In this document: positions 1 to 64,000 of the stretch, in pieces | Position numbering within the stretch: position 1 is the first letter of the stretch | Layout: every line of letters starts with the position of its first letter | Assembly (NCBI GenBank): GCA_947472885.1 | Contig: CANJBX010000004.1 | Span: forward strand, 1 to 64,000 | DNA from: Hyphomicrobiaceae bacterium | GTDB taxonomy: Bacteria; Pseudomonadota; Alphaproteobacteria; Rhizobiales; Xanthobacteraceae | Length of the DNA stretch: 64,000 bases | Direction of reading: 5' to 3' | The notes under the pieces: generated by a model | Told to the model about the DNA's origin: nothing | What the model saw: the letters and a program-made list of their open reading frames with translations, nothing else | The model's database searches: none | Translations under genes and position numbers: made by a program

Positions 1-783
1 ATCGACGTTCGCCGCCTGGGGCATCGGCACCAAATGGTTCCGCCGGATCCAGCCGACCAGACCTTCGACCTTGCCTTTGTCGTTGCCCTTGCCCGGCCGG
101 CCGAACCGGTCGAGGAACAGGTAGTGGGACTGCAGTTCGCTGAATACCCGCGTCCGCAGTCGCTGGCCATCCCCCAGGATACGCGCGACCGCGATCTTGG
201 TGTTGTCGTACAGGATCGACTTCGGAACCCCGCCGAAGAATGCAAACGCCCGAACGTGCCCGTCGCAAAAGGCCTCCGTCGTCTCCGCCGGAAAGGCCTG
301 CACGAAGCCGGCATCGCTGTGCGGCAGGTCCATCGCGAAGAAGTGGACCTTCTGCTCCACCCCGCCGAGCACCGCCCATGCCTCGCCAAAATCCGCCTGC
401 GCATGGCCCGGCTCGTGGCGCAGCGGCACGAACACCTCGCGCTGACGCTGACGGCGATCGTGAACATAGTCCTTCACGATCGTCATCCCGCCGCCATAAC
501 CATACTCATCGCGCAGCCGCTCGAAGATCCGCTTCGACGTATGATGCTGCTTCGAATGGGCCGTTCGGTCAGCTTCCAGAATCTGATCGATGATCGCGGT
601 AAAAAGATCGAGCTTCGGTCGCTTCGGCGCCCCGCCACGCCGGTACCCCGGCGGCACCGAAAACGTCATCATCTTGGCGACCGTCCGAGGATCAATCCCA
701 AATCGTCGCGCCGCCTCACGACGGCTCAAACCCTCAATCTGCACCGCATGGCGAACCCGTCCATATAACTCCACGCCCTTCAT
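1..783 (-). CDS. istA: IS21-family transposase IstA (partial, C-terminus outside window)
   Basis: This is the N-terminal 261 codons of an IS21-type DDE transposase, read leftward and cut by the window edge. The start is ATG at 783 (MKGVELYGRVRHAVQIEG). An N-terminal helix-turn-helix region (SRREAARRFGIDPRTVAKM) comes first. The RNase H-like core follows with all three acidic residues visible: Asp in QADFGEAW, Asp in ILYDNTKIAV and Glu in KGKVEGLVGW. IstA catalyses strand transfer and normally works with the ATPase IstB, whose gene would lie beyond position 1. The reading frame has no stops, so this part looks intact. The element lies next to the McrBC genes, which suggests an accessory, mobile neighbourhood. 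Confidence 0.93.
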   Translation of the reverse strand, partial: MKGVELYGRVRHAVQIEGLSRREAARRFGIDPRTVAKMMTFSVPPGYRRGGAPKRPKLDLFTAIIDQILEADRTAHSKQHHTSKRIFERLRDEYGYGGGMTIVKDYVHDRRQRQREVFVPLRHEPGHAQADFGEAWAVLGGVEQKVHFFAMDLPHSDAGFVQAFPAETTEAFCDGHVRAFAFFGGVPKSILYDNTKIAVARILGDGQRLRTRVFSELQSHYLFLDRFGRPGKGNDKGKVEGLVGWIRRNHLVPMPQAANVD

Positions 784-894
784 CCCTCCGCCTTCCGCCA
801 CACAGGCAAAAGGCTATCTGCTGACGGAGTTTTACTCCGGCGCAACCAGATTATCCGGCCGCTTCAGTGAGGGATTATTGCTCCGGCGCTTACA
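784..894 (-). mobile_element. terminal region of the IS21-family element (istA-proximal end)
   Basis: The minus strand reads TGTAAGCGCCGGAGCAATAA starting at 894, giving the 5'-TG terminus expected of IS21 elements. Related copies of GCG(C/G)CGGA follow at 881-889, 853-862 and 835-843. IS21 ends typically carry such repeated transposase-binding sites. The outer boundary at 894 is inferred from the TG and the outermost repeat. The other end is outside the window, so no target duplication can be checked. Confidence 0.65.
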
Positions 895-924
895 ACTGAA
901 TTCAACGTTGGCTGCAATCCGGTC

Positions 925-2124
925 CTAGCGTGACGCAAGGCTCTTAGTTAATTGGGCCAAAAATGCTTGCCCAGCCACGTCAGGGGAGGTGCCGATATTA
1001 AATATTAGACTTTCGATAGAGACGTCCTTCGCATGGAGCACCTGCACTGGGCTTGCCAGCGTTGACGGATATACGAGGAATGCGCGATTCACTCGGAGCT
1101 CGTGCGCGTAAAAAGCGATTTGATATATATCTGCCTCTGAGGGGTGCTCGCTCGCTTTGTACTTTGTATCGAGCACCGCGATCGGCTGCTGAGTAACTTC
1201 GTCGTTCAACAAGATATCAATACGAATCTTCATTTCAAAATTCGCATCAAGCTGGGCGTGGTGTTGACAGCGAACGGTCATGCCTTGCGGTTCATTCGCT
1301 CGTAGCCATTCCGCGATGAAGGATTCGAAGAGCTGCGGCATATAGAGTTCGAAGGGTATGAAAGTGCGGGTGTCCGGTTTTATTCCGGGGCCCGTGTGCT
1401 CAAGGATAAAGCGGCAAAGTCCATGCATCGGTGAATAGTCGTCGTTTAGACGATTGTATATTCTGTTGACGCAATCGCTTGCTGTGTGGCGATCTAATGT
1501 GATTGTTCCAGCCAGGGTGCGCCGTGCACGATCCAGCTCAATCCGAACTTTGTCATGCTGAAGGGCTTGGCGGTGCACTTGGTGGAGAGTCCACAGTAGT
1601 ATCCGATTTTCTTCGATATCGGCAGTGTGCTCTTCGTAATGGCAGGGCATAAGCGGAATGCCGAGTGCGCAGTTCAATGCGGCGCCAACGACATCTACTT
1701 GTCCTCGTAGGTATGGTAGCTCTTCAGTCTGTTCGATGTAATTTCTATAAAGGCCCTTCCGCGCACGATTGAGAACACGACGTGCCAGAATCGATACAAT
1801 TCGCTCGTAAACATCTGCAAGGCTTTCGACTAAAACCTCGCCATCGAACAGGCGGAAAGATTTGAGATTGTAAGCTACCTCAAGCATTCGAAAAATGTTG
1901 GCAACAGGCACCTTAGGAATGACGCGGACTAGCAAGTCATCGCCAATGGGTATCTGTCCAATCCAGCCGTGCGACCGAACGCTACACATGTAGCCATTCA
2001 GCGGGCTCGCTGGTTCGACGTCGAATTTTCGGGAGTCGCGCAACGCCAGAATTTCGGTGTCGAGAAGATGGTCTTGCGGGAATTTCGCAGCCACTTCCTC
2101 TTGCAGGTCAATGACACGCTGCAT
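925..2124 (-). CDS. mcrC: McrC-family nuclease subunit of a type IV (5mC-type) restriction system
   Basis: McrC-like subunit of 399 aa, encoded directly after the mcrB-like gene. An N-terminal McrC-specific part precedes a C-terminal PD-(D/E)XK nuclease motif: Asp in KIRIDILL, then the D-x-K triad in AVLDTKYK, followed by the helix with QIAFYAHEL. In this family McrC cuts DNA after McrB GTPase-driven translocation between modified sites. The start is placed at ATG 2124, 5 nt after the mcrB stop. The frame stays open to a TTG at 2247, but that would overlap mcrB by 118 nt. Base composition is lower in GC than the core genes. The IS21 end lies 30 bp past its stop, so the gene is not interrupted. 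Confidence 0.88.
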   Translation of the reverse strand: MQRVIDLQEEVAAKFPQDHLLDTEILALRDSRKFDVEPASPLNGYMCSVRSHGWIGQIPIGDDLLVRVIPKVPVANIFRMLEVAYNLKSFRLFDGEVLVESLADVYERIVSILARRVLNRARKGLYRNYIEQTEELPYLRGQVDVVGAALNCALGIPLMPCHYEEHTADIEENRILLWTLHQVHRQALQHDKVRIELDRARRTLAGTITLDRHTASDCVNRIYNRLNDDYSPMHGLCRFILEHTGPGIKPDTRTFIPFELYMPQLFESFIAEWLRANEPQGMTVRCQHHAQLDANFEMKIRIDILLNDEVTQQPIAVLDTKYKASEHPSEADIYQIAFYAHELRVNRAFLVYPSTLASPVQVLHAKDVSIESLIFNIGTSPDVAGQAFLAQLTKSLASR

Positions 2125-2129
2125 TTTGT

Positions 2130-4568
2130 CTATTGGTTCCAAGACGCCAATATGCCGGTCGAAAGGGTTTTCCAGCGCAGCGGTTCCAATTTGCTGGGTT
2201 GGTCGTAGAAGTACTCTTCCAAGTACGGTTCTATTTCGCCTTCCCAAATGTCCCTTAGAGTTGACGGAAGCGCGGCGCCGTCCTTCAGGAAAAAGGAAAT
2301 GCCAATCTCGTAATTGGGGTCGTTGATTACAGCGTTTACGGTTTGTAAGGCCTTGAGTAGGTCCTCGGCAGCGAGGCCATTCGTTTCAAGTTGTGTGCGC
2401 AATACGTCGTAATCTGGAGCAAGGTGAATGAAGCTGAAGCGCCTGCGCAAGGCGTGATCGACGACAGCGATCGACCGGTCGGCTGTGTTCATTGTGCCGA
2501 TTATGTAAACGTTGGTTGGAATACCAAAGAGCTTTTCTTCCCCAGCCAGTGGGATTGTCTTGTCTCGGTATTCGAGAAGGTACATTAGCTCGCCGAATAT
2601 GCGTGCCAAGTTTCCCCGATTGATCTCGTCGATGATTAGGACGCATGGGGAACCGTCAGTGATCCTTTGTGCATTCTTACAGAATTGCAAAAAGCGACCC
2701 GGCATACGCATGAAAGTCATTTGGCCGTCTTGCACGACCGGACGAATGCCATGCATGAAATCTTCATAACCGTAGGATGGATGAAATTGTACTGTTTCAA
2801 TGATCCCATGGGTCTTGCTGATTAAGAGCCGAGCCAACTTATCTGCAACATAAGTTTTTCCTGTCCCCGGGGGGCCTTGGAAAATGAGGTGTTGCTTTCG
2901 CTTCAGGCGGCTCAACCAAATCGCAATGGTCTCCTCTGCGATGGCTGTCTCGGTCGAGAAGTTTTCTACCGAGTATTCGGGTGCAATTTTTACCGAAAGT
3001 GCAGGGGGGAGTGCCGTATCCGAGAGCCCGATCAATTGTTCTAGCTCGTCAACCAAGATTTCATTGTCAGTAATCTCTGTAAGCGTCTTCATTGAAAGCA
3101 GACGGTGCGTTGCGGTTGGCCACGTGCCACTTTTTTCCCATTCGACATCGCGGATATGTCGGTAGAACGCCCGGTCGGGTTCGAAGCGATAGTCGGACTT
3201 TACTTTTCCAAACCCAATAATTTCCCGCCGGCCCCTCTTCGCGAAGACCCAATCCCCCGGCATCATGCGGTGGGAAAAATCGAAGCATTGGTTTGCGTTT
3301 ACGAGAGATTGCGGCTCGGGAGCCGTTTGATTCATTAGCGCTTTGGTCGCTTCCGCATCGCTGCAGCCACTTAAGTCGCCGACGTAGTCCCAGCCAATGC
3401 CCGCGATACCCGCATCTCGGAACTCGTCCCAGTGCTTTGCGTCTTGACCTGGAGCGTAAAGCCAAACGCGGCGAAACTCTTCTTTGTCATGTTTTGGCTG
3501 TTGGTATTCTGCGTCGGCAATTGGGGGCGCGGAAGGCATGGGGAGGCTTCCAAACAAATGATGGCCTGCTTGGCCGCTATAAACTTCGTCGAGTAGTTTC
3601 ACCAGCTGTTCGGGCACTGCGGTTAAGTATCCGCCCTGATGAAGATTGAGATTGGGATCATAAAATAAATTCCGGTGCGCCTTTCGAATTTCTACAAGGC
3701 GGTCACGTGCATTTTGATTTGAAAAGAGTTCTTCGCGCGCAAAGGGCGGGATTAGTGGGGTTAAGTCACGAAGCTGGACGCGGTAGCACGGCTGGCCTGC
3801 CCAAGCGGTGTTTTCAATGCCCACAAAATCTGGGCGGGCTCGACTGTCAGCTTGAGATATTCCGCTAAATCCAGAATTGTCGGTGAGGTGTAGAATTATA
3901 TCGTTTGGCTGCACCAGCCGCATGTTCTGGTAAATATCGGCGCCATCTTGGGACCGAAGTGGCGACCATAAAGCGTGACCAACTGCGTGGTCGCCATCCG
4001 TTCGATCCGGTCGGTCCTTGGTGAGGGATTTTTCAACCCATACGGCGGGGTATTGCCGCGTTAGCAGCTGCCATTGCCCGTGCTCTGAGGGGTCAATAAT
4101 CTTTTCCGCAACCAAGTCGCGGCGCGCCTGCCGAACTCGGTTTTGCCAACTGTTTTCGTTGGACACCTTCAAAATCATTTCGCGAAGATGCTTTGGCAGC
4201 GAAAATTGATTGGCTAGGAGTTCATAGGCCTCGTTGGGCTCAATAGGAGCAGGAGCTTGGGCCAGCAGAAGGTCATGCAATGCAACCTTCACTTCCCCTT
4301 TGGTTGGAAGCCCCAATGCTTCAATCTTGAACCCGCGTTTTTGCAGGTAGGTATTTGCTTCGGTGCCACCGCTGAACTCCGCGTTCGGAATTCCAGTAGC
4401 CAATGCGACAATCTGTTTGGGGGGGTAAAACTTGCCATTCTTTGAAAGGGCATATTTGTAACTTTCGCGCTCTTCCCAGCCCTGCCACGTCGGTAATGGA
4501 CGGTCGTCTCGATCAAATTGAGCGAGAGCCTCGTCTATACGCTCGGAACTTACTGGGGGGAGTGGCAT
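2130..4568 (-). CDS. mcrB: McrB-like GTPase subunit with N-terminal reader domains
   Basis: This 812-aa protein combines several predicted modules ahead of a McrB AAA+ motor. Residues about 20-80 resemble the N-terminal head of ScoMcrA-type enzymes (TWQGWEERESYKYAL). Residues about 90-170 look like a winged-helix/Mrr-N-like segment. Two PUA/EVE-like modules follow, about 200-325 and 364-480 (RRVWLYAPGQ... PGDWVFAKRGRREIIGFG). The motor has Walker A GPPGTGKT near 563, Walker B LIIDEINRGN near 643 and the McrB hallmark MNTADRS near 691. EVE/PUA-like domains in this class read modified bases, so I infer recognition of modified phage or foreign DNA. The start is ATG 4568 (MPLPPVSSERIDEAL); the frame extends only to a TTG at 4646. 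Domain assignments other than the motor are by eye. Confidence 0.9.
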   Translation of the reverse strand: MPLPPVSSERIDEALAQFDRDDRPLPTWQGWEERESYKYALSKNGKFYPPKQIVALATGIPNAEFSGGTEANTYLQKRGFKIEALGLPTKGEVKVALHDLLLAQAPAPIEPNEAYELLANQFSLPKHLREMILKVSNENSWQNRVRQARRDLVAEKIIDPSEHGQWQLLTRQYPAVWVEKSLTKDRPDRTDGDHAVGHALWSPLRSQDGADIYQNMRLVQPNDIILHLTDNSGFSGISQADSRARPDFVGIENTAWAGQPCYRVQLRDLTPLIPPFAREELFSNQNARDRLVEIRKAHRNLFYDPNLNLHQGGYLTAVPEQLVKLLDEVYSGQAGHHLFGSLPMPSAPPIADAEYQQPKHDKEEFRRVWLYAPGQDAKHWDEFRDAGIAGIGWDYVGDLSGCSDAEATKALMNQTAPEPQSLVNANQCFDFSHRMMPGDWVFAKRGRREIIGFGKVKSDYRFEPDRAFYRHIRDVEWEKSGTWPTATHRLLSMKTLTEITDNEILVDELEQLIGLSDTALPPALSVKIAPEYSVENFSTETAIAEETIAIWLSRLKRKQHLIFQGPPGTGKTYVADKLARLLISKTHGIIETVQFHPSYGYEDFMHGIRPVVQDGQMTFMRMPGRFLQFCKNAQRITDGSPCVLIIDEINRGNLARIFGELMYLLEYRDKTIPLAGEEKLFGIPTNVYIIGTMNTADRSIAVVDHALRRRFSFIHLAPDYDVLRTQLETNGLAAEDLLKALQTVNAVINDPNYEIGISFFLKDGAALPSTLRDIWEGEIEPYLEEYFYDQPSKLEPLRWKTLSTGILASWNQ

Positions 4569-5004
4569 GGTTGCTTGGGCAGTCTCTGCGATTGACCATT
4601 GAAGGATGCAACATTCGCCGATCGATTGCGAAGGGGCAATTCTCAATGCTTACGCGAATGCGATGGTGTGGTTGCCTGCTATTCGGCCCCGTTCGGGCCC
4701 CCAGCGTCGGGCCTAACGATCAAGGTGGTGACCGGGCTACAAAAGAGAGCTACAAAGCGGTCTGAGTAGTGGTTCTATAATGTGTTGTTTATCAATATCT
4801 TAGGTCGACCCAAGCGGTTTCTTCTCGGCCGCACCATCTAAAAAATAGGCGATTGAACCGGGGTGGGTTTGATCGCTGCCGCCCGCACCCGATACGAGGT
4901 GCGGGAACAGATGTCCGCCCATCCCCAAAATCGTATTTTTGAAAAGCCGTCACTTGCCGCGGGGCCGGCGTTGCGCACGACGGTCGCGCGTCCGCCCCTG
5001 CCGT
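4569..5004. other. intergenic region upstream of mcrB, no gene recognised
   Basis: This 436-bp gap lies between the mcrB start and the stop of the deacetylase gene. Both neighbours are on the minus strand, so it contains the 5' region of mcrB. I see no tRNA, no convincing ORF and no clear terminator. A TATAAT at about 4776 on the plus strand has no matching -35. The mixed base composition may mark the edge of the McrBC islet. Confidence 0.5.
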
Positions 5005-5811
5005 TCAGCGCGGTGGCACGACGTGGACAATCTTGTAGCCGCCGGCTTTGAGCGCGCGCAGCAGGCCCGGCAGCATCTCGGCGGTCTGCTGTTTGGTGTC
5101 GTGCAGCAGCAAGATGCCGCCGTTGCTGTGGCGGAGCCGCGCCATCACCAGTTCAAGCTGCTCCTGCGGCCGCATTGGATTCCAGTCGCCCGCCCATTCG
5201 TCGGCGCCAAACACCACGATCTTGCGCGCCGCGAGCCGCTCCAGCAGTTCCGGCGACGACACAAATCCCGGAAACCGGAAGAACGGCGTGCGCGGCTCGG
5301 CACCGGCCTTGCCGTAGAGCGCGATGTCGTCGGCGGCGAAGCCGCGGTTGATATCGGCCATCGCCCGGTCGGGCTTTATGTGACCGAGCAGGGGGTGATT
5401 ATAGGAGTGATGGGCGACGGTGTGGCCCTCGGCCAGTTCGCGTCTGGCCAGCGCCGGCGATTTCACCGCCATGCGGCCCAGCAGAAAAAACGTCGCTCGG
5501 ACGCATTCGGACTTGAGCGTATCGAGGATGCGTCCGGTGGTGCCGGGCAACGGACCATCGTCGAACGTCAGCGCGACTTCCTTGGGCCGGAGCGGCAGCG
5601 TGGTCGGGAAATGCTTGCGGCCCACACGCGGCGTCGAACTGTCCACGGTCAGGATGCGCGCGGTGCCGAGCGCATCGGGGCGTCCCGCGCAATCTGCGCC
5701 CGTGGCTGTCGCGGCACTGACATTCCACAGTGACATCACACCGGCGAGCGCAATCACGCCCTTGAACCCTCGCCGGGTTTGCCACGTTGAAAAGCCGAGC
5801 GTACAAGCCAT
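5005..5811 (-). CDS. polysaccharide deacetylase (NodB/CE4 family), exported
   Basis: 268-aa CE4-type deacetylase with a hydrophobic N-terminal segment (about residues 18-36), probably a signal peptide. Catalytic motifs are visible: motif 1 TFDDGP near residue 82, motif 2 HSYNHP near 134, motif 3 with PFFRFPGF near 172, and the C-terminal LLLHD. These enzymes remove N- or O-acetyl groups from chitooligosaccharides, peptidoglycan or exopolysaccharide. The substrate cannot be told from sequence. The gene diverges from mgtE with only 58 bp between starts. A second, longer CE4 protein lies at 45978-47144. Confidence 0.88.
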   Translation of the reverse strand: MACTLGFSTWQTRRGFKGVIALAGVMSLWNVSAATATGADCAGRPDALGTARILTVDSSTPRVGRKHFPTTLPLRPKEVALTFDDGPLPGTTGRILDTLKSECVRATFFLLGRMAVKSPALARRELAEGHTVAHHSYNHPLLGHIKPDRAMADINRGFAADDIALYGKAGAEPRTPFFRFPGFVSSPELLERLAARKIVVFGADEWAGDWNPMRPQEQLELVMARLRHSNGGILLLHDTKQQTAEMLPGLLRALKAGGYKIVHVVPPR

Positions 5812-5869
5812 GACGAACTATCTTTCGAACTATCCATTTTCAGTCGCGCAAGTGGAACCGTGATCCGGC

Positions 5870-7285
5870 ATGGCCGACCCGCAAGACATGACCGTCGTAA
5901 CGCCAGACCCCGCTGCCGTCGAGTTACGCGACGCCGCCGGCGCCATTAGTCCTGAATATGTTGAACGGGTGGTTGAGGCCATCTACGCGTCCGACGCCGC
6001 GACCCTGCGCGACCTTGTCGGCGACCTGCATGAGGCCGACAGCGGCGACCTGATCGAGGCACTCGACCCGGAAGACCGCCCGCGTCTCGTGACGCTGATG
6101 GGCGCCGACTTCGACTTCACGGCGCTGACCGAAGTCGACGATACGGTGCGCGAGGACATTCTCGAGGAATTATCGACCTCGACCGTGGCCGAGGGCGTCC
6201 GTGACCTCGATAGCGACGATGCCGTCCGCATTCTCGAGGACCTGCCCAAGGACGAGCAGGACGAAATCCTCGACCAGCTGCCGGCCTCCGAGCGCGTCGC
6301 GCTGGCCCGCAGCCTCGATTACCCGGAAGCGTCCGCCGGCCGGCGCATGCAGGACGAGGTCATCGCCGTTCCGCCGGCCTGGACCGTCGGCCACGCCATC
6401 GACTACCTGCGCGAGACGGCGGAACTGCCGGATCGCTTTTACGAAATCTATGTCGTCGATCCGGACCGCAAGCTCCTCGGCGCCGTCGCGCTCGACAAGC
6501 TGCTGCGCACCAATCGCCCGGTTTCGGTCTCCGAACTGATGGACGAGGATTTCCGCCGCGTCCACGCCGACGACGACCAGGAGGAAGTGGCGCGCATGTT
6601 CGAGCGCTACAATCTGATCGCGGTGCCGGTGGTGGACGACGACGACCGGCTGGTCGGCATGATCACGTTCGACGACATCGTCGATGTCATCGAGGAAGAG
6701 GCCGAAGAAGACATCAAGGCGCTCGGCGGTGTGGCCCGTGAGGAAGAACTTTCCGATACGGTGTGGACGATTACGCGCGGCCGCTTCAACTGGCTGCTGG
6801 TCAATCTCGGGACCGCGTTCCTGGCGTCCTCCGTGCTTGGCGCGTTCGAGGGTGAATTGCAGAAGATGGTCGCTCTCGCGGTGCTGGCGCCGATTGTCGC
6901 CAGTCAGGGCGGTAATGCGGCGACCCAGACCATGACCGTGGCCGTGCGCGCGCTCGCCACCCGCGAACTGAACGACTCCAACGCGATGCGCGTGATCGTG
7001 CGCGAATTGCTGGTCGGCCTGCTGAATGGAATTGCGTTCGCCGTCATCACCGGCGTCGCGGCCTATGCGTGGTTCCGCGTGCCGGACCTCGGCATCGTCA
7101 TCGCGCTGGCGATGTTGTGTAACCTGGTCGCAGCGGCGCTCGGCGGCATTCTCATTCCGCTGATCCTGCACCGCCTGAAGGCCGATCCGGCGGTGTCGTC
7201 CGGGGTGTTCGTCACGACGATCACCGATGTGGTCGGGTTCTTCTCGTTCCTCGGCATTGCGTCCCTGTGGTTCGGCTTCAAATAG
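5870..7285 (+). CDS. mgtE: magnesium transporter MgtE
   Basis: 471 aa, with the canonical MgtE layout. A helical MgtE_N domain (about 35-140) is followed by a CBS pair (about 145-265) ending IAVPVVDDDDRLVGMITFDD, then a plug helix and five predicted membrane helices (about 295-470). The pore region contains the conserved GGNAATQTMTV. MgtE is a Mg2+-selective channel whose cytosolic N and CBS domains close it when Mg2+ is plentiful. The many acidic residues in the N domain fit the Mg2+-sensing role. ATG 5870 lies 58 bp from the divergent deacetylase start. I see no M-box-like leader in so short a space. Confidence 0.95.
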   Translation: MADPQDMTVVTPDPAAVELRDAAGAISPEYVERVVEAIYASDAATLRDLVGDLHEADSGDLIEALDPEDRPRLVTLMGADFDFTALTEVDDTVREDILEELSTSTVAEGVRDLDSDDAVRILEDLPKDEQDEILDQLPASERVALARSLDYPEASAGRRMQDEVIAVPPAWTVGHAIDYLRETAELPDRFYEIYVVDPDRKLLGAVALDKLLRTNRPVSVSELMDEDFRRVHADDDQEEVARMFERYNLIAVPVVDDDDRLVGMITFDDIVDVIEEEAEEDIKALGGVAREEELSDTVWTITRGRFNWLLVNLGTAFLASSVLGAFEGELQKMVALAVLAPIVASQGGNAATQTMTVAVRALATRELNDSNAMRVIVRELLVGLLNGIAFAVITGVAAYAWFRVPDLGIVIALAMLCNLVAAALGGILIPLILHRLKADPAVSSGVFVTTITDVVGFFSFLGIASLWFGFK

Positions 7286-7354
7286 CGCCCGGAAACACCT
7301 GACAAGCATTGTTGCCGGTCCTACACTTGTCCCAACGAAGTGCGGGAGGCTTTG

Positions 7355-8527
7355 ATGATTCCGAATGCCTGGAGCGGCTTCAATTTCGGGCTGGGCGAGG
7401 ATGTCGATGCGCTGCGCGATAGCGCGCGTTCGTTCTCGCAGGACCGGACTGCTCCCCGTGCGGCCGAGATCGACCGCGACAACAAATTTCCGCGCGACCT
7501 GTGGCCTGAGATGGGCTAGCTCGGATTGCTCGGTATTACCGCCGACGAGGAACACGGCGGCGCGGGGATGGGGTATCTCGCGCATTGCGTCGCGATGGAG
7601 GAAGTCTCGCGCGCGTCGGCGTCGGTTGGATTGTCCTATGGCGCGCATTCGAACCTGTGCGTCAACCAGCTCAGCCGCAACGGCACGGCAGAGCAAAAGA
7701 AAAAATACCTGCCGAAGCTGATTTCCGGCGAACACGTCGGCGCGCTGGCGATGTCGGAGCCTTCCGCGGGGTCCGATGTGGTGTCGATGCGTACCCGCGC
7801 CGACAAGAAGGGCGATCGCTACGTCCTCAACGGCTCGAAGATGTGGATCACCAACGGGCCGTTGGCGGATACCATTGTGGTCTATGCCAAGACCGACCGC
7901 ACGGCGGGCGCGCGCGGCATCACGGCCTTCATCGTCGAAAAAAGTTACAAGGGCTTCGCGCCGGCGCAGAAACTCGACAAGCTCGGCATGCGCGGCTCCG
8001 ACACCAGCGAACTCGTATTCACCGATTGCGAAGTGCCGGAAGAGAACGTCGTCGGCGCCGTCGGCAACGGCGTCAATATCCTGATGTCGGGCCTCGACTA
8101 CGAACGCGTCGTGCTGGCGGCGGGGCCGCTCGGCATCATGCAGGCGTGCATGGATGTGGTGATCCCCTATGTCCACGACCGCCAGCAGTTCGGCCAGCCC
8201 ATCGGGCGCTTCCAGCTGGTGCAGGCCAAGCTCGCCGACATGTACGTCACCATGAATGCGGCGAAATCTTACGTCTATGCGGTAGCCCGCGCGTGCGACG
8301 ACGGCCGCACCACGCGCGAGGATGCTGCGGGCGCAATCCTCTATGCGGCGGAGCGCGCGACTTGGATGGCGCTGGAGGCGATCCAGTGCCTCGGCGGCAA
8401 TGGCTACATCAACGATTTCCCGACCGGGCGGCTGCTGCGCGATGCCAAGCTCTACGAAATCGGGGCGGGGACCAGCGAAATCCGCCGCATGCTGATCGGG
8501 CGGGAACTTTTCGAGAAGACGCGATAA
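7355..8527 (+). pseudogene. ivd: isovaleryl-CoA dehydrogenase with in-frame amber stop
   Basis: Acyl-CoA dehydrogenase matching isovaleryl-CoA dehydrogenase over its length (390 codons), the FAD enzyme converting isovaleryl-CoA to 3-methylcrotonyl-CoA in leucine breakdown. ATG 7355 has a good ribosome-binding site (GGGAGG). Codon 55 is TAG (7517-7519), in the stretch PEMG*LGLLGIT where the family has Glu (GELGLLGI), so a GAG-to-TAG change explains it. The same frame resumes with [22 protein letters not shown], the FAD/substrate loop [23 protein letters not shown] and C-terminal [10 protein letters not shown]. Nothing else is damaged. It may be a recent null allele, a base-call error or a readthrough codon. 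Restarts after the stop would lack the N-terminal helices. Confidence 0.9.
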
Positions 8528-8603
8528 TGGGCGCATCTGGTATGAGTTCCCCGATTATGTGGCAGTCTGTAACCGCGGCGGCGATTCTGGTTTAGTGGTC
8601 GGC

Positions 8604-9422
8604 ATGGAAACCGTTTCAGCAAACGGCGCGAACATACCCGCGGTCGGTCTCGGCACCTGGGAACTGCGTGGGCGTACCTGCGCGCGGGTGGTCGAGCAGG
8701 CCTTGCGGCTTGGCTATCGCCACATCGACACCGCGGAAATGTATGACAACGAGCGCGATGTTGGCCTGGGCCTGCGCGCCTCGGGCGTCAGGCGCAGCGA
8801 CGTCTTCATCACGACGAAAATCTGGCCGACGCACCTCGCGCCGCTCGAACTCGAACGCGCCGCCAAGGAAAGCATCGCGCGAATGCGGCTGACCGAGGTC
8901 GATCTGCTGCTGATCCACTGGCCGAGCAAGGTCATTCCGCTGTCGGAAACGATTCCCGCGCTGTGCAAGCTGAAGACCGCGGGCTTCGCGCGGCACATCG
9001 GCGTGTCCAATTTCACGACGGCGCTGATCGAGGAAGCGGTGAAATACGCTACCGAGCCGCTCGTGACCAACCAGGTCGAATGGCATCCGTTCCTCGACCA
9101 GTCGAAGGTGCGCGCCGCCTGCACGCAGCACGGCATGGCCGTGACCGCCTACAGTCCGATTGCGCGCGGCAAGGCGAGCGAGAACAAGGCGCTGTCAATC
9201 ATCGGCGCGCGCAACCGCAAGTCCGCGGCGCAGGTCTGCCTGCGCTTTCTCATCCAGCAGGGCGCGATTGTCATTCCACGCACGTCCAAGATCGAGCGCC
9301 TCGCCGAGAACATGGATGTGTTTGACTTTATGCTCGATGACGCGGAAATGGATGAGATACGAAAACTGGCCAATCCGCGCGGGCGGATTGTCACCATGGG
9401 TTCCGGACCGGAGTGGGATTAG
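8604..9422 (+). CDS. aldo/keto reductase
   Basis: 272-aa AKR-superfamily (TIM barrel) NADPH-dependent reductase. The catalytic tetrad is visible: Asp and Tyr in DTAEMYDNE, Lys in ITTKIWP and His in LLIHWPSK. The NADP-binding C-terminal loop is present as IPRTSKIERLAENM. It most resembles 2,5-diketo-gluconate reductase-like AKRs, but the natural substrate is not predictable. The start is ATG 8604 (METVSANGANIPAVGLG); an upstream GTG at 8559 is less likely. It is 76 bp after the broken ivd and 3 bp before the RraA-like gene, so it probably forms an operon with the latter. Confidence 0.9.
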   Translation: METVSANGANIPAVGLGTWELRGRTCARVVEQALRLGYRHIDTAEMYDNERDVGLGLRASGVRRSDVFITTKIWPTHLAPLELERAAKESIARMRLTEVDLLLIHWPSKVIPLSETIPALCKLKTAGFARHIGVSNFTTALIEEAVKYATEPLVTNQVEWHPFLDQSKVRAACTQHGMAVTAYSPIARGKASENKALSIIGARNRKSAAQVCLRFLIQQGAIVIPRTSKIERLAENMDVFDFMLDDAEMDEIRKLANPRGRIVTMGSGPEWD

Positions 9423-9425
9423 GGC

Positions 9426-10124
9426 ATGAATGCTGCGTTCGAAGTTCTCAAGCACGTCACGACGGCGACGATCACCACGGTCCTGCTGCAGAAGGGCATC
9501 CGCAAATGCTGGATGAAAGGCCCGAAGCCGCTGGTGCCGACCGGCATTCGTCTCGTAGGCCCCGCATTCACCATGCGGTTTGTCCCGGCGCGCGAGGATC
9601 TTGCGACACCGGAAAGCTGGGCCAAGCCGGTTTCGACCCGCGGCGCCATTGAGGAAATGCCGGAAGGCTGCATCGCGGTCGGCGATGCCATGGGCATCAC
9701 GACCTGCGGCATCTTCGGCGATATCCTCACCGCGCGCATGTTTCGCCGCAACGTGACGGCGCTCGTCACCGACGGCGCGATGCGTGACAAGACCGGCGTG
9801 ATTGCGTCCAAGCTGCCGGTGTGGTGCGACGGCGTATCGTCACCGGCCTCGGTGAACGGGCTGACGTTCGTCGGCTGGCAGGAGCCGATTGGCTGCGGCG
9901 GCTGCGCGATCTTTCCCGGCGATATCATCGTGGCGGACGATGACGGCGCGGTGGTGATCCCGCAAAACCTGCTCGAATTCGTGGCGCATGAAGGCGCCGA
10001 ACATGAGCTTTACGAAAGCTGGGTCGTCAGCGAAGTCGAGAAGGGCGTCAAGCTGCCCGGCCTCTATCCGGCGAATGACGAGGCCAAGGCGCGCTACGCG
10101 GCGTGGCGCAAGCAGCGCGACTGA
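9426..10124 (+). CDS. RraA-family protein (HMG/CHA aldolase-like)
   Basis: 232 aa, RraA / 4-hydroxy-4-methyl-2-oxoglutarate aldolase fold. The conserved core GIFGDILTARMFRRNVTALV followed by TDGAMRD supplies the metal- and substrate-binding Gly, Asp and Arg-Asp residues of the aldolase branch. An aldolase or oxaloacetate decarboxylase role is therefore more likely than RNase E inhibition, which is the role of E. coli RraA itself. Six Cys residues, several in GCGGCAIF, are unusual. It follows the AKR gene by 3 bp and precedes the YdcF-like gene by 11 bp, so the three are probably co-transcribed. Confidence 0.85.
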   Translation: MNAAFEVLKHVTTATITTVLLQKGIRKCWMKGPKPLVPTGIRLVGPAFTMRFVPAREDLATPESWAKPVSTRGAIEEMPEGCIAVGDAMGITTCGIFGDILTARMFRRNVTALVTDGAMRDKTGVIASKLPVWCDGVSSPASVNGLTFVGWQEPIGCGGCAIFPGDIIVADDDGAVVIPQNLLEFVAHEGAEHELYESWVVSEVEKGVKLPGLYPANDEAKARYAAWRKQRD

Positions 10125-10135
10125 TTGGGGCAGTG

Positions 10136-10930
10136 ATGTTCTTCTTCATCTCGAAGGTGCTGGCGTATTTCACGCTGCCTTCGAATCTCATCCTGTTGCT
10201 GGTCCTGCTCGGCATGCTGCTGCTGTTCACGCGGTTTACGCGGATGGGACGGCGTGTGCTGGTCGTCGGCTGCGTGCTGATGGTCGTGGTCGGCGTATTG
10301 CCGCTCGGCCGCCTCTTGATGAACATTTTGGAAGAGCGGTTTCCGGCCTGGGACATGACGCGCGGAGCGCCGGCAGGGTTCATTGTCCTTGGCGGCTCGG
10401 TGAGCCCTGAGATTTCAGTTCTGCGCAAGACGACGTCCATCAGCGGTTCCGCCGAACGGTTGACCGTCGTGCCGCTGCTGGCGGCGAAGTTCCCCACCGC
10501 AAAGTTCATTTTCACTGGCGGCAATGCCAGCATCTTCAACAGTCCGGCGGAAGCCGATTATGTGTTGCCGTTGTTCGAGAGCTTCGGTGTCCCGCGCGAG
10601 CGCGTGATGATCGAGAATGCCTCACGCAACACGGCGGAGAATGCCGCGTTCACGAAAAAGCTCGCCGCGCCAAAGCCCGGCGAACGCTGGGTGATCGTGA
10701 CGTCGGCTTTCCACATGCCGCGGTCCATCGGGACGTTTCGCGCCGCTGGATTTGACGTCGAAGCCTATCCGGTCGACTGGCGAACGCTCGGACCGGGCGA
10801 GCTGGGCGACATTCCAGCCAACTTTACGTCGGGCTTTGGCTACACCGACATCGCGACGCGCGAATACATCGGGATGCTGATGTATTGGCTGACCGGCCGT
10901 TCGTCGGCGCTGTTTCCGGCGCCGCGCTAG
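10136..10930 (+). CDS. YdcF/SanA-like DUF218 membrane protein
   Basis: 264-aa inner-membrane protein with two N-terminal hydrophobic segments (about residues 3-25 and 35-60), then a periplasmic/cytoplasmic DUF218 domain. DUF218 features are FIVLGGSVSPE, FIFTGGNAS, the Asn/Thr segment ASRNTAENA, and the SAFHMPRS motif. DUF218 proteins such as SanA, YdcF and ElyC are linked to envelope or lipid carrier homeostasis; the activity here is unknown. ATG 10136 is preferred over the overlapping GTG at 10103. The gene ends just before two large hairpins. Confidence 0.85.
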   Translation: MFFFISKVLAYFTLPSNLILLLVLLGMLLLFTRFTRMGRRVLVVGCVLMVVVGVLPLGRLLMNILEERFPAWDMTRGAPAGFIVLGGSVSPEISVLRKTTSISGSAERLTVVPLLAAKFPTAKFIFTGGNASIFNSPAEADYVLPLFESFGVPRERVMIENASRNTAENAAFTKKLAAPKPGERWVIVTSAFHMPRSIGTFRAAGFDVEAYPVDWRTLGPGELGDIPANFTSGFGYTDIATREYIGMLMYWLTGRSSALFPAPR

Positions 10931-10975
10931 CGCGCGGTCAGTACTGATGGATCGACGTTGAGGCAAACTCTGCTT

Positions 10976-11091
10976 ACCTCTCCCCGCTTGCGGGGAGAGG
11001 TCGGATCGCAAAGCGATCCGGGTGAGGGGCAATTTGCGCGTGCCTCAAGATGCCCTTCACCCCAACCCTCTCCCCGCGAGCGGGGAGAGGG
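10976..11091. repeat. paired GC-rich palindromes (rhizobial-type intergenic repeat)
   Basis: Two strong hairpins share the core CTCTCCCCGC/GCGGGGAGAG, at 10976-11001 and 11066-11091. A further palindrome at 11002-11021 (GGATCGCAAAGCGATCC) follows the first. The two outer hairpins plus their CCCTCACC-type flanks are arranged head to head. They lie between the convergent YdcF-like and DUF599 genes and may work as a two-way terminator. The same kind of element is widespread between genes in Bradyrhizobium relatives (recalled, not searched). Confidence 0.75.
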
Positions 11092-11137
11092 AGCACACCA
11101 CCGTCGCGGCAAGTGTTTGGGTTTAGAGCGATCAGCT

Positions 11138-11821
11138 TTAAGCGTTTTCCATCGCGCGATAGGAATCCGACGCGAACTGCCGTCGCCACATCACGATGAC
11201 AATGGCAAGCGTCGTCACGATCAGCACGGCAGGTCCGATGAACCAGCCGAGATAGCCGAGCGCAAAGAAGAACGCCCGCTGGCCGCGGTTGAAATGCTTG
11301 CCGGCGCTGGCGAACAATTTTGCCGTGCGCTGAACATGAGCTTCGGTCTCGGGCTTGTCCTTTTCCGACGGCGGCGGCATCGCGCCGAACAGGATCGAGA
11401 CGTAGTTGAACAGCCGGTACGACCACGCGAACTTGAAGAACGCATAGATGAACACCAGCACCAGCCCGATGGTCTTGAATTCCCACAGGCCACGGCTCGT
11501 CGGTGCGCTGAACGGCAGCAGCGAGACAACCGTCAGGATTTCGTCAGGCGACCTTAGCAGGGTCAGCGCGCCGCCGATGGAGAGGAGGGTGGTCGATGCG
11601 AAAAATGCCGTGCCATTCTGCAATGCCGCCATGATCTGCATGTCGGTCATCCGCGTATCGCGGTCGAGCATGCGGCGTATCCAGACCGTGCGGAACTTGT
11701 CCATCCGCGCGTTGAGGCCGCTGCGGCCATGGACAGTGCGCTCGATGATATTCGCGTAGACCGCCCATGCGCAGACGAACCAGACGATGGCGATCATGTC
11801 GAATGGTGAAAGGAGCTGCAT
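11138..11821 (-). CDS. DUF599 family membrane protein
   Basis: 227-aa integral membrane protein with about four hydrophobic segments: near residues 5-25 (MIAIVWFVCAWAVYAN), 70-95, 115-140 and 195-220. The family motif region NIIERTVHGRSGLNARMDKFR follows the first helix. DUF599 has no established function. The start at ATG 11821 (MQLLSPFDMIAIVW) is chosen because of AGGAGC-like context and family N-termini. The frame runs on to 11968 with low-quality sequence. Convergent with the YdcF-like gene; the GST gene starts 118 bp away, divergently. Confidence 0.82.
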   Translation of the reverse strand: MQLLSPFDMIAIVWFVCAWAVYANIIERTVHGRSGLNARMDKFRTVWIRRMLDRDTRMTDMQIMAALQNGTAFFASTTLLSIGGALTLLRSPDEILTVVSLLPFSAPTSRGLWEFKTIGLVLVFIYAFFKFAWSYRLFNYVSILFGAMPPPSEKDKPETEAHVQRTAKLFASAGKHFNRGQRAFFFALGYLGWFIGPAVLIVTTLAIVIVMWRRQFASDSYRAMENA

Positions 11822-11939
11822 GGCGAATCCGTTATATGGAGGAATGCTCGCATCTCCGGCTGGACTTGACCACTGCCGTTCTGCCACCATCGGGAAAAGC
11901 AAAGCTCCGGTTTTCAATTTTTCGAGCGAGTGAACGGCC

Positions 11940-12593
11940 GTGTCCCTGAAGCTTCTCATCGGTAACAAGCGCTATTCGTCATGGTCGTTGCGGCCGTGGA
12001 TCGCCATGAAGTTCTTTGGCGTTGCGTTCGAGGAAATCATGCTGCCGCTTTACCAGCCCGACAGCCCGGCGAAGGTTTTGAAATATTCGCCGACCGGCAA
12101 GGTGCCGGCGCTGGTCGATGGCGAGACGGTGGTGTGGGAGACGCTCGCGATCCTCGACTACCTCGTCGATAAATTCCCCACGTTGAAGATGTGGCCCGAC
12201 GATCTGGCGGCGCGGGGCATGGCGCGGGCGGTGTCGTCCGAAATGCACGCGGGCTTCGGGCCGCTGCGCAAGCACTATCCGATGAACATGATGCGCGACC
12301 GCGCCAAGCCACGCGACATTCCCGCCGACGTTCAGGCCAATGTGAAGCGCATCGACGCGATCTGGACGCAGGCGCGCGCAAAGCACGGCCAGGGTGGCCC
12401 GTTCCTGTTCGGTGCATTCTCGGCGGCGGACGCGATGTACGCGCCGGTCGTCTCGCGCTTTTCGAGCTACGCGATCCCTGTCAGCGCCGTATCGAAAGAT
12501 TACATGGACGTAATAATGGCGCTGCCGGCCTGGCAGGAGTGGGAGGCCAGCGCGGCAAAAGAGACCTGGATTATGGAAGGCAACGAGGTCTGA
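11940..12593 (+). CDS. glutathione S-transferase
   Basis: 217-aa GST with an N-terminal thioredoxin-like domain and an all-helical C-terminal domain. The glutathione-binding region begins NKRYSSWSLRPW, where Ser is the likely activating residue. The cis-Pro motif is KVPALVDG, followed by WETLAILDYL. It conjugates or uses glutathione for detoxification or isomerisation; the electrophile is unknown. The start is GTG at 11940, the only start that preserves the N-terminal strand. It is followed by a 179-bp gap before the NEW3 gene. Confidence 0.9.
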   Translation: MSLKLLIGNKRYSSWSLRPWIAMKFFGVAFEEIMLPLYQPDSPAKVLKYSPTGKVPALVDGETVVWETLAILDYLVDKFPTLKMWPDDLAARGMARAVSSEMHAGFGPLRKHYPMNMMRDRAKPRDIPADVQANVKRIDAIWTQARAKHGQGGPFLFGAFSAADAMYAPVVSRFSSYAIPVSAVSKDYMDVIMALPAWQEWEASAAKETWIMEGNEV

Positions 12594-12772
12594 TACCGTG
12601 TGCGGCGTTAACCCTTGCGGCCTGCGACGATTTTTTCGCCGCAGGAAGTCCAAAAATCTCCAAAAAGTTTCGCAGATTCTGTATATAGCCGGGCGACATC
12701 ATTCCGCCTGTCGGCCAGCCTGGCTGTCAGGCCAGCGATAAAAAACCGGGTTTAGTTCAAGGAGAGACACCC

Positions 12773-13933
12773 ATGCGCGCTCGCTTTCTCGCGATCGTTC
12801 CCGCTTTAGCCTTTGCCTCTGTCGCCATTGCCGCCGAACGGCCGGACGTGAAGGGGCTTTTCCTCCTTGCCGACTATCCGGCGATCTCGGTCCAGCCGGG
12901 CACGACCACCAACGTGTCGCTGAAGCTCCAGAACATCGGCCTCGCGCCTGAGCGCTATCAACTTTCGGTCTCCGGCGTTCCCGCCGGGTGGACCGCGACG
13001 CTGCTCGGCGGCGGTCAGCCGGTTGCGGCCGCGATGCCCGCGACCGACGCCAGCGTGAGCCTCGACCTGCGTCTCGACATTCCGGCCGACGCCTCGGCTG
13101 CCGCCGCACAGACCCTGACGATCAATGCGCAAGGGCAGGGCAGCAACGTCAGCCTGCCGGTCGCCGTCACGCTCGCCAAGGAGCTGCCGGCCAAGCTCAA
13201 GGTCGATACCGCGCTGCCCGCACTGCGCGGCACCTCGAAGTCGAGCTTTGAATACCAGCTCACCATCAAGAACGACGCCGGCCGCAATCTCCTCGTGAGC
13301 TTTGCCGCCACCGCGCCAAGGAATTTCGAAACCTCGTTCACCGAAGCCTACGGCACCCAGGAACTGTCCTCGGTATCGATCGAAGCCGGCAAGTCGAAAG
13401 ACGTGAAGCTGAAAGTTCGTCCGCCATCCACGGTCGATGCCGGCTCGTTCCCGGTCTCCGTCACCGTGTCGGCTGAAGGCGCCACCGCCAAGACCGATGT
13501 GTCGCTCGACATCGTCGGCCAGCCGCGGCTCTCGGTATCGGGCCGCGACGGCCTTGTCTCTGCCCGCGCGGAAGCCGGCAAGCAGGCCTCGGTTCCAGTG
13601 CTCATCAGCAACACCGGCAGCGCACCCGCCGACGCCATCGAACTTTCGGCCTCCTCGCCGACCGGCTGGAAGGTCGAGTTCAACCCGAAGATCGTCGACA
13701 AGCTCGAGCCGAACAAGGACGTCGAAGTGACGGCCCTGATCACGCCGACCGAAAAGTCGCTCGCGGGCGATTACATGTCTACGCTGCGCGCCTCGTCGCG
13801 CGGTGAAACCGCTTCGACGCAGTTCCGCGTCACGGTGACAACCTCGACCCTGTGGGGCATCGCAGGCGCCGGCATTATCGGCGTCGCTTTGCTGCTGATG
13901 GTCGGTGCAGTTGCGCGGTTCGGCCGCCGATGA
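12773..13933 (+). CDS. secreted NEW3-domain protein with C-terminal membrane anchor
   Basis: 386 aa, with a signal peptide (residues 1-20, ending SVAIAAE). Three or four Ig-like/NEW3 beta-sandwich repeats follow (about 40-115, 135-230, 245-350), each with a pattern like [21 protein letters not shown] single membrane helix (about 360-380) and a short basic tail GRR end the protein. The layout is a periplasmic stalk anchored in the inner membrane. Its TGA overlaps the ATG of the ABC ATPase gene by 4 bp, so translation is coupled. I infer an accessory or substrate-presenting subunit of that ABC exporter. The function is not established. Confidence 0.8.
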
Positions 13934-14898
13934 GCGATCCCGTCATCGCGGCGCGCGGACTGACGAAGCGTTACCGCAACACGGTCGTTGTTGACGGCGT
14001 TAACTTCGACGTTGGCAGGGGCGAGATCTTCGGCCTGCTTGGCCCGAATGGCGCCGGCAAGACCACGACGATCCTGATGATGCTCGGCCTGACCGAAGTA
14101 TCGGCGGGCGAGGTGCGCGTGCTGGGTCAGGACCCGGTGCGCTCGCCGCTCGAAGTCAAACGGCGCGTCGGCTATCTGCCGGACTCCGTCGGCTTCTACG
14201 ACCAGATCACCGCGGCGGAGAACCTTGCCTATACCGCGCGGCTGATGGGCATTGCCGCCGGCGAGCGCAAGTCGCGCATCATGGCGGCGCTCGAACGCGT
14301 GCGGTTGCAGGAAGTCGCGGACAAGCGCGTCGCGACGTTCTCGCGCGGCATGCGTCAGCGGCTTGGCCTTGCCGAGATCCTGCTCAAGCGTGCCGAGATC
14401 GCCATTCTCGACGAGCCGACCTCGGGCCTCGATCCGCAGGCGACCCACGAGTTCCTTGAAATGATCGAGGGCCTCAAGCGCGAAAGCGTGACGGTGCTGC
14501 TGTCCTCGCACATGCTCGACCAGGTGCAGCGGGTCTGCGACCGCGTCGCGCTGTTCCAGGGCGGGCGCATCGTGCTGCTCGGCAAGGTGCCTGAACTTGC
14601 ACAGCAAGTGCTGGGCGGTGGCTATCTCGTCGATCTCGATGTTACCACACCGTCGGGCGTCGATCTCGAAGCGCAGTTGCGCACGGTGCCGGGCGTGACG
14701 GCGGTGTCGCGTTTCGGCCAGTTCCGTTATCGCCTGTCGGCTTCGCGCGATGTGCGTTCCGATGCAGCGGCGGTCGCTGTCTCGGCCGGCGGTGCGTTGA
14801 CCCATCTCGCGTTCGAGGAAGCCAGCCTCGACGCCATCTACACCCGCTACTTCCAGAAGCAGGCGGCAGCTACCGGAGGTACGCGCGATGCGGCGTGA
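13930..14898 (+). CDS. ABC transporter ATP-binding protein (exporter type)
   Basis: 322-aa ATPase. It has Walker [10 protein letters not shown] near residue 38, a Q-loop-like [10 protein letters not shown], the signature [10 protein letters not shown], Walker [13 protein letters not shown], and the H-loop SSHMLD. A C-terminal extension (about 215-322) is typical of ABC-2/NosF/YxlF-type exporters. The ATG at 13930 overlaps the preceding stop, and the end overlaps the permease start by 11 bp. It powers export together with the permease at 14888-15850. The resemblance to the NosDFY arrangement is in architecture only; no nos genes are nearby. Confidence 0.93.
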
Positions 14899-15850
14899 AG
14901 GTTCTGCGTTTCAGGGTCTCGGGACGGTCGTTCTGAAGGAACTGTCCGACCATCTGACCAGCATGCGCATCATCGTGATCGAACTGTTGATCGTGCTGGT
15001 GGCGTTTGCGTCGTTGTATGGCGCGACCGAGCGGCTGCGCGACACCACGCAGGAGGACCCGTTCCTGCTGCTCAAGCTGTTCACGGTGGACCGCGCGCCA
15101 TTGCCGTCGTTCATCGGCATTCTCGGCTTCCTGATCCCGATTGTTGCGATCGGGCTTGGCTTCGATGCGATCAACAGTGAATACAACCGCCGCACGATGT
15201 CGCGCATTCTCGCGCAACCGATCTATCGCGATGCGCTGTTGCTGGGGAAATTCCTCGCTGGCCTGGCGACGCTTGGCGTTATGCTGTTGTGCCTGTGGCT
15301 GATTGTCATCGGTTACGGACTTTTTGCGCTTGGCGTTCCGCCGGGCACGGAAGAAATCCTGCGCTCGCTGATCTTCCTCGGGATTGCGCTGGCGTATTGC
15401 GGTGTGTGGCTCGCGCTGGCGATTTTTCTTTCCATCGTGTTCCGGTCTGCGGCGACCGCGGCGCTGGTGGCACTTGGCGTCTGGCTGTTTTTCACGCTGA
15501 TCTGGCCGATGCTGGCCCAGTTCCTGGCTCAGCTGATAGCGCCGCCGGACCTTGCCTATCTGCTCAGGGGGCTGCCGAGCCCGGATACTGTCGAGTGGCA
15601 GCAAATCCTCGCGCGCTTCTCGCCAAACCAGTTGTTCGGTGAATGCGTGCTGGCATTGCTGTCGCCCACCACGCGCTCGCTCGGCCCGATCTATGTCGAG
15701 CAGCTGCAGGGCGCGGTGATGGGGGCGGGGCTGCCGCTCGGCCAGAGCCTGCTCATCGCGTGGCCGCAGATGGTTGGGCTTGTCGCCGGCAGCATCGTCA
15801 TGTTCGTCGCGAGCTATATCGTGTTCCAGCGCCAGGAAGTCCGCGCGTAA
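14888..15850 (+). CDS. ABC-2 type permease
   Basis: 320-aa membrane protein with six predicted helices in the ABC-2/NosY pattern. A cytoplasmic start contains [14 protein letters not shown] large loop follows helix 1, then [21 protein letters not shown], the conserved coupling segment. Helices lie at about 28-48, 82-100, 120-145, 155-180, 185-210 and 285-315. It forms the pore of the exporter with the upstream ATPase. The start overlaps the ATPase gene. A strong terminator 23 bp after its stop closes the three-gene operon. Confidence 0.88.
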
Positions 15851-15872
15851 AACACCGGCCCGGCGCAAAATA

Positions 15873-15902
15873 AAAACGGGGACCGGAAACGGTCCCCGTT
15901 TT
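15873..15902. terminator. bidirectional Rho-independent terminator
   Basis: The 12-bp perfect stem AAAACGGGGACC / GGTCCCCGTTTT has a GGAAAC loop and is flanked by A-rich and T-rich sequence. It separates the convergent permease and repeat-protein genes and can serve both. Confidence 0.9.
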
Positions 15903-15923
15903 CTTTTCAGCCGTCAGGCTTTG

Positions 15924-16406
15924 TTACATCTTGCTCTTGGCCGGGCCGCCGACCTGCGTCGAGTCGCCGGTGCGCGGAGCCTGCTTGACTTCGTCGGCCT
16001 TGTTGGCCGCCGAGCCGATCGGTGCGCCATTCTGCGTCTTCGCGCCCTGCTGCTTCTGCATGGCGTTCCTGTCGCCCGACGTCGTGCCGCCGGTCTTGGT
16101 CGAGTCGCCCGAGCCTTCAGCCTGCTTCTTGGTTTCAGCCTGCTGGGCAGGCGAGCCAATGGGCGCGCCGTTTTCCGTCAACGGGCCGCTCTGGCGCTGC
16201 TTGGCGTCCATGGTGGCGCTCGGCGTGCCGCCGACCTTGCTCGAGTCGCCGGTACGCGGGGCCTGCTTCACATCGCTCGCGGCCTTTTCAGCCGAACCCT
16301 GCGGTGCGGTCGGGGCCTGCGCCATGGCAAAGCTGCTGCCGGCGATCAGCGCGGCGGTGGTCGAAGCGATCAGCAATTTCTGTTTCATCTTTATTGTAAT
16401 CTCCAT
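15924..16406 (-). CDS. exported low-complexity protein with about 45-residue repeats
   Basis: 160 aa, not recognised as a named family. A signal peptide (KLLIASTTAALIAGSSFAMA) is followed by two and a half repeats of about 45 residues. Each unit carries TGDSxxxGGT, a Gln/Met-rich stretch and NGAPIGS. The final half unit ends QVGGPAKSKM. The mature protein is Gly/Ser/Thr/Gln-rich and probably disordered. ATG 16406 has the ribosome-binding site GGGAGGT 10 nt upstream; ATG 16388 is an alternative that gives a shorter signal peptide. It faces the ABC operon across a shared terminator and diverges from mccB. Confidence 0.72.
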   Translation of the reverse strand: MEITIKMKQKLLIASTTAALIAGSSFAMAQAPTAPQGSAEKAASDVKQAPRTGDSSKVGGTPSATMDAKQRQSGPLTENGAPIGSPAQQAETKKQAEGSGDSTKTGGTTSGDRNAMQKQQGAKTQNGAPIGSAANKADEVKQAPRTGDSTQVGGPAKSKM

Positions 16407-16572
16407 GTTGTTGATACCTCCCAGCGCGGCCTCACCGCGTCTGCAGAGGTAACGGTGGGCGAGGGGTTTGGTTCCGGGTTTGGTTCCAATCGGCGGTGAG
16501 AGGTACTAAGCTCCGACAAAGCAAACATCGGAACTCGATACGTCGTGTCGAGATCATCGCCGGAGGAAACGC

Positions 16573-18180
<1,608 letters not shown>

Positions 18181-18231
18181 GAAAATTTGGCCTTGAAAGT
18201 TGGAGGATGTGCCCTTTGCAGGCCTTTTCAA

Positions 18232-18846
18232 ATGAACTTTAAGTTTAAAAATGGTGCTTTTTCGTGGGACTCCAATTGGCGCCAAATGCCCACTCGTTGG
18301 CGATTGGTTGCGTTGAGGAAAAAAGAGCCTATGAGTTTTGAGAGCTTCTCAACACTTCGACGCGAGTATGGAGGGCGATCCGCGGGAAACGAGACGCTTA
18401 AAGAGCTATACGAAAAGCAGGTGGATCATTCCAAAAGATTTTATGGAGCGTTTCAACTTGGTGACATAGTTGAAGCTGTCATTTTGCGATCTAATGTCTT
18501 GCTACTTACTCGTGAATGGGAAGGGCACGAACATCGCAAAGATCATAGTGATTTGGAGTTTTGGCTGCGGACTAATTGGACCTTAAGGGGGCAATATTTT
18601 TCTTGTGAAGTATACCAATTTGGAACGCTTTACGTTCCACGTGGCGGAATAGAAGAGGCGATGGGAGAAAAGCCCGGTCAATATAAAGTTTCGCATTTTC
18701 AAAATGAACCAAGAGCCATTTTTGACCAGCGCAACGTAAATACTATAACTTTTTTAGGAATAGATCGTGCGCCTTATCCCAGAGATTTAGAGTTCTCTGA
18801 TGAGCCGAATGATATTTCTTTGGCTCGCTTTGAGGTCGCTCAATAA
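18232..18846 (+). CDS. AT-rich orphan gene, function unknown
   Basis: 204 aa from ATG 18232 (MNFKFKNGAFSWDSNW); ATG 18331 with GAGG upstream is an alternative. I recognise no domain. The protein is rich in aromatic and charged residues, with no signal peptide or membrane segment, so it is probably a soluble cytoplasmic protein. GC in two 60-bp samples is 42% and 47%, against more than 60% in mccB, so recent acquisition is likely. It sits between mccB and a palindromic repeat/BrnTA module, where mccA might have been expected. Confidence 0.6.
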   Translation: MNFKFKNGAFSWDSNWRQMPTRWRLVALRKKEPMSFESFSTLRREYGGRSAGNETLKELYEKQVDHSKRFYGAFQLGDIVEAVILRSNVLLLTREWEGHEHRKDHSDLEFWLRTNWTLRGQYFSCEVYQFGTLYVPRGGIEEAMGEKPGQYKVSHFQNEPRAIFDQRNVNTITFLGIDRAPYPRDLEFSDEPNDISLARFEVAQ

Positions 18847-18858
18847 TTTTTTCAGCGC

Positions 18859-18937
18859 GTAGGGCGGATTAGCCGAAGGCGTAATTCGCCATTTCCATCG
18901 ACGTGTTGGCGGATTACGCTTCGCTAATCCGCCCTAC
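18859..18937. repeat. palindromic intergenic repeat beside brnTA
   Basis: An imperfect inverted repeat of about 30 bp. The left arm at 18859-18890 (GTAGGGCGGATTAGC...) and the right arm at 18908-18937 (...GCTAATCCGCCCTAC) flank an 18-bp spacer. The right arm ends 5 bp before the brnA stop. A closely related copy lies at 55303-55333, also next to a toxin-antitoxin stop codon. Confidence 0.8.
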
Positions 18938-18942
18938 ATATG

Positions 18943-19260
18943 TCACGCCTTCTTCTTCTCCACCGGCAACCTCGCCGCCTTGCGCAGCGCGGCGTTGATG
19001 CGCGTCTGCCAGCCTGTTCCCGTGCCGCGAAAGTGCGCGATTACGTCTTGATCGAGCCGCAGATAAACCGGCTGCTTGGGCGCGAGTGAGGGCGGACGGC
19101 CACGCGGCCCCTGGGGTAGCGGCGCGCCGCCCTTGTGCCAAACGCCACGGGCGAAGTCGTCATCGGTCAATTCTGGAATCTCGTCGTAGTCCTTCTTGGT
19201 CAGGACATAGGCGTCAACCTTCTTCAAATCGCTGCCCGTAGCGCGCTTTTTCCCGGTCAT
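18943..19260 (-). CDS. brnA: BrnA-family antitoxin
   Basis: 105-aa antitoxin of the type II BrnTA system. The C-terminal DNA-binding/dimerisation part PVYLRLDQDVIAHFRGTGTGWQTRINAALRKA (about 66-97) is typical of BrnA. An N-terminal TDDDFARGVWHKGG region wraps the toxin in the known family. BrnA neutralises the RNase BrnT and represses the operon. It overlaps the end of brnT by 47 bp. A Lys-rich tail (EKKKA) ends the protein. The gene order, toxin first, is normal for this family. Confidence 0.9.
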   Translation of the reverse strand: MTGKKRATGSDLKKVDAYVLTKKDYDEIPELTDDDFARGVWHKGGAPLPQGPRGRPPSLAPKQPVYLRLDQDVIAHFRGTGTGWQTRINAALRKAARLPVEKKKA

Positions 19261-19492
19261 TGGCCTTCCTCATTGAAATAATGTGTCGTGTATCGCCGCG
19301 TGGCGTCCAGCAGACGATCACCATGCGGCTCCCCAAATGTCCCACCGAATTGATTCGCGGTTCGCCGTAATCACGCCGGAGGTCAGGAATGTCGATCGTC
19401 GCACCGAAAAAAACCGTCATGGCTTGCGCGAAATCGAGACCACGTTCGCGCAGTGTCCAATTACGCTTTGCCGGATCGAATGAAATTTCCAT
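19214..19492 (-). CDS. brnT: BrnT-family RNase toxin
   Basis: 92-aa toxin with the BrnT fold. The start MEISFDPAKRNWTLRERGLDF carries the conserved Asp-Pro/Lys and Arg-Gly-Leu features; later come DLRRDYGEPR and the C-terminal RHIISMRKANDREKARY, which holds the usual catalytic-site Arg and His/Lys residues. BrnT is a RelE-like ribonuclease that halts translation under stress. The start is ATG 19492; the frame runs on to a TTG at 19522 across the promoter, so the longer form is unlikely. Confidence 0.9.
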   Translation of the reverse strand: MEISFDPAKRNWTLRERGLDFAQAMTVFFGATIDIPDLRRDYGEPRINSVGHLGSRMVIVCWTPRGDTRHIISMRKANDREKARYGQRFEEG

Positions 19493-19511
19493 TCGCCGCG
19501 TTCCGATTAAA

Positions 19512-19538
19512 TGTATATACAATAAATGGCCGTGTCAA
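19512..19538 (-). promoter_or_regulatory. brnTA promoter with palindromic operator
   Basis: The minus strand has a perfect TTGACA (19538-19533) and a -10 candidate that overlaps the perfect palindrome TGTATATACA (19512-19521). Spacing is 15 bp to TATACA or 17 bp to TACATT. BrnA is known to autorepress, so the palindrome over the -10 is a natural operator candidate. The start codon of brnT lies 20 bp further on. Confidence 0.65.
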
Positions 19539-19592
19539 GGTCCATGATACCCGCTATAGAATTACCCGCACCACATGCCGCAGGGAGTTTCC

Positions 19593-20291
19593 ATGCAGGA
19601 ACAATTCAAATCCGCCTTGATCGTCGGCGCGGGCTCCGGCCTGAGCGCCGCGCTGGCGCGCGCGTTCGTGAAGGACGGCATCACGGTCGCGCTCGCTGCG
19701 CGTGACGCCGGCAAGCTCGACGATCTCGTGAAGGAAACCGGCGCGAAGGCCTACTCGTGCGACGCCAGCCAGGGCGCGGATGTCGATACGCTGTTCGCGA
19801 ATATTGACCGCGACATGGGCGCGCCGGAAATCGTCGTCTACAACGCCGGCTTTCGCATTCGCGGGCCGTTCGCTGAACTCGACCGCGACGGCGTCGCCAA
19901 GTCTATTGCGATCTCGGCGTTCGGCGGCTTTCTGGTCGCGCAGCAGGCGGTCAAACGCATGTTGCCGAACAAGCGCGGCGTCGTGCTGCTCACCGGGGCC
20001 TCGGCGGGCGTGAAGGGCTATCCGGAGTCCGCGCCGTTTGCCATGGGAAAGTTCGCGTTGCGCGGCATGGCGCAGAGCATGGCGCGCGAGCTGCACCCGA
20101 AGGGCATTCATGTGGCGCATGTCGTGATTGACGGCGGTATCAAAAGCGAGAAGCGCGTTGTGCCCGCCGACAAGCCGGACAGCCTGCTCGATCCCGCCGA
20201 TATCGCGGAGACCTACATGCACCTCATCCGCCAGCCGCGCAACGCATGGTCATGGGAAATCGAGGTGCGGCCGTGGGTGGAGAAGTTCTGA
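19593..20291 (+). CDS. short-chain dehydrogenase/reductase-like protein lacking the catalytic Tyr
   Basis: 232-aa Rossmann-fold SDR. The dinucleotide motif is GAGSGLS near residue 12, NAG is present in VVYNAGFR, and the catalytic Ser region is LTGASAG. The YxxxK motif is changed to FAMGK, so the proton-donating Tyr is Phe while Lys is retained. Loss of Tyr normally abolishes oxidoreductase activity, so it may bind cofactor without classical catalysis or belong to a divergent branch. The start is ATG 19593 (MQEQFKSALIVGAG). The 5' end faces the brnT promoter. Confidence 0.85.
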   Translation: MQEQFKSALIVGAGSGLSAALARAFVKDGITVALAARDAGKLDDLVKETGAKAYSCDASQGADVDTLFANIDRDMGAPEIVVYNAGFRIRGPFAELDRDGVAKSIAISAFGGFLVAQQAVKRMLPNKRGVVLLTGASAGVKGYPESAPFAMGKFALRGMAQSMARELHPKGIHVAHVVIDGGIKSEKRVVPADKPDSLLDPADIAETYMHLIRQPRNAWSWEIEVRPWVEKF

Positions 20292-20295
20292 CGCG

Positions 20296-20442
20296 TCAAA
20301 TACGTGGGTTCAGCACGATCCACAGTCCGAACAGGACGGCGAGGCTGACGGCGACGAACAGCGCGAGCCACATCAGGCGCTTCAACGTGCGCAGCAGATA
20401 CCGCTGAAGACTTCCGCCGGGCGATTGTCCCTGGTGCGTCAT
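20296..20442 (-). CDS. small single-pass membrane protein (48 aa)
   Basis: A short ORF of 48 codons from ATG 20442 to TGA 20296. A basic N-terminal part (SLQRYLLRTLKRLM) leads into one strongly hydrophobic helix WLALFVAVSLAVLFGLWIVL and a short tail NPRI. It starts 11 bp after the stop of the ABM-domain gene and ends 4 bp before the convergent SDR stop, so it fits the space between genes exactly. No strong ribosome-binding site is visible. The function is unknown; the reading frame and composition make it a plausible real gene. Confidence 0.5.
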   Translation of the reverse strand: MTHQGQSPGGSLQRYLLRTLKRLMWLALFVAVSLAVLFGLWIVLNPRI

Positions 20443-20453
20443 CGGCCGCGCGC

Positions 20454-21176
20454 CTAATCGAGGATCTTGTAAAGCCGCTCGTCGTAGAGCGCGCCGATCA
20501 GCGGCTGAAGCTGCTCGCGGAACTGGACGGTGCGGGCGGCCGACTGGTGGCCTTCGAGCGTGCGCTTGTTGCTCCAGATTTCCACGATGGTGAAGTGGTT
20601 GTTGCGGCGCTCCGTTTGCTGGAGCACTTCGAGCCGGCCATTGCCGGCGTCCTTGCGGCCCGCCTCGGCCGCGGAGGTCAGGACTGGCGGCGCCTTTTCG
20701 AAGATTGCCGGGACCGGGATGATGTCGATATGCGTGATGGCGTAGACGATGCGGCCACTTGGCGCTGCTTGCGGGGCAGGCGCCGAGAAGGCGGTGTGGA
20801 TGCGCTCGTCATAGGGGCTTTGCAGCATGGACTTCAGCTTGTCGCGCAATTGCGCGCCGGGACCTGCGGCATGCGCCTTGAATGCCGCCTGGTCCTTCCA
20901 GATTTCCATGATGGCGAATTCGTTTTGCTGTTCCATGCGCTGCACGATCTCGCAGCGCTGGTTGCCGTCTTCCCGGACGCAGGAGGCGCGGAACTGCTTG
21001 AGCAGCGTCATCGCCTGCGCCTTCATGGCATTCTGGATGTCGATATAGCCGACGACATAGACCGGCGCGTTGGCGCCCGGCGGGGGCGGCACGCCGGCGG
21101 CGGGCGTTTGCGCGGCGGATGGCATGGCGCTCGCGATCATGGTTGCAAACGCCAACACTATTGCTACGGGCTTCAT
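20454..21176 (-). CDS. exported protein with two antibiotic-monooxygenase (ABM) domains
   Basis: 240 aa with a signal peptide (VAIVLAFATMIASAMPSAAQ) and a Pro-rich linker. Two ABM-type ferredoxin-like domains follow: the first about 37-130 (EIVQRMEQQNEFAIMEIWKD), the second about 145-235 (EVLQQTERRNNHFTIVEIWSN). ABM domains usually dimerise; here both halves are on one chain. A periplasmic location is inferred. Such folds occur in quinol monooxygenases and heme-degrading enzymes, but no cofactor-binding residue is certain. The start is ATG 21176 with AGGGG upstream; the longer frame to 21215 lacks a good start. Confidence 0.78.
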   Translation of the reverse strand: MKPVAIVLAFATMIASAMPSAAQTPAAGVPPPPGANAPVYVVGYIDIQNAMKAQAMTLLKQFRASCVREDGNQRCEIVQRMEQQNEFAIMEIWKDQAAFKAHAAGPGAQLRDKLKSMLQSPYDERIHTAFSAPAPQAAPSGRIVYAITHIDIIPVPAIFEKAPPVLTSAAEAGRKDAGNGRLEVLQQTERRNNHFTIVEIWSNKRTLEGHQSAARTVQFREQLQPLIGALYDERLYKILD

Positions 21177-21244
21177 CCGGCTACCCCTCGTTTGCGCAAG
21201 GCTAGCGTTGCGCAACTTGCGCCGTCAACGCCGTTTGCGGGTGT

Positions 21245-22225
21245 TCAGGCAATCGTGACGATGACCTTGCCGATGGCTGTGCCTTTTTCCACCGCCTCGT
21301 GCGCTGCGACGATCTGGTCGAGCGGCAGGGATATAGCGATGTTGTGGACGAGGCTGCCCGCAGCCAGCATTTTCGAGATGCCGGCGATGGCGCGGTCGAA
21401 TTCGGCGGCGGTCATTTCATAAACAAGGATGAAGCGGATATTGATGTTGCTGACGAGGCAGAATTGCGCCGGCACGGCCTGCTCCCCGCCGCTGACGCCA
21501 TAGACCACGACGTTGCCGCGCGCGCGCAGGATTGCGGGCCACAGTCTGGAATTCACGCCGAGGTCCATTTCGAGTACGGCATCGACGCCCTTGCCGCCGG
21601 TGATCTCTTTGACGCGGGCAGCAACGTCCTCGCGCTTGTAGTCGATGATGTGATGCGCGCCGGCCTTTTCGGCGATGGCGCGTTTCTCCGGCGAACTCAC
21701 CGTGGTGATGACGGTCGCGCCTTCGGCCCTGGCGAACTGGATGGCGTAGAAACCCACGGCGCCCGCGCCGGCCGGAATAAACACGGTCGATCCCTTGCCG
21801 ATGCCGGACACCGTTACGGCGTACTGCGCGGTGATAGCCGGTATGCCCAGACCCGCGCCGACGTCGTAGCCGGCGTTATCCGGCAATGCCACGGCCTGCT
21901 TTTCCGGAATAACGATGTATTCAGCCGCCGTACCGAAGGCACGTTTCCACTGGCCGTTCCACAGCCAGACGCGCTCGCCGATGCGGCTCCTGGCGACGCC
22001 GTCGCCGACGGCGTCGATCTCACCCGCGCCGTCGCTGTGCGGAATAACGCGCGGGAACGCCATCTTGCGGGTGAGGCCGAGGCGGCTCTTCACGTCGGAG
22101 GGATTGACGCCGGAGGTCTTCATCTTGACGCGGACTTCGCCGGGGCCGGGCGAGGGTGTCGTGACATCGCCGACCTTCAGGACATCGGACGCCGTTCCGT
22201 TCACATCGTAATAGGCCGCACGCAT
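21245..22225 (-). CDS. zinc-independent NADPH:quinone reductase-like MDR protein
   Basis: 326-aa medium-chain dehydrogenase/reductase of the quinone oxidoreductase type. The N-terminal GroES-like domain has SGVNPSDVKSRLG. The Rossmann domain has VFIPAGAGAVGFYAIQFARA, which binds NADPH through the AxxGxxG-type turn, and later GNVVVYGVSGGEQ. Catalytic zinc ligands are absent, as in this subfamily. It probably reduces quinones or enones. It is read in the same direction as the ABM gene 68 bp downstream. Confidence 0.88.
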   Translation of the reverse strand: MRAAYYDVNGTASDVLKVGDVTTPSPGPGEVRVKMKTSGVNPSDVKSRLGLTRKMAFPRVIPHSDGAGEIDAVGDGVARSRIGERVWLWNGQWKRAFGTAAEYIVIPEKQAVALPDNAGYDVGAGLGIPAITAQYAVTVSGIGKGSTVFIPAGAGAVGFYAIQFARAEGATVITTVSSPEKRAIAEKAGAHHIIDYKREDVAARVKEITGGKGVDAVLEMDLGVNSRLWPAILRARGNVVVYGVSGGEQAVPAQFCLVSNINIRFILVYEMTAAEFDRAIAGISKMLAAGSLVHNIAISLPLDQIVAAHEAVEKGTAIGKVIVTIA

Positions 22226-22310
22226 GATGACGCTCCCCCTGAAATTGCAGAGAGCGAAATAACACTATCCTTGATGTCCGGCCAGCGGTGTGCGGATGGT
22301 GATCGCGGTG

Positions 22311-22493
22311 CTATTTCGCCGTCAGGCGGTGCCACTCTTCGCGGACGCGATCAACCGCCCAGCCGGAGAGTTGGCCGGCGACATCCCAGTTCACCAGCCG
22401 CTGGTTGGAGGCGGCGGGCAGGGGAGAGTCGTGCATGTAAGCGCCCCCCACAGTCAGCCCAATCCCGACGATGACACCCAGAATTAAACGCAT
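22311..22493 (-). CDS. small membrane-anchored protein (60 aa)
   Basis: 60 aa from ATG 22493 with GAGG 6-7 nt upstream. An N-terminal hydrophobic helix (RLILGVIVGIGLTVGGAYM) is followed by a periplasmic tail with NWDVAGQLSGWAVDRVREEW. I do not recognise a named family. The defined ribosome-binding site and amphipathic tail suggest a real gene. Confidence 0.6.
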   Translation of the reverse strand: MRLILGVIVGIGLTVGGAYMHDSPLPAASNQRLVNWDVAGQLSGWAVDRVREEWHRLTAK

Positions 22494-22666
22494 CACAAGC
22501 CTCTTACGTCCTGAAAGCCGGTCGCGCCGCCCGGATCGACTACACCACGCGTGGCCCACGGGCGAGCCTAAACCGCCACTAGGATTAACTACGCAGCTGA
22601 GGCTCTTGTGGTTTCACCGGATCGGCTATCATCGCCGCCGAAACGGGCTAAAACACGGAGATTGCC

Positions 22667-23005
22667 ATGCCGATCTACATTACCCAGGGCCGCTATACCC
22701 GCGATGCGGTCAAGGGCATGCTGGCGCGGCCGGAAGACCGGGCCGACCAGATTTCGCGCCTGCTTTCCAAGGTCGGCGGGCGGCTGGTCGGCTATTACGT
22801 GACGTTCGGGGAGTTCGATTTTCTCACCATCGCCGAAGCGCCGAGCGAGACCCAGATGGCGGCGGCGCTGCTGGTCGCGGCCGGGAGCAGCGGCGTGACG
22901 GATATGCGCACGACGCTCGCCATGACGGCGGCAGAGGGCAAAGGGGCCTTCGCGGCGGCGAGCGAACTGTCGAGCAGTTTCCGCTCCGCCGGCGGCACCA
23001 CCTGA
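22667..23005 (+). CDS. GYD domain protein
   Basis: 112 aa with the GYD fold throughout. It starts MPIYITQGRYTRDAVKGML and continues GGRLVGYYVTFGEFDFLTIAEA, which corresponds to the family's G-Y-D core. GYD proteins are small, probably cytosolic, dimeric alpha/beta-barrel proteins of unknown activity. The gene is monocistronic between two minus-strand genes. A GC-rich hairpin (CCCCGGCC/GGCCGGGG at 23029-23055) follows as a possible terminator. Confidence 0.82.
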   Translation: MPIYITQGRYTRDAVKGMLARPEDRADQISRLLSKVGGRLVGYYVTFGEFDFLTIAEAPSETQMAAALLVAAGSSGVTDMRTTLAMTAAEGKGAFAAASELSSSFRSAGGTT

Positions 23006-23028
23006 CAGCACGCGGCTTGAAAACAGTG

Positions 23029-23055
23029 CCCCGGCCTCGCATGGCGGGGCCGGGG
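23029..23055. terminator. GC-rich hairpin between convergent genes
   Basis: An 8-bp stem CCCCGGCC/GGCCGGGG with an 11-nt loop lies between the GYD gene and the convergent His/Gly-rich gene. No clear T-run follows, so termination is possible rather than certain. Confidence 0.5.
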
Positions 23056-23090
23056 GCTTGCCTGTTCAAGCGATATGCGTCGGCGCGGGG

Positions 23091-23345
23091 TTAGTAGCAG
23101 CCGTTGACCCGGCGCAGCCGCGGGCCGTACGGGGTGCGGACCCAGCGTTCGCGGATGCAACCGCCGTAGGCCGGACCACGGAAAGCGAACCGGGGACCAC
23201 GATAGCCGTGGTTCCAGCCGCCGCCATGATGGCCGCCGTGCCAGCCACCGCCGCCGCCGTGCCAGGCTGAAGCAGTGGTGGGGGTGAGGGCGGCTGCGCC
23301 GAGCGCGACGGTGGCCGCTGCTGCAAGAACGAGTTTGCGGAACAT
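23091..23345 (-). CDS. small exported His/Gly-rich protein
   Basis: 84 aa. A signal peptide (KLVLAAAATVALGAAALTPT, cleaved near ASA-W) is followed by a Gly/His/Trp-rich stretch (WHGGGGGWHGGHHGGGWNHG) that could bind metals. A short C-terminal part has two Cys (GGCIRERW, NGCY). No enzyme domain is visible. Similar small secreted proteins are frequent in this order. It is convergent with the GYD gene. Confidence 0.75.
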   Translation of the reverse strand: MFRKLVLAAAATVALGAAALTPTTASAWHGGGGGWHGGHHGGGWNHGYRGPRFAFRGPAYGGCIRERWVRTPYGPRLRRVNGCY

Positions 23346-23639
23346 TTGAAGTCTCCCTGTCCATTATGGGATGCGGTGCTTCGCATCCGTCCCCTCGGCT
23401 GGATTCGCAGCCTCAGGTTCATGGGACACATATTCGTCCGGCGGACCTGAACGGGTGCTGAGGACAGGATTTCGCTGCCGTTTATCTAGGTGAACCGAAA
23501 TGTCGCAGGCTGTTCATCGCCCGTTTAGCTGGCGGTCACGGCTTCGCCATACTTGCCCCGTCCGCGGGGGGCCTTTATAAGCCGCGCGAACCTTCTTTCA
23601 GGCCGCATTTTCCAGCTATAGCGCAAGGAACGAGTACCG
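23346..23639. other. intergenic region upstream of ndk
   Basis: This gap separates the divergent His/Gly-rich gene and ndk. It holds a small inverted repeat GGATGCG/CGCATCC at about 23371-23390, near the 5' end of the minus gene, and a TATAAG at about 23575 that could be a -10 for ndk. No ORF or RNA gene is recognised. Confidence 0.4.
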
Positions 23640-24062
23640 ATGGCGATTGAGCGTACGTTTTCGATTATCAAGCCCGATGCAACCGCGCGTAACCTCACGG
23701 GCGCCATCAATGCCATGATCGAACAGGCCGGCCTGCGCATCATCGCGCAGAAGCGCATCCTGATCACCCGCGCCCAGGCCGAGACGTTCTACGGCGTGCA
23801 TCGCGCGCGGCCGTTCTTCGGCGAACTCGTCGATTTCATGACCTCCGGCCCGGTGGTCGTGCAGGTGCTGGAAGGCGACAACGCCATCGTGAAGTACCGC
23901 GATGTCATGGGTGCGACCGACCCGTCCAAGGCGGCGCCGAACACCATCCGCAAGGTCCACGCGAAGTCGATCGGCGAAAACTCGGCGCACGGCTCGGATG
24001 CGGTGGATACCGCCGCCAATGAAATCGCACAGTTCTTTTCAGGCAACGAAATCGTCGGCTAG
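23640..24062 (+). CDS. ndk: nucleoside diphosphate kinase
   Basis: 140 aa, the usual length. The N-terminus [18 protein letters not shown] is typical. The phosphoacceptor His is in [12 protein letters not shown], near residue 117, and [15 protein letters not shown] is conserved. Ndk transfers the gamma phosphate from ATP to NDPs and dNDPs, balancing nucleotide pools. An AAGGAACG ribosome-binding site precedes ATG 23640. It is followed at 62 bp by the TerC-family gene. Confidence 0.97.
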
Positions 24063-24124
24063 ACTGGCCGCAATTTAAATGGGGTGCCCGCGGGCAACGC
24101 GCGGCATAGGGAAGGGGTTTGGAA

Positions 24125-24889
24125 ATGTCACTGTTTGATCCGGCGGCCTGGAGCCTGATGGCGCAACACTTCATGGTCGAGTCGCAGTCGCCGACATACT
24201 GGCTGGCTGTGCTTCAGATCATCTGGATCAACATCCTGTTGTCCGGCGACAACGCGCTGGTCATCGCGATGGCCTGCCGCGGACTGCCGGCTACCAAGCG
24301 GATGTGGGGCATGGTGCTCGGCGCCGCAGTTGCGGTGATCCTGCGCATCATCTTCACTGGCATCGTCGCCACGCTGATGCTGCTCCCCTACTTGAAAATC
24401 GTTGGCGGTCTCGCGCTGCTGTTCATCGCCGTCAAGATGCTGGTGCCGGAAGACCCCGACGAGAACGAGGTCGAGGCGGTCGAGCATCTCTGGCGCGCGG
24501 TCTGGATCGTCACCGTCGCCGATATCATCATGTCGCTCGACAACGTGATTGCGATTGCAGCCGCTGCGAAGGGGTCGATGTCGCTCCTCATCATCGGTCT
24601 TGGCATCAGCATTCCGCTCATTGTTGCCGGCGCTGCGCTGATCATGACCGCGCTCGACAAGTTCCCGATCCTGATCTGGGCCGGTGGTGCGTTGCTCGGC
24701 TGGGTCGCGGGTGAGGTCATTGCGACCGATCCGGCGCTCGACAGCTTCATCGCTGCCAGGTTCGGCGCCGACTCGATCCATACGATCGAGAAGGTCTGTG
24801 CGGTGGTTGGTGCGCTTTTCGTGGTCGCGGCCGGATGGGCGTGGCGGCGGTCGAAAGCCAATGCCAAGGCAAAGGCGCACGCGGTCTAG
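24125..24889 (+). CDS. TerC/YjbE-family integral membrane protein
   Basis: 254-aa protein with seven or so predicted helices. It carries two family motifs of acidic residues in membrane helices: NILLSGDNALVIAMA (about 38-52) and IIMSLDNVIAIAAAAKG (about 135-152). TerC-family proteins are implicated in metal export, Mn2+ in particular, during exoenzyme or membrane-protein metalation. The start is ATG 24125 with AAGGGG 8 nt upstream; the TTG at 24119 is less likely. No yybP-ykoY-like riboswitch fits in the 62-bp leader. A strong terminator follows. Confidence 0.87.
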   Translation: MSLFDPAAWSLMAQHFMVESQSPTYWLAVLQIIWINILLSGDNALVIAMACRGLPATKRMWGMVLGAAVAVILRIIFTGIVATLMLLPYLKIVGGLALLFIAVKMLVPEDPDENEVEAVEHLWRAVWIVTVADIIMSLDNVIAIAAAAKGSMSLLIIGLGISIPLIVAGAALIMTALDKFPILIWAGGALLGWVAGEVIATDPALDSFIAARFGADSIHTIEKVCAVVGALFVVAAGWAWRRSKANAKAKAHAV

Positions 24890-24916
24890 TCACCGCGTTC
24901 GTCTCACTCAAAAATC

Positions 24917-24946
24917 AAAAGGCCCGGTGCTTGCACCGGGCCTTTT
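24917..24946. terminator. bidirectional Rho-independent terminator
   Basis: A 13-bp stem AAAAGGCCCGGTG / CACCGGGCCTTTT with the short loop CTTG. It separates the convergent TerC-family and purN genes and has A/T runs on both sides. Confidence 0.92.
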
Positions 24947-24962
24947 CGTTTGCGGGAAATTT

Positions 24963-25547
24963 TCAGACTGTCGCGCGGCCTTCCGCTATGGCCTTCAGCG
25001 CCTGCGGATAAATCCAGTGTTCGACCGCGAGGACCCGTTTCGCCAGCGTATCCGGCGTGTCATTTGGCAGCACCGGAACGGAAGCCTGCGCGATGATCGG
25101 GCCGGAATCCATTTCCGGCACCACGAAGTGCACTGTTGCACCGTGTTCCCTAGCGCCTGCGGCGATGGCGCGTTCGTGCGTATCGAGCCCCTTGAAGGCA
25201 GGCAGCAGTGCGGGATGAATGTTGATCATCCGCTGGTCCCAGCGCGAGATCAGCCACGGTGTCAGCAGGCGCATGAAGCCCGCGAGGCAGACGATGTCGA
25301 TGCGATTGGTTTCAAGCACGTCCTGCAACGCGCGTTCGAAGGCTTCGCGATCCTTGAACTGCTTGTGATCGACGACGGCAGTCGTGATGCCGGCGCTGCT
25401 TGCGGTGGCGAGGCCGCCGGCGTCGGGGCGATTGCTTGCGACCAGCACAATTTCAGCGGGATACGCCGGGTCTTTCGCAGCCTCGATCAGCGCCGCCATG
25501 TTGGAGCCGCGGCCGGAGATCAGGATGGCGACGCGCTTGCGCGGCAT
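24963..25547 (-). CDS. purN: phosphoribosylglycinamide formyltransferase
   Basis: 194-aa PurN catalysing formyl transfer from 10-formyl-THF to GAR in purine synthesis. Motifs are GRGSN (phosphate binding) near residue 12, the catalytic Asn-His in NIHPALLPAF near 103, and Asp in HFVVPEMDSGPII. The start is ATG 25547 (MPRKRVAILISGRGSN), 4 bp after the purM stop, so the two are co-translated. This is the standard purM-purN order of this group. Confidence 0.96.
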   Translation of the reverse strand: MPRKRVAILISGRGSNMAALIEAAKDPAYPAEIVLVASNRPDAGGLATASSAGITTAVVDHKQFKDREAFERALQDVLETNRIDIVCLAGFMRLLTPWLISRWDQRMINIHPALLPAFKGLDTHERAIAAGAREHGATVHFVVPEMDSGPIIAQASVPVLPNDTPDTLAKRVLAVEHWIYPQALKAIAEGRATV

Positions 25548-25551
25548 CTGG

Positions 25552-26625
25552 TCAGCCGAGATCGAGTTTGCCGGTGAACTCAACGCCGGGCGCACCGGGA
25601 GCGCGCGCCGTAACGGTGCCGATGGTGACGACGCGTTCGCCCATGCGTTCCAGCGTCGCGCACACCGCGGCGGCTTTCGCGCTTTCGACGACGGCGATCA
25701 TGCCGATGCCGCAGTTGAACGCGCGCGTCATTTCCATTTCGGCGATGTTGCCAGTCCTGGCCAACCATTTGAACACCGGCAGCACAGGGACGGTCGAAAG
25801 GTCCATGCGGATCGCGAGGTGATCCGGCAGCACACGCGGGATGTTGTCGGGGAAGCCGCCGCCGGTGATATGGGCGAGCGCCTTCACAGCCTTGGTCTCG
25901 CGGATCGCGGCGAGGCACGATTTCACATAGAGCCTGGTCGGCGTCAGCAGGGCTTCGCCCAGCGTCTTCGACGGGTCGAACGGTGCGGGCGCGCTCAGCG
26001 CGAGGCCGGAACGTTCGACCACTTTCCGTACCAGCGAGTAGCCGTTGGAGTGGACGCCGGAGGAGGCGAGGCCTAGCACGGTGTCGCCGGGGCCGACATC
26101 GCCACGCGGCAGCAGGGTGCCGCGTTCTGCCGCACCCACCGCAAATCCCGCGAGGTCGTAATCGCCCTGTTGATAAAGGCCCGGCATTTCCGCCGTCTCG
26201 CCGCCGATCAGCGCACAGCCGGACTGCTTGCAGCCCTCGGCGATGCCTGCCACCACGGCCGCGCCGACTTCCGGTTCCAGCTTGGAACAGGCAAAATAAT
26301 CGAGGAAGAACAAGGGTTCGGCACCCTGGACGACCAGATCGTTGACCGACATGGCGACCAGATCGATGCCGATGGTCTGGTGGCGGTTGGTGTCGATGGC
26401 GAGTTTGACCTTGGTCCCGACGCCGTCGGTGGCCGCGCACAGCACCGGATCGGTAAAACCGGCCTGTTTGAGGTCAAAAAGACCGCCAAACCCCCCGATT
26501 TCGGCGCCTGCGCCCCGCCGCGCGGTGGCGCGCACCAGCGGCTTGATGAGGTCCACCATGCGGTTGCCGGCATCGATATCGACGCCGGCGCCGGCGTAGG
26601 TGAGGCCGCCTTTATCGCCCGTCAT
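25552..26625 (-). CDS. purM: phosphoribosylformylglycinamidine cyclo-ligase (AIR synthetase)
   Basis: 357 aa, converting FGAM to AIR with ATP. The N-terminus [20 protein letters not shown] holds the conserved YAGAGVD. ATP/FGAM-binding parts are [35 protein letters not shown] and [12 protein letters not shown]. The start is ATG 26625; the open frame continues far upstream, but that part is antisense to the next gene. It is the first gene of purMN and diverges from the CDP-alcohol phosphatidyltransferase gene. Confidence 0.96.
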
Positions 26626-26796
26626 GGCGCGGAATCCCCTGTTGAAATCCTGAGGTATCAAACCGCAGGTAACGCGCGGGTGGTACGGCGAAATCGGGCC
26701 CGGTGCAATGGCGGGTAACGCTTGGCAACAGGGCTGGGGACTATATGTATAGTGCGCGGGAACGAAGCACTGAACGCATGGTATCCGCCGGGGGCC

Positions 26797-27351
26797 GTGT
26801 TGCTGAATCTGCCTAATCTCATCACGATCGCACGCATCCTGCTCGTGCCCATCATGGTATGGGCCATCGCATCGCAGGAAATGCGTATCGCATTTTTCCT
26901 GTTCCTCGCTGCTGGCCTCAGCGACGCCGTGGACGGCTTTTTGGCCAAGCGTTTCAACATGGCGAGCGAACTCGGGGCCTATCTCGATCCGCTGGCCGAC
27001 AAGGTGCTGATCGTCGCGATCTATGTGTCGCTCGGGATCACGGAAGCCATCCCGCGCTGGCTGGTCATTCTGGTGGTGTCGCGCGACCTGCTGATCGTCG
27101 GCGGCATCATGCTGGCGTGGGTGCTTGGCAATCCGCTCCAGATCAAGCCGCTGAGGGTGTCCAAGCTCAACACGGTTGCACAGATATTGCTCGCAGGCTT
27201 CGTGCTGGCGGCGCTCGGCTTCAACTGGGATGCTGATATGGTGCGGATGGCGCTGACAGCGGCGGTGGCGGCGTTGACGCTGTTGTCCGTCGGGTTCTAT
27301 CTGCGCGATTGGGTGACGCATATGGGCGTTACGTCACCGGGCCGAGAGTGA
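26797..27351 (+). CDS. CDP-alcohol phosphatidyltransferase family protein
   Basis: 184-aa membrane enzyme with the full CDP-alcohol transferase motif DG-x2-A-(K)R-x8-G-x3-D-x3-[21 protein letters not shown] then LDPLADK. Predicted helices surround it. The N-terminus [17 protein letters not shown] resembles PgsA, so phosphatidylglycerophosphate synthase or a cardiolipin-synthase-like activity is plausible. GTG 26797 is my chosen start; GTG 26752 and a TTG at 26722 are open alternatives. It is followed at 25 bp by the AI-2E-type permease gene. Confidence 0.85.
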
Positions 27352-27376
27352 TGTTGCGTTGGAGTGGAAGGCGGCG

Positions 27377-28438
27377 ATGACGTTGCAGCGACAGGTCATG
27401 TTCTGGATTGCGGCGCTGGTGTTGTTTATCGCGCTGATCTGGCTGTTGTCCGGGGTTCTGTTGCCATTTGTCGCCGGCATGGCGCTCGCGTATCTCCTTG
27501 ACCCGATTGCGAACCGCATAGAACGGCTGGGCGTCAACCGCGCCATGGCGACGTTCGCGATGATCCTCGGCCTCGCCGTGGTGCTTGTCGTGCTGGCCAT
27601 CCTGATCGTGCCGTTGATTGTCGATCAGGCCGCAGCCTTCGCTGACAATCTCCCGAATTACTCGGCGCGTTTGCAGACCCTGATCAACGATTACGCCAAG
27701 CCGTGGCTCGACAAGTTTTCAGGTTCTGGCGCACCGAAGATGAACGTCGGCGACATTGTCAAAAACGCCTCGGGTCCGGCGCTGGTGTTCCTGACATCGT
27801 TGTGGTCAGGCGGGCAGGCGCTGTTCTCGGTGGTGTCGCTGCTGGTGATTACGCCGATCGTTGCTTTCTATCTGTTGATCGACTGGAAGCGCATTGTGGC
27901 CACGGTCGATGATCTGCTGCCGCGTGATCACGCCGAAACCATCCGTTCGCTGCTGCGCGAGATCGACAGCGCTATCGCGGGTTTCGTGCGCGGGCAGACC
28001 AGCATCTGCCTGATCCTCGCAATCTTCTACATGGCGGGATTTGCGCTCGCCGGATTGAACTTCGGTTTCTTCATCGGCCTGACAGCGGGCATCGCGACCT
28101 TCATTCCCTACGTCGGTTCCTTCATCGGTCTTGTCGGCGCGACGCTCGTTGCCGTTGTGCAGTTCTGGCCGGAATGGACGCCCATCATCATCGTGCTGTG
28201 CATCGGAGCTGTCGGACAGGTACTCGAGAGCTATGTGCTTTCGCCCTACCTTGTCGGCGCGAGTGTCGGGCTGCATCCGGTATGGCTGATGTTCGCTTTG
28301 CTTGCGTTCAGCTACCTGTTCGGCTTTGTCGGCCTGATCGTGGCGATCCCGCTCTCGGCTGCAGTCGCCGTGCTGGTGCGCTTTGCGCTACGGCAATATC
28401 AGGCAAGCCGCATGTATATCGGCGAAGGGCCGCGCTGA
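27377..28438 (+). CDS. AI-2E/PerM-family transporter
   Basis: 353-aa permease with about eight membrane segments. A long loop lies between helices 3 and 4 (about 75-150, with QTLINDYAKPWLDKF). The C-terminal helical bundle has GLTAGIATFIPYVGSFIGL and ESYVLSPYLVGASVGLHPVW, both typical of the AI-2E/PerM family. Members include TqsA and Na+/H+ antiporter-like proteins; the substrate is not predictable. ATG 27377 has GGAGTGGAAGG upstream. The stop is 1 bp before the hdaA start. Confidence 0.88.
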   Translation: MTLQRQVMFWIAALVLFIALIWLLSGVLLPFVAGMALAYLLDPIANRIERLGVNRAMATFAMILGLAVVLVVLAILIVPLIVDQAAAFADNLPNYSARLQTLINDYAKPWLDKFSGSGAPKMNVGDIVKNASGPALVFLTSLWSGGQALFSVVSLLVITPIVAFYLLIDWKRIVATVDDLLPRDHAETIRSLLREIDSAIAGFVRGQTSICLILAIFYMAGFALAGLNFGFFIGLTAGIATFIPYVGSFIGLVGATLVAVVQFWPEWTPIIIVLCIGAVGQVLESYVLSPYLVGASVGLHPVWLMFALLAFSYLFGFVGLIVAIPLSAAVAVLVRFALRQYQASRMYIGEGPR

Positions 28439-28439
28439 G

Positions 28440-29117
28440 ATGGCAACGCCGCGCCAGCTTGCGCTTGCGCTTGGCCACGGCGAAAGTTTCGCGCGTGAGG
28501 ATTTGCTCGAAGGGCCGGAAAACGCCGCCGCGCTCAAGCTGATCGAGCAATGGCCGGATTGGCCGTCACGCACTGTTGCGCTGGTCGGTCCGCAGGGTTC
28601 CGGCAAAAGCCATCTCGCGGCGATCTGGGCAGCAACCGCAGGCGCGCGTGTCATTTCCGGGCATACGCTTGATGAAACTGGCGGGCCGACTGCGCTCGCG
28701 ACCGGCGCGCTGGTGGTCGAGGATCTCGCCGTCGGCATTTTTGACGAGCGCGCGCTGTTCCATCTTCTCAACATGGCGCGCGCGGAGAAGGCCGACGTGC
28801 TGATTACCGCGCGCACGACGCCGATTGCGTGGCAGGCGAACCTGCCCGATCTCATGTCGCGCCTGCGCGCCTTGCCGGTCGTGACCCTCGATCCGCCCAG
28901 TGACACGCTGCTGCGCGCCGTGCTGGTTAAGCTGTTCGCCGACCGGCAGCTCGCCGTCGATGAAAGCCTGATCGGCTATCTCGTTTCCCGCATGGAGCGT
29001 TCGTTTGCCGCCGCCGGTTCGATGGTGGCGACGCTCGACCGCGAGGCCCTGCGGCAGCAGCGTCCGGTGACACGGTCGCTTGCCAGCGAGCTTTTCCGTG
29101 ACCCCGTGACCCCGTGA
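28440..29117 (+). CDS. hdaA: HdaA, regulator of DnaA (AAA+ without DNA-binding domain)
   Basis: 225-aa DnaA-domain III homologue lacking the DnaA DNA-binding domain. An N-terminal beta-clamp binding motif QLALAL (residues 6-11) and Walker A GPQGSGKSH (about 49-57) are visible; Walker B is weak (ALVVEDLAVG). In alphaproteobacteria HdaA with the clamp promotes DnaA-ATP hydrolysis after initiation. The start is ATG 28440, coupled to the upstream permease gene. The last codons and stop lie within four copies of an 8-bp repeat, so the C-terminal residues (FRDPVTP) are repeat-encoded. Confidence 0.9.
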   Translation: MATPRQLALALGHGESFAREDLLEGPENAAALKLIEQWPDWPSRTVALVGPQGSGKSHLAAIWAATAGARVISGHTLDETGGPTALATGALVVEDLAVGIFDERALFHLLNMARAEKADVLITARTTPIAWQANLPDLMSRLRALPVVTLDPPSDTLLRAVLVKLFADRQLAVDESLIGYLVSRMERSFAAAGSMVATLDREALRQQRPVTRSLASELFRDPVTP

Positions 29118-29128
29118 CCCCGTGACCT
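29097..29128. repeat. 8-bp tandem repeat spanning the hdaA stop
   Basis: Four tandem units of CGTGACCC (the last is CGTGACCT) at 29097-29128. The hdaA TGA is at 29115-29117. Each unit contains TGA, and 8 is not a multiple of 3, so copy-number change would alter only the last few residues of HdaA. Confidence 0.9.
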
Positions 29129-29222
29129 CGTCCTGACGGCTTGACCCGGACATCCGGCGGACGCTCAATTCATTGAATTGTCACGAAGGCGCGGGATACT
29201 GTGGTCTTGCTGGAAAATCGAT

Positions 29223-31421
29223 ATGGCTGAGCCTGCTCAAGCTATTGTATTACCTATTGAAATTGACCGGCAGGAGACTGCTCCGGTTGCGCCGCAGGCG
29301 TTCACGAACCCGGATCGTTTCATCAACCGCGAGCTATCCTGGCTCCAGTTCAACCGCCGGGTCCTCGAAGAAGCGCAGAATCCGACCCATCCGCTGCTGG
29401 AGCGGGTGCGCTTCCTGTCTATTTCCGCAAACAACCTTGATGAATTCTATATGGTCCGCGTCGCTGGCCTGAAGGGTCAGGTCCGCGCCAGCGTCACCAC
29501 CAAAAGCCCGGATGGGCTGACACCCGCCGAACAGCTTGCGCGGATCACTGAGGAGGTTGCCAAACTCGCCAGTGACCAGCAGCAGCGCTGGAAGGAATTG
29601 CGCGAGGATCTTGCCAGCGAATCCATAGTGCTGGTTGAAGGCAATTCGCTGAAGAAATCCGACCGCGCCTGGCTTGAGGATTATTTCCTTGGCCATATCT
29701 TTCCGGTGCTGACGCCGCTTGCCATCGATCCGGCGCATCCGTTTCCGTTCATTCCGAACCTCGGCTTCTCGATTGCGCTGCAGCTTGCGCGCTCAACCGA
29801 CGGCAAGGCGATGAATGCGCTGATCCGCGTGCCGCAAAAAATCGAACGGCTGATCCATCTGCCCGCTGCCGATGGCCGCGCGCGCCTCATCACGCTCGAA
29901 CAGGCCGTCGGCCTGTTCATTCCCAAACTGTTCCCCGGCTACAAGGTGAACGGGCAGGGTGCGTTCCGCATCGTGCGCGACAGCGATATCGAAATCGAGG
30001 AAGAAGCCGAAGACCTCGTGATGGAGTTCGAGCGCGTACTCAAGCGCCGCCGCCGCGGTTCGGCCATCCGGCTTGAGGTGGAATCCTCGATGCCGGCCGA
30101 GCTGCGCCGCTTCGTGCAGCGTGCGCTTCCCGTTGCCGACGACGAAGTGTTTGTGATCGACGGTATGCTGGCGCTCAACGAAGTGTCGCAGGTGCTCAAG
30201 GTCGACCGGCCCGATCTCGAATTCGTGCCGTACAATCCGCGCTTCCCGGAGCGTATCCGCGATCATGCCGGCGACTGCTTCGCCGCGATCCGCCAGAAGG
30301 ACCTGATCGTTCATCACCCGTATGAATCGTTCGACGTGGTGGTGCAGTTCCTGGCACAGGCGGCGCGCGATCCGGATGTCGTCGCGATCAAGCAGACGCT
30401 CTACCGCACCTCGTCCAACAGCCCGATTGTGCGCGAACTCGCCGCCGCCGCCGAAGCCGGCAAGTCGGTGACGGCGCTGGTCGAACTGAAAGCCCGTTTC
30501 GACGAAGAAGCCAACATCCGCTGGGCACGCGATCTTGAACGCGCCGGCGTGCAGGTGGTCTACGGCTTCATTGAACTCAAGACGCATTCCAAGCTGTCGA
30601 TGGTGGTGCGGCGCGAGGGCGGCAGCCTGACGTCGTACTGCCACGTCGGCACCGGCAATTATCATCCGTTTACTGCGCGTATCTACACCGACCTGTCGTT
30701 CTTCACGGCCGATCCGGTGATCGGCCGCGACGTCGCGCGCATCTTCAATTACATCACCGGCTATGCCGAGCCCGCCGAACTCGATCAGATGTCGGTGTCG
30801 CCGATCAGCCTGAAGAAACGCATCATCTCGCACATCGAGGGTGAGATCGCGCATGCGAAGGCGGGCCGTCCCGCCGTCATCTGGATGAAGATGAATTCGC
30901 TGGTCGATCCCGAAATCATCGATCTGCTGTATCTGGCGTCGCAGGCCGGCGTGAAAGTCGATCTGGTCGTGCGTGGTATCTGCTGCCTGCGTCCGGGTGT
31001 GCCCGGCCTGTCGGAGAATATTCGCGCCAAGTCGATTGTCGGGCGCTTTCTGGAACACGGCCGCATCTATTGCTTCGGCGATGGCCATGGCCTGCCGCAT
31101 CCCAAGGCCGCGGTTTATATTTCCTCCGCCGACATGATGCCGCGCAACCTGGACCGCCGTGTCGAGGCGCTGTGCCCGATCACCAATCCGACCGTGCACG
31201 AACAGGTGCTGGATCAGATCATGATGGCGAATTTCAAGGATAATGAGCAAAGCTGGGAATTTCTCCCCGACGGCACTACGCAGCGCGTTGCGGCGGTAGC
31301 CGGCGAGGAACCTTTTAATGCACATAAATATTTTATGACGAATCCGAGCTTGTCAGGCCGCGGAAAATCCCTCAAGGAGTCGCCACCCCGCAGCCTAACT
31401 CGCCGCATGGATCGTGCCTGA
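29223..31421 (+). CDS. ppk: polyphosphate kinase 1
   Basis: 732-aa PPK1, making polyphosphate reversibly from ATP. Domain order: N domain with [18 protein letters not shown], head domain, then two PLD-like catalytic domains. The autophosphorylated His region is [18 protein letters not shown] (about residue 460), followed by [15 protein letters not shown] and DLSFFTADP. The second domain has the [19 protein letters not shown] motif. The start is ATG 29223 ([17 protein letters not shown]). Its last 8 bp overlap the ppx start, coupling synthesis and breakdown of polyphosphate. Confidence 0.96.
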
Positions 31422-33015
31422 ACGAAAACGCCCTGCCAAACGCCCGCGACGCCGGCCTGTAAAAAGCCGCGCTGCGAAGTCCCAAAGGACAAAAGCCCCG
31501 GCGCGCAAACGCCGGGCAGCACAGGGCCGTCTCGATCACGGCCCGCCGATTGCCGTCATCGACATCGGCTCCAACTCGGTGCGGCTGGTTGCCTATGAAG
31601 GGCTGACGCGCGCTCCGACGCCGATTTTCAACGAAAAGGTACTGGCCGGCCTTGGCCGCGAAGTGCAGTCCACCGGATTGCTTGCGCCGGACGCCATCGA
31701 AGTTGCGCTCGCCGCGCTCAAGCGGTTCCGTACCCTGTGCGACACGATTGGTGCCAGGCGGGTGTGGGCGATTGCAACCGCGGCATGCCGCGATGCCGAG
31801 AACGGCCCTGAATTCATTCGCAAGGCCGAGCGCATTTGCCGCACCAGGATCGAAGTTCTTTCCGGCCGCCGTGAAGCGAAACTGTCGGCGCTGGGCATCG
31901 TGTCCAGCACCTACAAGCCCGATGGCATCGTCGGCGATCTTGGCGGTGGTTCGCTCGAACTGATCGACGTGAAGGGCCAGCGCATCGGCGCGGGTGCGAC
32001 GCTGCCGCTCGGCGGCCTCGCGTTGCAGGACATCTCCAAGAAATCGCTCAAGCGTGCGGAAGACATCGTGCGCGAGGAGCTTGCCCAAGTGCCGGCGCTC
32101 AAGCGCGGCAGGGGGCGGAATTTCTACGCCGTCGGCGGGACGTGGCGCGCGCTGGCGCGGCTGCACATGTGGCAGACCGGCTATCCGCTGCATGTCACGC
32201 ACGAGTATTCCATTCCGGCTGAAGAGGCCCTCGAGTTCGCGCGTCTGGTGCGCCGCGTCGATGCCGAAACCTTGTTGCGGGTCGAAGTCGTCGCCGACGC
32301 GCGCCGTCCGCTGCTCGCCTATGCCGCGCTGGTGCTGGAACATCTGGTCCGCATCGCCAGGCCCAAGAACATCGTGATCTCCGCGCTCGGTGTGCGCGAG
32401 GGGCTGCTTTATTCGCTGTTGCGCGACAGCGTGAAAAAGCAGGACCCGCTGCTGGCCTCCGCGCAGGAACTCAATGTGCTGCGCTCGCGCTCGCCCAAGC
32501 ACGGCGAGGAGCTTTGCGCCTGGACCGACAGGTTCATGTCGTCGTCGGGTATTCACGAAACGCTGGCCGAGCGCCGCCTGCGCCACGCCGCCTGTCTCCT
32601 CGGCGACATCGGCTGGCGCGCGCACCCGGACTATCGTGGCGAACAATCGCTCAACATTATCGCCAATGCGGCGTTCGTTGCAGTCGATCATCCGGGCAGG
32701 GCCTATATCGCGCTTGCGGTATTCTTCCGCCACGTCGGTCTTGCCGACGACGAGTTATCGCCGCAGGTGCGCGAACTCGTTTCAGCACGGATGCTGGATC
32801 ACGCCCGTATCCTCGGTGCGGCGATGCGGGTTGCCTATCTCGTATCGGCGGCAATGCCGGGCGTGCTGCCGCATACGCCGATGTCTGTCGAGCGCGGCAA
32901 GCTCAAGCTGAAGCTCAAGGGCCGCAATGCCAGCGCCAACGGCGATCGCCTGTTCGCGCGCCTGCGCCAGCTGGCGCGGCTGATCGGCCGCGAGCCGGTG
33001 ATCGTCACCAGCTGA
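31414..33015 (+). CDS. ppx: exopolyphosphatase / Ppx-GppA phosphatase
   Basis: 533 aa. A basic, probably disordered N-terminal tail (about 1-44, rich in Arg/Lys/Pro) is followed by the actin-like ASKHA domain: [19 protein letters not shown], the catalytic-Glu region [15 protein letters not shown], and the phosphate loop [12 protein letters not shown]-terminal HD-like helical domain follows (about 330-500). It degrades polyphosphate processively or hydrolyses pppGpp. GTG 31414 overlaps the ppk stop. The 3' end converges with rnd, 6 bp away. Confidence 0.94.
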
Positions 33016-33021
33016 ATGTAG

Positions 33022-34179
33022 TCATTCCGGCTGGGTGCGTTCGGCGGCGACGACCCTGCCGCGATCAATCGCGAGACCGAGCTTGCCGTGCTTGAGGTCG
33101 AGCGCCTTGTCCCCGAACATTTCGCGCCGCCAGCCGTGCATGGCGGGAACATCGGCGCGGTCGTCGGCGGCGATGGCTTCGAGGTCATCCACCGTGGCGA
33201 TCACCTTGGCGGCGACGCCGTTCTGTTCCGAGGTCATGCGCAGCAGCACCTTCAGCAATTCGACGATGGCGCTGCCATTGCTGTTCTGGCGCGGACGCTC
33301 CAGCTGCGGCAGGCTCTTGTGGTCGCGCTCAAGGCCGCGGTTGACGGCGTCGACCACGTCCTGTCCCCAGCGCGAGCGTTCGAAGCCCTTGGGCAATGAG
33401 CGCAGCGTGGCAAGCCTTTCCAGCGTTGCCGGCGCCTGTGTTGCGATATCGCCCAGCGCGTCATCCTTGAGGATACGCCCACGCGGCACGTCGCGGTTCT
33501 GCGCTTCGCGCTCGCGCCAGGCCGCGACTTCGATCAGTACGGCGAGGTCTTTCGGTTTGCGCACGCGGGTCTTGAGGCGCTGCCATGCCTTGTCCGGCTC
33601 GGCGCGATAGGTGTCGGGAGAAGTGAGGATCTTCATTTCCTCGCCGACCCAATCGATGCGGCCGCGTTCCTTCAGCCCGTCGGTGAGCGAGAGATAGACA
33701 TCGCGCAGGTGGGTAACGTCGGAGGCCGCATAGGAAATCTGCGCGTCGGAGAGGGGACGGCGTGACCAGTCGGTAAAGCGGTTGGACTTGTCGAGCTGGT
33801 CGCCGGTGATGCGCTGCACCAGTTGATCGTAGGAAATGGAGTCGCCATAGCCGAGTACCATGGCTGCAACCTGCGTATCGAACACCGGATGCGGAATAAG
33901 CCCTGCCATGTGCCAGACGATTTCGATGTCCTGCCGTGCGGCGTGAAACACTTTCAGCACGCGCTCGTTGGCCATCAGTTCAAAGAATGGCTTGAGATCG
34001 AGGCCGGGCGCCAGCGTGTCGATAACGACCGCTTCATCCGTGCTGGCGATCTGCGCGACGCAAAGCAGCGGGTAATACGTCGTCTCGCGCAGGAATTCCG
34101 TATCGACCGTCACGAACGGATGGGCGGCAAAACGCGCGCACGCGGCAGCAAGCTGCTCGGAGGTCGTAATCAGTTCCAT
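33022..34179 (-). CDS. rnd: ribonuclease D
   Basis: 385-aa 3'-5' exoribonuclease for tRNA 3' processing. DEDD residues are visible: Asp/Glu in [15 protein letters not shown], Asp in [11 protein letters not shown], and Tyr/Asp in [11 protein letters not shown]. An HRDC domain (about 205-285, [18 protein letters not shown]) follows, and a second helical domain near the end. ATG 34179 ([17 protein letters not shown]) matches family N-termini. ATG 34245, immediately after the stop of the upstream gene, would add 22 residues and is possible. Confidence 0.94.
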
Positions 34180-34245
34180 CGGTCCGTGTTTACCGGAATC
34201 GGCAGGAATTGTCGTGTGATCTGTCGCTGTATGACGAAAGTTCAT

Positions 34246-35871
34246 TTATCCGCGGACCTTGGGCATGAAGATGAATTCCCACGGCGACGGCATCGGGCCG
34301 ACCGGCACTTCGATCATCGTGGGGCCGTCGCGCCGTGCAATGGAGCGCCGCAAGGCGGCGCGCAGTTCTTCGGGGGTGCGGGCGCGCTCCGCCGCTGCGC
34401 CGAAACTGTCGGCGAATTTCACGAAGTCGGGGTTGGCAAGATCGCTCGCGATGACGCGGTTTCCGTAATCTTCCTGCTGGATGCGGCGCACGTTGCCGAA
34501 TGCGCTGTCGGCGAACACGATGACGGTGAGTGGAATGCGGTGCCGCACGGCGGTCGCCATTTCGTTCGCCGTAAACAGGAAGCCGCCATCGCCGCTGATG
34601 GCGACGACCGGCACATCGCGCCGTGCATCCGCCGCGCCAAGCGCGGTCGCAAAGCCCCAGCCGAGGTTGTCCTGATAGCCGGGCGAGAGGAACGTGCGCG
34701 GTTTGTAGAACGGCATGACCATGCGCGCCGCAAAGCCCATCTGGGTGACTTCATCGACGAAGATGCCGTCTTCCGGCAGTTCGTCGCGGATCGCTTCCAG
34801 AAATCTGCGCTGTGGCGCGATCTTCTCGAACGTGCGGGACCACCTGGCCTGCCGCGTTTCCATATCGTCCTTGCGCGGCGCGCGCTTGCGGTTGTGCTTG
34901 CCGAGGACGTCGATCAGCCGCCGCAGGATCGGTTTCGCATCGCCGACGAGCGACACCGCAGGCGCACGCAGGCGCGCAGGCTCGCTGGCATCGGCATCGA
35001 CACGAATGACTGCGAGATCGTCATCGACGCCCCATTGCAGATGCTGGATCGACATGTGGGTGCCGACGCACAGGGCGGCGTCGGTCTCGCGCCAGAGTTC
35101 ATGGCCGAGCGGCAGCGTGACGGCGAACGGACTGCGGCCATCCAATACGCCACGCCCGCGCCGGTAGGCGAGGACGGGCGCTTGCAGCATGGCGCTGAGT
35201 TCGGTGACTTCAGCGGAGCAATCCTGCGCGCCGCCGCCGCAAAGGATCATGGGTTGCTTGGCGGCGCCGAGTTTCTTCGCAGCAGCCAGAATGGCGTCTT
35301 CGTCGATCAGCGTGGCAGGGATCGGTAACGGCGCCTGCAGCGTCATCGGCGCCTTGCGGCCCCACATGTCGATGGCGCATTCAAGCGCCGCCGGGCCGGG
35401 CCGTCCGCTGTAGAGCGCGCGCATCGCTTCGGCGACATGACGGGAGGCCACCTCCGGGGTGCGGATGCGGGCCGAGAAGTCCACCAGCCGCGAGATGATG
35501 CCGGCCTGGTCGCGGATTTCGTGCAAATGGCCGATGCCCTTGCCGATGGCCTCCTCGGGGATCTGGCCGATCAGCGCCAGAACCGGGGCATTCATGGAAT
35601 AGGCGGTCAGGAGCGCGGCACTGGTGTTGAGGAGGCCGGGGCCGGGCACCACCGCATAGGGCTGGGGCCTGTTGGTGGCCAGTGCTGCGCCGAGCGCCAT
35701 ATAGGCCGCGCCTTGTTCGTGGCGGCTGTGGACCGTCCGGATGCGGTCCGAGGCCCCGAACAGCGCGTTAAAGAGCTGGTCGTTGTGGATGCCCGGCAGG
35801 GCATACATGGTATCGACGCCGTGGGCGATCAGCGAGGCAACGGTCGCCTCGGCAGCTGTCATGGTCTCCAT
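34246..35871 (-). CDS. thiamine-diphosphate enzyme, acetolactate synthase-like
   Basis: 541-aa ThDP enzyme with Pyr, central and PP domains. The catalytic Glu is in SRHEQGAAYMALG near residue 53. The central part is FAD-fold like. The C-terminal ThDP motif begins GDGGFLFTANEMA near 430. Where the family has Asn-Asp or Asn-Asn as Mg2+ ligand, this protein has VIVFADSAFGNVRR, so the ligand Asn is Ala. The substrate is uncertain: acetolactate synthase, benzoylformate decarboxylase-like or another ThDP lyase. Start at ATG 35871 (METMTAAEATVASLIAHG). Directly upstream of rnd, stop and the alternative rnd ATG being adjacent. Confidence 0.85.
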   Translation of the reverse strand: METMTAAEATVASLIAHGVDTMYALPGIHNDQLFNALFGASDRIRTVHSRHEQGAAYMALGAALATNRPQPYAVVPGPGLLNTSAALLTAYSMNAPVLALIGQIPEEAIGKGIGHLHEIRDQAGIISRLVDFSARIRTPEVASRHVAEAMRALYSGRPGPAALECAIDMWGRKAPMTLQAPLPIPATLIDEDAILAAAKKLGAAKQPMILCGGGAQDCSAEVTELSAMLQAPVLAYRRGRGVLDGRSPFAVTLPLGHELWRETDAALCVGTHMSIQHLQWGVDDDLAVIRVDADASEPARLRAPAVSLVGDAKPILRRLIDVLGKHNRKRAPRKDDMETRQARWSRTFEKIAPQRRFLEAIRDELPEDGIFVDEVTQMGFAARMVMPFYKPRTFLSPGYQDNLGWGFATALGAADARRDVPVVAISGDGGFLFTANEMATAVRHRIPLTVIVFADSAFGNVRRIQQEDYGNRVIASDLANPDFVKFADSFGAAAERARTPEELRAALRRSIARRDGPTMIEVPVGPMPSPWEFIFMPKVRG

Positions 35872-36027
35872 GGCGAATCCGAGCAATTGTTTGAGGCCAA
35901 AGTGTGCAGATTGGGGTACCTGTGTCGAGGCTTGTAGCAGGGTACATGTCCTTGACAAAGCTGGCCCTGCATGCGCTTTTCGCGCGCATTTTCAAACACA
36001 AAGACCGATAGAATCAGACCCATTATC

Positions 36028-37899
36028 ATGCACCGCTACCGCTCTCATACCTGTGGCGCGCTCCGCGACAGCGACATCGGCCAGACCGTCCGCGTCTCCG
36101 GCTGGTGCCACCGCATCCGCGACCACGGCGGCCTGCTGTTCATCGACCTGCGCGACCACTACGGCATGGTGCAATGTGTGGTCGATCCGGACTCGCCGGC
36201 CTTCAAGGTGGTCGAGACGCTGCGCGCCGAATACGTCGTGCGCATTGACGGCGCGGTACGCCGCCGCCCCGAGGGTACCGACAACGCGGACCTGCCGACC
36301 GGCAAGGTCGAGATTTTCATTTCCGAAGTCGAAATTCTGGGCGCTGCGGGCGACCTGCCGCTGCCGGTGTTCGGCGATCAGGAATACCCGGAAGAGACGC
36401 GGCTGAAGTACCGCTTTCTCGATCTGCGCCGCGAGCGGCTGCACAACAATATCGTCAAGCGCGGCCAGATCATCGATAGCCTGCGCTCGCGCATGAAGGC
36501 ACAGGGATTCTTTGAATTCCAGACGCCGATCCTCACCGCATCGTCGCCGGAAGGCGCGCGCGACTATCTGGTGCCGTCGCGCGTGCATCCCGGCAAGTTC
36601 TATGCGCTGCCGCAGGCGCCGCAGCAGTTCAAACAGCTCATCATGATTTCGGGCTTCGACCGCTATTTCCAGATCGCGCCGTGTTTCCGTGACGAGGACG
36701 CGCGTGCGGATCGCTCGCCCGGGGAGTTCTATCAGCTCGATATCGAGATGAGCTTTGTCACCCAGGAAGACGTGTTCAATGCCGTCGAGCCGGTGCTGCA
36801 TGGCGTGTTCGAGGAATTCGCCAACGGCAAGAGCGTCACCCAGACATTCCCGCGCATCAGGTACGCCGACTCCATGCGCAAGTACGGCACCGACAAGCCG
36901 GACCTGCGCAACCCGATCGAGATGCAGGACGTGTCGGAGCATTTCCGCGGTTCGGGGTTCAAGATTTTCGCGCGCATTCTTGAGGGCGCCGACACGGCGG
37001 TGTGGGCGATCCCTGCGCTAAAGGGCGGCAACCGCGCATTCTGCGACCGCATGAACTCGTGGGCGCAGGGCGAGGGCCAGCCGGGCCTTGCTTACATATT
37101 CTATCGTGCAAGCGGAGCCACCGGAGAGACGACAGAGCCAGTTCTTCCGTCTGTTGGTAGCAATAGTGTCGAATTTGGTGCGCACGAAATTGCCGAAGGC
37201 AGCGGTCCTGTTGCAAAAAATCTCGGAGCGGAAATCACTGAAAAAATTCGATTGGCTTTGAACTTAGAAATTGGCGATGCGGTGTTCTTTGTTGCGGGTA
37301 AGCCAAAAGACTTTGTGAAGTTTGCCGGTCCCGCGCGCACCAAGGTCGGCCAGGAACTGAACCTGATCGACCCCGGCAAGTTCGAGCTGTGCTGGATCGT
37401 CGATTTCCCGATGTACGAGTGGAGCGACGAGGAAAAGAAAATCGACTTCTCGCACAACCCGTTCTCGATGCCGAACATGGGCGTCGATGAATTTCTGGCG
37501 CTCGATCCCAAGGACAACGACAAGCTGCTGGCGATCAACGCATTCCAGTACGACATTGTCTGCAACGGCGTCGAATTGTCCTCCGGTGCGATCCGCAACC
37601 ATCGCCCCGACGTGATGAAGAAGGCGTTTGCCATCGCAGGTTATGACGAGAGCGTGCTGGAGGCGAAGTTCGGCGGCATGTTGCGCGCGCTGTCGCTGGG
37701 CGCGCCGCCCCACGGCGGCATTGCGCCGGGTGTGGACCGCATCGTCATGCTGTTGTGCGGCGAGGAAAACCTGCGCGAAGTTGTGCTGTTCCCGATGAAC
37801 CAGCGCGCCGAAGACCTGCTGATGGGCGCGCCTTCCGAGGCGACGCCGAAGCAGCTGAAGGAACTCAACCTGCGGGTCAACCTGCCGGTCAAGCCGTAG
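36028..37899 (+). CDS. aspS: aspartyl-tRNA synthetase
   Basis: 623-aa bacterial-type AspRS charging tRNA-Asp, probably also tRNA-Asn in this group. Domains: an OB-fold anticodon-binding domain (about 5-110), class II core with motif 2 [19 protein letters not shown] (about 220), a GAD insertion (about 290-430), and motif 3 [14 protein letters not shown] (about 565). ATG 36028 starts [13 protein letters not shown]. In the GAD region, codons 372-431 (37141-37320) are 45% GC against 67-70% in flanking 60-bp blocks, and seem to hold about 25 extra residues ([19 protein letters not shown]...). All active-site motifs are intact. Confidence 0.96.
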
Positions 37900-37910
37900 C
37901 GCTCCGCCCA

Positions 37911-37935
37911 AAACGCGCGGCCCTGTTGCGCGTTT
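37911..37935. terminator. hairpin after aspS
   Basis: Stem AAACGCGC/GCGCGTTT (37911-37918 / 37928-37935) with a 9-nt loop lies 11 bp after the aspS stop. The short T-run is part of the stem. A weak to moderate terminator. Confidence 0.55.
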
Positions 37936-38016
37936 CGCGGCACCTGGCACTCGGCGCTGGCCCGCCGATCCGCTACCTTGGATAAAAGGCTAAAGGATTG
38001 GGCGAGGGGCTTGGGG

Positions 38017-38865
38017 ATGAACACACGCGGCGTGACGTGGTTCGGTTTGGCGTTTGTGGCGGCGGCGCTGTTTGCCCCGGTTGCAGCAGCGCAAGCGCCG
38101 CTGAAAATCTTTGACGCGCATCTCCATTACAATCACGAACCCAATCCGACCTTTGCGCTGGACAAGGTGCTGGAGACGTTCCGCCGCAACAACGTCACCG
38201 GCATTGTCGCCAACAGCCGCCCCAACAAGGGCACGCACGAACTGGTCGAGGCAAAGTCGCCGAACCTGTGGGTGGTGCCGTTCATCCGGCCCTATCGCAC
38301 CCGCGCCGACGTGCAGAACTGGTCAACCGATCCGACGATCTACGATCTGATCGAGGCGGAATACAAGCGCGGCTATTACGTCGGTGTCGGCGAGTTTCAT
38401 ATTCATGGGCAGGCTGCCGCTGCGGCGCTGGTCAAGAAAACGGTCGATTTTGCGGTGACGCATGACCTGTTCATCCTGGCGCATTGCGACGAGCCCGCGC
38501 TGCTGATCCTGTTCCAGCACAATCCCAAGGCGAAGATCATCTGGGCGCATACCGGCTTCTCGACGCCGGTACCGCGCGTGCGCGAACTGCTGGAAAAATA
38601 TCCAGCGTTGATCGCCGAACTGTCCTATCGCGGCGGCATTGCCGACGGCGCGGGCAAGCTCGCGCCGGAATGGCGGGAATTGTTCGGTAAGCACAGCGAC
38701 CGTTTCGTGCTGGGTTCCGATACCTGGATCCCGGAACGCTGGGCGAGCTACGACCAGATCATCGGCGGCTACCGCGCATGGCTCGCCAATCTGCCGGAAG
38801 ATCAGGCGCGCCGCATTGCGCACGGCAATGCCGAGCGGCTGTTCAAAGGCAAGATGCCGGAGTAG
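38017..38865 (+). CDS. exported amidohydrolase-family (amidohydro_2) protein
   Basis: 282 aa. A signal peptide (LAFVAAALFAPVAAAQA) is followed by a TIM-barrel amidohydrolase-2 domain. Metal ligands visible: FDAHLHYNH near residue 30, His in ILAHCDEP, the IWAHTGFS motif, and Asp in VLGSDTWIPERW. It probably hydrolyses or decarboxylates a small cyclic or aromatic compound in the periplasm; the substrate is unknown. ATG 38017 is preferred to upstream 37978. It is convergent with another amidohydrolase-2 gene 15 bp away. Confidence 0.85.
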   Translation: MNTRGVTWFGLAFVAAALFAPVAAAQAPLKIFDAHLHYNHEPNPTFALDKVLETFRRNNVTGIVANSRPNKGTHELVEAKSPNLWVVPFIRPYRTRADVQNWSTDPTIYDLIEAEYKRGYYVGVGEFHIHGQAAAAALVKKTVDFAVTHDLFILAHCDEPALLILFQHNPKAKIIWAHTGFSTPVPRVRELLEKYPALIAELSYRGGIADGAGKLAPEWRELFGKHSDRFVLGSDTWIPERWASYDQIIGGYRAWLANLPEDQARRIAHGNAERLFKGKMPE

Positions 38866-38880
38866 TCGCCTTTTTTGAAA

Positions 38881-39942
38881 TCAGCTGACAAGCCGCGGCA
38901 ACAGCTTCAGCGCATTGTCGCGATTGACCGCATTTAGCTCCGCGTCCGAAAACTTCATGGCAACCAGCCCGGCGATGGCGTCGGCGCTTTTCTGCGCCGG
39001 ATAGTCCGTGCCGAACAGGACCTGCGATATCGCGATCAGTTCCATCAGCGATACCAGCGCACCGCGGTTGGAGGCTCCGGCGACATCGTAGAAAAAGCGC
39101 TTCATCTCGTGGATCGCGCCGTTGGGGAGGCGCGTCTTGTGATCCTTCCAGCGCGGCACCGAAGCCTCGATACGCCCGGCGAAGAACGGCGCGCTGCCGC
39201 CGGCGTGGGACCATATCCACTTGATGTCGGGAAAACGCACGGCCTGGCCGCTGCTCAGAAGTCCGAGGATCGCGCGCGTCGTGTCGGTGCCGTATTCGAT
39301 GACGCCGGGTTGCACGTCGGGAATGAGATTCATGTGGCAGGGCGCTGCCGTCGGATGAACGAAGACCCTGGCCTTGCGACGGTTGAGTTCTGCCATCACC
39401 GGCTCGAATGCAGCGTTGCCGAGCCAGACATCGCGATAGCTGGTGAACAGGCCGATACCATCGGCCTTCAGCGTGTCCAGTGCATAGGCGATTTCGGCGA
39501 GCGTGCCATCGACATCGGGCAGCGGCATCGCGGCGAAGAACGCAAAGCGATGCGGGCGGTCGCGCACGATCTCGGCCATGAAGTCGTTGCTGTCGCGCGC
39601 GAGCCTGCGGGTTTGCGCCACGTCGCCGAACCAGAGGCCGGGGTTGGTGATCGAAACGGCGGCGGCGGCAACGCCGTTCCTGTCCATCTCCTCGACCGAT
39701 TGCCCGACATTCCAGTTCCGGGTGTTGGGTTGCAGCATGTCACGGCCGATCACGTCGTCGAGCCACTTCGGCGGCGCGACGTGATGGTGCATGTCGATGC
39801 GGCCTGCGCTGCTGCCGCCGCCAGACGCCGCAAATCCGCTGTCGGCGAACAGCCCGGCAATGCCGTCCTGCTGGCCAATGGAGGTATTGCCGCAACACAT
39901 GCAGCCGCGCGGGAACCAGCGGGAAGGGGTGCGGGAGGTCAT
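38881..39942 (-). CDS. amidohydrolase-2 family protein (ACMSD-like)
   Basis: 353-aa metal-dependent hydrolase or decarboxylase. HxH motif in IDMHHHVAPPKW near residue 49, conserved VFVHPTAAP near 200, IWSHAGGSAPF near 250, and the Asp of LFGTDYP near 310. The TIM-barrel layout is like aminocarboxymuconate-semialdehyde decarboxylase. The N-terminal 45 residues are unusual: an Arg-rich start (TSRTPSRWFPRG) with Cys-x-Cys-Cys, perhaps a divergent export signal. The start is ATG 39942 with GGGAGG just upstream. It is convergent with the other amidohydrolase. Confidence 0.84.
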   Translation of the reverse strand: MTSRTPSRWFPRGCMCCGNTSIGQQDGIAGLFADSGFAASGGGSSAGRIDMHHHVAPPKWLDDVIGRDMLQPNTRNWNVGQSVEEMDRNGVAAAAVSITNPGLWFGDVAQTRRLARDSNDFMAEIVRDRPHRFAFFAAMPLPDVDGTLAEIAYALDTLKADGIGLFTSYRDVWLGNAAFEPVMAELNRRKARVFVHPTAAPCHMNLIPDVQPGVIEYGTDTTRAILGLLSSGQAVRFPDIKWIWSHAGGSAPFFAGRIEASVPRWKDHKTRLPNGAIHEMKRFFYDVAGASNRGALVSLMELIAISQVLFGTDYPAQKSADAIAGLVAMKFSDAELNAVNRDNALKLLPRLVS

Positions 39943-40142
39943 GGACGTTTCCAGTTTTCTGGGTTGGCATTTCAAGGCGGCGGGCGCGGCATACTAACCA
40001 TTCGGGCTAACCATGCCGGATAACCATCGGGACCAATTATAGCGCCAGTTTCGTCGCTGTGCATGGAGGCGGGCGCGGGTCTGCATATAAATTGCGTGGC
40101 TGAAACATCCCGCGTAGAACCCGGTGAGTATATCCCGTGACC

Positions 40143-40949
40143 ATGCCCCTTTCGATCATGTCCGAACACCGATCATCCTTGCTGTCGCACAAACGTCCGT
40201 TCACCGACAAGTTCGGCACGTCGCTGCGCAAACGCTGGTATGGACGAAAGCGCCAGCCGGGCAGCAAGAACGTGACCCGCTGCCGCTATTTCGGAACCGA
40301 CTTCATCGTCAATCTGGATGACGAGGTCGGCTACGAGATTGCGCTCAACCGTTTCGAGTGGCGTGAACTCACGCTGATGCTCGACGCCTGCGCGCGCTTC
40401 ACGCCGGAGGTGTTCGTCGATGTCGGCGCGAACCTCGGGCTGTATTCCTGCGTGCTGGGCCGCCACAAGGCGGTGCCGCGCATTGTCGCCTTCGAGCCGG
40501 ATCATGCGAATTTCGCCCGGCTGCGCGCCAACATCGATCTCAACAAACTGGCCGACAAGGTCGAGCTTCATGAGGCCGGCGCTGCCGCCAAGGCCGGGAC
40601 CAATACCTTGCTGCCGGCCGGTGCGGCCAATCGCGGTGTTTCCCGGATTGAGCCTGCGGCCAATGATGCTTCGGGCGAGGGCGCCTACAGCATTCCGATT
40701 GTCGCGCTGGACGATGTTCTGCGCGTCGATGGCACCAATATCGCCGTGAAAATCGACGTCGAGGGCTACGAACTCGAAGTCCTGATGGGGGCTGCCCAAC
40801 TTTTCATCCATAACGGCGGTTTTGCCCAGATCAAGGCCCATGGCGATCAGGTTGCCGGCGTCATCACGGAACTGATGGCGACGTTCGGATGGCGATTTGT
40901 CGAGCGGTATGGCCTCGACCTTCGTTTTGAGAAGGCCCGAGGCGTTTAA
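40143..40949 (+). CDS. FkbM-family methyltransferase
   Basis: 268-aa SAM-dependent methyltransferase. SAM motif I is VFVDVGANLGLYS near residue 98; the acidic residue of motif II is IVAFEPDHANFARL; the FkbM signature is NIAVKIDVEGYELEVLMGA near 202. FkbM members O-methylate sugars or lipids in polysaccharide and secondary-metabolite pathways. ATG 40143 is chosen; GTG 40137 would add two residues. It stands alone between a minus-strand gene and maeB. Confidence 0.87.
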   Translation: MPLSIMSEHRSSLLSHKRPFTDKFGTSLRKRWYGRKRQPGSKNVTRCRYFGTDFIVNLDDEVGYEIALNRFEWRELTLMLDACARFTPEVFVDVGANLGLYSCVLGRHKAVPRIVAFEPDHANFARLRANIDLNKLADKVELHEAGAAAKAGTNTLLPAGAANRGVSRIEPAANDASGEGAYSIPIVALDDVLRVDGTNIAVKIDVEGYELEVLMGAAQLFIHNGGFAQIKAHGDQVAGVITELMATFGWRFVERYGLDLRFEKARGV

Positions 40950-41034
40950 AAGGCGCGTCATACACGCGCAACACCGCTATGCTCTGAGCTAGATTGCGGG
41001 ATGCGATTCCCGCAGCCGTGTCGCGGAGGAAATA

Positions 41035-43308
41035 GTGGCGTCCAATTTGTCCGATGATCTGCGCTCTGGCGCGTTGATCTATCATCGTCTTCCGCGTCCC
41101 GGAAAACTCGAAGTCGTCGCCACCAAGCCGCTCGGCAACCAGCGCGATCTCGCGCTTGCCTATTCGCCGGGTGTCGCCGCCGCCTGCGAGGCGATTGTCG
41201 CAGACCCCGCGCAAGCCGCGGAACTGACCGCACGCGCCAACCTTGTCGCCGTCATCACGAACGGCAGCGCCGTACTCGGCCTCGGCGCCATCGGCCCGCT
41301 CGCCAGCAAGCCGGTGATGGAAGGCAAGGCGGTCCTGTTCAAGAAGTTCGCCGGCATCGACGTGTTCGATATCGAGATCGCTGCGGACGACCCTGAAAAA
41401 CTGATTGAAGTCATTGCTGCGCTGGAGCCGACGTTCGGCGGCATCAATCTTGAGGACATCAAGGCGCCGGAGTGTTTCATCGTCGAAGCCGCGCTGCGCG
41501 ACCGCATGAAGATCCCGGTCTTTCACGACGATCAGCACGGTACGGCGATCATCGTTGCGGCGGCGGTCGAGAATGCGATGCATATCGCCGGCAAGCCGAT
41601 GGACAAGATCAAGCTGGTGACGTCGGGCGCGGGCGCGGCGGCAATTGCCTGCCTGAACCAGCTCGTCGCACTCGGCGTCAAACGCGAAAACATCTGGGTC
41701 ACGGATCTTGAGGGCGTCGTCTATCAGGGCCGCCAGAAACTGATGGACCAGTGGAAGGGCGTCTACGCGCAGGTTACGGACAAGCGCACGTTGGGCGAGG
41801 TGATCGATAATGCCGACGTGTTCCTCGGCGTTTCCGCGCCGGGCGTTCTCAAGCCCGACATGGCAAAGCGCATGGCGGCAAAGCCGCTCATCATGGCGCT
41901 GGCGAACCCGACGCCCGAAATTACGCCGGAGGAGGCGCTTGCGGTCCGTCCCGATGCGATGATCTGCACCGGACGTTCCGACTATCCAAACCAGGTCAAC
42001 AACGTCCTGTGTTTCCCGTTTATCTTCCGCGGCGCGCTCGATGTCGGCGCCACGACGATCAACGAGGAAATGAAGCGCGCGGCGATCAAGGCGATTGCGG
42101 CGCTGGCGCGTGAAGCGCCGTCCGACGTGGTGGCGCGCGCTGCCGGTGGCGAAGTGCGCAACTTCGGCGGCGGCTCGCTCATTCCCAATCCGTTCGATCC
42201 GCGTCTGATCCTGCGCATCGCGCCCGCGGTTGCGCGCGCGGCCATGGATTCCGGCGTTGCCACGCGGCCGATTGCGGACTTCGACCAGTATATCGAGCGC
42301 CTCAACGGCTTTGTGTTCCGCTCGGGCTTCATCATGAAGCCGGTGTTCGCACAAGCAAAGACTGCGCCGAAGCGTGTGGTGTATGCCGAGGGCGAAGACG
42401 AGCGCATCCTGCGCGCCACGCAGGTCATCGTCGAGGAAGGTCTGGCGCGGCCGATCCTGATTGGCCGTCCGTCCGTGGTCGAAGCGCGTCTCGCGCGTTT
42501 CGGCCTGGCGATCAAGCCCGGCCGCGAGTTCGATCTGGTCAATCCCGAGGACGATCCGCGCTATCGCGTCTATGTGCAGGAATACATCAGCATCGCAGGC
42601 CGCAAGGGCATCACGCCGGAAGCCGCACGCACGTTGCTGCGCACCAACGCGACCGTGATCGGAAGCCTGATGCTTCGCCGCGGCGAAGCGGATGCGATGA
42701 TCTGCGGCGTTGAAGGCCGGTTTCTCAGTCATCTTCGCCACATCCGCGATGTGGTCGGCTATGCGCCGGGCATCACCGAGTTTGCGGCGCTGTCGCTCAT
42801 CATCACCGCACGCGGCGCATTCTTCATTGCGGACACCGAGGTTCGCCCTGAACCCACGGCAATCGAGATCGCCGAAATGACGGTGCTGGCGGCGGAGCAT
42901 GTGCGGCGCTTCGGCCTTGAGCCGAAGATCGCGCTGGTGTCGCATTCCGATTTCGGCAGCCATGATACGGATTCCGCCCGCAAGATGCGCGAAGCCAACG
43001 CTATCCTGGCGGCGAAGCATCCCGAACTTGAAGTCGATGGCGAAATGCACGGCGATAGCGCGCTCGATGCGGTGCTGCGCGAGAAGGTGTTTCCGCATTC
43101 GCGCCTGAGCGGCCAGGCCAATGTGCTGATCATGCCCAACCTGGATGCGGCCAACATCGCGTCGAAGCTGATCGCCGATGCCTTGCCGGTCGGCCCCATC
43201 CTGATCGGCGCGGCAAAGCCGGCGCACATCCTGACCCCGACGGTGACGGCGCGCGGCGTCGTCAACATGACCGCGGTCGCGGTAGTTGAAGCGCAGGGGC
43301 GGGGCTGA
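41035..43308 (+). CDS. maeB: NADP-dependent malic enzyme with C-terminal PTA-like domain
   Basis: 757-aa fusion. The malic-enzyme part (about 15-430) has [11 protein letters not shown], the catalytic Lys/Asp region [13 protein letters not shown] and [15 protein letters not shown], and the NADP fold [14 protein letters not shown]. The C-terminal part (about 440-757) resembles phosphotransacetylase ([14 protein letters not shown]) and is thought to be regulatory. It makes pyruvate and NADPH from malate. Start GTG 41035 has GGAGGAAAT upstream. The length is normal for the MaeB type. Confidence 0.95.
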
Positions 43309-43372
43309 TCCGCTAGGGATTGATTAACTATAAAGCGTCTTCGCGGCGGGCGCTGACGGTCCGCGAAGGCGG

Positions 43373-45067
43373 GTGTCCGGCACACTTAAGCGCGTATTAA
43401 AGCAAACCGCCGATCCTGCCGGTATTAGGTGTCGGCGAGGCGTTTTGCGTACCCCAGTCAAAAAGTATCTGCCGATTGCGGCCGGCATCCTGCTTGCGGG
43501 ATTGCCGCTGGCTGCGTTCAGCCTTTGGCTCGACGGCAATATCGAGCAAAAAGTCCGCTTCGAAACGCAGTTGAATGCGGATCGCACGATGACGATGATC
43601 AACGGGCGGTTGACGCGCGTTGCCGCAGCGCTCAACGATCTCGCCGCGCGTGGCATCACAACCTGTTCGCCCGAACATATCGAGGCGTTGCGCAAGACGG
43701 CGTTCGTCACATCGGCGATCAAAGAACTCAGCATCATCGGCACGGACGGCAAGCAGTCCTGCAACGACACCGGCCTGCAGCTCGCGCCACCCCAGATGGT
43801 CGGCTCGGCTTATCAGACCAAGCTCCCGAATATCATGCTCGATGTCCTGCATCTGCCGGATGTGAACCAGAACATGGTGCGGCTGCGCCGCCGGCTCACC
43901 GAAGGCGGCAGCGTTGCCGGGCTGGTGGCTGCAGACATGTTCGTTCCGATTGCGGCGAATGTCGCCGCCGGCAACTCGAATGTGCGCGTCACGGGGCCTG
44001 ACGGCGCGGCAATCGCCAACGTCAACGGCAAGGTGATTGCCGAAGCGCGGCCGGACGATTTGTTCTCGACGATGGCGGAATCCGAAGGCTTCGGCCTGCG
44101 CGTCAGCGTATCGAATACGCGCTCGCAGATGGCAAGCAAGAATTCCGAGGTCCGCACGGTCGGGTTTGTCTCCAGCACCATATTCGGCATCTTCATTCTC
44201 GGCTTCATGGCGTTCCTCATGCGCAAGTCGCAGCGCGGGGATCCCTCCACCGAATTTGCCGTCGCGCTTTCGCGCGGCGAGTTCGTGCCGTTCTACCAGC
44301 CGATCATCGACATCGTGACTGGCAAGCTGATCGGTGCGGAAGTGTTGGTGCGCTGGCGCAAGCCGGATGGCAAGATCGTCATGCCGGGTTCATTCATTCA
44401 CGTGATGGAACAGAACGGTTTGATCCGCGACCTCACGCATCACCTGATGCGCCAGAGCTGTATCGACATCGGCCCGTCCTATGCGTGCCGCCCGCACCTG
44501 CGGGTGAGTTTCAACCTGACGGCGGAGCAATTCGAGGACGAAGCGACTGTTGGCGAGATCCGCTCGATCTTTGCAAAGAGCCCGCTCAAGTTCTCGCAGA
44601 TCGTGCTTGAACTCACCGAACGGCAAGAGCCCAAGAGCTTCAGCAAGACGCGTCAGGTCATTGCGTCGCTGCAGGTGCTGGGCTGCAAGGTTGGACTGGA
44701 TGACGTCGGCACCGGCCACAGCGGCCTGTCGTCGATCCTCAAGCTCGGCGTCGATATCATCAAGATCGACAAGATGTTCGTCGACTCCATGGACGATGAC
44801 CGCAACTCGGCCACGATCATCGGTACGCTGGTCGATCTTGCCCGCAAGCTCGGCATGGATATTGTGGCCGAAGGCGTCGAGCGGTTCGAGCAGGTGACGG
44901 AGCTGCGCCGCCGCGGCATCCGGATGGCGCAGGGCTTCGTATTTGCGCCCGCGCTGCCAGCCCAGGCATTTCTCCAGCTGGTCGATGCCATTACGCCACA
45001 GCAGGAAGCCGCCGCGGTACAGCCCTCGCAATTGCAGGCGGGTATCCTGCGCGCCATGAGCGCCTGA
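43373..45067 (+). CDS. CSS-motif/EAL cyclic-di-GMP phosphodiesterase
   Basis: 564 aa. A short cytoplasmic start, a membrane helix (about 33-53), and a periplasmic CSS-motif region with Cys in ITTCSPEHIEAL and KQSCND follow. A second helix (about 263-283) leads into an EAL domain (about 300-545). EAL catalytic residues look intact: AEVLVRW, FNLTAEQF, ELTERQ, DDVGTGHSGLSS, IIKIDKMFV, AEGVERFEQ. Periplasmic redox state is known to control such proteins through the Cys pair. GTG 43373 is used; a TTG at 43445 with GAGG upstream is an alternative giving a shorter tail. Confidence 0.9.
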   Translation: MSGTLKRVLKQTADPAGIRCRRGVLRTPVKKYLPIAAGILLAGLPLAAFSLWLDGNIEQKVRFETQLNADRTMTMINGRLTRVAAALNDLAARGITTCSPEHIEALRKTAFVTSAIKELSIIGTDGKQSCNDTGLQLAPPQMVGSAYQTKLPNIMLDVLHLPDVNQNMVRLRRRLTEGGSVAGLVAADMFVPIAANVAAGNSNVRVTGPDGAAIANVNGKVIAEARPDDLFSTMAESEGFGLRVSVSNTRSQMASKNSEVRTVGFVSSTIFGIFILGFMAFLMRKSQRGDPSTEFAVALSRGEFVPFYQPIIDIVTGKLIGAEVLVRWRKPDGKIVMPGSFIHVMEQNGLIRDLTHHLMRQSCIDIGPSYACRPHLRVSFNLTAEQFEDEATVGEIRSIFAKSPLKFSQIVLELTERQEPKSFSKTRQVIASLQVLGCKVGLDDVGTGHSGLSSILKLGVDIIKIDKMFVDSMDDDRNSATIIGTLVDLARKLGMDIVAEGVERFEQVTELRRRGIRMAQGFVFAPALPAQAFLQLVDAITPQQEAAAVQPSQLQAGILRAMSA

Positions 45068-45068
45068 T

Positions 45069-45086
45069 AACCCGGCTTTCCGGGTT
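45069..45086 (+). terminator. short hairpin after the EAL gene
   Basis: Stem AACCCGG/CCGGGTT with a CTTT loop begins 2 bp after the stop and is followed by TGAAATT. Weak terminator. Confidence 0.5.
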
Positions 45087-45151
45087 TGAAATTGGGCCGG
45101 TTATTTCCTAAAATGACCTGGCGCGGCAATCACTCGGATAGGGGATACGAC

Positions 45152-45463
45152 ATGAAGCGCATTTTGGCGGCGACAGCGTTCTTGGCGGTTGTGGCAACCC
45201 TGCAGACGGCGACCATCCAGCCGGCAGCGGCGCAGAATGGCGCTGTGGGCGGTGCGATTGTTGGCGGCGTACTCGGTGGTGTCATCGGCGGGGCTGCGAC
45301 CGGACGGGCTGAGGGCGCGCTGGTCGGTGCCGTGATCGGCGGCGTTGCGGGCGCGGCGATCGGCAATGAAGCAGAGCGCCGCCGCGGTTATTACTGGTAC
45401 CAGGGCGGCTGCTATCGCAGGGTCCAGGGCGGTTACACCCAGGTTTCGCGGCGCTACTGCTAA
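45152..45463 (+). CDS. exported glycine-zipper protein
   Basis: 103 aa. Signal peptide (RILAATAFLAVVATLQTATI, cleaved near AAA-Q), then a Gly-zipper region VGGAIVGGVLGGVIGGAATG plus GALVGAVIGGVAGAAIGNEA, which probably forms two packed membrane-associated helices. A short C-terminal part is rich in Tyr/Arg and has two Cys. Glycine-zipper proteins often sit in the outer membrane or its inner face; the function is unknown. ATG 45152 has GGGGAT upstream. It is followed by a strong terminator. Confidence 0.8.
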   Translation: MKRILAATAFLAVVATLQTATIQPAAAQNGAVGGAIVGGVLGGVIGGAATGRAEGALVGAVIGGVAGAAIGNEAERRRGYYWYQGGCYRRVQGGYTQVSRRYC

Positions 45464-45485
45464 GTCTACCGGGTTTGAAATTTCA

Positions 45486-45514
45486 GACCCCGGCCGTCAT
45501 GGCCGGGGTCTTTT
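45486..45514. terminator. Rho-independent terminator
   Basis: The 10-bp perfect stem GACCCCGGCC/GGCCGGGGTC, loop GTCAT, then TTTT. It ends the glycine-zipper gene and overlaps the last codons of the convergent DUF6665-like gene. Confidence 0.9.
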
Positions 45515-45868
45515 CATGCGCATGGGTTCAGGCACCACGACACCCGTGCGGTTCTGCACGTCGGCGGGCACGCGATAGTCGCGCATGACCTGACGCGCAT
45601 CCTTCAGCCCGCAGGCTTCGCGCTGGACGATAAATTCCCACAGCGCATTGCCGGCGGTGGCGACCAGCTTGCGGCGCGCGGCCGGCGACGAAGGCTCAGC
45701 GCCAGGTACGCTGTTCGCCGCGTCGAAGTCCTCAATCGCCTTCAGCGCGGCTTCCAATGTGCGGCCGAGGCGGCCGAGCGCAGAGGCCATGTCCTGCGCG
45801 ATTTCATAGTCGAGCGCGGCGGACGGGTTTTTGGCGATCTCGATCAGGCGTTTGTGGTCGAACGTCAT
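45497..45868 (-). CDS. small helical conserved protein (DUF6665-like)
   Basis: 123 aa from ATG 45868 (MTFDHKRLIEIAKNPSAALD). It appears all-helical and soluble, with the conserved LDYEIAQDMASALGRLGRTLEAAL, a linker, then ATAGNALWEFIVQREACG and DYRVPADVQNR. I associate this pattern with DUF6665 from memory; no function is known. Its 3' end overlaps the terminator of the convergent gene. A longer frame to 45937 covers a separate terminator, so it is rejected. Confidence 0.75.
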   Translation of the reverse strand: MTFDHKRLIEIAKNPSAALDYEIAQDMASALGRLGRTLEAALKAIEDFDAANSVPGAEPSSPAARRKLVATAGNALWEFIVQREACGLKDARQVMRDYRVPADVQNRTGVVVPEPMRMKRPRP

Positions 45869-45922
45869 AGGCCAATTATCGCCAAGGCCGCTCTGCCACG
45901 TCAACTTTGGCGGTGGCCCATA

Positions 45923-45953
45923 AAAAAACGCCGACACTTGCGTGCCGGCGTTT
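45923..45953. terminator. Rho-independent terminator
   Basis: A-rich/T-rich hairpin AAAACGCCGACAC-TTGC-GTGCCGGCGTTTT with one mismatch in the stem. It lies 24 bp after the stop of the minus-strand deacetylase gene. Confidence 0.8.
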
Positions 45954-45977
45954 TCATGGAGTGCCGGGTTTATCCGG

Positions 45978-47144
45978 TTATTGGCTAATCGTCTTGACGA
46001 CGTCGCTGACCGGACGGTTGGAAACCGTCGGCAGTTTGTTTTCCTTGACCAGCATGGCGTCGTATTCGGGCAGGGAGGTAATCGTGCCCTTGGCCCGGAC
46101 CTGAACGATCTTGTATCCGGCGGCCTTCATCTGGTCGAGCATCGGACCGATCGCTTCCGCGGTGCCCTTCTGGAAGTCGTGCATCAGCACGATGCCCTTG
46201 CCGTGCTTCTTGAGCTTGTCCATCACGCCGGAAATGATTTTCTCGGGCTTGTGGATCTTGAAGTCGAACGAGTCGATATCGGTCGACCAGATCGCGACAT
46301 TGCGCTGGCCGAGATAGGTCACAAGCTCCGGCGGATGGCGCAGCGCCGGGAAGCGGAAGAACGGCCGCGCCTGATCGCCGACGGCCTGACGCACGGCGGC
46401 GATGGCGAGTTCGATTTCCTGCTTGCCTTCCTCGAAGGTCTTTTTCGAGAGGTCCTGATGCGACCAGGTATGCGAACCGACGGTGTGACCGGCGGCGGCG
46501 ACTTCCTTGAGGATCTCGTGATAGTAGGTCGCGTGCTTGCCGATCGGGAAGAAGATCGCCTTGGTGCAATGGCGCGCAAGCTGCGCAAGGACGGCCTGGG
46601 TGTGGTTGAGCCACGGGCCGTCGTCGAAGGTCAGCACGACTTCGCCGGGCTGCAGGAAGTCGAGTTGCTTGAAGTGTTCGAAGCCGAAGCCGGGACCGCC
46701 CGTGGTGTCGATCTCGACGATACGCGAAACGCCAAGCGCGTTCGGGTTGCCGGGGCAGACCGCTGCTGCGGGCGCTACCAGAGCAGGGCGCGGCTGGGCC
46801 GGGGCCTGGGCAACAACCATCGGTGCCGGCTGGCTGGCGGCGGCCGGTTGCGCTGCGGCGGCTGCCGGAACAGGCGCAGCGGTGACAGGCGCGGCTGGTA
46901 ACGCCGCCGACGTCCTGGGTGCGGCAGCTTCCGGCGTACTGGCAACGACAACGGCGCTGTTGAGCGTTGCGACGACCTTTTCGTCAGCATTGCTCTTGGC
47001 AGCAACCACCTGGGGCGCTGCAGGCGCAGATATCGATGCCGTGGCGGAGTGTCCCATGAACGAAAATACGTTCTGCGACTGCGCCAGACCGAGGGCGGCA
47101 AAAACCGATACGATAACGGCGACGCAGGCGATTACGACGCGCAT
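45978..47144 (-). CDS. polysaccharide deacetylase (CE4) with long Ala/Pro-rich spacer
   Basis: 388 aa. An N-terminal membrane anchor or signal (VVIACVAVIVSVFAALGLA) is followed by about 115 residues of Ala/Pro/Val-rich spacer, then a CE4 domain (about 150-365). Catalytic motifs: VVLTFDDGPW, HTVGSHTWSHQ, PFFRFPALRHPP and IVLMHDF. It is expected to deacetylate an envelope or peptidoglycan polysaccharide, with the spacer holding it away from the membrane. ATG 47144 has GGAG 6 nt upstream; the GTG at 47156 is less likely. The CE4 domain is related to the one at 5005-5811. Confidence 0.9.
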   Translation of the reverse strand: MRVVIACVAVIVSVFAALGLAQSQNVFSFMGHSATASISAPAAPQVVAAKSNADEKVVATLNSAVVVASTPEAAAPRTSAALPAAPVTAAPVPAAAAAQPAAASQPAPMVVAQAPAQPRPALVAPAAAVCPGNPNALGVSRIVEIDTTGGPGFGFEHFKQLDFLQPGEVVLTFDDGPWLNHTQAVLAQLARHCTKAIFFPIGKHATYYHEILKEVAAAGHTVGSHTWSHQDLSKKTFEEGKQEIELAIAAVRQAVGDQARPFFRFPALRHPPELVTYLGQRNVAIWSTDIDSFDFKIHKPEKIISGVMDKLKKHGKGIVLMHDFQKGTAEAIGPMLDQMKAAGYKIVQVRAKGTITSLPEYDAMLVKENKLPTVSNRPVSDVVKTISQ

Positions 47145-47449
47145 GAAGATCTCCACTTCAAAAGACGAGCGTTAGAATCAAACCAGATGCTGGAAGTCCC
47201 CTGATATCAATGGTTTGCGTCCAAAGATCAATGCGGCAGGGTGGCCGCAAGGCGGGGAATCCATCCCTAAAATACTGCAAACCGGGTTCCCGCGCCAGTT
47301 AAAAGGCCCTGGGGAGCCCGTGCGCAAAGTTATAATCCCAGCAGCGTCGATACGTTGCGGTATGTCGATGGGGAACCTGCATGGACAGACGGGCCATCAG
47401 CCGGTCTAATCCCGTCAACAAAATGCCAAATGTGGGACGGGGAAACGCC
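47145..47449. other. intergenic region, no gene recognised
   Basis: A 305-bp gap between the divergent deacetylase and solute-binding-protein genes. I see no ORF with good start signals, no RNA gene and no strong palindrome. The two promoters presumably lie here. Confidence 0.4.
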
Positions 47450-48400
47450 ATGCGAAAAGTAACGCTCGGACTGTTTGCGCTGTTATCGGCCATCGGCGTC
47501 GGGGGGGCGGCTGCGAACGCGCAGGATACGCTCAAGCTCGCGGTGCCGCAGCGCGGCGCCTGGGACACGGCGGTCTCCGAACTCGGCCAGCGCAGCGGGA
47601 TATTCAAGAAGCACGGGCTGACGCTCGATATCCTCTACACGCAGGGCGGGCCGGAATCGATCCAGGCGGTAATTTCCGGCAGCATCGATATGGCGATGGC
47701 TGCGGGCGTGTCGGCGGCGATCGGGATCTACGCCAAGGGCGGCCCCGTCCGCATTGTCGGCAGCGAGATGATCGGTTCGCCCGATCTCTACTGGTATGTC
47801 AAACCGGAATCGCCCATCCGCAAGGCGGCCGACTTCAACGGCAAGACCGTCGGCTATTCGCAGTCTGGCTCGTCAAGCCATGCCGGTCTGCTGGAACTGT
47901 TGCGGCAGGATGACATCAAGGCGACGCCCACGGCTGTCGGCGGCCTCACCGCGACCTTGCCGCAGCTGATGTCAGGACAGATCGACGTCGGCTGGGCGGC
48001 AGCGCCATTCGGTCTCGATCTCGTCGAGGCCGGCAGGATCCGTATCGTGGCGCGCGGCGCCGACGTTGCCGCGCTGCGCGGCCGCACCGCGCGGGTCAAT
48101 GTGGCGGGCCTGCCGTTGGTCGCGAAACCCGCTGTGCTGCAGCGGTTCATGCAGGCCTATCGTGAAACCGTGGCCTGGATGTATGCCGACCCTGCCGCGC
48201 TCAAGCATTTCGGCGAATTCTCCGGACTGCCTGACTCGGTGGTGCGCACCATCCGCGACTTCATTCCGATGGAAACCATGGCGCCCGACCGCATCATGGA
48301 AATGGACAACATTGTGACCGATGCTGTGAAACTCAAGTTTCTCAGCGCTCCTTTGACGCCGGCGCAGGTTGCCGAACTGGTGCAAATCCCGAAGCCCTGA
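47450..48400 (+). CDS. orphan ABC-type solute-binding protein (NMT1/SsuA-like)
   Basis: 316 aa. A signal peptide (LGLFALLSAIGVGGAAANAQ) precedes a periplasmic binding fold of the NMT1/THI5/SsuA type: GIFKKHGLTLDILYTQGG, then VISGSIDMAMAAG, KTVGYSQSGSSSH and LMSGQIDVGWAA. Family members bind aliphatic sulfonates, nitrate, thiamine precursors or aromatics. No permease or ATPase gene is adjacent, so the partners must be elsewhere. ATG 47450 follows GGGACGGGGAAA; the frame is open to 47381. Confidence 0.85.
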   Translation: MRKVTLGLFALLSAIGVGGAAANAQDTLKLAVPQRGAWDTAVSELGQRSGIFKKHGLTLDILYTQGGPESIQAVISGSIDMAMAAGVSAAIGIYAKGGPVRIVGSEMIGSPDLYWYVKPESPIRKAADFNGKTVGYSQSGSSSHAGLLELLRQDDIKATPTAVGGLTATLPQLMSGQIDVGWAAAPFGLDLVEAGRIRIVARGADVAALRGRTARVNVAGLPLVAKPAVLQRFMQAYRETVAWMYADPAALKHFGEFSGLPDSVVRTIRDFIPMETMAPDRIMEMDNIVTDAVKLKFLSAPLTPAQVAELVQIPKP

Positions 48401-48502
48401 TTGCGCGCGCTGTCTCTAGGCAAAACTTCGCGGCTGGCGTTATAGTCGCGCCAACAGAGCGGGCGATCAGCACCGCCGGGTGTGAGTTGAAAGGGCAGCG
48501 TA

Positions 48503-48958
48503 ATGAGCATTCTGTTTCTGATCGGCCGGATTGCCTTTGTTGCGATCTTCATTTTCTCCGGCGTCACCAAGCTGATGGGTATTTCCGCCACCGCGGCGAT
48601 GATCCAGAGCAAGTTCGTCATCCCCGCAGCCTTGGCGACCGTAGTTGCCAGCGCCGAGGGCGCGACCGGCATGACGGCCTATCAACTGCTGGCCATCGCC
48701 GTCGGCGTGATCGAAATCCTGTTTCCGCTGCTGATCATCTTCAACATCCTGACGCGCTTCGCGGCGCTGGTGATGCTGGTGTTCGTCGGCGTGATTACCT
48801 TCTTCATGCATGACTTCTGGAACATGACGGACGCTGCGCGCGGCCTGAACCAGGTCATGGCGCTCAAGAACCTGTCGCTGATGGGCGGCTTCCTGATCCT
48901 GATGGTGCTGGGGTCGTGGCGGCCCGGCATGCACGACGAAGACGATTACCCGGCGTAA
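48503..48958 (+). CDS. DoxX-family membrane protein
   Basis: 151 aa with four predicted helices and the DoxX pattern: RIAFVAIFIFSGVTKL (helix 1), then AIAVGVIEILFPLLIIF, and VGVITFFMHDFWN with the conserved His-Asp/Trp. DoxX proteins bind or pass electrons with quinol oxidases or take part in thiol redox; the exact role here is unknown. A second, weakly similar DoxX protein lies at 53021-53425. The gene is followed at 55 bp by a tautomerase-like gene. Confidence 0.83.
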   Translation: MSILFLIGRIAFVAIFIFSGVTKLMGISATAAMIQSKFVIPAALATVVASAEGATGMTAYQLLAIAVGVIEILFPLLIIFNILTRFAALVMLVFVGVITFFMHDFWNMTDAARGLNQVMALKNLSLMGGFLILMVLGSWRPGMHDEDDYPA

Positions 48959-49013
48959 CGGCGGGTTAAAAAATACGCGGGTTTGCGCAACAAGCAGGAA
49001 GTGGGAGTGAACG

Positions 49014-49226
49014 ATGCCCGAGGTTGTTGTCTATGCGCTCGAAGGCCGCTCGGTCGATCAGAAACGCGGCCTGATGAAGGACATCACGGCTGCCGTCGTG
49101 AAGAACTTTGGCGTGCCGACCGATGCGGTGACGATCACGCTGGTTGAGACGTCGAAGATCAACAAGGCGCAGGGCGGCGTCCTGTTCGCCGAAAAGCAGG
49201 CGCCGGCCACGGCAAAAGCTTCCTGA
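49014..49226 (+). CDS. 4-oxalocrotonate tautomerase-family protein
   Basis: 70 aa. The catalytic N-terminal Pro is exposed after Met removal (MPEVVVYALEGRSVDQKRGL), and VTITLVETSKINKAQGG follows as the second strand with possible substrate Arg/Lys equivalents. 4-OT proteins form hexamers and tautomerise enol/keto acids. No aromatic meta-pathway genes are nearby, so the substrate is unknown. GGGAGTGA precedes ATG 49014. Confidence 0.85.
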   Translation: MPEVVVYALEGRSVDQKRGLMKDITAAVVKNFGVPTDAVTITLVETSKINKAQGGVLFAEKQAPATAKAS

Positions 49227-49389
49227 GCTGACGTCACAATCGTCACCCTGATCGCGCCGTTGTTTTTCAAGAGCGGGGCCTCGCGTTTTTCGCGATGGCG
49301 CCAATGCCTGCTTTGATGCTTCCGCCGCGGATACCTTCCTGATTTCCTTGGCGCGGGATCGCTTTCGCGATTCCTTCGGATTGTTTTTC

Positions 49390-50556
49390 ATGAATTCTCA
49401 AGCGGATAAGCCCGTGAGCGCACGGCTGACGGCGTTCACGCTGATGTTCGGCAACTTTGTCACCGGCCTGTCGATCATGGGCCTTGCGGGCATGCTGGGC
49501 GATCTTGCGAACGGGCTTGGCGTTACCATTCGCGATGCCGGTCTGCTGATTACCTTCGGCGCGGTCGTGCTGTGTATCGGCTCGCCGCTGATGGTGTGGG
49601 CGACCAGCACGTTCGACCGGCGCAAGTTGCTGGCGTTTGCGCTGGCCGTGATCGCGCTGGGGCAGGCGGCCAATGCGCTGGCGCCTGATTACGCGAGCCT
49701 GCTCGTCATTCGCATCGTGATGCTGATGCTGAGCTGCATGTTCACGCCGGTTGCCGCCAGCACCATCACGATGATGGTCGAGGAGAAGGACCGCGCCAGC
49801 GCGATTTCCTTCGTGTTTCTCGGCTGGTCGCTCGCGGTCGCGCTCGGTCTGCCGCTGGTGACGTTCATCGCCGCGCATGTCGGCTGGCGCGAAACCTTCG
49901 CGACGCTGAGTGCCATGACCGTTGTTGTGCTTGCGCTTCTGCTTTACGCCGTGCCGTCCGGCCTGCGCGGCACGCCGTTGTCGCTGCGCAGCTGGGTCAT
50001 GATCGGGCAAAGCCCGCTGATCCTGTTGCTGCTGCTCATCACGGTGCTGTGGACATCGGGACAGTTTCTGCTGTTTCCCTACCTCGGTCCGCTGATCGTG
50101 AAACTCGGTGGCGGCGGTACCCAGGAGATTGGGTTGTTCTTTGGCGCCATGGGCGTGATGGGATTTCTCGGCAATGTCGCGGCGTCGCGTATCGTGACCT
50201 GGCTCGGTACGTTCAGCACGGCATTGATATTCCTGCTCGCGATGTTCGTCGGCACCGCGATCTGGGCGCTCGGCGCGGGCTTCCTGCTGCCTATGGGAAT
50301 CGGCGTTATGGTCTGGGGCATAGGCTTTGCGGCATTTAACTCGATGCAGCAGGCGCGTCTGGTGGCGGCGGCTCCGCTACTCGCCAGCGCGACCGTCTCG
50401 CTCAATACGTCCGGCAACTACGTCGGGCAGGCCGTCGGCTCCGCGATCGGCGCCGGCCTGTTCGCGCGCGACCTGCTGGTGACGATGGGGTACGTCTCGA
50501 CGGGCTTCATGCTGGTCGCCGTCGTCGCGCACATCCTCAGCCGCAAGCTGCGCTGA
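49390..50556 (+). CDS. MFS transporter (DHA1-like)
   Basis: 388 aa with twelve predicted helices in two bundles. The A-motif region between helices 2 and 3 is GSPLMVWATSTFDRRKLL. LMLSCMFTPVAASTITMMV is typical of the DHA1/arabinose-efflux-type group. It probably exports a small compound or drug by proton antiport. The start is ATG 49390 (MNSQADKPVSARLTAF); the frame is open to 49348. The gene is alone between a tautomerase gene and a hypothetical. Confidence 0.87.
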   Translation: MNSQADKPVSARLTAFTLMFGNFVTGLSIMGLAGMLGDLANGLGVTIRDAGLLITFGAVVLCIGSPLMVWATSTFDRRKLLAFALAVIALGQAANALAPDYASLLVIRIVMLMLSCMFTPVAASTITMMVEEKDRASAISFVFLGWSLAVALGLPLVTFIAAHVGWRETFATLSAMTVVVLALLLYAVPSGLRGTPLSLRSWVMIGQSPLILLLLLITVLWTSGQFLLFPYLGPLIVKLGGGGTQEIGLFFGAMGVMGFLGNVAASRIVTWLGTFSTALIFLLAMFVGTAIWALGAGFLLPMGIGVMVWGIGFAAFNSMQQARLVAAAPLLASATVSLNTSGNYVGQAVGSAIGAGLFARDLLVTMGYVSTGFMLVAVVAHILSRKLR

Positions 50557-50823
50557 TCCGTTGGCCGTTGCCGCTTGCCGATGTTCTCCGGCGGCGGCAA
50601 GGCCGGGCGGAAGATGCTGTTTGTCGCGCCTGCCGGTGAGTTTGAAATTACCGAGCCGGGCGAAGCAGCCCGCATCGGCGGCTAGTTTTTGGGCTGTTTT
50701 AGAGGCCTTCAACGCACACCAACGCTAAAACCCCATCATCGCCCCGGTCCCGGCCACAATTTGCCTAAATGCGGCACGACAACGGGCGCGTTGATTGGGG
50801 TGCTTTGATCGGGGTGGATTGTC

Positions 50824-51774
50824 ATGCGCGTTGCTCTGTCCAGGACTGGCCGTTTTGTCGGCAAGCTTTCCATCCAGATCGTACCGTCCGTGGCCGCGAG
50901 CGTTCTCGGTGGCTACCTGCTGGCGCAACTGGTGCCGCAGCACACGGCAACACCCGCTGAAAAGGCGGCGCAGGCCGGGAAGACCACGCCGGTTACGGTC
51001 AGCGCGAACAGCGCGCCCGTGGTCAACGACAAGGCGCCGATCCGCGTCACTCAGCAGCGCCGCGACGGCAAGGCCGCCGAGCCGCTGGCTGAAGTGAAGC
51101 CGGTTGCGCCGGCGGAAATCAAGGCTGCCGAAACCAAGGCTTCTGAAATCAAGGCTTCCGAAATGAAGTCCGCCGAGACCAGGGCGGTGCGCGCGAAGCC
51201 TGCTGCCCCGGCAACTGCTGCAACGACAACTGCCGCAGTGGCGTCTTCTGCCGCGTCTGCGCAGCTCTATACGCCGGAGCCTTACACGCCCGAGCCATCG
51301 ACGCCGCAAGTCGCCTCGCAACCTGTGTTGCAGGCCCCGCGTAACGTTGCTGTCGTAGCTCCTGCCGCCGCGCCGGCTGCTGCTTTGGTTCCTGCGCCCG
51401 CCGCGAGCGCGCCGGGTGTCGCTGCGGCACCGGCCCTGTCCGCCCCGACGATAGTTGCGCCCATTGCTGCTGCTCCCGTTACGGCTGCTCCCGCGAACAT
51501 CGGCGCGCCGACCAGCCTCTCGCCGGTGACGGTGACGGCGCGTGCACCGGCGATGCCGCCGCCCGACGATGAGGAAGACGTGCCCGCGCAGAAAGCCGAG
51601 CGCGGCGTTGCGGGCCATGTATTTTCGGCGACTTCAACTGCCGCCGGAACGGCCGCCAATGCCATTGGCAACACCGTCAACTGGGTGTTCGAACTGCCGG
51701 GCAAGCTGATCAACCGCGACGATCATCGGCCGGAGCCGCAGCAGCAGGCATCGCAGCCGCGCCGCTTCATGTAA
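50824..51774 (+). CDS. hypothetical membrane-anchored Ala/Pro-rich protein
   Basis: 316 aa, not recognised. An N-terminal hydrophobic segment (IQIVPSVAASVLGGYLLAQL, about 17-36) could anchor it. A repetitive Lys/Glu/Ala part follows (AETKASEIKASEMKSAETRA), then a long Ala/Pro/Val-rich spacer and an acidic patch PPPDDEEDVPA. A C-terminal amphipathic segment TAANAIGNTVNWVFELPGKL ends it. The layout suggests a periplasm-spanning or envelope-associated tether. Low complexity makes homology hard to judge. Confidence 0.65.
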   Translation: MRVALSRTGRFVGKLSIQIVPSVAASVLGGYLLAQLVPQHTATPAEKAAQAGKTTPVTVSANSAPVVNDKAPIRVTQQRRDGKAAEPLAEVKPVAPAEIKAAETKASEIKASEMKSAETRAVRAKPAAPATAATTTAAVASSAASAQLYTPEPYTPEPSTPQVASQPVLQAPRNVAVVAPAAAPAAALVPAPAASAPGVAAAPALSAPTIVAPIAAAPVTAAPANIGAPTSLSPVTVTARAPAMPPPDDEEDVPAQKAERGVAGHVFSATSTAAGTAANAIGNTVNWVFELPGKLINRDDHRPEPQQQASQPRRFM

Positions 51775-51804
51775 TCGGCTCACAGGCATTGCGTTGAAAA
51801 TAGA

Positions 51805-51827
51805 GCGGCGGCTGAATCAGCCGCCGC
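51805..51827. terminator. hairpin between convergent genes
   Basis: 11-bp inverted repeat GCGGCGGCTGA/TCAGCCGCCGC with a single central A, between the Ala/Pro-rich gene and the zinc-ribbon gene. Few Ts follow. Confidence 0.6.
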
Positions 51828-51868
51828 TTCGCGCGTTCCCCGTCACGCTTGTTATTCTGGACTCGCGC

Positions 51869-52069
51869 TCAGGTTTTGGGCAGCGCGGGATAGCAAACCG
51901 TCGTCTCGAATGCGTAGCCGCAGTCGTCGCAATTCCAGAGATGGCGAAGACGGTGGTCGTCGATATATTCCGACCAGGTCGCAAAATAGATCGGCCCACC
52001 GCACTGGGCACAGAAGTTGACGAGACGTGGTGGGATTTGGCGCGCGGAGTCGCCAGTTCGCAATTTCAT
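51869..52069 (-). CDS. small zinc-ribbon protein
   Basis: 66 aa with two CxxC knuckles: NFCAQCGGPIYFATWSEYID and LWNCDDCGYAFETTVCY. Spacing of about 28 residues between the Cys pairs fits a zinc ribbon. AGGAGG stands 6 nt before ATG 52069, an excellent ribosome-binding site. The role is unknown; small proteins of this kind recur in Bradyrhizobium-type genomes (recalled). Confidence 0.78.
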   Translation of the reverse strand: MKLRTGDSARQIPPRLVNFCAQCGGPIYFATWSEYIDDHRLRHLWNCDDCGYAFETTVCYPALPKT

Positions 52070-52314
52070 GAGCGGCCTCCTGTCGTGTGATGTTGTTGTT
52101 GTTACGCCTCACATGGTTGCTGACGATAAGGTGTTCGTCGGGGGAATAAAGCAGGGAGACTGACCTAACGCCCGAGGCGCAAGTTCCGGCAATTCCGGTT
52201 GCGCGGACGGTTTTGCGTGGCAGGATACCGTGGATTGTACCCAACCCCTTGGCGAAACCGGATTTCGCGCCCATTTCAGACGCGCTACGATTGCGCGACC
52301 CGCAGGAGGCTTTC

Positions 52315-52722
52315 ATGGACGCCAGGATATTTCCGGTGACGCATACCGATGCCGAGTGGCGCAAGCTGCTGACGCCCGAACAATATGACGTGATGCGCGG
52401 CCATGGCACCGAGCGGCCGGGAAGCTGCGCGCTCAACTACGAAAAGCGTTCGGGTACCTTCACCTGCGCCGGTTGCGGGCAAAAGCTGTTCGTCTCCGGC
52501 ACGAAGTTCGAAAGCGGCACCGGCTGGCCGAGCTTCAACGATCCCGAAGCCGGATCGGTCGAAACCACCACCGACAACACCCACGGCATGGTCCGCACGG
52601 AAGTGCACTGCGGCCGTTGCGGTAGCCACCTTGGCCACGTCTTCGACGACGGCCCGCCGCCGACCCACCTGCGCTATTGCATCAACGGCGTGGCGATGAA
52701 CTTCGAGCCGGAGAAGAAGTAG
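52315..52722 (+). CDS. msrB: peptide-methionine (R)-S-oxide reductase
   Basis: 135-aa MsrB reducing Met-R-sulfoxide in proteins. The zinc site has both CxxC pairs (TCAGCGQ, HCGRCGSHLGHVF). GTGWPSFNDP is conserved. The catalytic Cys is in RYCINGVAMNF; Gly replaces the usual Ser after Asn. The start is ATG 52315 (MDARIFPVTHTDAEW) with GGAGG 6 nt upstream. Cytosolic, no signal peptide. Confidence 0.94.
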   Translation: MDARIFPVTHTDAEWRKLLTPEQYDVMRGHGTERPGSCALNYEKRSGTFTCAGCGQKLFVSGTKFESGTGWPSFNDPEAGSVETTTDNTHGMVRTEVHCGRCGSHLGHVFDDGPPPTHLRYCINGVAMNFEPEKK

Positions 52723-53020
52723 GGCGGCTCGCATCACGGCTGCGCGATTTACCGATCGTTGACGGTGTCTGTTAACGTCGGCGGTATCATTTTAAACTAA
52801 ATCCAGCGCACCGGATGTGATGTGGCTGTCTGCCGGTACGGACTTCCCGGCTCGTCCAGAACGGACGGGCTGGCCGTCCTTCCCCTGGACATCGCGATAC
52901 ATTCGAATTTGCGAATTTGCTGTGCTGCGGCATGCTGGCCTGTGGTTTTCAGCAAATCGTGATGGGAGGAAGCCCCGTGGCCGGGTTAAATCCCGTGGTC
53001 ACACATGGGGGAGACGATTC
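52723..53020. other. intergenic region, no gene recognised
   Basis: 298 bp between msrB and the DoxX gene on the same strand. The frame of the DoxX gene remains open to 52817, but that part lacks conserved sequence. The stretch is likely to hold the DoxX promoter. No RNA or repeat was recognised. Confidence 0.4.
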
Positions 53021-53425
53021 ATGGAAACCGCACTGTCACGCTATACGCCGACGATCCTGAGCCTGCTGCGCATCGCCGTTGCGCTGCTGTTTATGGCGCA
53101 CGGCACCGGCATGCTGTTTGCATTCCCGTCGGCTAATCCGGCGGCTGCGGTCGCGCCTGCCATGTTCTCGATGTACTGGTTCGCTGCCTGGATCGAGGTC
53201 ATCGGCGGCATTTTGATGATCCTCGGCCTGTTCACGCGGCCGGTCGCCTTCATCCTGTCGGGCGAAATGGCCTTCGCTTATTTCATCGGCCACTCGCCGC
53301 GCAACTTCTACCCGCTGCTCAATGGCGGCGACGCCGCGGCGCTCTATTGCTTCATCTTCTTCTACTTCGCGGCCGCAGGCGCAGGCCCGCTCAGCCTCGA
53401 CGCGACGATGCGCAACAAGGGTTGA
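53021..53425 (+). CDS. DoxX-family membrane protein
   Basis: 134 aa with four predicted helices: SLLRIAVALLFMAHGTGMLF, then YWFAAWIEVIGGILMILGLFTRP, AFILSGEMAFAYFIGHSPR and the last one near YCFIFFYFAAAGAGPL. It matches the DoxX/SURF4-like pattern with the conserved GEMAFAYF and His-rich turn. Function unknown; redox partner roles are known in the family. ATG 53021 has GGGGGAGA upstream. Confidence 0.85.
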   Translation: METALSRYTPTILSLLRIAVALLFMAHGTGMLFAFPSANPAAAVAPAMFSMYWFAAWIEVIGGILMILGLFTRPVAFILSGEMAFAYFIGHSPRNFYPLLNGGDAAALYCFIFFYFAAAGAGPLSLDATMRNKG

Positions 53426-53507
53426 TCCGGAAATCGGGTCAAACCCTGCTTTGTCAGCTTCCGCCGCGTCGGCCTAGAATGCCGGGCCGACCGGCGGAGC
53501 ATGACCA

Positions 53508-53816
53508 ATGGCCGAAAAAACTGTCGTCAAGCCGCGCACCGGGACCAAGACCGAGGTCGCGCGTCCGCCGCTCTACAAGGTGATCCTGCTCAACGACGAC
53601 TATACGCCGCGCGAATTCGTCGTGATGGTGCTCAAGGCCGTGTTCCGCATGGGCGAGGAGAAGGCCGCTGCCGTGATGCTGACCGCGCATCGCCGCGGCG
53701 CCTGCGTGATCGCGGTCTATACCCGCGACGTCGCCGAGACCAAGGCCAAGGAAGCCACCGAACTCGGCAAGCGCAACGGCTTCCCGCTGTTCTTCATGAC
53801 CGAGCCGGAAACGTGA
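53508..53816 (+). CDS. clpS: ATP-dependent Clp protease adaptor ClpS (ClpS2-like)
   Basis: 102-aa N-degron adaptor. The N-terminal extension (about 1-20) is basic and flexible. The substrate pocket has LLNDDYTPREFVVMVLKAVF, and ClpA contact residues lie in MLTAHRRGACVIAVYTRDVAE. It delivers proteins with N-terminal bulky residues to ClpAP. Alphaproteobacteria often have clpS1 next to clpA and a separate clpS2. No clpA follows here, and the sequence resembles the second type. Confidence 0.9.
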   Translation: MAEKTVVKPRTGTKTEVARPPLYKVILLNDDYTPREFVVMVLKAVFRMGEEKAAAVMLTAHRRGACVIAVYTRDVAETKAKEATELGKRNGFPLFFMTEPET

Positions 53817-53944
53817 CACGAAGCCGGAAAGGTCCCGCGGGTGTGTGACATGCGCCATGGGCGAGGGCGTATTTTGTTGCGGATATCGAACGCCGCGGCG
53901 AGTATGTGAAGATTGCCGTAGCTGACCTGCAGGGCTGAAGTCTC

Positions 53945-54463
53945 ATGCCGCATGACCACGATCATTCGCACGATCCCGCGCATTCCCATTCGCACGACGA
54001 TCACTCCCATGACGCGCGCTGGAAACACGACGGCGTGCGCGTGATCCCGGCGGGTTCGCTCGATACCAACACCGCTTCGACGCCGGGCATGGACCGCGCC
54101 GCCGCGATCAACGCCGCGCGTGTCGGCGCACAGAAGATCTGGGCCGGCACGGTGACGATCCACGCCAGGGCCAAGACCGGCGCGCACCACCATGGTGCGC
54201 TCGAGAGCGTCATCTATGTGATCCGCGGGCGGGCGCGCATGCGCTGGGGCGACAACCTCGAATTCGTCGCCGAGGCGGGGCCGGGCGATTTCATCTACGT
54301 GCCGCCCTATGTGCCGCATCAGGAAATCAACGCCAGCGAGGACGAGGCGCTCGAATGCGTGCTGGTGCGCTCGGACAACGAGGCGGTGGTGGTCAACCTC
54401 GACATCGCGCCCGTCGAGAAGCCCGAAGCCGTGAAGTGGATCGACCCGATCCACAAGAGTTGA
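53945..54463 (+). CDS. cupin protein with His-rich N-terminus
   Basis: 172 aa. Residues 2-24 are His/Asp-rich (PHDHDHSHDPAHSHSHDDHS), a likely metal-binding tail. A single cupin domain (about 60-155) follows with motif 1 AKTGAHHHGALESVIYVIRG and motif 2 PGDFIYVPPYVPHQEI, giving the usual three His and one Glu metal ligands. No signal peptide. It could be a dioxygenase-like or metal-storage/sensor protein. The gene is monocistronic as far as seen. Confidence 0.8.
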   Translation: MPHDHDHSHDPAHSHSHDDHSHDARWKHDGVRVIPAGSLDTNTASTPGMDRAAAINAARVGAQKIWAGTVTIHARAKTGAHHHGALESVIYVIRGRARMRWGDNLEFVAEAGPGDFIYVPPYVPHQEINASEDEALECVLVRSDNEAVVVNLDIAPVEKPEAVKWIDPIHKS

Positions 54464-54561
54464 AGCGCAGACTCCCTGCGTTCCCACAATGACTCTGCTT
54501 TGTTCGCAAAAGAACGAATCGGAATCGCTCAAATCGCCTGTGTGCATCGCTTAACAAGAGA

Positions 54562-55237
54562 TTACGGTGCGGCGAACTTCACACCCGTCTTCGCGAATGC
54601 TGCGCGTGCCTGCGGCGTACCAAGAAACGCCAGCAGCTTGCGCGCGGCAGCTTCGTTCGGCGTGCCCATCACCATCGCCGCCGCATAGGGCAGCGCGATC
54701 TGGATTTCATCGGGCACATCGCCGGTCCATCGCACGCCTTGTCCCGCGCGGATTTCGGTTTCGGGACCGAACCCGAGCGCGTTGTCGCCGCGTGCGGCGA
54801 GATGGATATTGAGCTTGGTCGAAGTATCGAAGCGCAGGAGTTTTGGCGCGATGGCGTCACGCAGGCCCAGTTGCGCGATGACGCCCACGAGATGCTCGCC
54901 GGTCGGTGCGTGGGTCAGCAGCACGGCACCGGCGGCGACCAGCGCCGCGCGCAACGCATCCATGGTTGAAATATCCGGCACGCTGGCGCTTTCGCGCACC
55001 ACGCCGCCGATGCCGACCGCGCCCAGCGCAACAGAATCGCTGAGTAGATTTTTCGCCGCCAGCGCCGCGATCATATCGGCAGGCAGCAGCACCACGTCGG
55101 CTTTTGCTTCGCCACGCAGCAGCGCATCACGGAATATTGTGGCCGTGGTCGGTCGCGACGTCGATTGGCGTGCCGGTCACTTGCGCGGCACACGCGCGCA
55201 TGCCGTGGAGGGTGGAACCGGCGGAGAGGATGAGCAT
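54562..55237 (-). pseudogene. solute-binding-like protein gene with a one-base frameshift
   Basis: From ATG 55237 the frame reads MLILSAGSTLHGMRACAAQV then TGTPIDVATDHGHNIP and hits TGA. One base over, the frame continues RDALLRGEAKADVVLLPADM and on to ALPYAAAMVMGTPNEAAARK and FAKTGVKFAAP (stop 54562). Removing one C at about 55131-55133 restores one frame of about 225 codons. The protein resembles ModA-type periplasmic-binding folds but lacks a signal peptide. It is either a real null allele or a base-calling error at CC/GG. It lies between a cupin gene and the toxin-antitoxin pair. Confidence 0.75.
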
Positions 55238-55258
55238 GGCTCCTGGCTGGCGCTGTAA

Positions 55259-55333
55259 GGCGCAATAGCGAAGCGTATTGCGCCGCTTCGTTGCTCTTAA
55301 AATGGTGGATTACGCTTCGCTAATCCACCCTAC
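55259..55333. repeat. palindromic intergenic repeat beside the ParE/RelE-type module
   Basis: Two palindromic parts: GGCGCAATA-GCGAAGCG-TATTGCGCC (55259-55284), then GGTGGATTACGCTTCGCTAA TCCACCCTAC-type sequence (55303-55333). The second is nearly the same as the right arm at 18908-18937 and ends 2 bp before the toxin stop codon. Confidence 0.78.
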
Positions 55334-55335
55334 GG

Positions 55336-55590
55336 CTATTTTATCTTTGCGTCGTAATCGGCGTGTGAGCCGATCCAGAACCACAGCATGCCGCCGTCGG
55401 TTTCAACCGCCAGCGCGCGATAGCGGATGCCGACGCGGACGGACCAGAAGCGCCCGACTTTCTTGAAATGCAGGGAAGGGTGCTGCGGATCGCTTTTGAG
55501 CAGCGCAAAATTCTTGTCGGCCAATGCGCGGATGGGGTCGGGAAGGCGTTGATAGGCAGCCCAGAAATCAGGACTGGCAAAATGCCTCAT
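55336..55590 (-). CDS. type II toxin, RelE/ParE superfamily
   Basis: 84-aa toxin. Typical RelE/ParE features: helix-turn SPDFWAAYQRLPDPIRALAD, then HPSLHFKKVGRFWSVRVGIR and YRALAVETDGGMLWFWIGSH. The RVGIRYRAL strand and C-terminal His are the usual active-site area. It either cleaves mRNA on ribosomes or inhibits gyrase; which cannot be told. ATG 55590 overlaps the antitoxin stop by 4 bp (ATGA). Confidence 0.85.
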   Translation of the reverse strand: MRHFASPDFWAAYQRLPDPIRALADKNFALLKSDPQHPSLHFKKVGRFWSVRVGIRYRALAVETDGGMLWFWIGSHADYDAKIK

Positions 55591-55787
55591 AGCTCGCGGG
55601 CGCGTCCGGCTCTGTGGTCGGCCAGCGCGTGATCGGCCAATGCGTCGAGCTTGCCGCCGGCAGCATCGCGCTCAATCTTGCGGTCGAAGCGGTCTGCGTC
55701 AAACGCATCGAACCACGTCCGGAACCGCGCAAACTCGGCGGCCGGCAAACTCTCGATGGCTTTCTCAATGTCTTCGACGGTGCTCAT
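55587..55787 (-). CDS. antitoxin partner of the RelE/ParE-type toxin
   Basis: 66 aa from ATG 55787 (MSTVEDIEKAIESLPAAEFA). Two helices with RFRTWFDAFDADRFDRKIER and an Ala/Asp/His-rich tail. It is the usual type of short helical antitoxin for RelE/ParE toxins, probably lacking a clear DNA-binding domain of its own. Translationally coupled to the toxin. A possible promoter TTCGCA-N17-TATATT ends about 10 bp upstream of the start. Confidence 0.78.
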   Translation of the reverse strand: MSTVEDIEKAIESLPAAEFARFRTWFDAFDADRFDRKIERDAAGGKLDALADHALADHRAGRAREL

Positions 55788-55906
55788 GGGGGAAATATAA
55801 CGGGAAAGCGGCAAATTGCGAAAGGCCCTAAGGTAGCGGAGCCCATGCTGCGGAATTACGCCCGAAATGGTGGATCAATAATTCTTTCTAGCAATTAAGC
55901 CGGGCC

Positions 55907-55960
55907 TTGCAAACGTCCATATTGGACACTATGATGTCCAAAGTGGACGTCGTGATGTCC
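55907..55960 (+). promoter_or_regulatory. ParA promoter built from 21-bp repeats with inverted repeats
   Basis: A sigma70-type promoter TTGCAA (55907-55912), 17-bp spacer, TATGAT (55930-55935). Inverted repeat GTCCA-TAT-TGGAC (55915-55927) fills the spacer. A second, GTCCA-AAG-TGGAC (55936-55948), directly follows the -10. A third half site GTCC lies at 55957. The starts 55915, 55936 and 55957 are exactly 21 bp apart, and each full unit ends TGAT. This looks like a multi-site operator on one face of the DNA. Confidence 0.8.
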
Positions 55961-55970
55961 TTTTGAGGAG

Positions 55971-57020
55971 GTGGTCCGTAAGCTATGGGAGAGATGTCTT
56001 GGAAAAAAATATGCTTTTTGGAACAACAAAGGCGGCACTGGCAAAACTAGCTTAGCGTTTCAAGCCATCACGCTTTACGCGCAGAAAAATCCAAAGAAAC
56101 GCATACTTGCTGTCGATGTTTGTCCGCAGGCCAATTTGTCTGAGTTGCTGCTCGGTGGATTGAACAACAAGGGCAGTGATAAACTTCTTGCGCAGCAGGG
56201 ACTTGTTCCGCGGTGTAGCATAGGTGGCTATTTTCAACTTCGATTGCCATCGCCCTATGTCGCACCAGCATTTAATTCTTCCGACTTCATTACCAAGCCA
56301 AACGCCTCGAACAAAAGTATCCCCGCGAACATTGACTTAGTGTGTGGTGATCGGTTGTTGGAACTCCAAGCAAACGCGGTGAATACGTTGGCAAACAACC
56401 AGATTCCAGGGTCAAATCCTTGGATATCTGTCGTTGATTGGCTTGCTTACTTTTTGGAAAAGATTGAAGACGACTACGATACCGTTTTTATGGACTGTAA
56501 TCCGAGTTTTTCACTTTATACGCAGATCGCGCTTGCCGCGTGCGATCGCATTGTATTGCCCGTTATGGCGGATGACTCGTCACGCCGGGCAATTCAAAAT
56601 GCCTTCTCTTTGGTCTACGGACTTAAACTTCCTTCAGAAATATACGCCGCGTATGCGTTTGCTACCAAGCTGAAGGCTGCAGGACGATCACTTCCCAAAG
56701 TTCATCTGATTGTGAAAAACCGTCTCACGCAATACATGGGCGCGGCGTCAGCGTATGCTGCGGTGTTGGATGCCATCGAGAAGGACGTCGGCAAACTCCT
56801 GAAGTCAAATCCAGAAATCTTCAACTTTAAGAATATTAACAAGGGATTTGTTGAGATCCGCGATTTTCAGACGACTGGTTTTGTTGCATTTGCAAAGGGG
56901 CTTCCGTTTTCGCAAGTACAAGTCGGGAAGCAAACCATCAACGGGCACAGGGTTCAGGTTAAAAAAGAATATTTGGTCAACGCCAATGCCGCCATGGACG
57001 GTCTGGTGGCCTCTCTATAA
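55971..57020 (+). CDS. orphan ParA-like ATPase
   Basis: 349 aa. Deviant Walker A NNKGGTGKTSLAFQ begins near residue 19, with signature Lys; DVCPQANLSELLLGG follows as the A' motif; YDTVFMDCNPSF is Walker B. The length and long C-terminal part resemble stand-alone ParA/MinD-type proteins rather than Soj/ParA partition pairs. No ParB is next to it. GC is about 48% in a sampled 60 bp, so it is probably acquired. Start uncertain: GTG 55971 is in frame but overlaps the GAGGAGG ribosome-binding site; ATG 55985/55994 is better placed but one base out of frame across an A7 run (55993-56009 region). Confidence 0.82.
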   Translation: MVRKLWERCLGKKYAFWNNKGGTGKTSLAFQAITLYAQKNPKKRILAVDVCPQANLSELLLGGLNNKGSDKLLAQQGLVPRCSIGGYFQLRLPSPYVAPAFNSSDFITKPNASNKSIPANIDLVCGDRLLELQANAVNTLANNQIPGSNPWISVVDWLAYFLEKIEDDYDTVFMDCNPSFSLYTQIALAACDRIVLPVMADDSSRRAIQNAFSLVYGLKLPSEIYAAYAFATKLKAAGRSLPKVHLIVKNRLTQYMGAASAYAAVLDAIEKDVGKLLKSNPEIFNFKNINKGFVEIRDFQTTGFVAFAKGLPFSQVQVGKQTINGHRVQVKKEYLVNANAAMDGLVASL

Positions 57021-57044
57021 AAAGCTGCCACTAGCTCACACTAT

Positions 57045-57084
57045 TTGCCAGCGGATGCAGATCAAGCCATGCGTCCGCTGGCAA
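57045..57084. repeat. 15-bp inverted repeat after the ParA gene
   Basis: Stem TTGCCAGCGGATGCA / TGCGTCCGCTGGCAA (57045-57059 and 57070-57084) with one G-T mismatch and a 10-nt loop. It lies between the convergent ParA-like and nrdJ genes. No T-run follows, so it may be a terminator or an element boundary. Confidence 0.7.
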
Positions 57085-57101
57085 TTGCTAGTCTCCGCGC
57101 G

Positions 57102-60100
57102 TTACGAACACCCGCTCGTCCCGCCGCACGTATCGCACTTCATGCACGTGCCGTTCCTGACCAAAGTAAAGTTCCCGCACTCGCCGCACATCTCGCCTTC
57201 ATAGCCGCGCGCTTTCGCTTCGGCGCGGCGTTCGGTGGCGAGCGCCTTGGCTTCCACTTTGGCGTCGGTCTTGGCGTTATCACGCGCCTCGGTCTTCTGC
57301 CAGGCGAGGTTCTCCAGCGCCTGCGCGGGGGAGAGCTTCACTTCCGGCTCGCTCTTGAGCGCGGTCGCAGCGCCCGAAGCAATCGCCGTCACGTTGCCCG
57401 TTGAGCGCGCGTCGGTGACGTCGCTGCCGCCCGAAGACGAAGCGCCGCCCTTCATCACCGTCAGCTTGTCCGCGCGCGAGCGCGTCAGGCCCTTGGACAC
57501 GAAGTGCGAAGCGCCTTGCGTCTGCTTGCCTTCTTCCACGCCCTTGCCGAGCGCGTCGAAGCCGGTCTCGCTCGGATCGACATGGGCGAGGTCGTAACGC
57601 TCGTTGTACGACACCGCGAGTTCGCGGAACACGTAGTCGAGGATCGAGGTGGCGTACTTGATCGCCTCGTTGCCCTGCACCGGGCCTGACGGCTCGAACC
57701 GCGTGAACGTGAAGGCATCGACGTATTCGTCAAGTGGCACGCCGTATTGCAGGCCGAGCGACACCGCGATGGCGAAATTGTTGAGGAGCGAGCGGAGCGC
57801 CGCGCCTTCCTTGTGCATGTCGATGAAGATTTCACCGAGACGTCCGTCGTCGTATTCGCCGGTGCGCAGATAAACCTTGTGCCCGCCGACGACGGCTTTC
57901 TGGGTATAGCCCTTGCGGCGATCGGGCATCTTCTCGCGATCGCGCAGCACAGTGACGCGCTCGACGATCTTCTCGACGATGCGTTCGGACAGGGCGGCGG
58001 CGCGCGCGGCGTTCGGTTTGTCGAGGAGGGCGGAGATCGGAGAATCGGTCATGTCGTCGTCTTCCTCGTCATTTGCGATGAGTTGGCTTTGCAGCGGTTG
58101 TGAAAGTTTCGAGCCGTCGCGGTAGAGCGCGTTGGCCTTGAGGGCGAGCTTCCAGGACAGCAGGTACGCCGCCTTGCAATCCTCGACGGTGGCGTCGTTC
58201 GGCATGTTGATGGTCTTGGAGATCGCGCCGGAGATGAACGGCTGCGCCGCCGCCATCATCTTGATGTGGCTCTCGACCGAGAGATAGCGCTTGCCGGTGC
58301 GGCCGCATGGGTTGGCGCAATCGAACACGGCGTAGTGTTCGGCCTTGAGGTGCGGCGCGCCTTCGACGGTCATGGCGCCGCAGACGTGGATATTGGCGGC
58401 GTCGATCTCGCGCCGGGAGAATCCCATGTGGGCGAGGAGGTCGAAGCTCGGCTGCGCGATGACGTCGGCGGGAACCTTGAGCTGGTTCTTGAGGAGGTCT
58501 TCGCCGAGCGTCCACTTGTTGAACGCGAACTTGATGTCGAACGCGGTCGGCAATGCCTTCTCGATCCTGGCGATGGCCTCATCCGTGAAGCCCTTGGCGC
58601 GCAGCGTGGTGTGGTTGATGCCCGGCGACTGGCCGAGTGAACCATGGCCGACAGCATAGACTTCGATCTCGCCGATGTCGGACTCAGAGTAGCCGAGCGC
58701 GCGCAAGGCTTCCGGCACAGCGCGGTTGATGATCTTGAAGTAGCCGCCGCCGGCGAGCTTCTTGAACTTCACCAGCGCGAAGTCCGGTTCGATGCCGGTG
58801 GTGTCGCAATCCATCACCAGGCCGATGGTGCCGGTCGGGGCAACCACGGTCGCCTGCGCGTTGCGGTAGCCGTGCTTCTCGCCAAGCGCGAGCGCGGAGT
58901 CCCACGCCTTTTTGGCGTGATCGGCCAGCGCGACGAAGGCCGGCGTGCCGTTGAGAAGGCTCTTGTGGTCGAGCGGTACGGGCGGCTGCGAGACCTGCTC
59001 ATAGCCGGTCTTCTCGCCATAGGCCGCGCGTCGATGGTTGCGCATCACGCGCAGCATCGGCTCGCGGTTTTTCTTGTAGCCGGAGAACGTGCCGAGCTGC
59101 TTGGCCATTTCGGCGGAGGTCGCATAGCTGATGCCGGTCATGATCGCGGAGAGTGCGCCGCAGATCGCACGGCCCGCGTCGGAGTCGTAGGGAATGCCGG
59201 CAGACATCAGGAGGCCGCCGACGTTGGCATAGCCGAGGCCCAGCGTGCGGTACTCGTACGACAGTTGCGCGATTTCCTTCGAGGGAAACTGCGCCATCAT
59301 CACCGAGATTTCGAGCACGACGGTCCACAGACGAACCGTATGTTCGTAGCCGGTGATGTCGAACGCGCCGGTCTTGGGATCGCGGAACGAGAGCAGGTTC
59401 GCCGAGGCGAGGTTGCACGCCGTGTCGTCCAAAAACATATATTCCGAACACGGGTTCGAGCCACGGATCGGGCCTGAAGCGGCGCAGGTGTGCCAGTCGT
59501 TGACGGTCGTGTGGTATTGCAGGCCCGGATCGGCCGAGGCCCATGCGGCGTGGGCGATCTTCTCCCACAGGTCGCGCGCCTTCAACGTCTTGGCCACCTT
59601 GCCCGGCTTGGTGCGCCAGGTGAGATCCCAGTCGCCGTCGGATTCCACGGCCTTGAGGAATTCGTCGTTGACGCGCACCGAGTTGTTCGAGTTCTGGCCC
59701 GAGACGGTGAGGTAGGCTTCCGAGTCCCAGTCGGTGTCGTAGATCGGGAATTCGATGTCGCGATAGCCCTGCTTGGCGAACTGGATGACGCGCTGGATAT
59801 AATTGTCCGGCACGTAGACGCGGCGCGCGGCCTTGATCTCGCGGCGCAGGACCGGGTTCTTCTCCGGGTCGAAGCAGTCGTCGCCGGAGCCTTCGCAGTT
59901 CACGCAGGCCTTGAGGACGGCCTTGAGGTGCTTCTGGTTGATCTTCGAGCCGGTGACGAGTGCCGCCACCTTCTGTTCTTCCAGCACCTTCCAGTCGATA
60001 TATTTTTCGATATCCGGATGGTCGGCATCGACAATGACCATCTTCGCCGCGCGGCGCGTGGTGCCGCCGGATTTGATCGCGCCCGCCGCACGGTCGCCGA

Positions 60101-60878
60101 TCTTGAGGAATGACATCAGGCCCGACGACTTGCCGCCGCCGGCGAGGTGTTCGCCTTCGCCGCGCAGCCGCGAGAAATTGGAGCCGGTGCCGGAGCCATA
60201 CTTGAACAGCCGCGCTTCACGCACCCACAGGTCCATGATGCCGCCTTCGTTCACCAGATCGTCGTTGATCGACTGGATGAAGCAGGCGTGCGGCTGCGGA
60301 TGTTCGTAAGCCGACTTCGATTTGGTAAGCTTGCCGGTGGCGTGATCGACATAGTGGTGGCCCTGGCTTGGGCCGTCGATGCCGTAGGCCCAGTGCAGGC
60401 CGGTGTTGAACCACTGCGGCGAGTTCGGCGCGACCATCTGCATGGCGAGCATGTAGCGGTGCTCGTCGAAGAACGCCTGCGCGTCAGCCTCGCTGTCGAA
60501 GTAGCCGCCCTTCCAGCCCCAGTAGGTCCAGGTGCCTGCTAATCTGTCGAAAACCTGCTTGGCCGATGTCTCGCCGACGTTGCGCGACGCTTCCGGGAGC
60601 TGCGCGAGGGCTAATTCGTCCGGAATAGACCGCCAGAGCCATGAGGGCACGGTCGATTCTTCAAACTTCTTGGTGCGGGCGGGGAGGCCGGCCTTGCGGA
60701 AATACTTTTGCGCCAGAACGTCCGACGCGACCTGCGAAAATTGCGCCGGGATTTCAACGTTTTCGGCATGGAACACCACCGAGCCGTCGGGATTGCGAAT
60801 CTCGCTGGTCGTAAAGCGGAATTCGATTTCCGCGTAGGGTGACTGGCCTTCTGTGGTGTAGCTGCGTTCGATTCGCAT
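57102..60878 (-). CDS. nrdJ: adenosylcobalamin-dependent (class II) ribonucleotide reductase
   Basis: 1258-aa NrdJ reducing NDPs to dNDPs with a cobalamin radical. The active-site Cys/Asn/Glu motif is [20 protein letters not shown]; the redox Cys partner is in [28 protein letters not shown] is conserved. A C-terminal Cys-rich zinc segment ([20 protein letters not shown]) is present. The start is ATG 60878 ([20 protein letters not shown]) with GGGGC 6 nt upstream. It has a leader of more than 300 nt and two NrdR-box-like sites further up. The length is normal for the alphaproteobacterial type. Confidence 0.96.
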
Positions 60879-61229
60879 AACTGCCCCTTCGGCGTGTTTT
60901 GAGTGCCGGACCAAGCCCTCCCGAGCTTAGCGCCGACACCATTCCAGCGACACGGTCTTGCCCCGCCGCGTCGTTCTCAAGCTCGTATTCTGTCTGACGC
61001 CCTGTACGCATTCCGGGGTCCAAACGGCGGCCCCGATTAGTGGTTTGGCTGCGCTCCGGGCGACCTCTGGCTTTGTGGGCGTCAGGCAGACAAATCCCTG
61101 TCCACAAAGGCCATATGGCCCCGGCGGGTGGGTCGTGAAAGCCTCTCAGGGATCGTCCGGCGGAGACAAAAAACAAACCCGCCGCACGGTCTGAACGCTA
61201 GGACAACTCCGCCCGGCCGGTCAAGACTT
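60879..61229 (-). other. long nrdJ leader region, structured, no ORF recognised
   Basis: Read on the minus strand, this region has a promoter candidate TTGACC (61224-61219), 17-bp spacer, CTAGCG (61201-61196), which would give a transcript leader of about 310 nt. It holds a hairpin GGCCTTTGTGG / CCACAAAGCC (61112-61102 and 61078-61069), a palindrome GGCCATATGGCC (61109-61120), and AGCCAGAGGTCGCC (about 61073-61060), which looks faintly like a B12 box. A complete cobalamin riboswitch is not visible. Confidence 0.4.
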
Positions 61230-61276
61230 ACGCAAGATGTAGTGTCGAAAAATGAATCAACCCCTAAATGTCGGGG
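61230..61276 (-). promoter_or_regulatory. tandem NrdR-box-like sites upstream of nrdJ
   Basis: On the minus strand, box A ACACTACATCTTGCGT (61245-61230) and box B CCCCGACATTTAGGGG (61276-61261). They are 16 bp each, 31 bp apart start to start (three helical turns), with 15 bp between. NrdR boxes of the form ACACWATATATWGTGT are known to occur as such pairs near RNR promoters. NrdR would repress nrdJ when dATP is high. Confidence 0.65.
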
Positions 61277-61648
61277 GTAAAGCGGTGAATTGTGGGGAAG
61301 AATCGGCGGGTGAGCCGCAAGTATCGGATAAGCTGGCAGGATTCGAAAGCAGCCTTCGTCGCCCATGCGTCATGTACCTGTTGGAAACCCGTCACGCCGG
61401 TCCAAACGGGGTCAAAAACGGTGCGCCGGGACCGCCAGATATGGCGCGACTCTTGAGTCGTCCGGAGGTCAACTGGCGATCCCGCATGGGCGCATTCGGC
61501 GGCTGCCGGGTGTCCATGCAAACGCGCTGGCGAGTGCGGGCAATCCGCTACCTTTTTCTGCCGCTTGATGGCCGTGCTGGACACCGCCGCAGGGCGGTGG
61601 CATCAACAGACTCAACGCCAAATCCGCTCGAACCTCGCGAATCCGCAG
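61277..61648. other. intergenic region upstream of the NDUFA12-like gene
   Basis: About 370 bp between the nrdJ control region and the NDUFA12-like start. I find no ORF with family resemblance. A GACTC-TT-GAGTC palindrome lies at about 61448-61459. The in-frame open stretch before 61649 has no conserved sequence. It probably holds the promoter for the NDUFA12-like gene. Confidence 0.4.
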
Positions 61649-62065
61649 ATGAAAATCACAGCCGCATTGCTCCGGGTCCTGACGTGGTGGAATGGCCAGA
61701 CGCTGAACACGCAAATCTGGACGGCGCTGTTCGGAGAACTCGTCGGCAACGACGAGTTCGGCAACACCTACTACCGGACCAAGGGCGGCAAGATCGACCC
61801 GGCGCTGGGTTTTGAGCGCCGCTGGGTGATCTACAACGGCTATGCCGAGGCTTCGACCGTCGGCCCGGCGTGGCACGGCTGGCTCCACCACACGGTCGAT
61901 ACGCCGCCGACCGAGGAAACCGTCACGCCGCGTTCATGGTGGAAGCCGCATCGCCCGAATCTCACCGGCACGTCGGCGGCGCAGCGCCCGTCCGGTTCGA
62001 CGCTTGCCCAGGTCCGCCGCCCCAAGGCGACCGGCGACTACAAGGCGTGGAATCCCGGCCGCTGA
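61649..62065 (+). CDS. NDUFA12-like complex I accessory subunit (17.2 kDa type)
   Basis: 138-aa homologue of mitochondrial NDUFA12 found in alphaproteobacteria. Conserved parts: [59 protein letters not shown], then a basic Pro-rich tail [14 protein letters not shown] with [13 protein letters not shown]. It is thought to help assembly or stability of complex I at the inner membrane. The start is ATG 61649 ([14 protein letters not shown]). It is followed at 117 bp by the DUF2155 gene, a common pairing. Confidence 0.93.
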
Positions 62066-62182
62066 GGCTGTCTGCATTCCGCGACGGCGTAGCCCTTTCT
62101 CTGCCGCATTCAACGTGTTAACCGGGCAGGTGACGCGGGAGTTTTGTATTGCCCCGCCCGTGAACCCGGACTCTTAGCCGCA

Positions 62183-63205
62183 ATGGCCAGAACCTTTCCG
62201 CGCGCCGGTGTGTTGGCTGCATCGCTTGCCGTCGCCGGTATGATGGCGCTGCCTGTTCCGGCGAGCGCGCAATTCGGCTCGATCTTCGGCGATGGTCCGC
62301 CGCGCCCGCCAGCGGGTCTGCCGGGCCGCGCGCAAGGTCCAGCGCCAATGGGCGCACCGACGCAGATGCCGCCGGAGGAAATGGACAACGAGGACCAGCC
62401 GCCGCCACCGCCGCTACGTCCCGCTGCACGCCAGCAGCCGCCGCAGCAACAGCCGGGCCAGCAGCAGCCGGGTATCGGTCGTTCGCAGCCGTTGCCGCCG
62501 CAGCCAGCGCCGAATGCAGGTCTTGCGCCTGGGCAGACGTTGCAACCGCTCCAGCCCGCGCCGTCCGGGCAACGCCAGCAGACTGCGCGCGGTACGCCGG
62601 CGCCGGCTAACGTCGCGCCGCAGCCCGGCGACGAAGTCATCACCGAACTGCCGACCCAGAAGATTGCAAACCCGACGGCGGTGTTCGCCGGCCTCGACAA
62701 GATCACCGGCCGCATCATTTCATTCGAAGTGACCCTCAACGAGACGGTGCAGTTCGGCGCGCTGCAGGTGACGCCGCGGGTCTGCTACACGCGCCCGCCG
62801 ACCGAGACGGCCAACACCAATACGTTTGTCGAGGTCAATGAAGTCACGCTGCAAGGCGAGGTGAAACGCATTTTCGGCGGCTGGATGTTCGCATCGAGCC
62901 CCGGACTGCATGCGGTCGAGCATCCGATCTATGACGTATGGCTGACCGACTGTAAGGGCGGCACGCAGGTTATCGCTGATACGCAACCGGCAGCGCCGGC
63001 TCCCGCCCGCACCCAGGCGCGTCCGCAACAGCCGCAGGGCAATGCAGCTGCGCGCACGGCAGCGCCGCCCGGAAACAACGCGCCCGCGAATGCCGCGCCA
63101 GCGCCGCGTGCGCCGGTCCAGCAACCGACCTTGCAGCAACCGCAACCCGCTCCGCAGCGGCCAGCGCCTGTCGGCCCGCCGCCCGGATTTCCCGGCGCGC
63201 GCTGA
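62183..63205 (+). CDS. DUF2155 domain exported protein
   Basis: 340 aa. A signal peptide (ARTFPRAGVLAASLAVAGMM...ASAQ) is followed by a Pro/Gln-rich spacer (about 35-155). The DUF2155 core (about 160-265) has TAVFAGLDKITGRIISFEV, LQVTPRVCYTRPPTE and KRIFGGWMFASSPGLHAVEH with IYDVWLTDCK. A second Ala/Pro/Gln-rich tail ends the protein. The two Cys of the core may form a disulfide. DUF2155 is periplasmic and of unknown function, usually next to NDUFA12-like genes. The start is ATG 62183. Confidence 0.9.
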   Translation: MARTFPRAGVLAASLAVAGMMALPVPASAQFGSIFGDGPPRPPAGLPGRAQGPAPMGAPTQMPPEEMDNEDQPPPPPLRPAARQQPPQQQPGQQQPGIGRSQPLPPQPAPNAGLAPGQTLQPLQPAPSGQRQQTARGTPAPANVAPQPGDEVITELPTQKIANPTAVFAGLDKITGRIISFEVTLNETVQFGALQVTPRVCYTRPPTETANTNTFVEVNEVTLQGEVKRIFGGWMFASSPGLHAVEHPIYDVWLTDCKGGTQVIADTQPAAPAPARTQARPQQPQGNAAARTAAPPGNNAPANAAPAPRAPVQQPTLQQPQPAPQRPAPVGPPPGFPGAR

Positions 63206-63218
63206 GGCCGCTTCAATA

Positions 63219-64000
63219 TCAGTGTGAGTTAGCGGTCTGCGCCACAGTGTAGCGCACCGCCAGCATACCGCCTGCGGTGAGGATGAAGGCGAGCGCAGCG
63301 CCGGTCAGTCCGAGCATCGGCACCAGCGCAAGATTGAGCATCACCGAGGCGAGCGCGCCCGCGATGCTGATGATCGCAATCGCAGTGTCGCGATGCAAAG
63401 CCAGCAGCACATAGCCATAGCCATCCGCGGCGGCGCGCAAGGCGGTGGCGGCGAGTACGATCCAGAACACGGCGAGATTTTCGCGCAATAGCGGGCGGTC
63501 GAGGAACGGCAGCAGGACAATCAGCGCAACGCTGGCGCCGGCGGCGAGAAACGCAATCCAGACCGCGACTTCGATCTGCATCTTGTGCTCGAAGGCGCGG
63601 AATGCGGACTTATCCGGTTGCTGGCCGAGTTCGATCATTCGCGGCAGCTTTGGCTGGATGACGCCATAAACGGTCAGGTTATGCAGCACGTTGGCGACCG
63701 ACCAGAACAGCGTGTAGACGCCGGTGAATTCCAGTCCGATGAACAACGACAGCACGAAACGGTCGAGGAACAGGCTGGCGGCGCTGCTGATATCCTTGAT
63801 GTAGAACGGCACGCTGGCGCGCACGCCGCTCGCAAGCCACGGCATGCGCAGGCCGAGCGAACGCCAGCGCTGTTCGGCGAACAGGTGCGCGCCCAGCGTG
63901 ATCCAGGCAAGTGAAATGCCGCCGACCCAGACCAGCAGCAGGCATTCGAGCGTGCGGGCCGAGGGGTCGAGCGCACCCCACGCGATCACCACCAGCGGCC
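63219..64000 (-). CDS. polysaccharide flippase-like membrane protein (partial)
   Basis: The C-terminal 260 codons of a MOP-superfamily flippase of the Wzx/polysaccharide-biosynthesis type; its start lies outside the window. Six or so helices are visible, with the segment YIKDISSAASLFLDRFVLSL typical of the second bundle, and GLEFTGVYTLFWSVANVLHN, then LALVPMLGLTGAALAFILTA near the end. It would move lipid-linked sugars across the inner membrane. The frame is open to the window edge. It is convergent with the DUF2155 gene at 13 bp. Confidence 0.8.
   Translation of the reverse strand, partial: PLVVIAWGALDPSARTLECLLLVWVGGISLAWITLGAHLFAEQRWRSLGLRMPWLASGVRASVPFYIKDISSAASLFLDRFVLSLFIGLEFTGVYTLFWSVANVLHNLTVYGVIQPKLPRMIELGQQPDKSAFRAFEHKMQIEVAVWIAFLAAGASVALIVLLPFLDRPLLRENLAVFWIVLAATALRAAADGYGYVLLALHRDTAIAIISIAGALASVMLNLALVPMLGLTGAALAFILTAGGMLAVRYTVAQTANSH

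Follow-up and report, generated by a model that had tools for sequence, protein, structure and literature searches.

The mcrBC gene pair near the start of the window, by which we mean the whole stretch of 64,000 nucleotides that was analysed, probably encodes a McrBC defence enzyme of known type that cuts DNA carrying chemically modified bases. The McrB-type protein of 812 residues is read from the minus strand (2130..4568, with the ATG at 4568 and the stop ending at 2130), where the predicted open frame does exist; the plus strand of the same interval is broken by many stops. The chain is a rare arrangement of known parts. From the N-terminus it carries a head like that of ScoMcrA, an Mrr_N-like winged helix, two modules of the PUA/EVE kind and a McrB motor, which is the kind and order of parts given by the original prediction. 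We consider it likely that the pair is a Type IV McrBC system in which reader module 1 recognizes a modified cytosine and reader module 2 recognizes a second base or contacts the flanking DNA.

The mcrC gene (925..2124, minus strand, 399 aa) lies directly downstream, with its ATG at 2124, five bases past the mcrB stop. This start was picked by comparison with an uncharacterised relative from Bradyrhizobium huanghuaihaiense CGMCC 1.10948 (L001), whose McrC, with MRRIIELQEE as its first residues, starts four bases past the McrB stop, giving the same start and nearly the same spacing. The McrC protein belongs to the McrBC family (PF10117, 6.6e-41; E. coli McrC, 3.2e-7) and has a D..DTK nuclease motif of the PD-(D/E)xK type, in which DTK aligns with DAK of E. 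coli McrC. In windows over positions 1001-5000 the GC content is 0.50-0.54, lower than in the flank (4501 to 9000), where it is about 0.62-0.65. On the same strand as mcrBC and adjoining mcrC, a frame at 1-801 runs off the start of the contig, which begins at base 1; we take this frame to encode an IS21 IstA-like transposase. Given the low GC content and the transposase-like frame alongside, the mcrBC pair looks horizontally acquired. The genes on the other side are presumably a polysaccharide deacetylase-like frame, an MgtE-like transporter frame and other ordinary genes, and no defence island was seen on this readable side of the pair.

The GTPase motor occupies residues 530-800 (2169..2981, minus strand, as are all parts of the chain). 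It was matched by AAA_5 at residues 560-711 (E 4.2e-19), by the solved E. coli McrB structure (E 3.9e-52) and by the NCBIfam McrB model at 517-795, the last with E 4.9e-53 but with 180.5 bits against a cut-off of 637. Its motifs are intact, with Walker A GPPGTGKT (GKT at 570), IDEINR at 646 and MNTAD at 693, so that the Walker A and NxxD signatures of Type IV McrBC systems are both present. The NxD signature, which defines the CoCoNuT branch of McrBC according to the accessible part of PMC11090510, is absent from the motor, which has NxxD (MNTAD) instead. The motor and McrC are thus like those of E. coli K-12 McrBC, whereas the E. coli reader, DUF3578/ADAM as given in the same partial source (PMC11090510), was not found here by domain scan.

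Reader module 1 (residues 172-345; 3534..4055) resembles the EVE domain of VcaM4I, an EVE-HNH enzyme. When compared with the PDB, it matched VcaM4I (6yex) with E 0.0013 from the single sequence and 7.1e-5 from five McrB-borne copies. Compared with four EVE-HNH proteins, taken from 4 other genomes of a 398-genome sample, it gave an hhalign probability of 97.7% over 121 columns. Pfam EVE (PF01878) reported no match to module 1 at E up to 10, a search in which the HMMER filters drop weak matches. A first AlphaFold2 model, covering 530 residues with three sequences and poor outside module 2, left module 1 with a pLDDT under 50 in the absence of EVE-HNH rows. A scan with the four EVE-HNH proteins yielded 64 viral contig loci, 38 of which were included in alignment A8. 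The model of module 1 built with A8 reached a mean pLDDT of 74.7 and a pTM of 0.71. Foldseek placed 6yex first for this model (E 2.1e-7), although with modest TM-scores of 0.44-0.49 of the query, and VIA-align superposed the two with Z 11.9 and rmsd 3.2 over 147 aligned residues; as 38 EVE-HNH rows went into the model, this fold is not independent of the sequence match. On the viral side, the 64 IMG/VR contig loci (L055-L118) carry predicted EVE domains of the VcaM4I type, and, judging from this sequence likeness, viral or prophage contigs often carry such modification-reading domains.

The EVE domain of VcaM4I is described, in the part of PMC7897488 available, as a 5mC/5hmC reader in which the flipped base is sandwiched by Y130, W82 and P24, its edge is read by Q10, T11, W22 and E15, and the gap is filled by Q128. 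In the direct alignment, W22, P24 and W82 correspond to W201, P203 and W256 of module 1. VcaM4I beyond residue 93 lies outside this alignment, and Q311 and Y314 take the places of Q128 and Y130 by the motif of the EVE-HNH family, with a spacing of three as against two in the printed VcaM4I numbering. All 38 EVE-HNH rows and both close proteins have the same residues at W201, P203, W256 and Y314, and 36 of the 38 rows have Q311. W256, Q311 and Y314 are also identical in the five McrB-borne copies of module 1, two of which are archaeal; in the two archaeal copies W201 is replaced by M or F, and P203 is either P or R. Among the edge-reading positions, the column of E15 holds E in all 38 EVE-HNH rows, but H194 here and H in L001. 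The neighbouring column 193 reads D, P, E, E, E in the alignment of McrB-borne modules only, and T190, compared with the edge-reading T11, is K in L001; at these edge-reading positions the alignment runs through a loop of different length. The aromatic pocket that had been sought in module 1 therefore appears to be there in its stacking part, with P203, W256 and Y314 as the predicted counterparts of P24, W82 and Y130, and the edge-reading part is unsure. Since the counterpart of E15 falls on H194 or the adjacent D193, cytosine reading is not assured. Module 1 and VcaM4I share one type of EVE domain, in which the stacking residues are retained, but VcaM4I works without a motor and uses an HNH domain of its own for cutting.

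Reader module 2 (residues 366-516; 3021..3473) is common to many McrB chains and to Mrr_cat proteins. Its fold is seen only through the model, because a profile search of the PDB found nothing and a single-sequence search of the PDB returned only unrelated weak matches. In the first model, the blocks from 381 to 480 have a pLDDT of 70-88, with 80-88 over most of 380-480. Foldseek with this model gave no match at E <= 0.001; by VIA-align, the modelled module came closest to 6yex_A (Z 11.0, rmsd 2.7, 119 residues aligned), followed by PH1033 (Z 10.8) and YTHDF2 (Z 9.6), the YTH domains lying at about 8-9.6. The two models suggest that module 1 (about 172-345) and module 2 would both adopt EVE/PUA folds, rather than the chain having only one reader fold. 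A recent duplication was considered as the origin of the two modules and ruled out, as the comparison of their profiles reached only 8.7%.

The YTH matches of module 2 bear on the idea that the enzyme reads 6mA, through a YTH-like module 2, the winged helix or both, with cytosine modification being unimportant. A YTH-McrB fusion of Thermococcus binds 6mA (Hosford 2020, as reported in the available parts of PMC7641849 and PMC11037411), and some winged helices read 6mA according to the excerpt of PMC11037411 (section 25). We nevertheless regard this reading as improbable: EVE proteins outrank YTH domains for module 2, the winged helix had no match in a PDB search, and the strong N6_N4_Mtase match in the genome of the organism itself (1.2e-66) means that adenine methylation may be a mark of self. 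This genome also contains two cytosine-5 methylase pieces (L043, L044). One follows a vsr-like frame and stops early, close to the end of its contig; the other is split over two frames. The methylase content is compatible with a cytosine target and proves nothing.

Where module 2 occurs elsewhere bears on whether it reads a base at all. It forms the N-terminal part of Mrr_cat proteins (L033), and in many McrB chains it stands either before the motor or between the Walker A motif and the AAA_5 part with Walker B. In six loci (L013-L016, L020, L023), module 2 is seemingly inserted inside the McrB motor. Insertions in McrB motors that are likely specificity domains have been described by Bell et al., according to the accessible part of PMC11090510 (section 6). 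On a Hymenobacter plasmid, a McrB protein (L031 3527-5452) has two copies of module 2 in tandem. The partners of module 2 are very varied (MrcB_N, EVE, HARE-HTH, its own second copy and Mrr_cat), and a part this common could be a general DNA-gripping piece; together with its position between Walker A and the AAA_5 part in several McrB proteins, this speaks for a McrBC enzyme of single specificity, in which only one module reads the modification and the other, close to the motor, serves as a structural spacer or binds DNA non-specifically. Against it, W369, W393 and W477 are invariant in all nine rows of aligned relatives, a pattern of a kept pocket and not of a spacer, as judged from the alignment without placing these residues in a structure, and the modelled fold of module 2 is nearest to base readers. 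We hold the single-specificity explanation to be a fairly serious contender, though not the expected one.

The presence of two potential reader modules had been taken as a sign that the enzyme recognizes another modification, either in place of 5mC or alongside it. This conclusion is weaker than the list of parts, as module 1 is related to the EVE domain of VcaM4I, itself a reader of 5mC and 5hmC. Moreover, at least two of MrcB_N, EVE, module 1 and module 2 were found in 5 of 19 other motor chains (L001, L003, L025, L027 and L031), so that several readers in one chain do not by themselves point to a new specificity. The 19 chains (L001-L003, L013-L017, L020, L023, L025-L032 and L034), scanned with Pfam and our own profiles, were chosen by their likeness to this protein, and 5 of 19 is neither a frequency nor drawn from a random sample. 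Among them, a planctomycete McrB (L003 738-3287) has a Pfam EVE domain followed by an EVE domain of the VcaM4I type. In a bolder version, each of the two modules would read a different modified base, the motor would fire only if both occur or, for a broad range, on either, and module 1 would read something other than plain 5mC or 5hmC owing to H194 in place of E15; this seems to us rather unlikely.

The head comprises residues 1-85 (4314..4568). Residues 6-82 matched a profile of eight heads of the ScoMcrA type with an hhalign probability of 97.0%, and the head matched a wider head alignment with 96.7%, as against 0.2% and 1.0% for two other families used as controls of the head profile. A Pfam scan of the head matched nothing, and hmmsearch of the PDB with the head profile ranked ScoMcrA (5zmm) behind unrelated ribosomal hits, with E 0.28 and 0.69. 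In the first AlphaFold2 model, the head has a pLDDT of about 30-50, which is low confidence. The ScoMcrA head is, in the part of PMC6224610 available, small, flexible and without known function, and separate from the sulfur-binding domain; any role of the head in the present enzyme would be presumptive.

ScoMcrA shares with the chain studied here the N-terminal head and the presence of several recognition parts in one chain, and differs in having sulfur-binding, SRA and HNH domains, as given in the available parts of PMC6224610 and PMC7461809. The first 83 residues resemble ScoMcrA residues 7-92, a likeness that might suggest a phosphorothioate-dependent enzyme. It is limited to the head, however, whereas sulfur binding belongs to a separate domain of ScoMcrA (PMC6224610, as far as accessible), and the same head is found on McrB, HNH and other proteins. 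As the ScoMcrA-like part is the head and not the sulfur-binding domain, there is no ground to expect phosphorothioate recognition; when the whole protein was compared with the PDB at E up to 1, no sulfur-binding domain was among the matches. We have set phosphorothioate recognition aside as very improbable, the part held in common with ScoMcrA being the head.

Heads of the ScoMcrA type were also seen on HNH proteins and on a McrB-like chain of Chlorohelix, and a search with the head only gave one weak plasmid match (E 0.2), which is another head on a McrB-like chain. On a Microvirga plasmid (L036 2998-5048), a ScoMcrA head is followed by a frame break and then by a frame with MrcB_N, EVE, module 2 and motor, which is itself truncated; upstream there is an IS630 transposase. 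ScoMcrA-like heads occur as well on proteins of 462-478 residues (L121, L122 and L123), which turned up in 3 of the 265 genomes searched from a related genus. These proteins have a D..ExK-like stretch, a motif picked out by eye, and L121, the one of the three that was scanned, had no Pfam match. From their sequences, they are possibly a nuclease family not yet described.

The winged helix occupies residues 88-170 (4059..4307). Mrr_N (PF14338) matched it at residues 109-168 with 27.1 bits in the whole protein, just below the curated cut-off of 29.5, and with 32.1 bits, above the cut-off, when the domain was scanned alone; the Bradyrhizobium relative gave 43.9 bits. A winged helix ahead of a McrB-like motor paired with McrC is also found in the NTD-wH-NTPase and McrC fusions, which are noted but not characterised in the available part of PMC11037411 (section 25).

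The Bradyrhizobium McrB (L001) is full length, 65% identical and has all five parts in the same order, with mcrC directly after mcrB as here; it differs in its other neighbour genes and in the linker between the two readers, which is 30% identical over 20 aligned residues. Comparison of the two genes gave pN/pS values of 0.204/0.874 for the head, 0.299/0.777 for the winged helix, 0.254/0.790 for module 1, 0.192/0.868 for module 2, 0.159/0.883 for the motor and 0.479/1.115 for the inter-reader linker (20 codons). As pS is at or above saturation, dS cannot be given. All four modules ahead of the motor are plainly under purifying selection, and the inter-reader linker is much less conserved.

When residues 1-350 were searched in 397 genomes of the order, the only match was this locus. 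A search of 265 genomes from a different genus within the family gave one further match, over residues 1-342 with 61% identity (G854), possibly from the L001 genome itself. Scans of viral contigs with the whole reader half, with module 1 or with module 2 returned no relative, and nothing in the phage records matched residues 1-530 at E up to 0.01. The exact domain order was found only here and in L001. A literature search, with supplements and many journals outside its coverage, turned up no paper on this domain order, and no close characterised homologue was found; the suggestion that this exact order is uncharacterised is consistent with these searches. In the EVE-McrB and YTH-McrB fusions (Bell 2020; Hosford 2020), a reader of the EVE superfamily sits on a McrB motor as it does here. 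Among the EVE fusions of defence systems, EVE-McrB is the most frequent and often has additional domains, according to the accessible part of PMC7641849. In contrast to these fusions, the present chain has two modules of different subfamilies together with a winged helix and a head.

Returning to the reading that we prefer, a McrBC enzyme in which module 1 reads modified cytosine, module 1 would flip a modified cytosine, most likely 5mC or 5hmC, into the pocket of P203, W256 and Y314, where Q311 would occupy the gap. Module 2 and the winged helix would grip the flanking DNA or recognize another flipped base, and the McrB ring would translocate with GTP until McrC, which would supply the PD-(D/E)xK nuclease, cuts.

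Altogether, the locus links the ScoMcrA head not only to HNH enzymes but also to a motor-driven nuclease. The recognition halves of McrB proteins are assembled from exchangeable modules, few of whose combinations have a known target. A chain that holds two readers of different EVE subfamilies together with a head and a winged helix, each of them under selection, would let an AND gate, an OR gate and a reader with a DNA grip be told apart.

Follow-up and report, generated by a model that had tools for sequence, protein, structure and literature searches.

Genetic organization of the locus

The window considered here is a 64,000-nucleotide stretch of a contig from a Hyphomicrobiaceae bacterium. 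It contains a lone gene for a ParA-like ATPase, preceded by a short array of inverted repeats (Table 1). The array comprises two perfect GTCCAnnnTGGAC boxes and one half site, the starts of which are exactly 21 bp apart (55915, 55936, and 55957). It overlaps a sigma-70-like promoter, TTGCAA-N17-TATGAT, detected by a consensus scan at positions 55907-55935. The original prediction had proposed inverted-repeat boxes and a half site at 21-bp steps, as well as this promoter, with one box in its spacer and a second one after its -10 hexamer; both are borne out by the sequence and by the scan. Between about 55.8 and 57.0 kb, the GC content is 46-48%, vs 60-65% in the flanks.

Table 1. Positions of the features of the ParA locus within the window.
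Feature	Position	Strand	Remarks
-35-like hexamer TTGCAA	55907..55912	+	Consensus scan; homologous hexamers in most of 24 loci
Operator box 1, GTCCATATTGGAC	55915..55927	+	Lies in the -35/-10 spacer
-10-like hexamer TATGAT	55930..55935	+	Linker separating box 1 from box 2
Operator box 2, GTCCAAAGTGGAC	55936..55948	+	Directly downstream of the -10
Third half site GTCC	55957..55960	+	Same 21-bp register
Lone ParA-like ATPase ORF	55971..57020	+	1,050 bp; 349 aa from GTG; conserved 338 aa from 56004
A7 run	56003..56009	+	Meeting point of the ParA frame with that of ATG 55985; possible site of a frame lesion or of slippage
Deviant Walker A motif KGGTGKT	56028..56048	+	Residues 9-15 of the conserved part; sequence and alignment
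C-terminal beta-hairpin codons, residues 308-319	56925..56960	+	Candidate operator-reading element (model, class-separating residues)
15-bp inverted repeat	57045..57084	.	Probable transcription end

The self-similarity at lag 21 of the sequence located 5' of the gene was equaled by none of 100 shuffles at any lag and by none of 200 at lag 21 itself. Moreover, none of 300 shuffles matched the phased box pair. By contrast, single boxes are at chance level. In the 3.88-Mb genome, the exact box occurs three times, vs two for a reversed control, and at two mismatches it is not enriched in the window (27 occurrences vs 22 expected). Thus, the phased pair is the unusual feature. Even in degenerate form, this pair was found in a single one of 398 genomes of the phylum, that of the host. 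Two of the three exact genomic boxes are those of the window pair. As to whether repeats also occur in the genome without ParA, there is therefore one further box, which is located inside a 496-aa ORF; because of this position within a coding sequence, it was rejected as a second regulon member.

The start of the gene is unusual. In the homologues, the N-terminus consists of a methionine, zero to six residues and then KYAFWNNKGGTGKT. In the window, the sole in-frame start codon is GTG 55971, which abuts a Shine-Dalgarno-like GAGGAG motif, whereas ATG 55985, better placed with respect to this motif, is in a different frame. The odd start may correspond to a real lesion, to a slippage site or to a sequencing error, and translation of the window allele may be impaired.

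A toxin-antitoxin-like pair (55336-55814, minus strand) lies just upstream of the ParA gene and comprises an 84-aa ParE-like protein (PF24732) and a 75-aa partner. The gene is also flanked by a 9-bp inverted pair, CTAGCAATT/AATTGCTAG (55888-55896 and 57083-57091), at chance level; as no other such pair was found, a transposon or terminal inverted repeats surrounding the gene were rejected. The window contains no tRNA that could serve as an attachment site.

The encoded ATPase

The protein matches the Pfam AAA_31 family (E-value 1.1e-19) and the PHROG 164 profile, annotated as "ParA-like partition protein" (E-value 2.6e-36). Its score against RepA-type plasmid partitioning ATPases (TIGR03453) is 42 bits, far below the cut-off of 348 for this equivalog, and no family of the PADLOC defence library was matched. 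An AlphaFold2 model (pLDDT 89) displays one ParA domain followed by a C-terminal beta-hairpin (residues 308-319), with no added DNA-binding domain and no N-terminal HTH; nor was a toxic or nuclease domain found in the protein. The nearest solved folds identified by Foldseek are those of DIP2308, McdA, and Soj (14-18% identity). Together with the KGGTGKT motif, the Foldseek matches to Soj, McdA, and ParA place the protein among ParA/Soj Walker-type ATPases, in agreement with the identity first proposed for it. The roles of McdA, Soj, and DIP2308, however, differ.

A 338-residue part, almost fixed in length, is conserved among homologues at about 55-90% identity. Comparison with the homologue from a Rhodopseudomonas MAG (L002; loci are designated by L numbers) gives 90% identity, with dN of 0.06 and dS of about 1.45. 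This low dN with respect to dS (dN/dS about 0.04) points to strong purifying selection on the family.

Conservation and diversification of the array

In homologues, the 140 bp upstream of the gene were scored for a pair of boxes spaced by 21 bp, with shuffles as a control. A 21-bp-phased array was found at 24 loci with p ≤0.007 (nearly all were matched by none of 300 shuffles, three being at p ≤0.007). Two homologues found later, L132 (80% identity) and L133 (61%), were scored afterward as a blind test; both have the array (0 of 500 shuffles), one box of L133 being changed to GTTCAAAACGAAC. Hence, the 21-bp repeats are indeed kept upstream of these ParA homologues. Across loci, one box occupies the -35/-10 spacer and the next one lies just past the -10. 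In most of the 24 loci, the -35 hexamer begins 8 bp (7-9) before box 1, and the mean promoter score of the loci is 8.25, vs 6.19 in shuffles (shuffle maximum, 6.75). Linker positions 16-21 of the first repeat unit are conserved as a -10 hexamer, whereas the linker of the second unit is not. The conservation of the boxes is partly circular, since these positions were picked by the score, but promoter positions played no part in the picking. A third copy in the same register is visible in L002, L007, L004, L005, L116, and others.

The array is also diversified. At L039, a different palindrome (CGTAA...TTACG) is repeated at 22 bp, and enterobacterial phages carry GGTTAACGATGTCACC...GGTAAAC...GTTTACC arrays with periods of 52-53 bp. 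In the clade formed by L036, L037, and L038, one GTCCATAATGGAC box is followed by 9-bp iterons, numbering 69, 9-10, and 3-4, respectively. In L036, the roughly 69 GTCCACGAT-like iterons form a 666-bp array (5310-5975) between the promoter box and the ParA homologue, an arrangement suggestive of either a centromere or an enlarged operator. Both L036 and L037 have their 9-bp repeats in frame; a coding function was nevertheless rejected because those of L038 are out of frame and contain a stop. About 300 bp upstream, L037 also carries a stretch with GGTAAA/TTTACC and GTGACATCG-like sequences (2300-2735) that resembles the enterobacterial class of arrays. Upstream of relatives at 35-39% identity, no clear array was seen; the operator is thus not universal.

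The array and its geometry as an operator can be considered established. As the array is conserved along with the gene, is tied to the promoter and varies with the ParA clade, it gives good support to the autoregulatory operator initially proposed, and autoregulation of the ParA gene is likely.

Distribution, mobility and neighborhood

Close homologues (60-90% identity) are sporadic. At an E-value ≤1e-30, five other genomes among 385 of the class have one, and in another family of the order they were found in 3 of 298 genomes. The nrdJ site of nine relatives of the host shows no ParA homology. Carriers include Alpha-, Beta-, and Gammaproteobacteria, Acidobacteriota, Poribacteria, a Parcubacteria MAG, an actinobacterial plasmid, and phages, although some of the MAG assignments may reflect binning errors. 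An identical ParA unit of about 1.95 kb is present in chromosome 2 of P. xenovorans and in plasmid pBN2 of P. aromaticivorans, within unrelated surroundings, which indicates that the gene moves. In pBN2, the unit is interrupted by an insertion carrying a transposase gene. The ends of the identical unit are sharp in both the chromosomal and the plasmid-borne copy (L006, 5601-7668, and L043, 5669-9548). In L006, the unit is located between 49-bp inverted repeats (94% identical), and in L043 it is near a 21-bp direct repeat (90%).

Conjugative plasmids are among the carriers. In the P2-like elements L012 and L035, the ParA gene and a DNA methylase stand beside the portal gene Q, in the cos-proximal region that has been described as a hotspot of anti-phage systems (PMC9122126). 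In lambdoid phages, including those with relatives at 30-38% identity, the gene comes right after cI. Relatives at about 35% identity are found on 3-5-kb plasmids, one of which is typed ColRNAI; high-copy ColE1-like plasmids should need no partition. Four plasmids of 3.3-8.5 kb from Klebsiella, Enterobacter, and Acinetobacter (L065, L066, L067, and L068) carry lone ParA genes (34-36% identity) with a KGGVGKS motif. Two 5.9-kb plasmids of Salmonella Infantis, L041 (CP148862, 5872 bp) and L063 (OR850760), appear to derive by reduction from a lambdoid phage-like contig as a replicon in which ParA and the array were kept beside a different cI-cro region.

No ParB-type gene adjoins the window gene, as the original prediction had stated. 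An all-against-all comparison of ORFs of at least 30 aa within 6 kb, over about 33 loci, revealed no conserved neighbor, which supports the suggestion of an orphan or self-contained module. A small partner gene that had been missed was rejected on the same grounds, as the comparison gave nothing but a MobF relaxase, in four loci, and frames that overlap the ParA gene. Hence, the locus has neither the adjacent ParB-type partner of ParABS systems nor a ParG- or omega-type partner as in ParFGH systems.

Which protein reads the operator?

On a maximum-likelihood tree of ParA, each operator class (GTCC and GGTTAAC) requires one change, vs about 14 in shuffles, and the corresponding branches are supported at 100/99, although near-copies among the loci make this linkage look stronger than it really is. 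Residues that separate the classes include 309, 310, 311, 314, and 315, in the beta-hairpin, and 56-66, among other sites. Phage S.Inf 5-2 of Salmonella and a 5.9-kb plasmid share a ParA and array block with 95.5% identity, whereas the adjoining cI region differs. Since the cI region was swapped while ParA and the array were kept, the array goes with ParA rather than with CI. An operator for the phage CI repressor was therefore rejected; the cI-cro intergenic region is, moreover, devoid of these boxes.

Because the ParA clade and the class of operator change together, and because no other gene accompanies ParA, ParA is the likeliest binder. Judging from these sequence comparisons, direct binding of ParA to the array is moderately likely. 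For ParA family proteins devoid of an HTH, the DNA binding on record is mainly non-specific. It may be proposed that this ParA reads a specific and fast-diversifying operator or iteron array through its C-terminal beta-hairpin, and thereby combines an ATPase, a repressor and possibly a centromere-binder in a one-gene weapon of phages and plasmids against, or substitute for, ParB-based partition. This extended proposal is rather unlikely as a whole. If ParA is both a DNA reader and an ATPase, it would unite roles that are kept apart in the characterized HTH-less ParA partition systems.

Comparison with known systems

We know of no phased operator for parI, the gene of the orphan ParA to which the window protein can be likened by description. 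As reported in two studies, ParI (PP_3700) is encoded on a genomic island of Pseudomonas putida KT2440 (PMC9178275, PMC8544851), it destabilizes IncP-7 plasmids in a manner that requires its ATPase (PMC9178275), and parI is induced by plasmid entry (PMC8544851). Both proteins are lone ParA-type ATPases, encoded without ParB by a gene of about 1.1 kb (PMC7324555) on an accessory island or element. The Walker A motif of ParI is, however, KGGVGKS (PMC9178275), as in some of the relatives at 35% identity, whereas that of the window protein is KGGTGKT.

Operator-like sites overlapping its own promoter are a trait that the window gene shares with type Ia systems, in which ParA proteins such as P1 ParA and F SopA autorepress by binding operators at their own promoter (PMC9178275). 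These proteins use an N-terminal HTH together with ParB and parS, all of which are lacking for the window ParA; the homologues start zero to six residues before KYAFWNNKGG, which leaves no N-terminal HTH. In the type Ib systems ParFGH of TP228 and delta-omega of pSM19035, arrays of short repeats that cover the par promoter can act as both operator and centromere. Their arrays are bound by a small RHH protein from an adjacent gene, whereas no such protein is encoded at the window locus. Finally, phage phi297 encodes a member of the same family, PHROG 164, whose gene adjoins cI, but this ParA is about 38% identical and has no visible array.

Possible role and alternative explanations

Taken together, the data are, in our view, best explained by a mobile module of one gene, in which an autorepressing orphan ParA/Soj-type ATPase with its own operator takes part in ParI-like competition between mobile elements; we favor this reading tentatively, with somewhat less than even confidence. 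The boxes, two helical turns apart on one face of the DNA, cover the promoter, and a protein bound to the box in the spacer and to the box over the start region would block RNA polymerase. ParA sitting on its own operator would thus autorepress. When a plasmid or phage-plasmid enters, ParA would also contact its ParB-parS complex and disturb its partition, as was reported for ParI by Miyakoshi in 2012. ParA leaving the operator could then raise expression. Among the several candidate functions, the ParI-like role appears to be the best. Orphan ParAs are common and few have an assigned function. The present family brings a built-in readout, namely a co-diversifying operator, which makes both the binder and ParB-independent ParA action directly testable. 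In addition, the positions at phage exclusion sites hint at a possibly unrecognized means of competition between mobile elements.

Alternatively, ParA could bind the array as a centromere and segregate its replicon without ParB, as a one-protein par locus. The iterons lying between the promoter box and the gene in the L036-L038 clade, and the presence of ParA on plasmids, including the 5.9-kb plasmid reduced from a phage, are consistent with such self-contained partition. Nevertheless, most arrays consist merely of two or three boxes placed exactly over the promoter, and ParA is also found in integrated P2-like prophages and in chromosomes, which need no partition, while distant relatives reside on 3-5-kb plasmids, one of them ColRNAI-typed. 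ParA-only partition is, to our knowledge, not an established mechanism, and we regard this alternative as improbable. Since neither a high-copy plasmid nor an integrated prophage depends on partition, competition fits better. The idea that the repeats are centromeric iterons for a partner protein is weaker than that of an autoregulatory operator: it is compatible with the 69-iteron, centromere-like array of one clade, but no partner is encoded in cis and many carriers are prophages or chromosomes. Equally improbable, in our judgment, is an anti-phage or superinfection-exclusion protein that targets phage DNA or replication rather than partition. Its location in the P2 cos-Q hotspot (PMC9122126) and right after cI would suit such a function; the missing PADLOC match, the lack of a toxic or nuclease domain and the existence of plasmid carriers speak against it. 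The "defence-like" character suggested at the outset is plausible from the phage exclusion sites and from the orphan ParI, but it finds no counterpart in the defence library.

The operator might also be bound by an unlinked regulator, encoded by the host or by the element, ParA being a passive target gene. This is unlikely, though somewhat less so than the two preceding alternatives. The absence from ParA of an HTH or of any recognized sequence-specific DNA-binding domain argues for it, as do GTCCAnnnTGGAC boxes in a few phages without ParA in the examined stretch (L072 and L076). In these phages, 4 and 10 GTCCAnnnTGGAC-like boxes occur at L072:3729-4175 and L076:7262-14162, respectively, vs 0.6 and 0.9 expected, and possibly form the operator of another regulator. 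On the other hand, the array accompanies ParA across many phyla and replicons despite changing hosts and neighbors, and 397 of the 398 genomes of the phylum lack the box pair. The least probable explanation is that the window gene is a decaying relic in the host genome with no present function. It would account for the GTG start abutting GAGGAG, with ATG 55985 out of frame at the A7 run, but the 338-aa frame is intact, its divergence from L002 bears the mark of purifying selection, and the boxes are perfect.
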